Source: Owenia fusiformis
Taxonomy: Eukaryota > Annelida > Polychaeta > Sabellida > Oweniidae
Assembly (NCBI GenBank): GCA_903813345.2
Contig: CAIIXF020000008.1
Coordinates: 37,698,867-37,762,866 of the forward strand
DNA: 64,000 nucleotides
Direction of reading: 5' to 3'
Shown here: one piece after another, positions 1 to 64,000 of the stretch
Position numbering within the stretch: the first letter of the stretch is position 1
How the letters are laid out: each line of letters opens with the position of its first letter
Made by a program: the position numbers and the translations under genes
Notes under the pieces: generated by a model
The model's database searches: none
Seen by the model: the letters and a program-made list of their open reading frames with translations, nothing else
Told to the model about the DNA's origin: nothing

Positions 1-213
1 TATATTTTCTTCACCCTGCAATTATTAATCGAGTGGCTGATAATGCCTTCAGCAAAGCCACTTCAAATGTATAATGTTTATGTATGTTATGTATTTGTAA
101 AATAAATTCTATGAATAAAAAAACTCCATTATCACACTAAACATCTTTAAATCCGTAAAACGGTTGCATATTGGGATGTAGGTTGTTTGAAATACGATTA
201 TCAGTAAACCTAC

Positions 214-799
214 GTTCACATGTTACATCGGATCCACTCCATTCCAAGTTTCCCCCGCTGGTCTCTGTACATCTCCGAATTTGGTCTCCAGTCAAAACAA
301 ACCCTTCATCGCATATGAAAAATGCCAGCGCTCCGAGAGTTCTGCCGCTTATTTCAAAAGTTCCATATGTGGGAGCGAATAGATGGTCGCAAACTGTAAA
401 TGCAATTTCAAAATTGTTTTTATAGGACTGTTAATATCTATCCTCGTTGCAAACTTGATCGTACACATTTAAGTAAAAATATACTATACTACTTGATGCA
501 GCCCTTGGCCATTATTTCACCTAATACCTAGTACTCAGGTGTTCATTCTTTACATAATAAGTTTCACTTTATCAATAATAAATAACATATTACTAACGCT
601 CCTCGCTGTTACTGCTACTGCCTCTTTGTCGACTGTCTTTATGTTTGGATTTCTTGCTACTACTATTTTTGGATTTCTTGCTACTACTATTTTTGGAGAT
701 GTTTTTGCCTCTCTTCCTCCATCTAAATCGCCCTCTTTTATGACCGCAGATACAGGCTTCAATGAAGACAAGCAGAACTATCGCTACGATTAGCTTCAT
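214..799 (-). CDS. Secreted Sushi (CCP) domain protein, 5' part; exons 598-799 and 214-393
   Basis: Exon 1 (799 down to 598) starts MKLIVAIVLLVFIEACIC, a typical signal peptide. A very basic Lys/Ser/Arg-rich stretch follows (SSSKKSK repeats, about residues 19-65). The exon ends at a GTTAGT donor in phase 1. Exon 2 (393 down to 214) follows a TTTACAG acceptor, is 180 bp and phase 1-1, the usual arrangement for Sushi exons. It encodes CDHLFAPTYGTFEI, FFICDEGFVL, IRRC and LEWSGSDVTC, giving the four-cysteine/one-tryptophan Sushi pattern. Sushi domains mediate protein or carbohydrate binding in secreted and surface proteins, often in immunity and adhesion. The rest of the gene lies before position 1 and I could not place a third exon confidently. 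The exon join is inferred from matching phase; the exact protein is not recognised. Confidence 0.72.
660..707. repeat. 24-bp tandem duplication inside exon 1 of the Sushi gene
   Basis: A 24-bp unit (TTTCTTGCTACTACTATTTT plus 4 bases on the plus strand) occurs twice in succession. On the minus strand it encodes a repeated eight-residue Lys/Asn/Ser block. The duplication keeps the reading frame. Confidence 0.7.
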
Positions 800-1484
800 C
801 TCAACTGGAAAAGAGTTACTAGTTACTAGTAAGTAGCAAGTTAGCTTTCGACTGGAATTGTCTTACCATGTACTATCTGCTGCCTTCATTTCTGTATTCA
901 CAGCGTATAAAGCAGATGAGTTTCTTAGAATAAAAAGCCAAAATAGCATTCCAATCAGAAAGCCCAACAAGAAGAATAAAAGAAACAATATTTTCGTCCA
1001 ATCAATTTACATTCGAAGCGTTAAAAGATCCCGAGGCGGTCTTGTATAAAATCATCAGTGTCAAGGGACAAAAATTATGAACAAAATAAGAGGTTTTTAA
1101 CCATACAACGCTTTTTGAAAGTGCATACCTAAGAATGTCACAACTTTAAATCGTCAAATAATCTAATAGTCCTATACGCGCTAACTTTTAACCAACGAAA
1201 TATTCTTATCTCCGCGTTAAAGAGTTCAGTTTCGTGGTACAACTTTCTCAACATCCGGGCACTTTCCCATTGGAATAACATTGGCGGTGATTTTCAATGA
1301 CGCATTGGGACTTTATTAGATGTTTATCATGAATTATATTTGCACATACGATAGATATGATCATTATAAAGACATTTGACAAGTTTTTAAAAAATATATT
1401 CACCAGAACCGTCAAAATCATAAGTTGAAAATTCCAGTGACGTCACAGATTTACCGGAAGTTGCCCAGTTCCCGGAATTTGCTC
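800..1484. other. Upstream region of the Sushi gene, no gene seen
   Basis: This should hold the promoter and 5' leader of the minus-strand Sushi gene. A weak TATA-like stretch lies near 905-912 on the minus strand. The short open frames here have no recognisable protein features. Confidence 0.4.
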
Positions 1485-1565
1485 AAGGTGTCACTCCTGT
1501 AAATACCACTTCCGGGTAGGACAGTGTTTTTTAATACTTTAAAAACGAAGCCATGCCAACTTCAA
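1485..1565 (+). repeat. Direct repeat A, left copy
   Basis: This 81-bp segment, beginning AAGGTGTCACTCCTG and ending CCATGCCAACTTCAA, recurs in the same orientation and length at 6962-7042. Here it is followed after 15 bp by repeat B. Confidence 0.9.
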
Positions 1566-1580
1566 CTCCAACTGTGTAAT

Positions 1581-1869
1581 ACTTGAAAGGCATTGCTATA
1601 ATGATTGACAAAATGAAATAATCTCAGAGATTTTGCGTCTAAAATTTTTGCACGAGATCTCTGAAGTTGATGACCCAATTTTAGGTCATTTTGGCCAGTT
1701 TTTAGAGACTCAGCCCTCACCCATTTCCCCAAAAATGGCTAGATTTTGTAGAAAACGTGTTAAAAGTTTGGAAATGCAGCTGTTCCGAGCATGAAATAAC
1801 TCCATTGTTTGAAAAAATGCTAAATGAGCAAAAAATATCATGGTCAACTTTTCCCGTTTTGGGTATTAA
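1581..1869 (+). repeat. Direct repeat B, left copy
   Basis: This 289-bp segment, beginning ACTTGAAAGGCATTG and ending TTTTGGGTATTAA, recurs with few differences and equal length at 6675-6963. The two copies flank the RAG1-like gene. Confidence 0.9.
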
Positions 1870-2870
1870 TATCCCTGCCTTAGATTGGCTGCCACTTGCG
1901 CAGAGACCATGGATGTTGTAGAATTTCAAAATTGTGTCGATATTTATATTCAGGCTAGGCCACACAATGATTTTAATTCACATTTAAACATCCTGTGCCT
2001 ATCAGAATGGCCAAACGGGGGCCCAAAGGGATCATAAATGGGAGAAAATCAACTGGAATTCCATCAAAATTGCTGGTTATTTCTCCATAAATTACATGAT
2101 TTTAAGGTTCCATACCTCATTTAAATTGCTACAATGTTGCAAATTATCATTTTTACAGGCTTAATAAACACGCCAGGTGTATCACAGAAAGGGTAATCAA
2201 GATTAATTTGTAAATTGCTACATTGTAGCAATGGTATGAGTATGATGTCACAATACACTGGGGCCTAACTGGCGTAATTAGGAGAAAAAGGGCAAATTTT
2301 GCACATGGGGACCACATTTGACTCAAAATATTTGCATTTAGCAACATACATTTCAGTTCATTCTGTGTAATACTTCACTTGCATTTCAAACGCTAGATTC
2401 CTGCCTTGGATATTTCTGCAGAGATAAGATGATTAATTACACCAGGCCTGTTCTGTTTATACTCATTATCATATGATTATAGCACAGCCCACTATTGGCT
2501 GTTGCTTGAGTCACGTGATCCTACATCCCATAATAATTGCTATAGCGACAGGATGCTACACACAAATATACTACAGATTCTAGTTCAAAATTACTATTTT
2601 CATTCATGATTCTTGGTTCTGACCAGCTGTTGTGCATATATTATGTGTAGATATAACCACTTAACTCCTACAAGACCAAACTTTGTAAAAAGACATACTC
2701 TTTACAGAGATATCTTTGGTCTTATGTTGGTATGGTACTTTTGGAAGAAAAATGCAATTACTCCCCGAATGTGAGACTTCTGTTATCTAAACAAAATAGT
2801 TCCTCAGATTAGAAATTAAATTATGTACCCTCATTAGAAAGTTCAAGGAGTGCTCTATTAGAAATTACTT
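1870..2870. other. Non-coding stretch left of the RAG1-like element
   Basis: No plausible gene is seen. It lies between repeat B and the candidate left end of the RAG1-like transposon and is probably part of an older element into which that transposon was inserted. Confidence 0.4.
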
Positions 2871-5800
2871 AGAAAAGTGTCTCCCATGATGTAGGTTTTG
2901 AGAAAACTGCAACGAAAAAGAGTGTCTTATTTTAATAAATGTTTTGATTTTATTCAAAGTGATATCTATTTAGACAATATCATTATGAGATATGTAGGAT
3001 TTTAAGTCATAAAATGGATGTAAACATACACAACAAAGCATTAGGACTACTATGCAGACTTTGTGGATCAAAAATACAGAATGCAAAACAAAGGATTAAC
3101 AAAAAATGCACAATTAAAAAATGCAAAAATGCTAAGCAGGAAATTTTAGAAAAACTTTCCATTAATATTAGATACGATTGTGATTCTATACATCCATACA
3201 ATGCTTGTGAAAAATGCTATAAGGACATTAAAAGAAAAAACTATTCTTTTACACAAGATTTCAGAGAAAATGTTTACACAATAAATGACAAATGGAAGCC
3301 ATGTGGTGTTGATTGTTGGACATGCAGTCAGTATGAAAGTGAATATGCTTTTAAAAGAACTGTAAATGAGCAAGGTATACAATGTGTACAGAAAAGTGGA
3401 CAATCAAGCACACCAATTAAACAGTCTGGATCTAATAGCATAAATTGCCTTGAAGGATTAGTCCATACATTTGATCAACGTTCCACCCCAGCAAAATCCT
3501 CAACATGTGTCGCAACACAGGTGACTCCCGGACGCTACAGTTCCGTTGAGAAACTTCTTCAGCCAATTAAAGATGGTTCAATGACAAAAAAACAAAAGAA
3601 AGCTTTGCGATCATTATCATATATGGCTCTTGATAAATCAGGAGATGGAAGCTTTGAAGTTGATAAGGTAATTTTCTCTGATTATAAATATAAACATCTG
3701 GGTAATTAAATGTCAATTTTATGCAATCAACTATCAAATCATACTGGCATTATTCTAATCATACTGTGGATGATATAAAGTTCACTCTACATCATTTTAC
3801 ATCATCCAATGTAAATATTTAAGGACAAGTGTTGGTTAAGTTTTCATGATCATCCATTTTCATCCCCTATACTTTAATATCCATTATACTAGCCTAATTG
3901 AATCTTTTTTATATATATTCAGCGTACGACCTATATCAAGGTGCCAAAATATAGGGTAAACAGCACAAAGGCAAATGCCAAACAAAAGGCCCGACGTAAC
4001 AAATGGATAACAAAATGCAGAAACATGGTATCTGGCAAAAATGAAGAAGATTCAATCGCTCAACACGCTTGTGAGATTTCTAAAAGCAAACAGAGGATTG
4101 ATATTTTGAAACGTGCAGGGGTATCGATCAAACAACTATCTCGCAAGGAATCGTTATCCATGAAGTGCAAGGCAAACCTGTCTTGGAAACAATTAGGTAC
4201 CGTAAAAAAATACCTGCGCCATGCAGGTGTAAAGTTTGAAAGTGAGAAGAAAGAGCGACAGTACAGATCTGAACTTTTAAAAGATATTATGTTGCAAGGT
4301 GAAACTATTATCATGAAAGTTAAAAACAAAAGTGCTCCAGATAGCAGAAAAGGTTACGTCAAGAGAGCCAGACCTCATGTATATATTGATAACCTCAGTG
4401 AAACGATCAAAGGGCAATTTGAAAAACTGACAGAATCCAATCAACTTTACTGGTCACCAGGTATGCCATTCGATGAAGTATGGGTAAAGATTGGAGGTGA
4501 TCATGGAGGAAATTCCTTTAAAATGGAATTTCAAGTTTTAAATGTCAAAGACCCTAATTCTCCCCAGAACTGTGTTGTGTTCAGTGCATTTGAGGCAATG
4601 GATTATCGTGAGAACATAAGAGCTTCTCTTGAGAGATTTATACCTCAAATTGATAAACTATCAAATGAACAAATCATGGATAAGGATGTCAGAATGTTTG
4701 TGTTCGGTGATTATGAGTTTTTGTGTAAGGCATATGGCTTGTCTGGGGCAAATGGAAAATATCCTTGCCTGTTTTGTGACATAGACAAGGAGACTATGCA
4801 CACCCCTACATCAGAGAGAGAATATGAAGATAACCCCAGAACTCTTAAAGAGCTAAACAAACAACATGAACTTTTTCTTGAAGAGGGTAAAGGATTGAAA
4901 AAAAATGCAAAAGAATATTTTAACTGTGTTGAAAAGCCTATCCTGAACATTCCCATTAGCCAGGTGTGTATCCCCTACCTGCATATTTTACTCGGAATTG
5001 TATTGAAACATCATAACCATCTGATCGAGATGTGCCATGCATTAGACAAAGATATTGCGTTAGACATTTCAAAAATGGGGAACATGCGAGATGATAAAAA
5101 TGACACCCAGTTTGGACAATATATTTTGCATTTGAAAAAAATCCGTGACCTCAGGGCAGAATTACGTAACAGCAAGGGAAAGAAAATGCGGAGACTAGAG
5201 GATGCGATTAGAAAAATGAAGGAGAAACTCGTTCTAAAGGAAGGATCTGGAGTTCTGGCATCTAGTCTCGATGATGCATTGAAGCGAAATAAAATAGAAA
5301 GACAGGCCTACCACAGTCATTCCTTCATTGGGAATCATTGTCATCAGTATCTTCAGGTGAGCAAAAAATATATACATTTAAATTTAAATTATTAGTCAGT
5401 ATTAGTTAAATACTGGACATCATTCACATTTTTGATATGCATGTACATACAAAGAGTACTGTTCCCCATTTCTATTCTGCTTTTTCATGTTTTCCTTGAG
5501 AGTCATGTTTTAACAATGATTCCAGGAACATGTGTATACTGACATTTGCCAGTCAGTTGTGACGAAAACTGAAGAGCTCAGTCAAGGTCTTCCGAGGCGT
5601 GACTATCTAATTACAGAGGCCACAAAGATATGCAACACAATGAAGCAATTGAGTTATCTGTTTTCAAAGGTCCACAGAAGTGTTTCACACGACTTACCAA
5701 TTGATGACAAAAGTGTATATATCATTCAAGATGAAATAGATGCATATCTTAATTATTATCGGGTAAATATTTGTCAAAAAATTACCCCAAAACAACATAT

Positions 5801-6223
5801 GCTGGAAAACCACGTCTCTGAATGGATTTCACAGTGGAATCATGGGATGGCATTCCATGGTGAGCAGGGAGGTGAAGCAATTCACAAAATATATAACACT
5901 ATTGGGAGAAGAATGCATTTTGGCAATAGACTTAAACGACTTATGTCAACTGTCACGGAACAAATGGCATTAGTTTCTCCCGAAATATCAAATGCAGAGC
6001 CAGAAACAAAAAGAAGAATTTTTAAAAATAAAAAAACAGTGTAGACAATGGGAGTATTGTTATTATTTTACTTAAAACAGAAATCTGAATGTAAATGCTG
6101 GTAGTAAATGAAAGCAAGTAATTTTAGTAAGTATACTGTCAGAAATGTGATGTTAAATATGTAAATAGTTGGACTTTACAATGCTCTATATATCAATCAT
6201 TAAGCCGTGGGAGACACATTTCT
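2871..6223 (+). mobile_element. Candidate RAG1-like DNA transposon, about 3.35 kb
   Basis: The intact RAG1-like gene is closely bracketed by an inverted repeat. AGAAAAGTGTCTCCCA lies at 2871-2886 and its reverse complement, with one mismatch, at 6208-6223. That leaves about 140 bp before the start codon and 180 bp after the stop, a compact autonomous layout. I see no convincing 5-bp target duplication outside these repeats, and they do not start with the CACTRTG-type ends of Transib or ProtoRAG. The boundaries are therefore provisional. Confidence 0.45.
3014..6044 (+). CDS. RAG1-like transposase (N-RAG region plus DDE core), three exons, ~868 aa
   Basis: Exons are 3014-3667, 3923-5356 and 5526-6044, all joined in phase 0 at good GT/AG sites. 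The uninterrupted protein is about 868 residues; vertebrate RAG1 is about 1,040. The N-terminal part resembles the RAG1 zinc-binding region before the RING finger: CRLCG (C14, C17), DCDSIHPYNACEKC (H60, C65, C68), then W94KPC and CxxxCxxC at 97-104. I see no RING finger. The core matches RAG1 in order: GGDHGG (D411), VFGDYEF (D481, like RAG1 D708), PCLFCD (C500, C503, like the ICTLCD zinc ligands), EKPILNIPI with a following His-rich helix, and HVSEWIS then HGEQGGEAIH (E809/E813, like the RAG1 region of E962). These suggest a DDE-type nuclease that cuts and joins its own ends. GTG codons at 3941 and 5532 are internal, not starts. No RAG2-like Kelch protein is nearby. Motif matching is from memory, not an alignment run. 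Confidence 0.85.
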
Positions 6224-6674
6224 TTTAATATTTAGAAAAAACAAAGACTATATTTAACAAATGTTCAATCTTTGAAAAATAAAAAAGTGAAGATAATATG
6301 ATTTTAGAGTTTGAATATGCACAAAAACTGTTGGTTTAATCAGCATTAAGCAAGTTGACTCTTACAAATGACAAAGCATGTATTTTTGACTTAATATGGG
6401 ATATATGCATAGTATAATTTCATAATTTCTTTTAAAATATATAAATTAAACAATTGCATCAAGTTAAATATATTTTCTCTTTGTTTTCTTTTATAAGAAG
6501 TTTTAATCTTAACGTTTTTGGCAAAATTGTGAAAAGCGAGAATTTATAGCAAGGGCAGATTCTGGCATCAGCTAGGCTTAAGCTGGAAAGCTACTGCAGG
6601 AATGAGGTCAGATCTGTCATGGCTGACAGCTGTTGATTAATGGTCAGGCTCTAAGTCCATCTGATTCCAGAGTG
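6224..6674. other. AT-rich flank right of the RAG1-like element
   Basis: No gene is seen. The stretch is very AT-rich and leads into repeat B. Confidence 0.4.
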
Positions 6675-6963
6675 ACTTGAAAGGCATTGCTATAATGATT
6701 GACAAAATGAAATAATCTCAGAGATTTTGCGTCTAAAATTTTTGCACGAGATCTCTGAAGTTGATGACCCAATTTTAGGTCATTTTGGCCAGTTTTTAGA
6801 GACTCAGCCCTCACCCATTTCCCCCAAAATGGCTAGATTTTGTAGAAAACGTGTTAAAAGTTTGGAAATTCAGCTGTTTCGAGCATGAAATAACTCCATT
6901 GTTTGAAAAAATGCTAAATGAGCAAAAAATATCATAGTCAAATTTTCCCGTTTTGGGTATTAA
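6675..6963 (+). repeat. Direct repeat B, right copy
   Basis: Second copy of the 289-bp segment found at 1581-1869. Here it runs directly into repeat A without the 15-bp spacer seen on the left, so the A-B order is reversed relative to the left side. Confidence 0.9.
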
Positions 6964-7042
6964 GGTGTCACTCCTGTAAATACCACTTCCGGGTAGGACA
7001 GTGTTTTTTAATACTTTAAAAACGAAGCCATGCCAACTTCAA
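6962..7042 (+). repeat. Direct repeat A, right copy
   Basis: Second copy of the 81-bp segment at 1485-1565. It overlaps the end of repeat B by two bases. Confidence 0.9.
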
Positions 7043-7481
7043 TGGTGCGTATAGTAGGTTTAAGTGTCTGCAATGTGGCCATTTGAGGTATGTCTGTAAA
7101 GCTGAGGCCAAGTACTTTCTAAATGTGCCATTTTAAGAAAAAAATCGCAAGAATATAGTCCCGTAAACTGGAACTACTTTATTCGTTAATTTTCATCGGT
7201 GAAGCAGGGATTTTACCTAAAAATGAGTCCCTGCGTTGGCGTAGTGATATTTAAAAGTCGAGACGCAAACCCTATGTTAAATATAGTGTCAAGATGAAGG
7301 TTATGTATAGGGGAACGCAGAAATATAGTCATTGTATGGGCTAGTTCGTTCGTCGAAAATGGCGATATGTACCCCAGAACTTGAATTTTGTAATTTTTTC
7401 AATATTTTTCAATGATTTAGATCTACCGTAGTGACACCTCAAACGCCATTGAAAAAAATTATCGAAGCAAATTGAATTACT
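7043..7481. other. Non-coding stretch between repeat A and the MITE
   Basis: No gene is seen. AGTGACACCT at 7430-7439 is the inverse of AGGTGTCACT at 1486-1495 and could be the right end of an element enclosing the RAG1-like transposon. Confidence 0.3.
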
Positions 7482-7907
7482 CAGATGCGAGTAGGTAGTT
7501 ACCAGTTTCGCCACCAGGTGGCTGATTCGGGGGAATTAACATGGCGGGGTATTACAGAATTCCCTTAAACTTGAATATGCATTAGTTTTAGTGGTTCACT
7601 TTTCATATTACCCTTATGTATCTGATAGTTATACAAATTAAAATATGTCCAGTAAAAGAAAATATTATCTGCCCAACACAAGATAAGTTATTTCACTTTT
7701 TGTGGTTTTACAACATGGGGTCTATGGGGAATCTCCCCGACCTAGAAGTCACATTTTCAAAGAAAATTAAATTTTCAAAGTTGATAAACTCTTTTCAAAA
7801 CCACATTTCTAAATGTAATTTTACATGTAGATTCCAAATATGACATCAGTTTGACTGAATTGTGAGTTTTTAATGACGTAAATCAAGATTATTTCTACTC
7901 GCATCTG
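7482..7907. mobile_element. MITE with CAGATGCGAGTAG ends, copy 1
   Basis: A 426-bp segment with 13-bp perfect inverted ends: CAGATGCGAGTAG at 7482-7494 and CTACTCGCATCTG at 7895-7907. Related copies are at 52282-52708 (full length) and 35612-35883 (right part only). It has no coding capacity and is a non-autonomous DNA transposon of unknown family. It ends about 80 bp before the THAP transposase start codon, so it may supply upstream sequence to that gene. Confidence 0.75.
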
Positions 7908-7988
7908 GGATATTTCCATCTTCTTTTCTACTTATTGTCTGGATTATAGAATATTATTATACATATGTACTAATGTTGGATCGGGATA

Positions 7989-10007
7989 ATGCCAGTGAAG
8001 CACTGCGCGGCTGGAAATTGCACAAGCGATAGCAGAAAACTCAAAAACTTGGAAAACCATCCATGGATGAAAAACATTTCATTTTTTGAATTTCCAAAAA
8101 GTGAGGATAAACAAATTTGGATATCAAAGACAAAACGGGTAGACCCCAAGGACAATAGAAAATCATGGACCCCTCCGCCACACGCTGTTCTGTGTTCAAG
8201 ACATTTTGTAGACTCAAAACCAACTGATTCCAACCCCCACCCTACACTTTTTGATTATAATGGTTACCAGATAGATAGGCCCAGGACTCTGAGCAGTAGA
8301 AATGCTCAAGATGTTTCACTCCGATCAGGTGTCAAGAGGAAAAGTTTGACTGAAATGTACAATACAAGAAAGGGTTTCAAACCAGGCCTTTCAAATGTCA
8401 TTGAGCTTGATAGTGAGGGTGATTCCAATGTTGCGACGAGTGAAGTGACTGAAGTCATTGTTGATGTAAGTAGACAAATCATTCAGCCTGGACCAACCTT
8501 GTTAGTTAAGGTACATGTGAAATCTCAATAAATAATCAATTTTTTATGTTGTCACTTGTACGACCCAGTTATAGAAATTTGAACAAGAAAACACAAATCA
8601 TCGATACATCATTCATTCATTTAGGCATTAAGGCTATGTCTTCCTTATATGGATTGTCAAAACTGAGCTGTGTAATATTGCATCATTCTTGACTTATGGA
8701 TATGCCCTAGTTTTATATCATTTTTAGGTTGCAGCAAAATGTGAGCGTCAGGCATATTAAATTAAATGTTTGTTTATGTGTTATTGTAGGACCAGATACC
8801 GATTGGGGCAAATGTAGAGGTAGCAGAACAAGCGTCAAAACCTGACAAACCTATCAACTGTGGAGCTGTGTTCGAGATTCACAAAATACAAAGCAAGGAA
8901 CACAACTATGCATATATGGACAGTTCTAATATGCAAATTAAGGGCCAAGCAAATGATATTGCGACGCAGACAGACTGCGATTCGATACGATTTGATGAGA
9001 TGTTTAGTGCTTATGAGAGGTTGCAGAACAAAAATCAACTGAGGAGGGACCTTTTTCTTGAAAAAGTCCTGGAAAATGACAAAAGCATCAAAAGATACAC
9101 TGGAGTCCCAGGCAGTGAAGTATTACTTGGGCTATTTGAATTGATTTCAAAATCAACTAATAACTTTAAGAATATTTTCTACTGGAAAGGTGGCAAGAAC
9201 ACTAAGCAAGAGAACTTTGGTAAGACCCACAAGACACGAAAGAGAATATTAACTCACTTTCAAGAATTCATACTGACTTTAGTTCGTTTCCGCCTGGGAC
9301 TGCTTGGTTTGTTTATGGCAGATCTGTTTGGTGTATCCAATTCAGTGACATCAAGTGTCTTCAGCACATGGATCAATATTATGAATCATGTTTTCTCCCC
9401 ATTCATCAAATGGGCTTCGAAGAAAACAACAAGAAAGAATCTTCCTTCTGGCTTTAAGATGGACTACCCTAACACAAGGGCCATTATTGACTGTAGCGAG
9501 TTTTTTGTGGAGAAACCGTCAAATCCAACTGCCCAGAGCTGTACATACAGCACATATAAATCGCATAATACTGCCAAAGTACTATTCTCTATCAGTCCCT
9601 GGGGCTCATTTAATTTTGTCTCCAAACTTTATGGAGGTAATGCATCTGATCGCTTCATTACCAAGGACTCCGGTTTTGTGGATCAAGTAGAGGAAGGAGA
9701 CAGTATAATGGCTGACAGAGGGCTTACAATTCAGGACCTTCTTTTAAGGAAGAAAGCTGTCTTGAATATGCCTCCTTTCACTCACAAAACAAAGAAGGGT
9801 AAGGGAAAATGGCTAAATTCAAAGGAAATTCAGAAAACGCAGAGGATTGCTAAACTGCGTATACATGTGGAACGTGCGATTGGTCGTCTGAAATGGTTCC
9901 GCTTGATAGGGAATGTTATTCCATTGACTCTGAAACCCTTGTTGAACCAGATGGTAAATGTTGGCGCATTTTTGTGCAATCTCTCACCCCCTCTGGTGAA
10001 AAAGTGA
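7989..10007 (+). CDS. THAP-domain DDE_Tnp_4 transposase, two exons, ~564 aa
   Basis: Exon 1 is 7989-8465 (GTAAGT donor) and exon 2 is 8790-10007 (TTGTAG acceptor), joined in phase 0. Residues 1-90 form a THAP zinc finger: C6, C11, W26, then VLCSRHF with C69 and H72, and a final PTLF like the THAP AVPTIF box. THAP fingers bind specific DNA. After a linker, a helix-turn-helix of the HTH_Tnp_4 type (about 312-355: TLVRFRLGLL, DLFGVSNSVTSSVFSTW) precedes a DDE_Tnp_4 nuclease: IIDCSEF (D393), GDSIMADRG (D468) and HVERAIGRLKWFR (E520). This combination is typical of animal IS4EU/ISL2EU-type or related THAP transposases. The frame has no break, so it is either recently active or kept by selection. 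I could not identify its terminal inverted repeats. An alternative donor at 8511 exists but gives a weaker site. Confidence 0.85.
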
Positions 10008-10069
10008 ACTGAACACTGTCTTTAAAACTGTGTATTATGAAAGACTTTCTCTGAATGAAGTTATGAACT

Positions 10070-10843
10070 TATAGACATAGTATTTAAAGTGCCAATATTC
10101 CATTCATACCAGTATATTACAGTATTATCACTATTGCTTGCAATCAAAACTACATGTTATATCATATATTGTGTAAGTTTTCCTTTGCTGGGATCTCTTA
10201 AGTTTACACTTTTTGCTTTGGGATCTCTTAAGTCACTTTGTCAGGCATAAAATTTAAAGTGGCAATATTAAAATTATATTATTCCAGCAGTATTATTTAT
10301 TATTGTTTGCAATCAAAAGTAGATGCAATTTCATATATTGTTTTCCTTTTCTGTGATTTCTTAAGTTTATACTGTACTTCTACTTAATTTGGTGGATCTG
10401 CCAACTTGTATCAAGCCTGTCATATTAAATAGCTGCCAAAATCAATATTTCAATCTTGTTTATATTGCAAGTCTGCAAAATTAAGTAGCCGCCAAATGTT
10501 TATAACAGCCAATCCACCAAATTAATTGTGCCAATATAAGTAGAAGTACTGTATTGTACAGATTTGCTTATCTTTAAGTCACTCACTCACTCACTCACTT
10601 GTACTGGGATATTATTATGTCACTTGGTCAGAGATAGAATTTAAAGTGACAATATTGCATTTAAACCAGTAAATTACAGTATTATTTTTTTGCAATCAAA
10701 GGTACATGCAGTATCATATATTTTGCAAGTTTTCCTTTGCTGGGAAGTCAACATATTTGCTTGTACTGAGATCTCTTATGTCAATTAGTCAGACATAGAA
10801 TTTAAAGTGGCAATATTGCATTTATACCAGTAAATTACATTAT
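10070..10843 (+). repeat. Diverged tandem repeats of ~190 bp
   Basis: About four diverged copies share blocks such as TTTAAAGTGGCAATATTGCA, TACCAGTAAATTACAGTATT, GCAATCAAAAGTACATGCA and TGGGATCTCTTAAG. A short CTCA run lies near 10580. The same family resumes at 33190-33740, after the large array, so the array was probably inserted into this repeat field. Confidence 0.65.
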
Positions 10844-10844
10844 T

Positions 10845-12676
10845 AGACTCCAGATGAAAATCTGGAGTCTATTGCTTTCGTCAGTTTTCTTTATTATTAG
10901 ACTCCAGATTGAAAATCTGGAGTCTATTGTTTTTGCCTGTTTTCTTTATTATTTTTCTTTCTTTTTTCTTCCTCCTCACCAAATTTCTCGTCAACTATAA
11001 CAGCTTACTTAATCCAACTTACTGGGTTAACTGAAGACTGTATCCGGCTTTCTGGGAAATTAGGTCAAATTTTTATCTAGGTCAAAGGTCAAAAACTAGG
11101 TCAAATCTTACATTTTCAACATTCTTCATCATATCTTCGTCAATATTCTTCGTAACTCCTTCATCTTTTTTTCATCGTGTAGCTTAGAGAAAGGCGAATC
11201 AAAAATATGGCATCAGAATTTTGATTACTCTTACCGATTTTGAGATATGGCGTCCGAAATGTAGGTCACGACTAAACATCCTCCAAATCGAATGTGTGAG
11301 CTATGAAAAAGATGTAGAATTTTCTCAGGAATCCAAATCTGCAAACCAAATTTGAATCAGACTTCCGGTTCGGAAGTTATGGCGTTTTAAAAGCTCAAAA
11401 ATCGCTAAATTTGGTGCCTATGTTAAGTCAATGGGAAAAAAGACTTTTTCGAAGTGTAAAATACAGGATATTGACTGAGTACAGCTTAACATAATGAATG
11501 CTTATAAAAGAAGGGGACTTCAAAAGCTACATAGCTTCAAAATTTGGACACCAAAATGCCTAGGTCAAAATCAAGGTCAAATTCATAGTTTTTCCTTATT
11601 TTTACGATTCTGACACTACACTTTAATAATTTACTTCAAAATTTTGTATACAGGTAGCAAATAGTGTGCTAATAGTGTTAGCCTTTTGCCGTCAGAAAGT
11701 ATTTTGACCCACTTTTGAGATATGGTGTCCGAAAAGTAGGTCAAAATAAAAAGTTCTCCAGATTCAACGTATGAGTTATGAATTAAAGGTAGAATCTTCT
11801 CAGGAATCCGAATCTGCAAACCAAATTTCGATCAGACTTCCGATTCGGAAGTTATGGCATGTCCAAAAAGTAGGTCAAAATAAAAAAATTCAAAATTTAA
11901 CGTATGAGTTATGAATTAGGGGTAGAATTTTGTCATGAATCCAAATCTGCAAACCAAATTTCGATCCGTATTCCGGTTCGAAAGTTATGGCGTTTTGAAA
12001 GCTCAAAAATCGCTAAATTTGGTGCCCCATGTTATGTCAATGAGAAAAAGGATTTTTTGAAGTGTAAAATACCAGATATAGACTGAGTACAGCTTAATAT
12101 TCTGAAAGCCTATAAAAGGAGGGGACCTCGAAGGCTATCTAGCTTTAAAATTTGGACGCAAAAATGCCTTGGTCAAAATCTAGGTCAAATTTATAGTTTT
12201 TCCTTATTTTTGCGATTCTGACATTACACTTTAAGGATTTGCTTCAAAATTTTGTATACAGGTAGCAAAGAGTGTGCTTATAGTGTTAGCCTTCTGCCGT
12301 CAGAAAGTTCTTTGACCCACTTTTGAGATATGGTGTCCGAAATGAAGGTCAAAATAAAAAATTCTCCAAATTTAACGTATGAGTTATGAACTAAGGGTGG
12401 AATTTTGTCAGGAATCCAAATCTTTAAACCAAATTTCGATCTAACTTCTGGTTAGATAGTTATAGCGGTTTGAAGTTTCGAAAAGTCGATATGATGATAT
12501 CCCCATGTTAAGCTAATAGAGTCGAAGATAGCCTTCTTAAAAGTTGTCTAAATGTCTATATTCTAGCTGACTCAGCTTATTCTGAATGACTCAGCTTACA
12601 AGTTTTGGATGACTCAGCTTAAAAAAAGTTTAAAATCTGGAGTCTTAAATTGAACTTGTTCAATTTACATGTCTAG
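10845..12676 (+). mobile_element. Helentron/HINE-like unit 1
   Basis: The left end carries a palindrome (AGACTCCAGAT, loop, ATCTGGAGTCT) at 10845-10870 and again at 10899-10925. The right end has the matching ATCTGGAGTCT (12635-12645), then a 20-bp hairpin (AAATTGAAC/GTTCAATTT, 12647-12666), then ACATGT and CTAG at 12673-12676, followed by T. An inverted repeat at the 5' tip and just inside the 3' end, with a 3' hairpin and CTRR, is the arrangement described for Helentrons and their non-autonomous HINE relatives. The body contains ~480-600-bp internal repeats rich in AGGTCA. It has no Rep/helicase coding sequence. Confidence 0.55.
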
Positions 12677-13039
12677 TTATTCTTTTTTCTTCCTCCTCAC
12701 CAAATTTCTCGTCAACTATAACAGCTTACTTAATCCAACTTACATGGTTAACTAAAGACTGTATCCGGCTTTCTGGGAAATTAGGTCAAATTTTTATCTA
12801 GGTCAAAGGTCAAGAACTAGGTCAAATCTTACATTTTCAACATTCTTCGTTGTATCTTCGTTACTATTCAACATACCTCCTTCATCTTTTTAACATCTTG
12901 TAGCTTAGAAACAGCCCTTTCATAATGTGCCATCAGATTTTGATTACTCTTACCGATTTTGAAATATGGCGTCCGGAAAGTAGGTCAGAACAAAAATTTT
13001 TCCAAATTCAACATGTGAGTTATGAAGTAAGTGTAGAAT
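12677..13039 (+). mobile_element. Helentron/HINE-like unit 2, left part (interrupted)
   Basis: Begins TTATTCTTTTTTCTTCC directly after the CTAG of unit 1 and repeats the early part of that unit. It stops at GTGTAGAATG, where other units read on into ATCTCAGGAATCC. The remainder resumes at 24838. Confidence 0.6.
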
Positions 13040-14929
13040 GCACAACGTGAAACACTATTTTCTAAGCACTACTAAGAATGAATACTTAATGTCTTATCCA
13101 TAAGTAATAAGCACTACTAACTACTAATTCTCAGGAATAAAAAGTTCACACTTATCATACCTATAGAGAGATAAATATTGCTTATCCTCGGCCCAGGTAC
13201 GTCTTATCCGTGTGTCATGTGACTACTGCGTTAATTAACTAAGTAAAGCATTTCAATTTAAGTGTAGTATGTTTGCATGCAGCAAGCATTTAATCATTTT
13301 TGATTTTTGATTAAAAATAACTCCTTTGGATCAAATATTTAAATTCTACTAGAGTGCGTGGAGTGGAAACAAGTCTTCATTCAAGCACTAAATATCAAAA
13401 GGAAGATTTCAGGACCCCTTAACTTCACTCCCGGACTTTTCTATTCAACACCACCCATCCCCCTTCCCCAATTATCCCTAATGATCCCAGAATGTTCGTT
13501 TCTGTGCCCCCTGTCCATGGCCAGTAATTAATCTATGTGTATATTGTCTCCCTCCAAAAGGTAGGAAAAACCAGATGCAGACATAAACATCGACAAGGTG
13601 AGGGGATTTAAATATAAAAATAGTCTTGTTTTTGGCTCTGACTTAAATATCTTGACACTGTTTAACGAAGCCGGTTTAAGGAATGAGAGGCAGAAATAAT
13701 TCCTAGATGATCTTTCTTTACTGTAATTAAGATGCTACTTAACCGCAATTTTAAAAGGGATTAAGTTATTTACCTTGTGATAATTTAATACTACTTATTG
13801 ATTGGTTTGCCAAATATAATACCCCGTATAAGACCCTTGTCTCTGATTGTAAAACATCTGTATGCACCAAATCCGAGGAATATTACATTATGTGAAACAA
13901 TTCCAAAAAGTTTTGTCTTGAACTCATTCAAATAGCAATATATTTCAACATGTAGAAATTATTTATTAACATAATGTCGGGCACTATAGATTAAAGGGTT
14001 TTCAGTTTTGCTATTTTTGTGTCACGCTTGAATTGTGTGCTTTATTTATTTGGGATTTGAATTTGGAAAGGTGAATTCACGATCAATAAAGTTTATAATA
14101 TCATTTATTAACCAAAACATCGAGGCAAAGCCACCTTTCAAACACATCATCTATTATGCATGTCCATTTGTAGCAATCACACGGCCCATACTACTAGGGG
14201 TATGTAGATGTTAATGAATGGGAATTTTTCATCTTTTTATTTTTATGTTTTCATTAAACAGCCAGAAAAAACTATTTTTCATTTCCCAAGGAATTTAAAA
14301 TGTATCTAATATATTATACAATCAGACAGACTGGCTATTCTAATCCGTTATGAAAGGCCATTTGTTTTTTCCACTACAGGATGTTTCTTCAGAAGTTAAT
14401 TAATTGTTTATCTTAGTGTTTAGATGCATTGTCCCTTGACGCTTTCATGAAATAAATGAACTTTGTGATGGACTACAATTGTATATTTTTACAGGAACAG
14501 TTATTTTTATCACCAAAGTAGAGCACTTGTTACATTATTTTCATTTTAGGTCTCTCTTATTAGTTGCATTGCAGAAGTCTAATATCATTCTCTCCGTGTG
14601 CCGAATGTACTTATACCCGTAGCCAAGGGGTGGGGGTGGTTCAAGGAGTGCGAGAATTCGAATTGAATACAAAATAAATACGTAACATATAAATATGTAA
14701 GTACATAATGTCTAGCCAAGTCTTCTTGCATTTTCTGAACTTCAAATGCGCCTTTTGATGTGTGGTAACAAAATACTAAATAAATATTTATGTTTCTCCA
14801 GCTTGTTTTCATATTAATTTGGCAATAAAACATGTATAAACACTTGGTGAAATCAATAAAATAATATATATAAAGATGTTTTATTTTCGAATATTTGTGT
14901 AAAAAGATGCGTAATAATACAGTATTTCC

Positions 14930-15345
14930 ATTCAGTATTGTAATTATTATATTATATTATGAAGGAAAAAAATATAATCAACATAATATACTATATTATA
15001 TAGAGATTAATATAATATAATTAGAAATAAGTGAGATCCAAATATATTATTTGTACATATAAACATTTACCGAATCCGATTATCTCAATAAGAAAATGTA
15101 GCAGGATGTTTTATTCCCAGTATAATATTATTTTTTAGAATTATTTGCGCCAATTTATATTTATTCTGTCTTTCTAAAATATTATTTGGTCATATTTATC
15201 AATCCAAACTAATGATTGCAGTTTATATAAAAAAAAATTCAATTCTAAAAAATATTATTTTCTAGTATTTTCCAATCTAAGCAGAATATATCAAATTATA
15301 TTGTATTATTTGGGTTCTAAAAAATATTATACTCGATTATTCTCG
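14930..15345. repeat. AT-rich degenerate repeats (TTCTAAAAAATATTAT motif)
   Basis: Variants of TTCTAAAAAATATTAT recur several times, interspersed with palindromic TATAATATA runs. No gene is seen. Confidence 0.5.
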
Positions 15346-15639
15346 TCCAACTTCATGACAATCCAACTGGTTAATTACTTAACCAAACAAAACAAAGAAT
15401 GTACAGCATGGCATGGTTAATAGGATCAACCGTTCTACTGGCCTTCTCATCTCTATTACTTACACATGTCACACTTATTTTATTTTGATTGTTATATTTC
15501 TATTTGAAAAATATTTACAAATAAATGTTTAGAAGAAAGAAATTTAACTTGATTGAAATTAATGTTAACAATGGAGTAAAAGTGTGAAAAAGTCATCAAT
15601 TAGAAATCAAAAAATTAACTTTCCAATGAGATAATCGAT

Positions 15640-18075
15640 TCAATCCAAATTTTAACACAATGTTAATCATAGAAAGAGGGATTCTATACAATAAAACAAA
15701 TATGAATAATTTAATTTGCAAAGTATTATTTTATTGTCGAAATTAGAACAATCGGCTCTAGATATTAATCCATTAACTCCAACAAACGGATTAACTCTCA
15801 CAAACAGATTAGTAATCAGTGAACAAAACTCATCTCATAGAAATTGAAAAAACTAGGGATTAAAGTATTACTTATACTGCTCTGAATTCAATACATGAAT
15901 GTGAATGATGAAAATCTGCATGATTTTGAAAGAATTGTTGGCCAAGGGGAGGGGATCCTTACTCGTTAGGTACAGGCCTGTATTAAATGCGTAATGTTTT
16001 TAGCTTTTTAAACTTAATATGGCTGACAAACAATGGAGTGAAAATGTGAGGAAATCCATTGATTAAAAATCAACTTTCCGTTGAGTCAATCAATTTAATC
16101 CATTAAGTTTGATAAAATGTTGTTTTTAACCAACATGGCATTTTGGATATTTTCGATTAGATGCACCTTAATGTAAGAGTGCCACTGTTTAAAAAGTGTA
16201 TATCTAAATAAATAAATAAATAAATCCAAATTTTAACACAATGTTAATCATAACATTAGGGACATTATACAATCAAATAAATATGAAAAACTGAATTTTT
16301 GAATTATTTTTTTCTGAAACTTAGAACTGTTGGCTGTAGGAAATTAATCCATTGCCTCTAACAAACGGATTAGTATCAGTGTTAACGAAACTCATATTAA
16401 AGAAATTGAATAATTGGGGATTAAAGTTTTACTTATCATATTGCTCTGACATACATGTACCGTATGCTAATATGTTATTTACATCAGTTTGTTCTACCAT
16501 GCACCAATTTTCTCAAAGCATAATCATCTCTTTGTCAGATGAAACATTAAGAATAAATGTAAAATGTCCCTGCTTCTTTATTTCCATTATCAAACAGCTA
16601 AACATATTGAATATGTATTTGGAAATGGAAAACAAAGAAAGGTTAATAAAACCAGCTTTAATTAAAAGAAATGGTCCAATTGTAGTAGAAACAAATGTAT
16701 TCCATCATGGACTAATCTGTTGTTTATACCCCTGGTTTACATGTATATCTCAGATATTATATGGATGACAGAAAACACATGAATTGTGAAATGTGAGAGA
16801 ATACGAGTTTTAATTTTGATTTAGCATGAACCACTTGCATCAGTTAATCTAATGCACGTTTCCTAATTTATTATCAGTGATTTGCCAGAAAAAATCGGAG
16901 CAATACATCCAATATATTCCAGGCTCGTAATAAGTTTTAGCCCAGGGGATTAATTTTCAAAACAAACCAAGGGGTCACAATTGATAATTTTGGCCCAAAA
17001 TCACTTAACAGTGCTCAGATTGGTAAAAAATGTAGGATTTTGAAAGAATTTTGGCAAGGGGGGAGGGGATTTACTTGAACCCAACGAGCCCCCCCCCTCC
17101 CTGGCCATGGACCAATACCAAATTCGTAATGTATTGATATATAGCAGTTTCGTGTCATAAATGTTTTGTGTTGTTTGTGAAGTGATTAAAGGTGTTTGTG
17201 TAAGGGGGGGGGGGGGGGGCTTTAAGTGTTGTTTGTTGTAAACTTAATTTGACAGAGAAACAATTGAGTTAAATTGTGAGGAAACCCAATGGGGTAAAAA
17301 TGTGAGGAAACCCATTGACTAAAAATTAACTTTCTGTTAAATGGATGAATTAAATCCAAATTTTAACACAATGTTAATCATAACATAAGGGACATTATAC
17401 AATCAAATAAATATGAAAAACTAAATTTGCAATTTATTTTTCAGTTGAAATTAGAACCAACTGCTGTAGAAATTAATCCCTTAACTCTAACAAACAGATT
17501 ATTTATCAGTGTTAACAAAACTCAAATCATGGAAATTGAATAATTAGGGATTAAAGCTTGTTGCTCTGGAATGTCAATACATGAATGTGAATGGTGAAAA
17601 ACTACATGATTTTGAAAGTATTGTTGGCCACGGGGAGGGGGGTCCTTGGCTAAGGGTCTGTATAAAATGCGTAATGTGTTTATTGAATATTGAGCAGTTC
17701 CGTGTCATGACTGTTTTTCCGGTTGGCAAAGTGAATACAGGTGGTTGTTTGTACCTGTGTAAGAAGGGATCGATTTAAATGTTGTTTGCTATAAACTTAA
17801 TGTAACAGAGAAACAATGGAATAAAAATGTGAGGAAAACCAATTAATTAAGAATTCAAAAATTAACATTACAATGAATTAATTGATTGAATCAAAAATTT
17901 AACACAATGTTAATCATAACATTAGGGACATTATATAATCAAATATGTATGTAAAAACTTATTTTGCAATTTTTTTTGTGGAATTAAGAGCCATCAGCTG
18001 TAGAGATTAATCCATTAACCCTAACAAATGGATTAATTATCAGTATGAATGAAACTCATTTCATAGGAATTGAAT
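15640..18075 (+). repeat. Diverged tandem repeats of ~565 bp
   Basis: The block CCAAATTTTAACACAATGTT occurs at about 15650, 16226, 17356 and (variant) 17890, spaced about 577, 1131 and 535 bp. Each is followed by a GGGACATTATACAATCAAAT block and a later ATTAATCCATTAACTC block. This fits a ~565-bp unit with one strongly diverged copy. The open frame at 16352-16768 falls inside it. Confidence 0.6.
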
Positions 18076-19087
18076 AATTAGGGATTAACGGCCTGAAAAT
18101 AACAGCGTATAATCGGTTTTTGATTGCAAATGCCAACATATTATTTGCTCCTGACAGGAATATTATTCTATATTATATGGTATTATACGTTGTTCCCTTA
18201 AAATAATACACGAATAATATTATTAAATCAAAAATAATTCTTAAAAATACGTATTATATTTTTTTCCGCTATAATAAAAGAAATAACTGCCTATTATACA
18301 TGAAAAAATATTCTCTACGATTCTCTCTTAATGCAACTTATTTAGCAGTATATTAAACATTTTATTCTATATTATTTTAACTATTTTACCAAGTGAAAGA
18401 GATAGCAAATTGTGCACAACCCCAATCCCTTCCCCGATCGGTCGCGTTTACTATGTATGTTATAATGTATAAAAGTAATTTGTAATAAAGACAATAATGC
18501 CCCCCCCCCCTATTGCAACCATCTTCGTTCACTCGGCTCCCGTCGATGAACACAGTTAAGACCGAGCGTGCGATGTATTGCAACATTTTGTCAATTAATG
18601 GCATTGGCCCGGGGTATCAACAAACATTTGATTGAAATAATTCAAACCAAAGTTCCAAATGAATAAAGAACGTGAAGGTTCTGTTTGACATTCGAACAAA
18701 AATGTATCCAGTCAAAAATAGATTTCTAATATTTGATCTTGATTAGATGTATTTATTGATCCTTAATTAAAACTACAGATGGTTCACTCAATTCCGAATA
18801 AACAAAAAATAATCCTATACACGTTTACTTGGTTCTCATGATACTGCCTATAACCTATAATACTCATGTATCAAAACAAATATTAATTAATCCGTCTGTG
18901 TGATTGTTCCCTGACTCAAACTAAGCGAACCCCGATTTCAGTTCTAAATATTTCACTTGAAACGATTTAGCCAACATGATACAATATGACATTTGATTAA
19001 TTATACATGTATAAAGCCAATTATTATCAAAACCCATAAATGCTCACAATATAAATATAGTTTTATTGATGGCCAATAACAGATATC

Positions 19088-19290
19088 AGGGGCGTAGCCA
19101 GCTTTCAGTCGGGGGGCGGGGGTGCGATCGCCAAAAAGATTTCGGGTTTCAGTCGGGGGGGGTGCGATTGTGACATAATCGGGGGGTGCGATTGTGACAT
19201 AAACCAGCCAAAAAATGATTTTTAAAGTTCTTTTTCTCCTCTTTCTCAGGGTCTTATTCTTATTCGCAACCCTCCCCCCTATGGATATTT
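19088..19290. mobile_element. GGCGTAGCC-type MITE, truncated
   Basis: Begins GGCGTAGCCAGCTTTCAGTC with G-rich tracts, related to the element at 22973-23184. The right inverted end is not recognisable. Confidence 0.4.
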
Positions 19291-19314
19291 AGACAAGTTT
19301 CAAATAAATAACCT

Positions 19315-19580
19315 AGCAACCAACCGCGCAAGCAACCAAGCAAGCAAGCAAACGACCATCAAAGCAAGCAGGAAACTAAGCAAGTAAAAAAACATGCAAC
19401 TTACAAATAAAGCAAGCAAACAACCGACAAACCAACCAATCAAGTAACTAATCAAACTCTAATCCAGCAAAGAAACCAAAGAAGCAACTAAGCAACAAAG
19501 AAAGAATGTAAGCAAGTAAACAGTCAACCAAGCAATCAATCGTGCAAATAAGCAAGCAAACAAACAATCTACCATCCAAG
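19315..19580 (+). repeat. Imperfect AAGC/AACC tetranucleotide repeat
   Basis: A long run of AAGC-, AACC- and AATC-type tetramers on the plus strand. Confidence 0.8.
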
Positions 19581-22500
19581 CAACTAATTAACATAATTCA
19601 ATAAGATTAAAATTAAACCTTGCGCACATTTTCTCTACGGTGGTCGTACGGCGGCCGGAGCTTCAAAAAACTAGATACACGTTGAAAGTTCCAAAGTGCT
19701 TAATTTTGGTTATGTTTAAGATGAAACTTTTCAGATTTGCTTCACTAAATGCATATCCCCAGGATTTCAAAATACGATACACATGTATGTATTACAATTG
19801 GAGACAAATTTCTAATACTTGTCCAATCAATCAGTGATATCAATTTCATTGTTTTCATAACTGGGAATGTTTAACTTGATTACAGGAGATCGGCTAGGAA
19901 TTGTTTTTCAGGCTGAGATTCGAAGAGGCACTTTTAATTAACGCCTCCTGGCGACTTAAGAATTTAGTAATATAGAGCTATCATATTGACTACATTTATC
20001 AATCACAGAAATGAAACACATTGGAGCATACATGAAGTTAAATAATTGGGGATGGGAGGGGGGTAGTGAACACACGGGATACTGAATTCTTCCTCTTAAA
20101 CATAAACTTAAACGTCAGTGCTTGAATGAAGACTTCCCCCGGGGCTTCCCTTTAACAGATTTAGGGAGTTTTACAACTAGTTTTACTTAAACTGAAGATT
20201 TTCAATTGACTTTGTTATAACATCTTATTATAATACACTGGATATTATGTAAAAGTATTATGTGTATTTCGTACTCCTGACAATCGAATTTCATATCAAA
20301 CATTTGCAATATAGTTTTACAGTGGTATTAATTAAAGTGTTATTGCTTCAATAAATGCAACACATTTACCAGATTTTAGATTGGACTTTCTACACGATGA
20401 TAAAATATTTTGGTGATATTCTTTTCGATAAAACCCAATCACAAATCTCATGGCATCGACTTTATTAATCATACATGTATCTGCACATGTGAAAATGATC
20501 TTGCATGTAGAAATTTCATTATATGTAACCCCCCACAGCTCCCTCCCGACCTGTGGGATTAAAATGGAATAAGTGATTGATCATTGATCTGATAAGCCAC
20601 TTATATGCAAGATTATTAATTTTAAAAATAGACCAACTTGATATTGTTTAAAGTTAGTTTTAACATATTTTCCATCGATATACGGTAGCATAGAAATAAA
20701 CATGTGACTGTTTCCAGGGGCTGTTTGGCATTTTGAAGACAATCCTTTTGTTTCTTGTCACTTTTTAATGTGTTAATATTCAGCATTAAGTGTTAACGTT
20801 CGGCGGTTGGGATTTGGCGTTTGTTAAAAATCGCAGGTCGTTCATTGCATCACTAATAATATGTCGAGTCGGGGTTTGATTTTGCAAGTATAAGGGTATC
20901 ATTTTCAGCAGAGATTATTATTTAAGACTTCATTATTTTTCTAATCCTCATTAAATGAACTTTAGATTAAACAAATGATCAAAGGATGGCTTTTTGCACC
21001 ACTGTTGAATCGGGGAATGATTGTGCAGCAAATCTTGAGCATTCACCAACAAATGCGCGATTACCATTTTGTTTTACATGTAAATCATACTAGTTATTCA
21101 AGACCCTGTACAATCCACTTTAACAAACTGTCAGGAGGGCTTGTAACTCGATTTAATCATGCAGGGTATTTATTGAGAGGGGTTCCGGGGGATATTGGTT
21201 ATATACCAAGGGCAATGTGTTAAGTTTGAAGAAAAGTTTAAGGTTTATTCAATAAAAAAGAGATTATAACACATCAATTACACAATCACACCAATTCGTG
21301 TGATTTAGCTGGGAATGCCTTTTGTGAATATGTATATTTCGTGAAGGAAAAAAGATCGTCTGCGTCTAAGTAGCAATGTTTTTCTAGATACTTAACTGCA
21401 GGTGATCAAAGATGTCAAATCATGGGAACCAAAAGTATAATCTCATGAAAGTTTAAACGCTTTAAATTACAATATCCAAATGCTTTTGCTTTAAACTATT
21501 GATTCGTGCTCTTGTGCTAAAATTTCACTATGTTGCCATTTGAAATAGGTAATTGGTATCTTCCGAATTTCCATATTTTCAAATAAGTCAGACGATGACT
21601 AAAGGAAAATAACTAGAATCAACCCCCCAAACTGGCCCCTCGCATTCTTAATGACTTGATTTCAAATATTAATATACAAGAAACAAACTGGAGACATAAA
21701 TAAGATCGGGTACGGGAGATGAGGGGTGAGTAAATGGGACATTGTATGCCCCCTCTGTAACAGACCTTCAATACAAATTTGTTTCAAATCCCGGGTTTCA
21801 AATCACACTAATAGTTTTAAAATGTACAATTTAAGCAGTTTATTCTAACCAAACCTGTAATCCTTTAGTTTCTTCAGGAATTTGCAAAAGAAAGTATTTG
21901 AATTTTTTATTAGGCTCAGTATTATTTTGCAACCAAGATTTATTCATTTATATTGTATTTAGAAAAATAGTATTTCAATCAGACAGACGTTCTAATGAGT
22001 TAGGAAAATACATTTGTCCATTTCCTCTCAGAAAGTTTTCAAAAGTAATCTAGTCGATTTGTTTATTTTAGTGTTTAGCATTGTTTTTCCTAACTTGACG
22101 CTTCCATGAATAGAATGACTTTGAAATTAGATTTTTTATAATTTTAGCTTTTACACGGATATAATTATTGTATATTTCTACATGAACGTGCCCCCCCCCC
22201 CAAATTACAGATATACAACTTTTGGTCGGAATGCTTTATTTTGCGCAGAGAGACAGTCCTGATGGTGCATCGGGGATGGTAACAATGTGGTTTATACAAT
22301 CATTAAAACATTGCAATGTTTGTAGAATGAAAATATTAAGTCATGCATTGGTCAATATTGAATTTAAACTGGCGGGGATTAAAAATAACGCCAGATCGTT
22401 GATTGTCTTACTGGCTTGCTTGAAGATAATGCACAAATCAAATAGCATTGATTTCTTCTTAATCAGATGGATAAGCTTATTGTTTTCTCTAATTAAAAGG

Positions 22501-22972
22501 CGGCTTTAAGTTACTTTTACAGGATTTGCAAATTCGCAATCAGACTTGCTTATTTTAATCCGGTCTATTTGGTGTTTGATTTCGACTCTAACTGAAATAA
22601 TTTATCACAAATAATGGATAAGCAAACAGAGACCGGTTTAAAAATGAGAATAGAGGCAAAAATAACTCTATTCATAAACTGTAATTAAAACCCAGGAGCA
22701 ATTCTAGACTGTTAGATAATCTTTTCTGTAATCAAGGTGATGTTGGTACACGTCCGCAGTTAAAAAACAAAGACTATATAGCAATTAATCCTTTTTGTTA
22801 TCATTAAATGTTAGATTCTTATTATTTTTGTTGGACAATGTTAAAACTTCTGTCTCCGATTGTTATGCAGACATGTGTATGAAAAAGAGAGTTTCGTCTT
22901 CTTATAGTTTATAACTAGTCTCTGTAAGCAGGGTAATAGTGCCCCTATTATCCATGTTCAGGGGCATAGCCA

Positions 22973-23184
22973 ACTTTCAGTCAGGGGGGGGGGTACGATC
23001 GCCAAGAAAAACAATCTCGGTTTTCAGTCGGGAGAGGGGTGCAATCGTGGCAAAAGCAGGCCAAAAGATGCAACTTCCTTCAAAATTGAGCTAGAAGCTT
23101 CTTTCTCTTCTTCTATTTCATGGTTCTATTTTATTGGTTATGCATCGCACCCCCCCCCCCCCCCCCCCTGGCTACGGCTATGCC
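22973..23184. mobile_element. MITE with GGCATAGCC ends and poly-C/poly-G
   Basis: The left end GGCATAGCCA (22973-22982) is matched by TGGCTACGGCTATGCC (23169-23184). The interior has a long G run on the left and a C run of about 20 on the right. Confidence 0.6.
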
Positions 23185-24837
23185 ATTTGAGAGTCAAAAA
23201 GAGAGGCGACAAGACAGTTAAAACAAGTACTTCCAATAAATACTTTTACAGTTTTAATGTGTTTATCAACGACCCTACTAGTCAAATTAATGGAAACGAA
23301 AAATAAATGCTTTCATTACGGAAAAACCGGAAAACCATAGAAATATCTACCTGATTCGCTAGAATAGCCACATTACTTCAGTGCAAACAATTAATATCTA
23401 TAATATTTATTTTATATTATTGATATCTTTCCCCTGACAATATGTTATCTCTATTCCGTTAACATCATCAACAATGTGATTTACAACAAGAGATTAACCA
23501 ACATTTCTTAATTAAAAAGTTGATATTTCTTGCTTTTTTAAAGCAAAATCACTATGACACAATAGCATCAAGGCAAAATCAAAACATAAAAATAAAATAA
23601 AATAAAAATAAAAGGCATACAAAATGGCCATTAAAAGGACATAACATGGGAAATCTTGCCGTTTTGCAACCATTCCTAAAATCAGTAAAGCATACCAGAC
23701 TGAGAAACGCCGGATTATGGACAACTGGCTGATGTAATTATGAGCGACAAGACAGTTCAAACAACACATGACACTTAATATCAATATGTTCTAATGTTTC
23801 TTCCAACGGCCCCGTTTATTATATTATTAAAACAATTACTCAATTTGCAACAACGCTGTATTTATTTTTCTATGTGATATACCTGATATATTGATAATAT
23901 GTCTTCCATAACAAATGCTTATATCTTACCTCAGTCATTTCATTATCTCATGGTTAGACATCATCAATCTTATGATTTACCACAAAGAATTACACCATTT
24001 CTTATTTTTTTTACTTATCAAACATCACTTATTAAAAATATGAAAAATGGACAATAAAATTTTTGAATAAAACTATCAAATCAGTCATTGCTCAGCAAAT
24101 ACAAAGTATAAAGGAATAATAAACAGAACGTGTTCGCACAAAGTTGAAAATACGGATCGGCAAGTCAACAAGTCTGACCGTTAAATAAACAAACATAACC
24201 TATGTCTCCAATTGTTCGTCTGCTGGTCAGAACTTGGTATCCACTTCGGATAACCAATTTCTGAGAATACTGATGTCTTAAATAGATCAGACTTTTTGCA
24301 TAAAGACGTCTTTAAATAAGAATATTTAATCTGCAATTTAAATTAATATCGTAAACCACAACACCTTGCTGGCGTCTGGTAAATCTAAAAATCTGTTTTT
24401 CTTAAAATATTACATTTTTATTAATAGATTTATAAAGTGTAGCTTTCTTTTAAACGAATTGTCCTTATCTAGCTTTACGGATTATCACGCTTCTATTTAG
24501 CTAAACACATCGATACTTACTACTCGTTGTCAGTCCAAAAACCAAGCATACACATGTAGCATATTCAAAAAAATGTCAGAATGTAGGCCTATCATATCAC
24601 GCGCGTAGTTCTAAAGTTAACAACATATTAATGCAATAGAATAAGACACGATAATTAAAAAGATAAACCTCGGTATTCGGGCCTAAAAACCACGGATAAG
24701 TGTATCAATACCTAGGGGTAAGCAGAAATAACCTTCAAAATAAGTGTATCAATAATCAAGGATAGCGACAACTAAGCACCGAGTAAGATGGTAATAAGCA
24801 GTTTATTGCAAGTTATTAAACACGATTTTGTCTTGAG

Positions 24838-27492
24838 ATGATCTCAGGAATCCGAATCTGCAAACCAAAATTAGATCAGACATCCGGTTCGGAAGTTATG
24901 GCGTTTTGAAAGCCCAAAAATCGCTAAATTTGGTGCCTATGTTAAGTCAACGGGAAAAAAGACTTTTTCGAAGTGTAAAATACAAGATATAGACTGAGTA
25001 CAGCTTGACATAATGAATGCTTATAAAAGAAGGGGACCTCAAAAGCTACATAGCTTCAAAATTTGGACACCAAAATGCCTAGGTCAAAATCTAGGTCAAA
25101 TTCATAGTTTTTCCTTATTTTTACGATTCTGACACTACACTTTAATCATTTACTTCAAAATTTTGTATACAGGTAGCAAAGAGTGTGCTAATAGTGTTAA
25201 CTTTTTGCCGTCAGAAAGTATTTTGACCCACTTTTGATATGGTGTCCGAAAAGTAGGTCAAAATAAAAAGTTTCCAAATTTAACATATGAGCTATGAATT
25301 AAGGGTAGAATTTTTCCAGAAATCCGAATCTGCAAATTTAATTTCAATCCGACTTTCGGTTCGGAAGTTATGGCGTTTTGAAAGCTCAAAAATCGCTAAA
25401 TTTGGTCCCCCATCTTATGTCAATGAGAAAAAAGATTTTTTTGAAGTGTAAAATACCAGATATAAACTGAGTACAGCTTAACATTCTGAAAGCCTATAAA
25501 AGAAGGGGACCTCGAAGGCTATCTAGCTTTGAAATTTGGACACCAAAATGCCTAGGTCAAGATCTAGGTCAAATTAATAGTTTTTCCTTATTTTTGCGAT
25601 TCTGACATTACACTTTAATGATTTGCTTTGAAATTTTGTATACAGGTAGCGGAGAGTGTGCTAATAGTGTCAGCCTTTTGCCGTCAGAGAGTATTTTGAC
25701 CAACTTTTGAGATATGGTGTCCGAAATGTAGGTCAAAATAAAAAATTCCCCAAATTTAACGTATGAGTTAAGAATTAAGGTTAGACTTTTCTCAGGAATC
25801 CAAATCTTTAAACCAAATTTCAATCCAACTTCTGGTTAGATAGTTATAGCGGTTTGAAGTCTCGAAAAGTCGATATGATGATATCTCCATGTTAAGCCAA
25901 TGGAGTCGAAGATAACATTCTTAAGAGTCGTCTAAATGTCTATATTCTAGCTGACTCAGCTTATTCTGGATGACTCACCTTGCAAGTATTCTGGACATCT
26001 TACTTAATCCACCTACATGGTTGACTAGGGAATGTATCTGGCTTTCTGGGAAATTAGGTCAAATTTTTATCTAGGTCATAGGTCAAGAACTAGGTCAAAT
26101 CTTGGATTTTCACTAATTCACCACTTTTCTCAGTCATCTTTCAATATTTTCGCTCCGGTTTTTTTCATCATGTTCCTTGGAAAAAACGCTAATTCCGTAA
26201 GGCAAATCGTTTTTTGATTACTCTTACCGATTTTGAGATATTGCGTCCGAAAAGTAGGTCAGAACAAAAAACTCTCCAAATTCAATATGTGAGTTATGAA
26301 ATAAGTGTAGAATGATCTCAGGAATCCGAATCTGCAAACCAAATTTGGATCGGACTTTCGGTTCGGAAGTTATGGCATTTTGAAAGCTCAAAAATCGCTA
26401 AAGTTGGTGCCTATGTTAAGTCAATGGGAAAAAAAACTTTTTCGAAGTGTAAAATACAAGATATAGACTGAGTACAGCTTAACATATAAGTCATACAGCT
26501 TGACATAATGAATGCTTATAAAAGAAGGGGACCTCAAAAGCTACATAGCTTCAAAATTTGGACACCAAAATGCCTAGGTCAGAATCTAGGTCAAATTCAT
26601 AGTTTTTCCTTATTTTTACGATTCTGACACTACACTTTAATAATTTACTTCAAAATTTTGTATACAGGTAGCAAAGAGTGTGCTAATAGTCTTAGCCTTT
26701 TGCCGTCAGAAAATATTATGACCCACTTTTGAGATCAAAATTTAACATATGAGCTATGAATTAAGGGTAGAATTTTCCCAAAAATCCGAATCTGCAAACT
26801 AAATTTCAATCCGACTTTCGGTTCGGAAGTTATTGCATTTTGAAAGCTCAAAAATCGCTAAATTTGGTGCCCCATGTTATGTCAATGAGAAAAAAGATTT
26901 TTTGAAGTGTAAATTACCAGATATAAACTGAGTACAGCTCAACATTCTGAAAGCCTATAAAAGAAGGGGACCTCGAAGGCTATCTAGCTTTAAAATTTGG
27001 ACACCAAAATGCCTAGGTCAAAATCTAGGTCAAATTCATAGTTTTTCCTTATTTTTGCAATTCTGACATTACACTTTAATGATTTGCTTCGAAATTTTAT
27101 ATACAGGTAGCAAAGAGTGTGCTTATAGTGTTAGCCTTCTGCCGTCAGAAAGTATTTTGACCCACTTTTGAGATATGGTGTCTGAAAAGAGTTCTCAAAA
27201 TTTAACGTATGAGTTATGAATTAAGGGTAGAATTTTCTCAGGAATCAGAATCTTTAAACCAAATTTCGATCCAACTTCTGATTAGATAGTTATAGCGGTT
27301 TGAAGTCTCGAAAAGTCGACATGATGATATCCCCATGTTAAGCTAACATTCTTAAGAGTTGTCTAAATGTCTATATTCTAGCTGACTCGGCTTATTCTGA
27401 ATGACTCAGCTTACAAGTATTTGGATGACTCAGCTTAAAAAAAGTCTGAAATCTGGAGTCTTAAATTGAACTTGTTCAATTTACATGTCTAG
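24838..27492 (+). mobile_element. Helentron/HINE-like unit 2, right part
   Basis: Continues unit 2 after the insertion, with repeated internal subunits (for example around 24840, 25320, 26310 and 26780). It ends ATCTGGAGTCT, the AAATTGAAC/GTTCAATTT hairpin at 27463-27482 and CTAG at 27489-27492. GCCTAGGTCAAAATCTAGGT recurs in each subunit. Confidence 0.6.
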
Positions 27493-29094
27493 TTATTCTT
27501 TTTTCTTCCTCCTCACCAAATTTCTCGTCAACTATAACAGCTTACTTCATCCAACTTACATGGTTAACTAAAGACTGTATCCGGCTTTCTGGGAAATTAG
27601 GTCAAATTTCTATCTAGGTCAAAGGTCAAGAACTAGGTCAAATCTTACATTTTCAACATTCTTCGGTGTATCTTCTTTATTATTCAACATATCTCCTTCA
27701 TCTTTTTTTCATCTTGTAGCTTAGAAACAGCCCTTTCATAAATTTGCCATCAGATTTTTGATTACTCTTACCAATTTTGAGATATGGTGTCCGGAATGTA
27801 GGTCAGAACAAGAAGTTCTCCAAATTCAACATGTGCGTTATGAAATAAGTGTAGAATGATCTCAGGAATCCGGATCTGCAAACCAAAATTGGATCAGACT
27901 TCCCGTTTGGAAGTTATGGCGTTTTGAAAGCTCAAAAATCGCTAAATTTGGTGCCTATGTTAAGTCAATGGGAAATAAGACTTTTCGAAGTGTAAAATAC
28001 AAGATATAGACTGAGTACAGCTTAACATAATGAATGCTTATTAAAGAAGGGGACCTCAAAAGCTACATAGCTTCAAAATTTGGACACCAAAATGCCTAGG
28101 TCAAAATCTAGGTCAAATTCATAGTTTTCCTTATTTTTACGATTCTGACTCCACACTTTAATAATTTACTACAAAATTTTGTATACATGTAGAAAATAGT
28201 ATGCTAATAGTGTTAGCTTTTTGCCGTCAGAAAGTATTTTGACCCACTTTTGAGATATGGTGTCTGAAAAGTAGGTCAAAATAAAAAGTTCTCCAAATTT
28301 AACATATGAGCTATGATTTAAGGGTAGAATTTTCCCAGGAATCCGAATCTGCAAACCAAATTTCAATCCGACTTTCAATTCGGAAGTTATGGCGTTTTAT
28401 AAGCTCAAAAATCGCTAAATTTGGTGCCCCATGTTATGTCAATGAGAAAAAAGATTTTTTGAAGTGTAAAATACCAGACATAGACTGAGTACAGCTTAAC
28501 ATTCTAAAAGCCTATAAAAGAAGGGGACCTCGAAGGCTATCTAGCTTTAAAATTTGAACACCAAAATGCCTAGGTCAAAATCTAGGTCAAATTCATAGTT
28601 TTTCCTTATTTTTGCGATTCTGACATTACACATAAATGACTAGCTTCGAAATTATGTATACAGGTAGCGAAGAGTGTGCTTATAGTGCTAGCTCTTTGCC
28701 GTCAAAAAGTATTTTGACCCACTTTTGAGATACAGTGTCCGAAATGTAGGTCAAAATAAAAAGTTCTCCTTTAACGTTTGGGTTATGAATTAAAAGTAGA
28801 ATTTTCTCAGGAATCTGAATCTTTAAACCAAATTTCAATCGGACTTCTGGTTAGATAGTTATAGCGGTTTGAGGTCTCGAAAAGTCGATATGATGATATC
28901 CCCATGTTAAGCCAATGGAGTCGAAGATAACATTCTTAAGAGTTGTCTAAATGTCTATATTCTAGCTGACTCAGCTTATTCTGGATGACTCAGCTTATTC
29001 TGGATGACTCAGCTTACAAGTTCTGGATGACTCAGCTTAAAAAAAGTTTGAAATCTGGAGTCTTAAATTGAACTTGTTCAATTTACATGTCTAG
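27493..29094 (+). mobile_element. Helentron/HINE-like unit 3
   Basis: Starts TTATTCTTTTTTCTTCC after the previous CTAG and ends with the same hairpin (29065-29084) and CTAG (29091-29094). It is about 1.6 kb with two main internal subunits. No coding sequence is seen. Confidence 0.6.
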
Positions 29095-32000
29095 TTATTC
29101 TTTTTTCTTCCTCCTCACCAAATTTCTCGTCAACTATAACAGCTTACTTAATCCAACTTACATGGTTAACTTAAGACTGTATCCGGCTTTCTGGGAAATT
29201 AGGTCAACTTTTTATCTAGGTCAAAGGTCAAGAACTAGGTCAAATCCAGTACTTTGTCACTTTTTCCCATTATCTCGGTCGTCCTTCAATATTTTTCATC
29301 CTGTTTTTTTTCATTGTGTTCCTCATAAAAAAGTAGAAAACCTAGAGTCGATTAAGTTTTTTGGTATCTCAAACCGATTTCGAGATATCAGTGTCCGAAA
29401 ACGAGGTCCAAAAAAATTTCTCCGAATCCAATGTCCAGGATATCAGACTTATAGGAAATTTTCACAGGATTCCGAATCTGAAAACCAAATTTCGATTTGA
29501 TTTCCGGTTCAGAAGTTATGGCGTTTTGAAAATTCAAAAATCGCTAAATTTGGTCCCCCATGTTAATTCAATGGGAAAAAATATTTTTTTGAAGTGTAAA
29601 ATACGAGATATAGACTAAGCACAGCTAAACATTATGGAAGCCCATAAAAGAAAGGGACCACAAGACCCTCTTTTCATAAAATTTGGACACCAAAATGCCT
29701 AGGTCAAAATCTAGGTCAAATTCAAAGTTTTTCCTTATTTTTGCGATTCTGACACTACAGATTAATTATATTCTTCAAAATTTTGTATACATGTAGCCAA
29801 GAGTGTGCTAATAATGTTAGCCTTTTGCCGTCAGAAAGTATTTCGACCCACTTTTGAGATATGGTGTCCGAAAAGTAGGTCAAACTAAAAAGTTCTCCAA
29901 ATTTAACGTATGAGTTAAGTTATGAATTAAGTGTAGAATTTTCTCAGGAATCCAAATCTGCAAACTAAATTTCAATCCGACTTTTGGTTTGGAAGTTATG
30001 TCGTTTTGAAAGCTCAAAAATCACTAAATTTGGTGCCGCATGTTATGGCAATGGGAAAAAAGATTTTTTTGAAGTGTAAAATACGAGATAAAGACTGAGT
30101 ACAGCTTTACATAATGAAAGCCTATAAAAGAAAGGGACCTCAAAAGCTAGCTAGCTTCACAATTTGGTCACAAAAATGCCTAGGTCAAAATCTAGGTCAA
30201 ATTTATAGTTTTAACTTATTTTGGGGATTCTGACACTACACTTTAATTATTTGCTTCAAAATTTTGTATACAGGTAGCAAAGAGTGTGCTAATAGTGTTA
30301 GTCTTTTGCCGTCAGAAAGTATTTTGACCCACTTTTGAGATATAGTGTCCGAAAAGTAGGTCAACATGAACGTTTCTCCAAATTTAACGTATGAGTTATG
30401 AATTAAGGGTAGAATTTTCTCAGGAATCCGAATCTGCAAATCAAATTTCAATCCGACACCCGGTTTGGAAGAAATGGCGTTTTGAAAAATTAAAAAATTG
30501 GTATTTTGATATCCCATGTTATGTCAATTATCTTTGTCACTATTCGTCGTTATTTCTTTATCTTTTTTTCATCATGTAGCTTAAAGACAGTCCTTTCATT
30601 ATTGTAACTGTCTTTTTTGATTACTCTTACCGATTTTGAGGAATGGCGTCCGGAAAGTAGGTCAACACAAAAAGTTCTCAAAATTTAATGTATGAGTTAT
30701 GACACAAACGTAGAATTTTCTCAGAAATTCAAATCTGCAAACCAAATTTCGACCCAAATTCTGGTTAGATAGTTATAGCTGTTTGAAGTCTCGAAAAGTT
30801 GATGTTATGATGTCCCCATGTTAAGCCAATGGAGACGAAGATAACCTTCTTAAGAGTTGTCTAAATGTCTGTATTCTAGATGACTCAGCTTATTCTGAAT
30901 GGCTCAGCTTACAGTATTTTTTGATGACTCAGCTTAAAAAAAAGTTTTAAATCTGCTAAATTTGGTGCCCATGTTAAGTCAATGGGAAAAAACATTTTTT
31001 TGAAGTGAAAAATACGAAATATAGACTGAGTTCAGCTAAATATAATGAAAGCTTTTAAAAGAAGGGGACCTCATAAGCCATCTAGCTTCAAAATTTGGAC
31101 ACCAAAATGCCTAGGTCAAAATCTAGGTCAAATTCAAAGTTTTTCCTTATTTTTGCGATTCTGACACAACAGATTAATTATATTCTTCGAAATTTTGTAT
31201 ACATGTAGCTAAGAGTCTGCTAATAGTGTTAGCCTTTTGCCGTCAGAAAGTATTTTGCCCCATATTTGAGATATGGTGTCCGAAAAGTAGGTCAAAATAA
31301 AAAATTCTCAAAATTTGACGTTTGAGTTATGAATTAAGTATAGAATTTTCTCAGGAATCCGAATCTGCAAACCAAATTTCGATCCGACTTCTTGTTTGGA
31401 AGTTATGGCGTGTCCAAAAAGTAGGTCAAAATAAAAAGTTTCCAAATTTCACGCATGGGCTATGAATTAAATGTAGAATTTTCTCTGGAATCCAAATCTG
31501 CAAACCAAATTTCGATCCGACTTCCGGTTCGGAAGTTATGGCGTTTTGAAAGCTCAAAAATCGCTAAATTTGGTGCCCCATGTTATGTCAATGGGAAAAA
31601 ATATTTTTTTGAAGTGTAAAATACGAGATATAGACTAAGTACAGCTAAACATAATGGAAGCCCATAAAAGAATGGGACCTCAAAACCTTCTAATTTTGAA
31701 AATTTGGACAACAAAATGCCTAGGTCAAAATCTAGGTCAAATTCAAAGCTTTTCCTTATTTTTGCGATTCTGACACTACACTTTAATTATATTCTTCGAA
31801 ATTGTGTATACATGTAGCCAAGAGTGAGCTAATAGTGTGAGCCTTTTGCCGTCAAAAAGTATTTTGACCCACTTTTGAGATATGGTGTCCCAAAAGTAGG
31901 TCAAAATAAAAAAATCTTCAAATGTAACGTATGAGTTATGAATAAGGGGTGGAATTTTATCAGGAATCCGAATCTGCAAATCAAATTTTGATTCGACCTC

Positions 32001-32990
32001 CTGTTCGGAAGTTATGGTGTTTTGAAAGCTCAAAAATCGCTAAATTTGCTGCCCCATGTTATGTCAATGGGAAAAAAGATTTTTTTGAAGTGTAAAATAC
32101 GAGATATAGACTGAGTACAGCTTAATATAATGAAAGCCTATTAAAGAAGGGGACCTCGAAGGCTACTTAGCTCCAAAATTTGGACACCAAAATGCCTAGG
32201 TCAAAATCTAGGTCAAATTTATAGTTTTCCCTTATTTTTGCGATTCTGGCACTATATTTAAATGATTTGCTTTAAAATTTTGTATACAGGTAGCAAAGAG
32301 TATGCTAATAGTGTAAGCGTTTTGCCGTCAGAAAGTATTTTGACCCACTTTTGAGATATGGTGTCCGAAAAGTAGGCCAAAGTTAAAAGTTTTCCTAATT
32401 TAACGTATGAGTTATGAATTAAGGGTAGAATTTTCTCAGAAATCTAGATCAGCTAACCAATTTTCGATCCGACTACTTGTTCTGAAGTTATGGCGTTTTG
32501 AAATCTCAAAAATCGCTTAATTTGGTGCCCCATGTTAAATCAATGGGACCGAATAATTTTTTGAAGTATAAAAATACGAGATATAGAATGAGTACAGCTA
32601 AACATAATGAAAGCCCATAGAAGAAGGGGACCTCAAAAGCTACTTTCCTTCAAAGTTTGGACACCAAAATACCTGTTTCAAAATCTAGGTCAAATTCATA
32701 GTTTTTTTTATTTTGCGATTCTGACACTACACTTCAATGATATTCTACGAAATTTTGTAAACTTGTAGCAACGAGTGTGCTAATAATGTTAACATTTTGC
32801 CGTCAATAAGTTTTTTGACCCACTTTTGAGATATGGTGTCCGAAATGTAGGTCAAAATAAAAAGTTCTCCAATTTTAAAGTATGAGTTATGAATTAGGGG
32901 TAGAATTTCCTCAGGAATCTGGATCTGAAATTAAAATTGCAATCCGACCCCCGGTTTAGATTCTACGCCATTTTGAAGTTTGAAATTCGC
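29095..32990 (+). mobile_element. Helentron/HINE-like unit 4 with extra internal subunits, no 3' end
   Basis: Begins like units 2 and 3 and then runs through about six or seven diverged internal subunits. It fades out near 32990 without the terminal hairpin and CTAG, so it is truncated or was amplified internally. Confidence 0.55.
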
Positions 32991-33049
32991 ACTTGCCAGT
33001 ATTCACGATGCAGATTGATCAAATATACTTTCAGAAATTCCTGCATACC

Positions 33050-33188
33050 CTACTTTACCTCTCTACCTACTCAGCTACTTATTTGACTACTTACTCAATT
33101 ACTTAATTAGTTATTACTTCCTTAGCAACTTACTCAGCTACTACCTCAGGTACTTACTCAGCTACTTACTCAGCTACCTACTCAGCTT
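33050..33188 (+). repeat. CTCAGCTACTTA-type simple repeat
   Basis: Imperfect repeats of ACTTACTCAGCTACTTA and shorter variants at the right edge of the array. Confidence 0.75.
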
Positions 33189-33189
33189 T

Positions 33190-33740
33190 TTTTGCTTGGA
33201 TCTCTTAGGCTTATACTGTAGTGTACATATTTACATATACATGTACTGTGATCTCTTAAGTCACTTAATACGGTGGTGTTAATATCAGATTTTAAAGTCA
33301 CAATATTACATTTAATATTGGAAGACATTTACATCTTAAAGGGTTTATCATTCGGGAAATATGTGTACATCACAAAGTCCCTGATGCCCTGGGGAGATGC
33401 ACATATTTCCCTTGGTATAAACCATGTATCCAAAATCTCCCTGTATATAACCTTTTACTTTATGTGTATTTTCACATATTTTGTAATATGCCAATCTGGA
33501 ATCTCTTAGGCCTGGTCATGAAATTTAAAGTGGCATTATTTATCTGTATTATATTTTATATGGTGGAATCTCTTACTAGTCATACAATTTTAAATGGGAT
33601 TGTATTTGCAATCAAGTTGTGAAAACTCTGTCAAGAAATATGTATTTTAAAGAGGCAATACTGCACTTTTTATCTCTATTATATTTTGCTTATGATGGAA
33701 TCTTAGTCATAGAATTCAAAATTGCTTCCAATTCTGCAGT
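33190..33740 (+). repeat. Diverged ~190-bp repeats, right side of the array
   Basis: Same family as 10070-10843: GGATCTCTTAGGCTTATACT, ATTTAAAGTGGCA-like and GCAATCAAG blocks. Confidence 0.55.
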
Positions 33741-33838
33741 ATACAATAAGGTAAAGGAATATGGCCAATGTTAAGCTTTTTGAAACACATTCCATAAAAG
33801 TTCAAAAATCTACATCGTGAAAAAAACAATATTATAAG

Positions 33839-34058
33839 TTATTGAATGATTTGAAGTGCAATACGGGATATATTCTGCTCGAGAATTCCGTATTGGAACT
33901 AGACGAAGTCGAGTGCCAATACAGAATATCGAGACATCATTCAATAACGTTTTTATCGTGTGATCCTCTGTATTGCTACTGAGATTGTCCCTTCCGTGCC
34001 AATATTTTCTGTATTGCGACGGAGATGATCAACGGGGACAATCTCAGTAGCAATTCAG
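33839..34058. mobile_element. Foldback element with two hairpins
   Basis: One hairpin runs 33839-33948 (TTATTGAATGAT ... ATCATTCAATAA). A second runs 33968-34058 (TTGCTACTGAGATTGTCCC and its inverse). The pair is flanked by a diverged direct repeat, GGAATATGGCCAATGTTAAG near 33756 and a similar block near 34122. A short non-autonomous element is likely. Confidence 0.55.
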
Positions 34059-34139
34059 GTTGGTACAGCACGAGAACTGACCAATCAGAGGGCTTCATTT
34101 TACAGATCATACGATATAAGGGAATATGGCCAATTTAAA

Positions 34140-35611
34140 GCTTTTTGAATCGTAAAATATGCTAAGTCCAACAATGCAAAGGAAATTGAACAAAGTAAAG
34201 CTTTTTAAAAATGCCTGTATTAGAAGTGAGGGAAACGGCAATTAAAGTGAGGCGTTCAAATATGCCCATCCTAGAAATTCTAACTACATCGATCATAAAA
34301 TTAAAAACTTTACTTTAAGATGCCATAATTTTTTGTCCCTTACACCATGACATATATAATACAAACTATCTATATATCCGTTTTAAGGCGAGGGCAAACA
34401 TTGATATGCTTAAAACTATTTAGTGAATTAATTCTTATATAATAATCTTTCAGCGCCTCCCTAAGAAAAATTGAGTGTAGTGAGTACTCAATAATGCGTC
34501 ATAAATATAAATTGTTTGATCCATAAAGTTTGTAGATATTGGAAGATTTTGGTTTAAAACTCTCAATATATATATACCATCTCAATATCTGAATATTTCA
34601 GGTTGCGGTGTAATTAACGCTACTTTATGTTTAAATTGAAATGATCTATATCTTAGTAATTAATACCTATCACTCATCATAGATATAAACATACGTTTTT
34701 TCTGTTATTCTTTTATTTGTAAGCGTATTTACAGTGTGCTTCGTGTGAAATGTTCATAAAAATTAGATATTCAAGATTCGAATGTGTATTACTCTCACCT
34801 TTGCCTACTTATTCCAAAGTATTATCTTCTCCTTTGTAAGTTGGTGTATATGTATCGATGCCGTTTGTCAGACTGATCATTTATGAAAGCCAAATTGTTG
34901 AAAGTTAAGACTCGAATTGCATTTTTATGTCGGAGCAAAACCGCTTCACTCAGCAAGCTGACGATAGCGTAGTAATACCAGATTATGTAAAAGGAGTTCC
35001 AGAAAAAATCTTGTAAAATGTCATAGAAAGCAATGGCAAATGCAACTTCAGTGACATACCATATGAGTATTAATTACGTTTATTATATATTTGATATATT
35101 TTATTTTGTGTTAATCTATTTTAATCAATAAGATGACCTCTCCAGACTCCCGGGTCCAGACTGTAGTCGTCTTAAAAGGTAAACCGCCTTTATTTGTTAG
35201 ACAGGACTTGGGTGGACGTTACATAATGGTTATGTAATCTATTGTGTAAGATTATGTATCCTCCATCCTCCTCTACCCACACTATAAAAATGACGTTTTT
35301 ACGCCAGAGATTTTTCTCCAGAAAATACAATACAATACATTTTTATTGGAAAATAATACATTATTGTAAAAAAATTTAGTTTTCCTAAAATTAAGTGTAC
35401 ACTTTGGGGATTTTTAGAAATTAGACATGAAAAAGGAGTGACAATTATAAGCCAGAAATATTCTAAAATTGAAACAATTTTTTGATAGGCTGCTCGCTAG
35501 ATCTGATTCTTTAAGTAATGATGTTAATTGTTGAGCAAGTGTAATTTCATTTGAAGGTGAAAAGAGTATTAGAATGAGTAATTTTGTTAGGTAAAGTGTT
35601 CAACAGGTCTA
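34140..35611. other. Non-coding, no gene seen
   Basis: AT-rich sequence with short frames only. An AATAC run lies near 35325. Confidence 0.4.
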
Positions 35612-35883
35612 TGTAAATTAAAATATGTCCAGTAAAAGAAAATTTTATATGGCCAATACAAGAAAAGATATTTCACTCTGTGATTTTGTAACATGGGGTC
35701 TTTGGGGAATCAACCCGAACTGGAAGTCACATTTTCAAAAAAATGAAATTTTCAAAGTTGATAAACAATTTTCGAAACCATATTCTAGATGTACTTTTTA
35801 CATGTAGATTTCAAACATGACATCACTGACTGAATTTTGAATATCTAATGACGTAAATCAAGATTATTTCTACTCGCATCTAG
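35612..35883. mobile_element. CAGATGCGAGTAG MITE, copy 2 (right part only)
   Basis: Matches the right two-thirds of the 7482-7907 element from AAATTAAAATATGTCCAG to the terminal CTACTCGCATCTAG. The left end is missing. Confidence 0.7.
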
Positions 35884-35957
35884 TCTATTCTTTTAGTGAT
35901 TCTCAGGACATATAATAAGGTTTTGTCTATTGGAGCTGATGATTACATCATAATAAA

Positions 35958-38677
35958 CTAGAGATCGAACGATCTAAGATTGCAAGCAATCTTACGGAGG
36001 CCCTATATTCGTTTCTGAACATTCAAAGGCCAGCCAAAGGTCAAATCTCTAATACAAGGTCATATATGAACTCCAGACAACTTGTAGATGATTTTTAAAA
36101 AAGGTTTGGTCGAATTAATGCAAGTTGAAATTTGACCTTGAAAAATTCCGAAATTTGACCTTTTTTCAGTTTTTGAGCTATAATATCTCAAAACTGGAGC
36201 CAAGTTTTAATAAATAATCAATTGCTAATATGTGTAGAACCTTTAGTAGAGGAATATATATTCGACTTTCATTTCAAAATATTGATTTGTAGTCTCCAAT
36301 TTTGAGAAACTTAGAAAACACAGTTTGTGATTTCGTTTGATGACCTTGACCTTTGACCTTGCAAATTTTACTTTTTTAGACCTCAAAAGGTCTTTTGTGA
36401 ACAAATATGCCTAAATTTGAATCCAGAAAATCGATTTGAAAAATCAACTTTTTTGACCTTTCGGAGGTCACTGAAGGTCAACCAAAGGTCAAAGGTCAAA
36501 AGTAAGGTTAGATTTGGAATCCTGAGAACTTGTAAATGAGTTTAAAAAAAAATTGGTCAATTTGAAGCAAGTTGAAATTTAGTCTTGAAAAGTTTCGAAA
36601 TTTGACCTTTTTTCAGTTTTTGAATTCCAATATCTCAAAACTGGTACACAATTTTAATAAATATTCAATTGCTAATATGTGTAGAACCTATAGAGGAATA
36701 TATATCCTGACTTTCATGAAAAAATATTGATTTGTAGTCTCCAATTTTGAGAAACTTAGAAAACACAGTTTGTGATTTAGTTTGATGACCTTGACCTTTG
36801 ACCTTGCAAATTTTACTTTTTTGGTTCTCTTTTGTGATTAAATACACCTGAATTTGAATCCAGAAAATCGATTTAAAAAATCAACTTTTTGACCTTTCGG
36901 AGGTCACTAAAGGTCAACTAAAGGTCAACAAAAGGTCAAAAGTAAGGTAAGATTTGGAATCCTAAGAACTTGTAGATGAGTTTTAAAAAAAGTTTGGTCA
37001 ATTTAGATCGAGTTAAAATCTGACCTTGAACATTTTCGAAATTTTGACCTTTTTCAGTTTTTGAGCTCTTATATCTCAAAACTGGTGCAAAAATTTAATA
37101 GATAATCAAATGCTAATATGTGGAGAAAAAGTGGAGGAATATATATTTAGACTTTCATTAAACCTTATTGATTTGTAGTAACCAATTTTGAGAAACTTGG
37201 AAAACACAGTTTGTGATTTAATTCAATGACCTTGACCCTTGACCTTGCGAAATTTACTTTTTTGGACCTCTTCGGGTCTTTTATGATTAAATGCACTTAA
37301 ATTTGAATACAGAAAATCGATTTGAAAAATCAACTTTTATGACCTTTCGGAGGTCACTGAAGGTCAACAAAAGGTCAAAGGTCAAAAGTAAGGTAAGATT
37401 TGGAATCCAGAGAACTTGTAGATGAGTTTTAAAAAAAAGTTTGGTCAATTTAGATCAAGTTGAAATTTGACCTTGAAAATTTTCGAAATTTGACCTTTTT
37501 CAGTTTTTGAGCTCTTATATCTTAAAACTGGTGCAAAATCTTAAAAGATAATCAATTGCTAATATGTGTAGAACCTTTAGAGAAATATATATTCAGACTT
37601 TCATCAAAAAATATTGATTTGTAGTCACCAATTTTGAGAAACTTGGAAAACACAGTTTGTGATTTAATTCAATGACCTTGCAAATTTTACTTTTTTGGAT
37701 CTCTTGGGGTCTTTTGTGATTAAATGCACCTAAATTTGAATCCAGAAAATCAATTTGAAAAATCAACTTTTTTGACCTTTCGAAGGTCACTGAAGGTCAA
37801 CTAAAGGTCATAGGTCAAAACTAAGGTCAGATTTGAGTTCTTTAGATCTTGTAGATGCTTTTTAAAAGAAAGTTTGGTCAATTAAGAGCAAGTTGAAATT
37901 TGACCTTGAAAAATTTCGAAATTTGACCTTTTTTCAGTTTTTGAGTTCTAATATCTCAAAACTGGAGCAAAATTTTAATAAATAGTCAATTGCTAATATG
38001 TGAAGAACCTTTAGAGGAATATATATTCTGACTTTCAGTAAAAAAAATTGATTTGTAGTCTCAAATTTTGAGAAACTTAAAAAACACAGTTTGTGATTTC
38101 GTTTGATGACCTTGACCTTTGACCTTGCAAATTTTACTTTTTTGGATCTCTTGGGGTCTTTTGTGATTAAATGCACCTATATTTGAATCCAGAAAATTGA
38201 TTTTAAAAATCAATTTTTTTGACCTTTCGGAGGTCACTGAAGGTCAACAAAAGGTCAAAGGTCAAAAGTAAGGTCAGATGTGGAATCCTGAGAACTTGTA
38301 GATGAGTTTTTTTAAAAAATGGTCAATTTGAAGCAAGTTGAAAAAAGACCTTTTTTGACCTTTTTTTGACCTTCAATATCTCAAAATCTAGGCAAAATTT
38401 CCCTAGACGGCAAAAGGCTTAGACTAATAAAATACTAATATCTATCTGTATGCAAAAATTCAGCCAAAAATATTGAAGTGTAGTGTCAGGATTTGAGAAA
38501 CTTGAAAAAACTTAGATTTGACCTAGATTTTGACCTTTGACCTTGACCTAGATATGAACTAATTTCCCGACAAGTCCAGCCCAGGTCCCTAATAGGACTA
38601 TATATGAGATAAGTCAAAGCTAGCTGGAAGTTGGAGAAAAAATGCTAAAAAGAATAATAAATAAAGAAGGGCCTCCT
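35958..38677 (-). mobile_element. Helentron/HINE-like element with ~445-bp AGGTCA-rich repeats
   Basis: Read on the minus strand, the 5' end is AGGAGGCCC (38677). The 3' end has the inverse GGGCCTCC (36003-35996), a hairpin AAGATTGC/GCAATCTT, a second small palindrome GATCGTTCGATC, then CTAG (35961-35958) followed by T. This repeats the layout of the array at 10.8-29 kb with unrelated end sequences. The interior holds about five tandem ~440-450-bp units (the CAGTTTTTGAG block at about 36166, 36613, 37052, 37500 and 37936). Each has many TGACCT/AGGTCA hexamers. No coding sequence is seen. Confidence 0.55.
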
Positions 38678-38689
38678 AATAAATTACCC

Positions 38690-40379
38690 TACTTACGATT
38701 CTGCTGATTTTTTCGTAATACATTTGTTTCAAAGTGACATTTCCAAATATACCTTTAAAGTTGACATAATTTGGATTAGTGTGAAACAGTCTGGCTGTAT
38801 ATTTATATTCGTTAAATATAGCTTTGTAGTTCTACTTTGGATTACAAATGGCACGATGACTTGAAAAGTTATTGCAACGTCGAGAGTAACTCGATGCGAG
38901 GAGTAAATTATGTAGGAAGTGGCGCCATCTATTCATTTTTGTAGTGGAATGTTTTTCCTTTGCACTTTTGATGTTCATATGAAATATTATCAAAAAGCAT
39001 ATTTCTTCAGGTTCCGGATATACTGTATATGAATACACGTGAAATTTTGTACTTTTTCCTTCCTCGAGACTTTCATTTCAGAAGTGAGAATGGAACCCTT
39101 CGCATTCTGGAAATTTGGGTTGAATTGATATTTGTTAATTTAATTGTTAATAACTGATTTTCATTTCTGGAAAGTAACCACGGTCTCCTACATCTTTCGG
39201 GGGTTTCAATATTTCATTGCGAAGTATAATTTTTTAAATCTCAGATGAAAGGATTTGCGTTAGATGAATTTTCAAATAGAAATATAACTTTTGTCAACAC
39301 AAAAGAGCATATAGTGATATTGTTTTTACGATCAATATTTCATTATAAAGTGTATTTTTAAATCCAATATTCACATATCAGATAAGATTAGCGTCAAAAT
39401 GAATCCCATATTATATGATTTTAAAAAATAATCAAATTGTGAGCAATTGCGTTTCTGATATTTGAGTGTAACGAATGGGTTTGAAAATTTAAATTGTTTG
39501 AAAATGTTTATGCTTCATTTTTATCAAGGTGGTAGTAGGTGGTAAGTGAGTAGACTTTTTAGTCCATGGTACCTTTTGACAAAATTATTTACTATATGAC
39601 CAAGTGCCAAAAAAATATTCAACTTGATTGGTGATGGTTAAGACCCCCCACCCCTAACATTTTCAGTCATATCTCAAGAGGGCTTAAAAAAGGCTAGTTC
39701 ATCATTTTAAGGGTCTGTCGTTCTTAACATGGCTATTGTGATATTGGTCATGTTAATGAAATATGTGAGTAGTAAAACTGACTGAAGGTCAAAGCAGAAC
39801 TCTGTTATCTTAGTTCAAAAATTTCAAATATCCACATGTTCTGATAACTACCCGAGACCTAAACACAAAAATCACTATAGGGTACCTAACAATACTAATT
39901 CTGATTATAGTGTATGCTTGACAGACAAATGGAAAATATTATTGTGTGTATATATATCATCATATGTACCACAATTGAATTTATTGTTTTGGTTGGAAGA
40001 CGGGCCGCAAGATTTGCTTTCTTTCATGGGCAATTCAATTTATTCTACAAACTGAATTGATCAAGGTCGCGATTACAATTAGGTGAATCCAGGGGCCCTA
40101 CGAAGTCTCGCAACTCGATGAACACCCTATTGGAAGTGTCCCTTCCGTTGATCGTTCTCATGAATTGGTATAATCAATAATAATAGTATCTAAAGATTGA
40201 TATATTACTGAATAGTCTTCTTTTGAATCGCCTTTAGATAATAACTGAGGTCATGGATTATTCTGAATTTATTCGGTTCTTTCTTTGCTATTCGCCCATT
40301 ATGACTGATCTTAAAGGCATTTGAAAACTTTTTTGGAGGTTCAACGAAAGGTCCTATCATACGACCGTGGTTTATTTAA
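38690..40379. other. Non-coding, no gene seen
   Basis: Unique-looking AT-rich sequence. Short frames lack protein-like features. Confidence 0.4.
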
Positions 40380-40538
40380 GGAATAAATAATGATAGGCCA
40401 TTCAATATGTTGAAATTCAGCACGAGTTGGACAGAATGTTGTACAAAGCACGAACCGAATGTGAGTGCATTTGTACTAACATTCTGTCCAACGAGTGCTG
40501 AATTTCACCATATTGAATGGCCTATCATTATTTATTCC
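40380..40538. mobile_element. 159-bp foldback (palindromic) element
   Basis: The two arms of about 70 bp match over nearly their whole length. The left arm starts GGAATAAATAATGATAGG (40380) and the right arm ends with its inverse at 40538. The loop lies around 40455-40475. Confidence 0.8.
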
Positions 40539-40938
40539 GATTCAAACATAAAAATTAGTAAAAGCCGTGTCTGTGGAACGGGCATGAAGGAAGAATACGC
40601 ATGCTGTCAAGATTCTGAAGTCGGCCGGAAAAATTTTAGAATTTGTTTGGGCTGTTCTATTTTACTCCCCGTTTTAGATTTTATACGGTGTATAACTTGA
40701 AGTCAGCCATAGTTAAATAGTTACAGTAGTTACGGAGGGAGTAAAAAAGAACAGCTATCCCCGGACAGAGCCCCAGATGTGCAGCTGAGATGTGACGTCA
40801 CTTAAAACAATGCAAATTGCAGATTAAATAGAGCATGGTCGTGCATCTATGGAGAATTAGAGAACGTTCTATATTGGCTATGCTGCATTCTGATTGGTTG
40901 AGAAATTCGAATAGAGCACGGTCATGTTTGAATCCTTT

Positions 40939-41202
40939 TTATATGTAAGCATCTATTTCATCCTCAGCCTGCTTTGCCCAAAAATGATTGCGTTCAGTTT
41001 GTTTGATTGATGATACCTTGCCTTTGTTATTAATATTAAAACCAAAACTAAAACCGTTAATGAGGTATGCTGCTTTTGACGGGTCATACCCTTGCAAAAG
41101 AACTTTGACGTCAATTGGAGTCACTCTGGAGTTCAGTTCGGTAGAATATAACCGTCTAAAATTGTTTGCAATAACATATATGTCTCGCAAATTCTGCTGC
41201 AA
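40939..41202 (-). pseudogene. Fragment of DIRS-like retrotransposon polyprotein
   Basis: The peptide includes TPIDVKVLLQGYDPSKAAYL and INGFSFGFNINNKG. This resembles the conserved segment just before the reverse transcriptase of animal DIRS/Ngaro-type elements (a YLxGY ... A.YL..GF..GF pattern). It is only about 87 residues long and ends before any reverse transcriptase motif, so it is a remnant. The family call rests on remembered motif similarity. Confidence 0.4.
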
Positions 41203-41229
41203 GATTAACTTTTAATGTCAATTATTGGT

Positions 41230-41995
41230 GAAACTATAAAATTCGGTTGGAATGATTTTGCTTCTAGACACCACATGAGCTCCAGTTACAGATACGAACA
41301 GAACTAATACGCTACATATATGAACACAGTAAATGGTTGAATCCTATCTGATTTAATGTTTCCGATAACCCGTGTGGCATTTTGTCTTGCTATGTTGCAA
41401 GATTATCTTTTAATGTAAAGTTGGTATTAAAATCTTTGTCACTTAAGTTTGTCCATATGAGCCAAAACTCAGCTCGATTGAATATTGATCATAAAAGAGT
41501 ATATGCCGTTCCTACGTCATTTCTCATTTATTCAATTGTAATAGCGTATGTAATCGATTTCAATCTGTCGCTAATCTTATTTTATTTAAGATTTAAATTT
41601 TAAAAATACACTTCAGTATAGAATATTAAATCTAAAAGATACACCGTTGCTTCATTGTGAATTCGTAACTTTTCAGAAAAACTCTATTATTATTTATTAA
41701 GATGGCCAATTACTAAGTTTTAATATTCTGATGCCGAAATGATTTTGCTCCTACTAGACATCCCGTCCTTGTTATAGTTTCGGACGGGACACATGCTTTG
41801 GTCATGTTTGCTACGATTTTCACTACGGCGCCCTGCAGATTGAGTATTTTGTTCAAAATTGAATACTTTGAACAAAACACTCGATGGGCCGGGCGCCGGC
41901 CGATTGATCGGGGCAAATGTGACGCATGCATAATACTAGTACGCTACATAGCCCCACATGTGCATAGTAAATGGTTAAATCCATTCTGATACTCA
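41230..41995 (+). repeat. Diverged direct duplication
   Basis: Blocks near 41245-41350 (GAATGATTTTGCTTCTAGACA, CGCTACATATATG, GTAAATGGTTGAATCC) recur near 41738-41985 in the same order. No gene is seen. Confidence 0.4.
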
Positions 41996-42349
41996 TCACA
42001 TTCTGCCTTCAACGAGAAATGTGAAGGCCATGGTTTCTCATTGACGGGTTAAATCTTACCTAAATTATTTTATGAACTTTTGGGAATTTTGGACCGGGGG
42101 TTCGCACGTACGTCTCAAGCCCCCGATGGCTACAGGCATGAGCTACAAGCCCTTGTGTGACCCTCTAACTACTATGTTGTGGTGTAGGTGAAGAAGAGTC
42201 CTAAGTCTTGAAACGAGATTCAAATGGGGGAAACCTTAGCTCAATGTGCTACTTAGCCCATATGTAGCCACTTTGTACAACACACGTGCCTCTGCTATAA
42301 ATGTCTGAATATCTTAGTCAAATTGGGACTAGTCACTAGGCTTCACTTC

Positions 42350-43340
42350 AATAACACTAAAGATGACATATTTCAATGCTCCTATAGTTTTTGAAGTTTT
42401 GACTCAGAATCATTAAATCTAAATTATCTGATCAATTTTAAAATTCTAATGATGGCTAACGGTTTTGGGTTTATGGATTTCAATGTCTACATCTTGTACA
42501 ATAGTAGTCAGACTGTACCATGAAGAGGGAGGGGTAGTGATATTTTGAATATTTCTTACAATCAATACTCGATCTCAGAATATAGAGCTTTATAATTGTT
42601 GGCCTATTTTTTGCATTATGTTAGATTTGAAAAACTTAAGGACATATCCTATAGTTTTTGAAGTTTTGACTCAGAATCATAAAGTCTGAATTGTCTGACC
42701 AATCTTCAAATTCTAATGATGTTTTGAGGTTTGCCATTATGGATTTCAATGTATATGCCTTATACATGTTGTATATTGGTAGTCGGACAATACCATGATG
42801 AGGAAGGGGTAATGATATTTTCAATATTTCTAGAGATCATTAGATCTCAGAAAATAGATTTGTAATCTAATAGTAATTCTGCTTTATGTTAGATTTGAGA
42901 ATCTTTATGTCATCCTGTATTTTGAAGTTTTAACTTAGAATATATAAATTCTGAATTGTTTGTCCAACTTTCATATCTAAACAATGTTTAATTTTTGCAT
43001 TGCTTTCTATCATATCAATAAGACGTGTCCAAATCTGCTTCATGTTAGATGTGAGAAACTTGATGAAATCCTAGTTTTTGAAGTTTTGACTCATAATTTA
43101 TACATTCTCAATTGTCTACCACTTCTCATATTTAAAAGATGACTAAAGAGGGGGAGTTATGTCTTTATTTCTTTCAATGTCTACACATAGAACAATGGTA
43201 GTCAGTCAATCCTGTATACAAATATTGTGGAGAGGGAGGAAGGATGTAATATTCTGAGTATTTCTAATGACCATATCTCAGAATATTGATTTCCAATTCT
43301 GCTTCATGTTACATGAATCAACCAATGGTGCACAGCCCCA
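42350..43340 (+). repeat. Tandem repeats of ~265 bp
   Basis: CCTATAGTTTTTGAAGTTTT recurs at 42381 and 42648, with diverged copies near 42911 and 43067. Shared blocks include TTGACTCAGAATCAT and TGGATTTCAATGT. Two full and two partial copies. Confidence 0.75.
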
Positions 43341-43491
43341 TGTAAGTCAATACAACCTTACTGAACGAAATTATCCCTATCTCACCTTATGTGTGTCTTT
43401 CCAAAGTATTATCACCCTGCTATAGCATGACGATTACGCCACCTCTGAAAACGAGGTTGGACGGCAACGTTCACTGATTTATCCAATAAAA

Positions 43492-43518
43492 TGGCCGCGA
43501 TGGAACAGAAAACTAAGG
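43492..43518 (+). CDS. Possible first coding exon (MAAMEQKTK)
   Basis: ATGGCCGCGATGGAACAG followed by AAAACTAAG and a good GTAGGT donor, with CCAAT just upstream (43481) and G/C-rich sequence rare in this window. This looks like a promoter-proximal first exon on the plus strand. It could belong to the spectrin-repeat gene downstream, but no linking exon was found. Nine codons cannot be identified. Confidence 0.3.
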
Positions 43519-44787
43519 TAGGTGCATTATTTTCTACTACTGTATATCAATGAAAGGATGAACGATTTATGTAAGCATCGCATTCGGTGATGTATTTAGT
43601 ATGTATATATTGAACGTAGTCTTTGCAAATTGATGCCCGGGGATAACATGAAATAAGCTAAAAACTGTTGAGTTTGAAATTCAAAACTACACAAAATTTA
43701 GTAGTTTGTTTATTTTTGTCGTTAGGGTATGGTCTACATTGCCTAACGACCTCGGGGTATATATATGTAACCTACATACGATCATAAAAAGCCATTTGAG
43801 CATTGGAAACCACCTTATATGTTCTACTCGAGCCATAATAATGTATTTTGAATTTGCGGTTACGCAAAAAATTGATGGACGGTTACGCGAACCTCGTTCA
43901 AATATGTATCCCCGATTCATTGTTATTAATTTTGTCATATTCATCAGAACTTCTTTTGCCTCTTCATTGTTATCTTTTTGACTTTCATTGGTTTCATAAA
44001 TAAAGCAAGAAATTTTCCTTGCCCTATAGAGGCTCAAATAAGAGCGTCTCTTGCGAGTCCTGAAAACAAATATAAGCAATTCAATATTCCATTTCTTACC
44101 CATTTTAACAATGACATGGAAAGAGAACGAAGACATGCTGTCTTTCCCATTCGCCATTTTATGTTACCGTTACCGCAAAATGTCAGAAGCACTCCATGCC
44201 GAATACACATTGCACCCGTGCCATACGTGCTAAGATGTGTAGCACGTGCTAAGATGTGTAGCACGTGTTTGAATTTCTATTGAACCCGGGTTTGAGGTTC
44301 GAAATCCAAACAATAGACGCTCCTAACCCGTGCTGTAAATCCAACCAATCAGAGCGCTCCTAGCCCGTGCTATTTTTGGGAGCAATCATTATGGCATACT
44401 GACTGGCCGAAATTCAATATTGTTGTACCCTCACGTGGTAAACTCAGTGGAGGTTTTGTACTCAGTTTGTAGTCAAGATAGCAGATTTGAAGGTAAGAAG
44501 TTGCTCAAAGTAAACTAGACTAAACGAGGATCAAACATGATAATGTTTTTGACAGATAAATTCCACATAAACTCGTGAATTTCCCGTAATAGTGAGCAGA
44601 TCTCTCTATTATCGCCCATTTCAGTGTTTTATTGCGTAAAATCAAAAGATCATTTTGCAATAATAATTGAAAAATATATTCCTATTGTACATAAATGACA
44701 TTTGTTTAACCTGCAAAAAGATAACATCGCTTACAAATTCTTAAATTAAAAGAGGACACAGGCTTACTGCACAAAAAACTAAGAAGA

Positions 44788-45190
44788 CTAGAGTCCATTT
44801 CACTGCTTCATTTCGTCAGTAGATAGAACGGCAAAAATAAGAAATTGAGAGACCATTGTGCAATAATATATGGAAAAGTATATTCATAATGTACATGAAT
44901 GACATTTGTATATCTTGGATTGCTTCTAGTTTGGCTTATAAAGTGTGTGGCCTCTTATATTGGGATGCTTCTCTGCCATGTTATTTTCAATAAGATTAAC
45001 ATGGCTGAAATTCTTCATATTACAAGACGGCACAGGCTTATTGCACATAAAACTAAAAAATCTGAAATATACAAATGTCATTCATGTACATTATGAATAT
45101 ACTTTTCCATATATTATTGCACAATGGTCTCCCAATTTCTTATTTTTGCCATTCTACTGACGCAATGAAACAGTGAAATGGACTCTAGAT
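44788..45190. mobile_element. Foldback element with ~128-bp arms, plus a partial direct copy at 45506-45745
   Basis: The left arm (about 44788-44915, from CTAGAGTCCATTTCACTG) is the inverse of the right arm (about 45064-45190). The loop holds ATGCTTCTCTGCCATG, and GGCACAGGCTTATTGCACA. The loop and right arm recur in direct orientation at 45506-45745. Confidence 0.7.
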
Positions 45191-45784
45191 GAATCTAAAA
45201 GTTCACGTTTCAATGTACGTGAGTACCATGTTCATGTATAGAAGTCTAGATTCACATATTTAAGGTAGTTAATCATTCTATGAAATTTACAATGCTTCTA
45301 AATGCTATTTAATATAACCATTGTCACAGTCATATCGTGCTTTAACATTACCACGGTCGTGACAAGCCTTGCAATATAGTATAGCATTGTCACGATTATA
45401 CCAGGCTTTCGCGATAACACTACCACGGCCATGGCAAGATCCTTGCGAAACTTAAAAACACTCAATAACCTGGTGACGGTTGTGCCAGGCATAAGTCTTG
45501 CAATAGATAGCATGTATGCTTCTCTGCCATAGTATTTTCAAAAAGATACTTTGTAACATGGCTGAAATTCATTATAAGAGGGCACAGGCTTATTGCACAA
45601 AACAGAACTAAATAATCTGAAATATACAAATGTCATTCATGTACAATATGAATATACTTTCCCAAATATTATTGCACAATGGTCTCCTGATTTCATATTT
45701 TTGGGGTTCTACTGACGAAATAAAACTGAAATGGTCTGTAGTTAACTTACATCTTAACTTATGTTTAAGCTTATCTCCAAAATG

Positions 45785-45960
45785 TGGAGTTGATCAGCCA
45801 GCCACTCAGCAAGCCCGCCATCCAGCCACCCAGCAAGCCAGCCAGCAAGCCCGCCATCCAGCCACCCAGCAAGTTACTTACTCAGTCACTTAGTAAGTCA
45901 CTCACTTCCTTAAAGTCATTCTCTCACTCTCATTCAGAAGTTCACTTACTCATTCACTCT
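45785..45960 (+). repeat. CAGC/CACTCA simple repeats
   Basis: Two near-identical ~43-bp blocks of AGCAAGCCCGCCATCCAGCC type are followed by CACTCA- and ACTTACTCA-like runs. Confidence 0.7.
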
Positions 45961-46664
45961 CTCAATCAGTCTCTCTATGTGAGGGTTCATATGTTTTATT
46001 GACTAAAATAATCTTATTTCATTTGGAATTATTCACAATTGCTGTTTTCTACTTTTTGAGTTTAAAAAGGGAATGTAGTATATATCATTTAGTGTTTTAG
46101 AGATCTCTTAATTTCAACAAATGAATTTATTAATAGAGAAACATGTGAATCCATTGAGGATTGCATCAAAATACCAAACATACATACTCAAAAATAGCAA
46201 GAGCTGCTCAAATGTTTTAGATCTAAATCATGAACCCCATTTTGTACTTTCAGAAGATGAATTTATGTCTGAGATAAGAAGTTAAAGAAGAGGAAATGTA
46301 CTATTATGTGAGTATTAAAAATATATCCATTCTGAATTTTCCTACATTTCCAAGAGTTTTCATAAGCAATGATTCTTATTAATCACAACCTTAATTCTAT
46401 TGATTTAATGTACTCTTTGGGTGTGCCTTAGTCCTTAATGCGTCTCCCTATCTTTTGAATGTATTGTTAGAAAGATATTCTGTGTGCAATGATGATGTGG
46501 AAATGATGACTGCATAAGGTTGCATAGATTCTTGGGAAGATGTTCTCAGCCTGGCAACCTAACACTATTTAGTACATCTTTTGAAACTAAAAAATTGAGG
46601 AAGCTGTAAATGTGATGTTGATTTTTTTTATTAATCAGATGGTTTCCATAAAGTCATGTTTTTT

Positions 46665-48210
46665 ATGTCACCACCAAAAGTGGTGACATATTGTTATGGT
46701 CTCCGTTTTTTTGCGACGGCGGTTGGTGGTTGGCGTCCGGCAGTTGGCGTCCGGCGGTTGGCGTCCGGCGTCTGTAACAATTTCTTACAACTTCCTATAA
46801 CTTAACAAATACTGTTTAGACTGACTTCAATTTTTTTCTAAATCATCTACATGTTCTCGGAACTTCAAATCTGACTTTAGATTTGACATTTGACCTTCAA
46901 TGACCTTCTCAAGGTCAAAAAGGTCTTTTTTCAACTCGCTTCACATTGACTAAATTTTTTTTCAAAATCATCTACATGTTCTCAGAAATTCAAATCTGAC
47001 TTTAGATTTGACATTTGACCTTCAAATCTGACTTTAGATTTGACATTTGACCTTCAATGACCTTCTCAAGGTCAAAAAAGGTCAAAAAGGTCTGTTTTCA
47101 ACTTGCTTCAAATTGACTAAATTTTTTTTTCAAAATCATCTACGTGTTCTCAGAAATTCAAATCTGACTTAAGATTTGACTTAAGATTTGACATTTGACC
47201 TTCAATGACCTTCTCAAGGTCAAAAAGGTCAAAAAAGTCTGTTTTCAACTTGCTTCAAATTGACTAAATTTTTTTTTCAAAATCATCTACGTGTTCTCAG
47301 AAATTCAAATCTGACTTAAGATTTGACTCAAGATTTGACATTTGACCTTCAATGACCTTCTCAAGGTCAAAAAAGGTAAAAAGGTCTGTTTTCAACTTGC
47401 TTCAAATTGACTAAAAAATTTTTTCAAAATCATCTACGTGTTCTCAGAAATTCAAATCTGACTTAAGATTTGACTCAAGATTTGACATTTGACCTTCAAT
47501 GACCTTCTCAAGGTCAAAAAAGGTAAAAAAGGTATGTTTTCAACTTGCTTCAAATTGACTAAAAAAAAATTTCAAAATCATCTACGTGTTCTCAGAAATT
47601 CAAATCTGACTTTAGATTTGACTTAAGACTTGACATTTCACCTTCAATGACCTTCTCAAAGTCAAAAAAGGTCAAAAAGGTCTTTTTTCAACTTGCTTCA
47701 AATTGACTAAATTTTTTTTCAAAATCATCTACATGTTCTCAGAAATTCAAATCTGACTTTAGATTTGACATTTGACCTTCAATGACCTTCTCAATGTCAA
47801 AAAAGGTCAAAAAGGTATTTTTTCATCTTGCTTCAAATTGACTAAATTTTTTTTCAAAATCATCTACATGTTCTCAGAAATTCAAATATAACTTTAGATT
47901 TGACATTTGACCTTCAATGACCTTCTCAAGGTCAAAAAAGGTCAAAAAGGTATTTTTTCAACTTGCTTCAAATTGACTAATTTTTTTTTTCAAAATCATC
48001 TACATGTTCTCAGAAATTCAAATCTGACTTTAGATTTGACATTTGACCTTTAATGACCTTCTCAAGGTCAAAAAAGGTCAAAAAGATCTGTTTTTAACTT
48101 GCTTCAAATTGACCAAAGAAGAAGTTTAAATTTGACTTTACAAGTTCTCAGAAATTCAAATCTGACTTAAGTTTGAACTCATAATATTGTGAGCAACTAG
48201 GTGGTGACAT
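46665..48210. mobile_element. AGGTCA-rich element with ATGTCACCACC ends
   Basis: The left end ATGTCACCACC (46665-46675) is inverted as GGTGGTGACAT at 48200-48210. The left tip is itself a hairpin (ATGTCACCAC, AAAA loop, GTGGTGACAT). After a GTCCGGCGGTTGGC repeat near 46740, about nine units of ~123-170 bp follow (46848 onward), each with CTACATGTTCTCAGAAATTC, TTTGACATTTGACCTTCAAT and CAAGGTCAAAAAAGGTCAAA. It is about 1.55 kb without coding sequence. The frame resembles the other AGGTCA-rich elements here, but no 3' hairpin with CTAG is seen. Confidence 0.65.
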
Positions 48211-48535
48211 TTTGTCATGTTAATGCCTTGTTTAAGTCATGTTTTTAATTGATCTGCATTTGTAACCATTAATTAAAGACCAACAGTTTCTTCTTTTTAA
48301 TGGCATATTTGAATTCTATATGTTGTTTTCTATCAATAGAGCTAGGTTCATTTACTTTTACTCAAATTCTAAAGATTTTTAAGTCTTCTGAAAAAGCTCA
48401 AGCTAAATCCCCATTTACACAATGTTGAAAAACCTTTAAAGATTAAAAATTCATTTACTCTTATAAGTGTCACAATTTTAATAATAAATTACAATCCATA
48501 TGTCAATAGGTTCATATGATTAGATTCAACTGGCA

Positions 48536-48731
48536 GTGATCTCCCCAGCATAAAGCAAGATGGGCGCAGCAACCACCTGAGATTTTGAAAATATGCTTGC
48601 ACCCACCTGAAAATCAGTCTGCACCCACCTAAAAATGAAAAAAATCATTGGCATATTTCCACAAATTTTTGTCTAATTTGTAAAAATGAGAGTTTTTGCA
48701 CCCACCTGAGAAAAAATGCTGAGGAGATCAC
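48536..48731. mobile_element. 196-bp MITE with GTGATCTCC ends
   Basis: GTGATCTCCCCAGCAT at the left is inverted as ATGCTGAGGAGATCAC at the right. The interior repeats GCACCCACCTGA. A left-end fragment recurs at about 48988, and a diverged copy lies at about 51425-51640. Confidence 0.75.
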
Positions 48732-49890
48732 TTAATGGTGTTTTAAGTTGATCCAAATGGAAATCAAGAAATTAAGTGACTCTTGTAATACATTTACATG
48801 TATTCTGGACCTACCAACACCCATGCTGCCATCTATATTTCAATTTATATTGAAAACACAGCTACAAGCCCTTATGAGCCCCTCCCCCTACTCCACATAC
48901 ATACCTCCCCACAATGTTTTGTTAAAGCACAGGGTACTTTTTACTGAGATTAATTATTCATTGGAGATGCAAATATACTCTAAGGCATTCAGTGATCTCC
49001 CCAGCATTATTTTTCAAGCGGGGGGGGGGAGGGTTATCAAGTGTTACTGAGTTTATTTATCAACTCACAAATTTGTGTAAAGGATGAGTCTGGATATATG
49101 CCCTTTTGGTCCCTCAGTTAAATGTATGTGATAAGTATATTTACTATTTCATGAGTTTTAATGCAAAATAAACCCCTGCTGAGAGTCAAAATAAGTAACA
49201 GAAAACAATCAATAATTATCATAGAAAAAACACCAATGGCAACCTGTATGGCATATAAAATAGAAATAACTTAAAGACCATGAAGAATTAAAAAGAAAAT
49301 CTTTTTTTTTAAATATATGTAAGGATTTAATTCTTTTTCAAATTTTTTGAATTTTCCGCCATTTTAATTTGAAGGGGGAAAAACAAGATAGCTGCCATTT
49401 GATGTAAGAAATATCAGAACAAAAGCAGCTTCACTTTCACAATGAGCAATGGGATTTTCACAATGAGCACAGTTTTCTGGTTTAGGTTTATGTTTAGACA
49501 TATAACTCCCCTATCCATTCAATCCTCCTCTGTTCAATTTTGATTGTATTTTATATGAGTTTTACTTTAATAAACCAGCAATGACATTATTTTTGTGAGA
49601 ATATAAGTTTTGTCAAAATAATCCCAAAATTGAGCTTTGTACAATTTAGAAGCATCAATAATGCCAACAAGTAATTTGAACATTCATGTCATTAAATTCT
49701 GTTCAATTTCCCTCTGATTTGTTGCCATGATGACATGTTATGACATCATCCTGAAACACTTAACCAGTCTTTACCAAAGCTTTTAAACACTTGTTGTTCA
49801 ATCAGGATCAATTATTTTTCATTAGAGGTCCAAACAAGATGTATAATGTTTTATTTCCAGACTGCTTTAAGAGAGATGATAGTGTATGGA

Positions 49891-50510
49891 TCAGAGCTTG
49901 ACTCTATAAGTGAGAATGGGTAGAGCTACTATCAGCAAGCACATCTAACACCAGAGGAGCCAACCTTGCCTCAAAGATAATTGCCAGGTATTTTACAAAG
50001 ATCTGTTATCACTGGTGATCCACTCGGAACGTCAAAGGTACAATTTTTCTTTTTTCCTTATTTCTATATTGTAGGCAGAATTCCCACAACATTTTATCAC
50101 AATGTATATCACAATCATATGTTTAAGAAAGAAGACAACAGAATCGGCGATTTAATTCCTCACTTAAATTACAGAAACAATATTTCAAAAAACAGTTAAG
50201 ATCTGCACTTTTAACCCATATCGTTTCTGTAACTTAAGTGAGGAATTAAATCGACGATTCTATTATCTTCTTTCTTAAACATATGATTGTGATATACATT
50301 GTGATAAAATGTTGTGGGAATTCTGCCTACAATATAGAAATAAGGAAAAAAGAAAAATTGTACCTTTGACGTTCCGAGTGGATCACCAGTGATAACAGAT
50401 CTTTGTAAAATACCTGGCAATTATCTTTGAGGCAAGGTTGGCTCCTCTGGTGTTAGATGTGCTTGCTGATAGTAGCTCTACCCATTCTCACTTATAGAGT
50501 CAAGCTCTGA
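49891..50510. repeat. 620-bp palindrome, two 288-bp arms and 44-bp spacer
   Basis: The left arm 49891-50178 and right arm 50223-50510 are inverse copies of exactly equal length with only a few base differences. The spacer is 50179-50222. The left arm begins inside the spectrin-like exon at 49861-49987, so that exon's end and donor are also present on the opposite strand. A more diverged third copy in the right-arm orientation follows at about 50511-50720. Confidence 0.92.
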
Positions 50511-52281
50511 TAATAATATTTTTTCGCAAACATGTACCTTTTATAAAACATATGATACTGATACACGTTTGTGTGAAAAAATGTCGTGGTGATTCTGCCT
50601 ACAAGGTGTGAAATAAGGAAAAAAGAAAAATCATACCTTCGACGTTCCAACATTTTGTTACCCAAATGAACTGTTTCTGTAACCAGCGTAATTGAGCGGA
50701 TCACCCGTGTGTTATGCATATGACAAAAAAAAGTGAATTAGTAATATTTTGGATATAAAGAGTGTAAAATTGCAATAGTGTACAGGTGGCCAGGCCCAAT
50801 ATTATTCTTGTTTTATTTTCTCACTTTTTTGATGAATATGGAGTGCATTTAAAGACAACTAGCATCAAACCTTCACAAAACTACATGCAACTGGGTCTTA
50901 GTCATCATAAAAACATGTCATTCCTCAAACACAATGAGTAACACTTAATTGTTCCATCTGTAGGTACCATTCACTACCAGTTAGTAGCTGTAAGAAACAG
51001 TGTAGGAAACAGTGTAGGAAACAGGAAAAGGCTGTGAGTGAACATGAGGGCTATGGAAGACTAAACAAGGCTTTGCAACAGAGCCTAGATGACCTAGAGG
51101 CCAAACTTAATAGCAATACATTCACACAGGGGGACTGATCAGCTGTGCATGCTAAATTACAGAATGTCCAGGTATGTCCAATGAAAGTCTGAATCTTTAT
51201 CTCAATGAATGATTTTAATATTTAATTTCCAAACATTTTGTTATGTATTCATTTCAGAACTTACTGTCCTACAACGAAGAAGAAAATCATAAGCTTAGAG
51301 CTAAATCACCCAAAGTGACATTAAATCACAAAGTCTTGGGTATTTTCAATTAAATTTTTATTTTATACACATCTCACTGACATTATCCACAAATTTGTTC
51401 AAGTCACTGCCATATACAATGCATACAGTTATCTGCTCAGCATTAAAGCAAGAAGGCACAGCACCCACCTGAGAATTGTAAAACCGGCTTAATTTCATCT
51501 TCCTAAAAATTCATTTGCATCCACTTAAAAATGAGAAAAATAATGAAAAATGGGCATAGTTTTACCAGTTTTGGTCTGAATTGTGAAAATGAGAATTTTG
51601 CACCAACTTGATAAAAAATGCCTTATCTGGTGCCTGATAATTGAAATCCTGAAAATACGGCAAATTGCCATGTTTCTAGTTTTATAGTCACTTCAATTGA
51701 TTCAATGTAGCAATTTGTGACATTGATTTATAGGAATCAGATATATGATAATTATGTAAGTTTGGTCGATCTTTCCATTGATATATCAAACTTGATACCA
51801 TCTATTTTGATTTTGGCTGTAGAGGGGGGGGGGGCAGGGCTTATTTGATAGTTAAGAATAGCATTTTAGAGTCATATTACCATTTGAATTATGGAAGCTA
51901 CTTTAGCTTTATCAATATGCAAATCTAAAATTTTATGAATCATGTTTTCACAGAACACAAGTAATTTTTTGAATGGAACCCCTGAAGGACTTACAATTTC
52001 GCATATATCTTTAGACTTTGAAGCTGACACTAATGAGTGAGAAAAGTTTGGTAGACAGAAGGAGGGAGACATTCTCAGAGTTGCAGACACAGAGTGGTGA
52101 CCCTCATTTTACCTTAGAGAAGAATCTTGTTGTTGAGAGATACCACATGCTTCTCGACAAAGTGGAGGTATGATCTAGAGATACTTTATATGATGCACTG
52201 TTACATTGGGTAATTTTAATACTACTGGTACAAAAATAAACTTCCAACATTGAGGATGAGTTGGCTATAGGATCAATTACT

Positions 52282-52708
52282 CAGATGTGAGTAGGTAGTT
52301 ACCAGTTTCGCCACCAGGCGGCTGAGTCGGGGGAAATAACATGGCAGGGTATTACAAATTTCCCTTAAACTTGAATATTCATCAGTTTTAGTGGTTCACT
52401 TTTCATATTACCCTTATGTATCTGATAGTTATTCAAATTAAAATATGTCCAGTAAAGGAAAATGTTATCTGCCCAACACAAGAAAAGATATTTCACTTTT
52501 TGTGATTTTACAACATGGGGTCTATGGGGAATCTCCCCGACCTAGAAGTCACATTTTCAAAGAAAATTAAATTTTCAAAGTTGATAAACTCTTATCAAAG
52601 CCACATTTCTAGATGTAATTTTACATGTAGATTCGAAATATGACATCAGTTTGACTGAAGTTTGAATTTTTAATGACGTAAATCAAGATTATTTCTACTC
52701 GCACCTAG
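52282..52708. mobile_element. CAGATGCGAGTAG MITE, copy 3
   Basis: Full-length relative of 7482-7907 (CAGATGTGAGTAG at the left, CTACTCGCACCTAG at the right), highly similar throughout. It lies in an intron between two spectrin-like exons. Local repeats of GGGGATCAATTGACTTTG follow at 52735-52800. Confidence 0.75.
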
Positions 52709-54284
52709 TCTATTGTCTAATGGATGAGTTGTCTTGGGGATCAATTGACTTTGGGGATCAATTGACTTTGGGATGAGTTGGTTCTTAGCAACCAGTTGTC
52801 TTGGAAATCAGTTGTCATGGGGACTAATTGACCCTGCAATCTACATGTATCGTGTACAAAAGTATATGTAAATCAGGGTGTTTGTTCTTGCAAATGGATA
52901 TCCATTTGATCTCATTTCTTTGATCTGATCTCTCTTTTAGGATTTATTAAGGGAATGTGACAATGTATTGTCAAACCACATATACCAGGAGGCACTGGAA
53001 AAATGCAACAGAATGAATAGATGGAGAAACCATTGAATAACCTGGAGGGGGATAGGCACACCACACAAGCTCAATTACTCAAGGTAAATTTTGGGATATT
53101 TTACAGAATGGAGCCGAAATTATACACAGGGTGTTCCATCAAAATTGTATTCCCACATACTTGAACCCTCAACCCTTATAAACAGATGTCTCAAAAGAAA
53201 TTGTAGAGATTATCCAAAGTTACATTTCTCTCTCATTTGTATGGATACTTCAAGAGATGAAAGCACAATGCAAACTCAACTAGCACGAGTGAAGGTCTTC
53301 TTATTTACTATTACAAACCCTCTCGTAGTAATACAGTGCAAATGTATTTCCCTAACATATTTTACATTCAAAATATTACAAGTTACGGAGAATGAAAAAT
53401 GCAACTCATCTAAAATTATCAGGCGTAATTGCTCAGATTATTAAAGCTAAAAGCATTACTTCAAGCAAACAAAGTGACTGTATGTAAATGAAAGTATAAT
53501 TTCTCCAAAAAGGATATTCCTGTACAAATAGAGGATGGCCAGAGCCTGCTTCATCCCATGCAGACACGGGAGAGAAAACTCTGTCAAATTTCTTGGTATT
53601 GGGTCCAGACACCATCCGGCAAAACCTTCACTACGATTATGAAACTTTGACAAAACGACTCGCAGATACCAAGGGCACATTAGAGAGCTGTCTCCTGGAG
53701 TTGTCACAGTATGGTAACAGCACAGATCAGGTGAGAATGAGTATCTTTATTCCAAAAAGTTGGGAAATGATGCTTATTAAGTGAGCATTTGAACACTGAT
53801 TTTGAGGAAAAACAATTAAACACTGAAGATATGTCTCAGAGTCCAACAATTTATGCAATTTTTAAACTAACTCTTTATATGACTTGAAATAAGAAACAAT
53901 TGAGGCACAGGGTGAGCCAAAAATGTTAATCGAAACAAATGTTAAAAACTAAGTCATTCAGCATTGTTTAAGATCATATTTATAATCACCATTAAACCTT
54001 TTCAATTTTCTTCATCTTAGAAGTATGGCTATATTATACTAAAGCTGAAGGCATTTTAGAGTAGATCACAATTATGGCATTGTTTTTCTGATTCTTGCCT
54101 CAGAAAATTAAAAATGGCTGGAATAGGCCATAACTTAGAGATATGATACTACAATGATCTATTTATTGAAGGGAAGAGTGCGATGGTAAATATTACATTG
54201 TGACTGTACAGTTCATGATTTATATATGTTCGTTGGGATTCCCTACGCCTTGGAGTTGCCAATTTCTAGTTGTAAATTGTGAAT

Positions 54285-55085
54285 TGTAGGTTCTACAACA
54301 TGAGTCAGATCATCCCCAGGTTCTACAACATGAGTCAGAACATCCCCAGGTTCTACAACAACATGATTCAGAACATCCCGAGGTGCTACAACATGAGTCA
54401 GAACATCATCAGGTTCTACAACAACATGAGTCAGAACATCCCCAGGTTCTACAACAACATGAGTCAGAACATCCCAAGGTTCTACAACAACATGAGTAAA
54501 AACATCATCAGGTTCTACAACAACATGCGTCAGAACATCATCAGGTTCTACAACAACAGGAGTCAAAACATCATCAGGTTCTACAACAACAGGAGTCAAA
54601 ACATCATCAGGTTCTACAACATCATCAGGTTCTACAACAACATGAGTCAGAACATCATCAGGTTTTACAACAACATGAGTCAGAACATCATCGGTGTCTA
54701 CAACAACAGGAGTCAAAACATCATCAGGTTCTACAACAACATGAGTCAGAACATCATCAGGTTCTACAACAACATGAGTCAGAATATCCATCACCAGGTT
54801 CTACAACAACATGAGTCAGAACATCCCCAGGTTACAACATGAGTCAGAACATCCCCAGGTTCTACAACATGAGTCAGAGCAATGCATCCCCAGGTTCTAC
54901 AACAACATGCGTCAGAACATCATCAGGTTCTACAACAACCTGAGTCAGAACATCATCAGGTTCTACAACATGAGTCAGAGCAATGCATCCCCAGGTTCTA
55001 CAACAACATGCGTCAGAATATTCCCAGATTCTACAACAACAGGAGTCAGAACACCATCAGGTTCTACAACAACATGAGTCAGAAC
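54285..55085 (+). repeat. 33-bp minisatellite (GGTTCTACAACAACATGAGT core)
   Basis: About 24 units of mostly 30 or 33 bp: GGTTCTACAACAACATGAGT followed by CAGAACATCATCA or CAGAACATCCCCA. Length changes are mostly multiples of three, so long frames stay open on both strands (FYNNMSQNIIR-type on plus, VVEPDDVLTHV-type on minus). I treat these as a by-product of the repeat, though an exon within it cannot be excluded. Confidence 0.85.
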
Positions 55086-55269
55086 ATCAGCAAGAGGCTC
55101 TCGGGGTTGTCAGTTCATGATAACAGAAGAACTATCGCTTGATGTTGGAGGTATAATAACAAAACTGTATGACAGGGATGATTTTGAAGCTTTGTGTTTA
55201 CAGATGAAGAAGCTCTCTACATGTTTGTTATGTGTTACAAAAAGTACACCTTTTCAAAATCATCTTAAT

Positions 55270-56352
55270 GTTCATTGGGACAATGGCCTGGTAGTATACA
55301 GGAAAATACTTTTGTCTTGCTGCTTTGGTTGTGCGCAAGCTATCGAAATATTGATGAAATAGTGGTTAGTAGAATTTATTAAGTAAATTGATCAGAAGTA
55401 TTTGAATTTATAGTACTTACGAAAACATTTGGTGAAAAATATCACTCTTGATAGCTAATACATTTTTATAGTCTCTGTCAGAGTGTTATTTAGATGGAAA
55501 TCGGTGTTTGTTACAAGGTTACACTGAATGTGTGCAAACAATCTTTTGTAGAAATGCCTTGTTAACTTCATGTAAAGATATTCATTTGCAATAACTTTGT
55601 AAAGTACATATAGTCATTTAATAAGGGAAATCTTAAATGGATGAATTTTGGTGCCCCAATAAAAATGGTGGAGAGTATAAGATTTCTACTTGGCGAATAA
55701 ATATGAATACTGTTATTTCAATACAGGATTTATCATACATAAAAATTGGAGATTGGTTAGCTCATTACATTTGGATGATCTTTAAGATATTCAATTAATG
55801 GTTCTTGCACAGTGAGCCTCTGAGAATAACAAGGCGTCTGTTGTTGGTAAACATTGGATTTCTTCTAAAAATTCAAAAATTGAAGAAGCAGCGGTTCTGG
55901 TGTTTTGTATTCTTTAGTTTTTGAGGGCTTTCATTGACATTTAATCATGGGGTTGTGGAAATTGTTTTTTCTTGTCAAATTTAACCAGTAATTGCAGTAT
56001 TCATTATGTAGGCATTTTAGTTTATGTGGACATACCTGAATCGGTGCATTTTCTGTGGTGTTATTGCCAACTCAAGGGTATGATATTGAGAAAAATATCG
56101 ACGATGATGCTTTTAGCTGTGATCACTTAGGTTTTCATACTCTACAGCTACTATTTTTATCTGCATTAAACATGTTGAAAATCATCACTCACTATAATAT
56201 ATCAATCAGTTCTGTTAATCAAAATCAATGTGTTAATATTGAGACAAAATTCAATAAGAAAGTCACATTTGCACTCATTGGAATTGTGCGCTCATTAGAT
56301 ATAATATGGTTTACAGGTATATGTATTACATTTTTTATTATATCTCATATAC
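55270..56352. other. Non-coding, no gene seen
   Basis: AT-rich sequence with short unremarkable frames. It would be the 3' side of the spectrin-like gene. Confidence 0.4.
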
Positions 56353-56495
56353 TACAGTAAAACCTGTTTTAGTGCACACCACTTAAGATAGATTTCACAT
56401 CGACTCCTGTATATAATCCCCTCTAGTTAGAAAATACCTATCGTGAACACTTTTTGTGGCTCAATAGGTGTTCACTATTTACAGGTTTTACAGTA
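56353..56495. mobile_element. 143-bp MITE with TACAGTAAAACCTG ends (Tc1/mariner-like)
   Basis: TACAGTAAAACCTG at 56353-56366 is inverted at 56482-56495 with one mismatch. TA at both outer ends fits the TA target duplication of Tc1/mariner elements. Inner inverted blocks (GTTCACTAT-like) extend the match. Confidence 0.7.
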
Positions 56496-56499
56496 TTTG

Positions 56500-58838
56500 A
56501 ATTTATTGGAATATATGTAAATGTGTCTTTATTTGTGATCGATGTACAATGTACTTGATGTTTCAATACTGAATGCATACATTTTTGGCTTTTGCAAAAT
56601 ATATATTGTCACTAGTCCACAGTAGGGACAATAGGAATTAGCCACATCCAGAAATGGAGATAAAATTTGTTAATGTTCAGGATTGAAGTGAGTCAACAGG
56701 TATATGCATAATTATAAAACTTTATAAATCGCTTGATAAAATGAATAGTCACATGGGTTGACCTTGAAATAGCATGTGTAAATAGTTATTTGCAATAGAA
56801 ATAAATAAATCAGTACATCAAACTTTCTTTATTAGTTTATTTGATCCAGACTTGAATACAGCATCAACTCCAAATACTTCAATGAAGTTCAAGGCCAGCT
56901 ATTATCAGAAATTATAACATTAATTAAAACCTCATCTACATCTGTAATCCCAAATACCTTTGAAAACGTAAACTTGAACACATAAGGACTCCAACTAATT
57001 GCAATAGCCAATTCATCTTTGAATTTCGAGAACAAATTTTATTCTATTTTGAGAGCCTTTATCGGCATGAATTCAAATTGACAGAAAGGTAAAAGGTCGG
57101 GCAATTAATCCAATTCATGAATACCAAAGGATGCTACATCCCGGGTTTAGAGTGTTTTGCATTTCGTTCAGTTTATGGCGCCTCTACCGGCAAAAGTTAA
57201 AATAGCACTGGTTTCGAGACTATTTAAGTACGGGTCAAGGGATGCAGGAGAAATGAGTCGGAGGATGATATATCCCCTGGGTTTTATACAGCATTTTATT
57301 GTTTTAAGTTTAAATCTGGGATGTAGCCGGCATTTGACGGGGGGGGGGGTCGATTTTAAAGAAATCCAAGGGATTCACTTTTGAAATGGCCCGAAAATGA
57401 CCAAAACCATTTGAAAAAGTGCTCAGAATGGTGAAAACTGCATGGTTTTGAAAGCATTTTTGGCAATGGTAGAGGGTCCTGGCTACGGGCCTGTTACATA
57501 AGTTTGTTAATGATAGATTCAAACTGATAGCATGGTCATACGGGGGTCCTATCCATAAATACTCTGATAGGACGCTGTCCCGGGGTTTCCGTGTCGTTTC
57601 GTTCAGTAAATAGCACTGGTTGCGAGACTATTTTAGTACGTGTTTCTAGCACGTGTTATAGAAACCCGGGTCCTGTCAGTGTTTGCCATCGACCCTTTCT
57701 CCAAAATGTTGCAAATCGCCTTGACGTAACCGTCATGCTATAACACCGTGATTATATGACATTCTATTCTTCATGTTACACCTAAGAATGATGCATTTTG
57801 ACCATAGGGATATTTGCCAATAATCGCACCTCTTCCTTTGAACTTATATTTCTCAATCCAAGATTTCAGAAAATCAACCATGTATACCACAATATCTCCC
57901 CTACCAGTGATAAAAATTTGAAAAAGATTTAGTCATAGAAATCAAAAGTTCTGACTTGCTGTTTCCGCCATCTATTCACATTTCTAAGAAATCGCGTATG
58001 AATCTGGTCAACCAGTACATGTCAAAATGTTCCGAAATTCTTAAAACATGTTCATTTTTAATGATTATTTTTATCATAATACATACCTAACATATCAACA
58101 ATAAACATGTTTCACTAGCACATTTTCATTCAAGATGGCGCTGCTACAGAGTACTTTTAGGAACTATATTCACAGTTTTAAACATAGATTTCCGTCCCCT
58201 CCATTTAGCGGATGGATATAACTGTGTACTTAGGCCGGACCTCATTCGAATCTGTCGCGCCATGTTTGTTCCGAATAGAAATATTACACCTCTTTCTGGA
58301 ACCCATGCTCTTTTGTACTGCGCTTTAGGTATTCTTTGAAGAAACCTTTTTTATCGCACTTGTGTTAGTAACTAGTATATATCGTCCCATCGCGTGGTTT
58401 GTCTGCGTTTTGCCACGTGTGCCATGATCTATTACGCTTTTTTCTAATATATTGTAAGATTATGAGCCCAAAAAGGTTTTTGGTATTTCCTGTATCGTTT
58501 CAAAGGTAAACCCATATCGGCGGACGTGTGAATAACACTGATCAACTTGTTAAAATATGCGACAATTTTGTAATTTGAGATTTGGTTTCGGGTTGACATC
58601 TCTATCTCTACCTGATACAGTCGGATGGAAAATGAAGGCTTATTGCCAATTTCTAAGCCAAAGCCTCGGAACGTAAAATTGACTTGGCACAGATCTTGTT
58701 AAACAACGTACTATAAAACATATTGCAAATCGCTCTACGTGAAAAGCATCTGAAAAGGAAAATGTACAACTGCTTAACAATATACTGTTTGACTTGATGT
58801 AAGTAGAAGGGCAACCCTATTAATTTGAAATAATAAAG
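56500..58838. other. Intergenic, upstream of the lipoxygenase gene
   Basis: No gene is seen. Sequence near 57160-57500 is related to the G-rich repeats of the 13-25 kb insertion (TTTTGAAAGCATTTTTGGCA, CCTGGCTACGGGCCTG). The presumed promoter region just before 58839 has no clear TATA box. Confidence 0.4.
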
Positions 58839-61800
58839 ATGGCTGATTATACAGTACACGTGAAGACCGGAAGTAAAAATGGAGCGGGAACAGATGGAAA
58901 TGTAAGATCAAAATTTTTATTTGAGTGCATTATTGCTGTTTTGAGAGATTGTTGGATTTTTCAAAATTCAGATAGATTTGGAGAAATAAATACCACTTCA
59001 AAGGGATTGAGTATTTTTGTTTTATACGGAGGAGTTCAAATGATTTAACATATTGGTCTCGTAAGAACTTTTTCAAATTTCAAACAAGAAAATAGGCAGT
59101 TTTTATCAACTTCGAAGGTCAGTACTAAAAACATCACGTTTGTCATGTGTTTCAAATATCTATTACCAATCACGTTTTGTATCACTTAAAGTCTAGATAC
59201 CATAGGTTTCAGGCTAATATCAAGATGGCAACAATGATCGAAGTTCGTCATAATCTCTGATCTTTAAAAACAAATTGATTGTCCGTCCACCTTCATCACA
59301 GGGTACGTACCAAATTAAGCGTGACAGGTAAACGTGCGGGGGAACGGTATAACACGAGCGTGGTGAATTTTGATTAAACTGATGTTTTATCGTTTCAAAA
59401 AGATATTGTCTAGTATCTAAATGTGAATGTAACAATATCCTAGACAGTGAACTTGACAGTGAATTTCATGTTTACCTTCAAAAACATTCAGTATGTAGAA
59501 TACGGTATTTATCCAATACTTAGTAGTGTTATAGGAAAATAACATGCGGGGATATAATCGATATCTGAGGTGAGCGGGTGATATATATATCACCCGCTCA
59601 TCAGCAATCTCTTTCGGTGCTTTTTTGAATTCCCAGTATTTGATAAATATTATTTCATACACTGTTAAATGTTAAAACCTGTTGAGTTTTAAAAAACAAA
59701 AATTGTCGAGGACTTTAAATTGAGATAAAATATTCATGTTTTGATTGCAATTATCGTTTGTAATTACTACATTAGGGTTCCCTAACATTCAATGCATATT
59801 TAATTCTCATAATCTACTAAGTATAGGATAAAACAGTTATTGAATGCTCGATTTTTGATACAGGGTATATCCCTCGGTAAATACACTATATCAACCATCG
59901 GTCCCTACGGTCCCCCGGGTAGATATATTGTATTTCCCTCGGATACCCTGCATCAAAAACCTTCCATTAAATAACTTCTATATAGCGCGGGTGAGATACG
60001 GTATAATGCAAATTTCCTTGTGTTGTACCTTGCCGTTTCCGCTCGTTATACCGTATACTATATGTGGAGGTTTAACCATGAAATTCACCGTCAAGTTTAC
60101 TGTCTAAGATGTTGTTACATACATTTACACTACGTATATAACAATATCTAGGAACTAGCCAATATCTTGATGAAAACATATGTTTGCTCTGCATTTCATC
60201 ACCCTCGCGTTGTACCGTACCCCGCGCGTTCAACTATCACGCTTAATTTGGTACGTGCCCTGTGTTTATTTGAAAAATATTTATACCGTCAAGAAAGATG
60301 ATGTATGGATAACAGAGAACTATTTACATACATTTTATAGCGTTGTGGTTTTTACTCATCTAAATCTACACTAGAATACGCAGAAATAAGAATTTGAATG
60401 TAAATAGTTCTCTGTGGATTTGGTACTTTCAGGTATACATTTCACTGATTGATATAAACGAGAGGGAGTCGCAAGTCATACATCTTGACATTTGGTGGCA
60501 AAATGACTTTGAGGCGGGTCAAAAAGGGTGTTATTCCGTTAAAAGTGGTCGCCAAGATCTCGAACACGTCAACCAAATAAAACTTTGGAGGGATGATACC
60601 GACTTAGATGACACTTGGTAAATAACTAACTAGTCTAATTTAGTATCCGAACTGCGCTAGAAATAAAATTTTACACCAGAGCAACAAATACCTGAATAGA
60701 CATAATTTGAGATTATCGTGGAATTCTTAATCCACGACATTTCTTATTTAATAATTTTTTTTAGATTAAATGGTTTGAGTAGAAACATATTGATAAATGA
60801 GCTTTCTAATAGCATTTTTGGCCCCATTGGATCTTTTACCTGCTCAACTGATATCGGTCACTTGACTCTTTCTCAGTGCAGTTATAGTCCATTTGTCACC
60901 CCCATACATCATATAGTGAACCTTTGAATAAATAAAAATACGATGTTTTATGGTCAATTTATGATAATAAGGGTTTTCTGAAGTGATTAAACTTGGTTGC
61001 CAAATTAGTGTGCTTAGAAAAAAACTATATAGGCTAATTCAGCAAGGGCGCATTGGGTTAACAAGTGGTTAACTATTGACTTAGCATCTGGATACCATCA
61101 AGTATGTTACAATGCATTAATGGGGATACATGTAGATATAGTTGCATAATTTTTTCCCCAAAGTTATTTTTTTGGCAACCAAGCTAAATCAGTTCATAAG
61201 CCCCTAATGATTCGTATTTCTAAACATTCATACGTTCAGAAAATGACGAATGGACTATTATGGTAATATAAACCATTGAATTGCAATTGCTATATATATA
61301 TAGAACTGTCATATATTTTGTTATCCACCGAAGTGGTGTTAAAAAGTGGACCCATGGATAATAACGTACAGGCCTAGAAAATTTTCCATGTTTCCATTGA
61401 GCCCAATGTTAATTATTACCACCTTGCCGGGCCAGTTCTAGGGGTTTTAGTGCTAGTTTAGAAGGCATTCATTTTACTATATCGACCTGAGAAATGTGTG
61501 ACGTCATAGTGGTGGTCCATATGGACCGGTCTAGAATATATTCTGAACCGGCAATTTTCCCCGGGAAATTAGATATCGTTCAATGCGTAAGATTTTCTTG
61601 CTGTTTCAGTCCTGGTCGTTAACGGTGGTAATAATACTAATAACGTCATTTCTGCGAGCAATATAGTGAAATATTGGACCTTGGGCCTTCGGCCCTCGGT
61701 CCAATATTTCACTATATCGCCCTTAGAAATGACTATTCATCAATCTGCAGGACAGTTCAAGAGCAATAAAGTCAATCCTCCTAGTATGTAACCATGATAA

Positions 61801-63894
61801 CTTTAATGTCTTCAAAATAAAAAGGGTTACAACCTGGATTTTGCCTAGTTCCAATGATACTGGCGTTTGAATCCCCATTGACCGCCATTATAAACTGCTA
61901 TCAATATGGCTTTACTAAAGTGTCCTTATTCTCCAAAAGTTCATTATGGAATTTTCTGACACTGCAGATTTCTAAAGCCAATATATTGACTCTTAAAAAA
62001 ACAGAAACGGGCACATTTCTGAAAAAGGAGTGGTATACCTGTCAGGCTGAAATTCGATTCGATCGCACACACATCGTTTTCCGAGACACAAAAAGCGAAT
62101 TTCTCTTAATCGCATGAAAGAGATATTTGGAGAATTAAATCGTCTTTAGACATTGATGGTACAGAGATACAAAGTCTAAAACCATGTTAAAAGTATCATC
62201 ATAAACCTGAAGTGGAAAGACTCGCGAACGGTTCGCCCACCCATCATCCATAAGGTCACGTGACAGACTATACATAGGGTGGGTAAAGGTATAGGGTGTT
62301 TTTTGAAGATTGATAAGAAGACATACCTGCCAAGTAAAAAAATGAATATCGGGATTCGTTTTAAAAATCGGGAGAAGCCGGAATTTTTTAAAGAAAAATC
62401 GGGGTGAAAATCGGGATTTTTTAAAGAAAAATCGGGAGTTCACAATGAAATCGGGGTTCACAAAAATAATCGGGAGAAAATCGGGATTGATTAGGATAAT
62501 CGGGAGAAATCGGGGGTTCACAATGAAAATCGGGAGGAAATCGGGGTTTACAACACAGGATAATTTGGAGAAAATCGGGAGTTTACAATAAAAATCGGGA
62601 GGAAATCGGGGTTAACATAGGTAATTAGGTAGGTAAGTACGTATTCGAATTGCATTTTGGCCGTTTACTATGTATGTTTATTATGAAATAATATATCCAT
62701 GAGATATCATCTGCATTAAACCAAGTAACACATCATGATTTTAAGAATTAATGTGAAACAATCTCAAAACTTGACGTTATGATCCTGCAATTTAACCAAG
62801 CTTTGATCATGGTTTTCCGTATTATTCGTTTGGATATCACAGCACATTACTTGCAATAGTTAAATATCAGAAATAATTATGTAATCTACATCTAGTCCTC
62901 ACACAATCAATTATATTTGTGATAAAGCATGTATACGTGTTTGTGTTATACCTGAAGTCAAAGAATACTGTCAATAAAAACGTATCCATGCGTTCCGTAC
63001 GTTGTATTGAATATCTCAGTCTCAGAATGATCGATTAAATTAATTTCTGGTTTCAAATAAGAAACTGTCGTATACTTTAATTTTTGCGAGGGCATCTCAT
63101 TAACAAATCGGGAGTTTTGAACGAAAATTGGAAGGGTATCAATTAAAAATCTGGAGTTTTTACTGAAAATCGGGATGTCTCGTTAACGAATAGGGAGTTT
63201 TGAACACAAAATCGGGATATCTTATGAAAAAAAATCGGGATAATTTACGAAAAAGTGGATTATTTTCTTAAAATCGGGATATTTTACAAAAAATCGGGAT
63301 TTTGAAAAATAAATCGGGATGAGCAATAAAAAAAATCGGCATTTCTCCCGATTTAAATCGGGATTTGACAGGTGAGGGACATATAATGAGCCTCAATGGA
63401 AATGTGCAAAATTTTCGAGGCCTGTTATAATCCCTGGGACAACTTTTTTGACATCACTTCGGTAGTTATCAAAAATATATGTATTAATGATATTTTGGTC
63501 AAAGATGTTGTTTTATATATAGCAAAAACAATTATACATGTCGTATAATTGCACTTGCTATATATAGAGCAAATAAAACTGACTGCACCACATTTTAGGT
63601 TTGTACTTCATGTTTGTTGACACAGTTGTTTGTTTGTTTGTTTGTTTGTTTGTTTGTTATGTCAACATTTTTATTAGGTATGTCGAAACAGTCATGGTGG
63701 AACGTTGCAGGGATAAAGATAAGAGTATTTTCCCGATACATCGCTGGGTACCTGCAAACCTTCGACTCAAACTACAAGAGTATGACTGCGTATTGCCGCA
63801 AGTTGATAAAAATCAGCAACAGCGAAGGAAGGAACTTGAAACAAAACAAGGAAAATATCGGCTGAAAGTTCACCGAGAAGGCCTTCCACCCATG
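58839..63894 (+). CDS. PLAT-domain lipoxygenase, first three exons (gene continues past the window)
   Basis: Exons: 58839-58901 (MADYTVHVKTGSKNGAGTDGN, GTAAGA donor), 60433-60617 and 63678-63894. Exon 1 joins exon 2 in phase 0. Exon 2 ends in phase 2 (TG) and exon 3 supplies G, giving DDTW-YVETVMV without a break. Exons 1-2 form most of a PLAT/LH2 beta-sandwich: KTGSKNGAGTDGN, LDIWWQNDFEAGQ, NQIKLWRDDTDLDDTW. Exon 3 closes it with IFPIHRWVPA and enters the lipoxygenase part (LPQVDKNQQQRRKELETKQG, KVHREGLPPM). PLAT directs calcium-dependent membrane binding; the enzyme oxygenates polyunsaturated fatty acids with a non-haem iron. Its ligands lie in exons beyond the window. The gene could be an arachidonate lipoxygenase type or part of an allene oxide synthase-lipoxygenase fusion, although starting with PLAT argues against the fusion. 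The exon 3 donor (GTACAG) is weak. Confidence 0.85.
59285..60275. mobile_element. Inverted-repeat element in lipoxygenase intron 1
   Basis: Left blocks GTACCAAATTAAGCGTGA (near 59303) and AGACAGTGAACTTGACAGTG (near 59440) have diverged inverse counterparts near 60233-60260 and 60090-60110. Arms are about 190-200 bp. Inside is another foldback (about 59838-59980, ACAGGGTATATCCCTCGG and its inverse) and a 30-bp perfect palindrome. Confidence 0.6.
59571..59600. repeat. Perfect 30-bp palindrome
   Basis: TGAGCGGGTG, then five AT dinucleotides, then CACCCGCTCA: a perfect inverted repeat with no spacer. Confidence 0.95.
60618..61290. other. Start of lipoxygenase intron 2, nothing recognised
   Basis: AT-rich intron sequence without recognisable elements. 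Confidence 0.4.
61646..61732. repeat. 87-bp hairpin
   Basis: ATATAGTGAAATATTGGACC (61661-61680) is perfectly inverted at 61698-61717. GGGCCTTCGGCCC lies in the loop and partly matching arms extend outward to TCATTTCT/AGAAATGA. Confidence 0.9.
62325..63380. mobile_element. Element with AAAATCGGGA repeats at both sides
   Basis: Many copies of AAAATCGGGAT/G lie at 62340-62620 and again at 63105-63365, with unrepeated AT-rich DNA between. The outer ends ATACCTGCCAAG (left) and TTTGACAGGTGAGG (right) are loosely inverse. A non-autonomous element grown by repeat expansion is likely. Confidence 0.55.
63625..63658 (+). repeat. (GTTT)n microsatellite
   Basis: About eight GTTT units just upstream of lipoxygenase exon 3. 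Confidence 0.95.
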
Positions 63895-63937
63895 GTACAG
63901 TTCACCAATTTTGTGTCAATTTAAATTCATAGCCTTC

Positions 63938-64000
63938 AATTATCAATTCAATACAATACACAACAAATCCAATGAAATGCAATACAATACAATATAATTC
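63938..64000 (+). repeat. AATAC-type simple repeat
   Basis: Runs of CAATACAATACA and similar at the window end, inside lipoxygenase intron 3. Confidence 0.75.

Follow-up and report, generated by a model that had tools for sequence, protein, structure and literature searches.

The sequence analysed is a 64,000-nt stretch of the Owenia fusiformis genome (contig CAIIXF020000008.1, positions 37,698,867 to 37,762,866, forward strand), referred to below as the window. A three-exon gene is found on its + strand at 3014-6044. Exon 1 (3014-3667, residues 1-218), exon 2 (3923-5356, residues 219-696) and exon 3 (5526-6044, residues 697-868 and the stop codon) join into an 868-aa open frame, and both introns (3668-3922 and 5357-5525) are bounded by GT-AG. 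Splicing from an alternative donor, nine bases further upstream, would yield 865 aa. An earlier note on this DNA had described an intact spliced gene of three unbroken exons here, and its coordinates and frame are right.

Exon 1 encodes a Chapa / RAG1 N-terminal-type zinc head. In a Pfam search with the whole protein, RAG1_imp_bd (PF12560), used as a stand-in model for the Chapa domain, matched residues 2-127 (about 3017-3394, + strand) at E 2.1e-7 and 31.2 bits (cut-off 23.3); exon 1 alone matched the same model at E 2e-9. DUF1280 (PF06918) matched residues 282-465, encoded by exon 2, at E 1.4e-21 and 77.6 bits (cut-off 25). Exon 2 also carries the predicted catalytic residues D411 (codon 4499-4501) and D481 (codon 4709-4711), the CxxC pair C500/C503 and H572 of an LH motif, and exon 3 supplies the HxxxxH motif (H787/H792) and the predicted catalytic E809 (codon 5862-5864). 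These motif columns are invariant in nine of nine aligned sequences, one per family of the genome. The RAG1-type zinc region in exon 1 and the D, D, E and CxxC residues in the order of the RAG1 core, both proposed in the earlier note, are therefore present. The RING finger that it reported as lacking was not found in the 868-aa protein by Pfam at E up to 10 (HMMER filters lose most matches above E 0.1). Single-sequence structure prediction gave a pLDDT of 36.2 for exon 1 and 36.9 for exon 2, too low to judge the fold, which the earlier note had named as a check.

Some other features of the window were recorded. A THAP-domain frame (7974-8531, +) stands ahead of a DDE_Tnp_4 frame that includes HTH_Tnp_4 (8790-10007); the region 7974-10007 (+) is a second DNA transposon gene close to the first element. 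A tandem repeat at 54243-54842 is open on both strands, with units VVVEPDDVLTH and NIIRFYNNMSQ. A frame at 137-430 (- strand) may encode a sushi/CCP domain, which it resembles by eye.

Ends of the element, empty sites and sister families

The gene lies inside a DNA transposon of 4,299 bp (2376-6674, +) with the ends CACTTG...CAGAGTG. Joined-flank comparison places a target-site duplication ACTT at 2372-2375 on the left and at 6675-6678 on the right. The left edge at 2376 is sharp against a high-copy repeat, and the same repeat picks up again at 6679. The sequence left of 2376 has at least 38 matches besides the window and a second copy of the element on contig C6. This interspersed host repeat, the insertion target, is found in the window at 1485-1869, 2300-2375 and 6679-7042, and its copies are 93-100% alike over 74-88 bases among the matches listed. 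Six of the at least 38 repeat copies were fetched as empty sites, and in all six the sequence ending at 2375 is joined unbroken to that starting at 6679. Five of the junction-spanning alignments (L023, L024, L026, L027 and L028) run over 382 to 476 columns, and the sixth (L025) breaks 50 bases past the junction. A second repeat copy inside the window (1400-1900) also crosses the junction, with just 13 bases on the left. Since the joined flanks match intact repeat copies, the limits of the element are set at 2376-6674, with CAC...GTG ends and ACTT flanks.

Two other sets of limits were considered. The element contains a 16-nt inverted repeat of 94% identity (2871-2886 / 6208-6223), which was rejected as the true ends because flanks joined at 2375/6679 rebuild an intact repeat. 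A right end at 6347, within the 3' non-coding part of the element (6045-6674, +), was first suggested by the C6 copy, whose match stops there; it was rejected because that copy breaks off at this point and the joined flanks rebuild the repeat.

At least 58 stretches of the genome match the 868-aa protein, three of them being the window's own exons. At least 39 DUF1280 matches and at least nine RAG1_imp_bd matches (E up to 1) were found in the genome. Copy pairs among the relatives are 98.8-99.7% identical, and an exact 4-bp duplication stands beside CAC...GTG ends in 13 of the 14 sister copies in which both ends were identified (the count leaves out L002 and L003, with unreadable ends, and L017, L018, L029, L030 and L031). 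Sister families have terminal inverted repeats of 8-23 bp; the relative L009 has 23-bp repeats, without a matching 4-bp duplication. The near-identical pairs and clean duplications indicate that the sister group has moved recently. The recent mobility proposed in the earlier note is thus supported for the relatives; of the window's own family, a single deleted copy was found besides. Among viral contigs and bacterial and archaeal genomes, pattern matches to possible relatives were seen and none was confirmed.

Assignment to Chapaev and alternative readings

The locus is almost certainly a full-length, potentially autonomous DNA transposon of the Chapaev superfamily, with one gene that joins a Chapa zinc head to a Chapaev/DUF1280 DDE core with a C(2)C...H(4)H zinc pair. 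The assignment is made on features of the sequence, namely the DUF1280 match, the motifs, the ends, the duplication and the Chapa head. According to PMC4079192, Chapaev elements are marked by 3- to 4-bp duplications, CAC...GTG ends and the motifs C(2)C, LH and H(4)H; the window element has CAC...GTG ends, the 4-bp duplication ACTT and all three motifs. Against it, the terminal inverted repeat of the window copy is CACT only, the 16-nt inverted repeat lies within the element, and only one other copy of the family was found, which is deleted.

Alternative readings of the locus were weighed against the Chapaev assignment. If the Chapa gene and the transposase gene were two separate genes that are neighbors by chance, the 255-bp intron 1 and the change of frame after it would be accounted for. 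That reading is next to impossible in our judgement, as the relative L009 lacks intron 1 and encodes head and core within a single 904-aa stop-to-stop frame. Other relatives continue across the exon 2/3 junction in one frame without an intron, and both observations support the joining of the exons. In addition, among 30 loci scanned by motif, the head signature is found upstream on the same strand at 20 of the 21 loci with a Chapaev-core frame (L018 was chosen for its head and the remaining loci for their core). At the remaining locus, L003, a zf-AD match interrupted by a single stop is found upstream. The earlier note would have been refuted by homologs with exon 1 in a separate gene, and the homologs do not place it in one. 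Another reading takes the element as a RAG1-like (ProtoRAG/TransibSU) or Transib transposon and hence as directly related to the RAG1 core. The order D, D, CxxC, LH, HxxxxH, E is that of RAG1, the second D and the CxxC are 19 residues apart in both proteins (D481-C500 here, D708-C727 in RAG1), and the head profile matches the RAG1 N-terminal region, as described below. Searches with the core itself point the other way. The Pfam RAG1 core model PF12940 gave no match to the 868-aa protein at E up to 10, a range in which the HMMER filters are lossy above E 0.1. A PF12940 profile search of the whole genome also gave none, a weak result as the controls were equally silent. A core profile searched against solved structures found no RAG1 or Transib, its matches all being saposins (E 0.36 and 1.1). 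Comparison of the profile with one RAG1 core sequence gave E 0.32. The duplication is 4 bp long, in contrast to the 5 bp given for Transib and TransibSU in two reports (PMC8355894, PMC4411706). The gene is preceded by 638 bp of the element and followed by 630 bp, too little for a RAG2-like gene, and such a partner was judged absent on the strength of this space and the listed open frames. We consider the RAG1/Transib reading very unlikely. As far as the searches made can tell, the core is of the Chapaev (DUF1280) type and of neither the RAG1 nor the Transib type. DUF1280 is identified with Chapaev transposases and grouped with RAG1 in clade II, which belongs to the endonuclease part of an RNase H-like tree (PMC3985635). 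The label "RAG1-like" that the earlier note gave to the core applies at superfamily distance only, since no RAG1 was detected beyond the motifs and DUF1280 and RAG1 share clade II.

The third alternative is a host gene domesticated from a Chapaev transposase, as the unbroken frames had suggested in the earlier note; that only one intact copy of the window's family was found also fits. We consider it very unlikely as well. The locus has full ends and an exact target-site duplication within a repeat of which empty-site copies exist, and a deleted, non-autonomous copy is present in the genome. This C6 copy is about 97% identical in the aligned pieces and has the same left edge, with two large internal deletions and the right end missing. 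Over 203 codons, the window and C6 copies differ by two synonymous changes in 129 sites and eight non-synonymous changes in 480, with one stop in C6, and the non-coding divergence is 2.35% (28/1,190). The alignment behind these counts takes in a 4-base and a 6-base block within a deletion, both probably noise. The differences look neutral, at low power, and no constraint is seen. There is no sign of host function at what is, on these data, a flanked transposon insertion with neutral-looking rates relative to C6.

For the Chapaev element, a role of the protein as a cut-and-paste transposase is most likely. It would bind the CAC...GTG ends, and its DDE triad would excise the element and join it to the target with a 4-base stagger, which would leave the 4-bp duplication. 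The zinc head may have a dimerizing or DNA-contacting role.

The zinc head, RAG1 and ZAD

When the whole protein was searched as one sequence against solved structures, its match to 21wb, the RAG1 N-terminal entry, reached only E 0.025. A profile of 13 heads from the genome, the window's included, matched 21wb at E 1.9e-10; with 17 heads, the trimmed profile gave E 5.3e-10. The 17 heads are those with the cysteine signature, trimmed from the genome and taken one per family. Eleven of them match the Pfam model of the insect ZAD domain (zf-AD, PF07776) at E <= 0.01, the best at 4.7e-8, and 10 of the 17 match RAG1_imp_bd at the same threshold. In one set of shuffled heads with Cys positions fixed, zf-AD was matched by 1 of 17 (E 0.0039) and RAG1_imp_bd by none. 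The head of L030 (L030:3894-4610) matches both models, zf-AD at 31.0 bits (cut-off 28) and RAG1_imp_bd at 23.2 bits (cut-off 23.3). No zf-AD match was listed by Pfam for the window's own head, searched as the whole protein, exon 1 or the trimmed head. The N-terminal region of RAG1 matches zf-AD weakly (E 0.0055).

Searched across the genome, zf-AD had 22 matches (E up to 0.1): 15 are no more than about 2.2 kb away from a Chapaev core match, two more lie at RAG1_imp_bd matches and five are unlinked. Among solved structures, the trimmed head profile also matched LD30467p (7po9), which we take to be the ZAD of M1BP, at E 0.003, and the anti-sigma factor Fin at E 0.0047. Because the zinc protein Fin was matched at nearly equal E, the 7po9 match alone is no proof of ZAD kinship. 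A match of the head profile to a single grauzone ZAD sequence (16 columns only, E 0.021) was left uncounted. ZADs form homodimers. Whether the Chapa head, the vertebrate RAG1 N-terminal zinc region and the insect ZAD make up one domain family is, in our estimate, an evenly balanced proposition. If they do, the RAG1 head would be a transposon-borne zinc module of the ZAD type, with the Owenia Chapaev set as the bridge. A literature search that left out most subscription papers found none that connects ZAD with RAG1.

Contig C3 carries a 1,034-aa open frame (L032:1451-4555) with a Chapa-like cysteine pattern at its start and DUF6589 (E 1.2e-9) further on; here a Chapa-type head may be joined to another kind of core. 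The frame scored 20.5 bits against PF12560 (27.1 bits with neighbors) in the genome search only; the match is absent in the frame scan. A literature search on DUF6589 found no paper.

Comparison with known elements and the origin of RAG1

The window element shares with the 4-bp branch of Chapaev (CMC megafamily) the DUF1280 core, the motifs C(2)C, LH and H(4)H, the CAC...GTG ends, the 4-bp duplication and the Chapa head. It differs from Chapaev in its terminal repeat of only 4 bp (CACT), and also in the RING that follows Chapa in two Chapaev subgroups (PMC4411706), none being listed for the window protein. Chapaev3 elements (Merrow, Garfield and Conan) have the core motifs of the Chapaev superfamily and the Chapa domain (PMC4079192, PMC4411706) and differ in their 3-bp TWA duplications (PMC4079192), the window element having 4-bp ACTT. 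RAG1, TransibSU and ProtoRAG share the N-terminal zinc region and the order of core motifs with the window protein. The window element differs from them in that no similarity of core sequence was detected, its duplication is 4 bp long and not 5, a RAG2 partner would not fit into it and no RING is listed. N-RAG-TP of Aplysia is likewise a transposon with a RAG1 N-terminal-like protein, but it is said to consist wholly of N-terminal-like sequence (PMC8355894). N-RAG-TP might itself belong to Chapaev, as a whole element or a piece of one.

The earlier note had also held that finding both parts in one intact protein bears on how RAG1 arose. The protein with both parts is real and the union is not new: in PMC4411706 (Kapitonov and Koonin 2015), the Chapa domain is a truncated RAG1 N-terminal part found in Chapaev and Chapaev3 transposases, and head and core are inferred to have been fused already in an ancient common ancestor. 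In the other scenario, as outlined in PMC8355894, a Transib was joined by N-RAG-TP. Because the head/core union and the inference of an ancient fusion are already in PMC4411706, the window is one more intact case of a known union and opens no question that was not open before. The element fits the published view that the two parts of RAG1 were together in an ancient transposon, and is not the source of that view. What the locus provides is an intact, well-bounded case of a transposase with both a RAG1-type zinc head and a DDE core, and many related families are present in the same genome. With this rich Chapaev set, the origin of the RAG1 N-terminus can be tested by profiles, and so can its possible kinship with ZAD.
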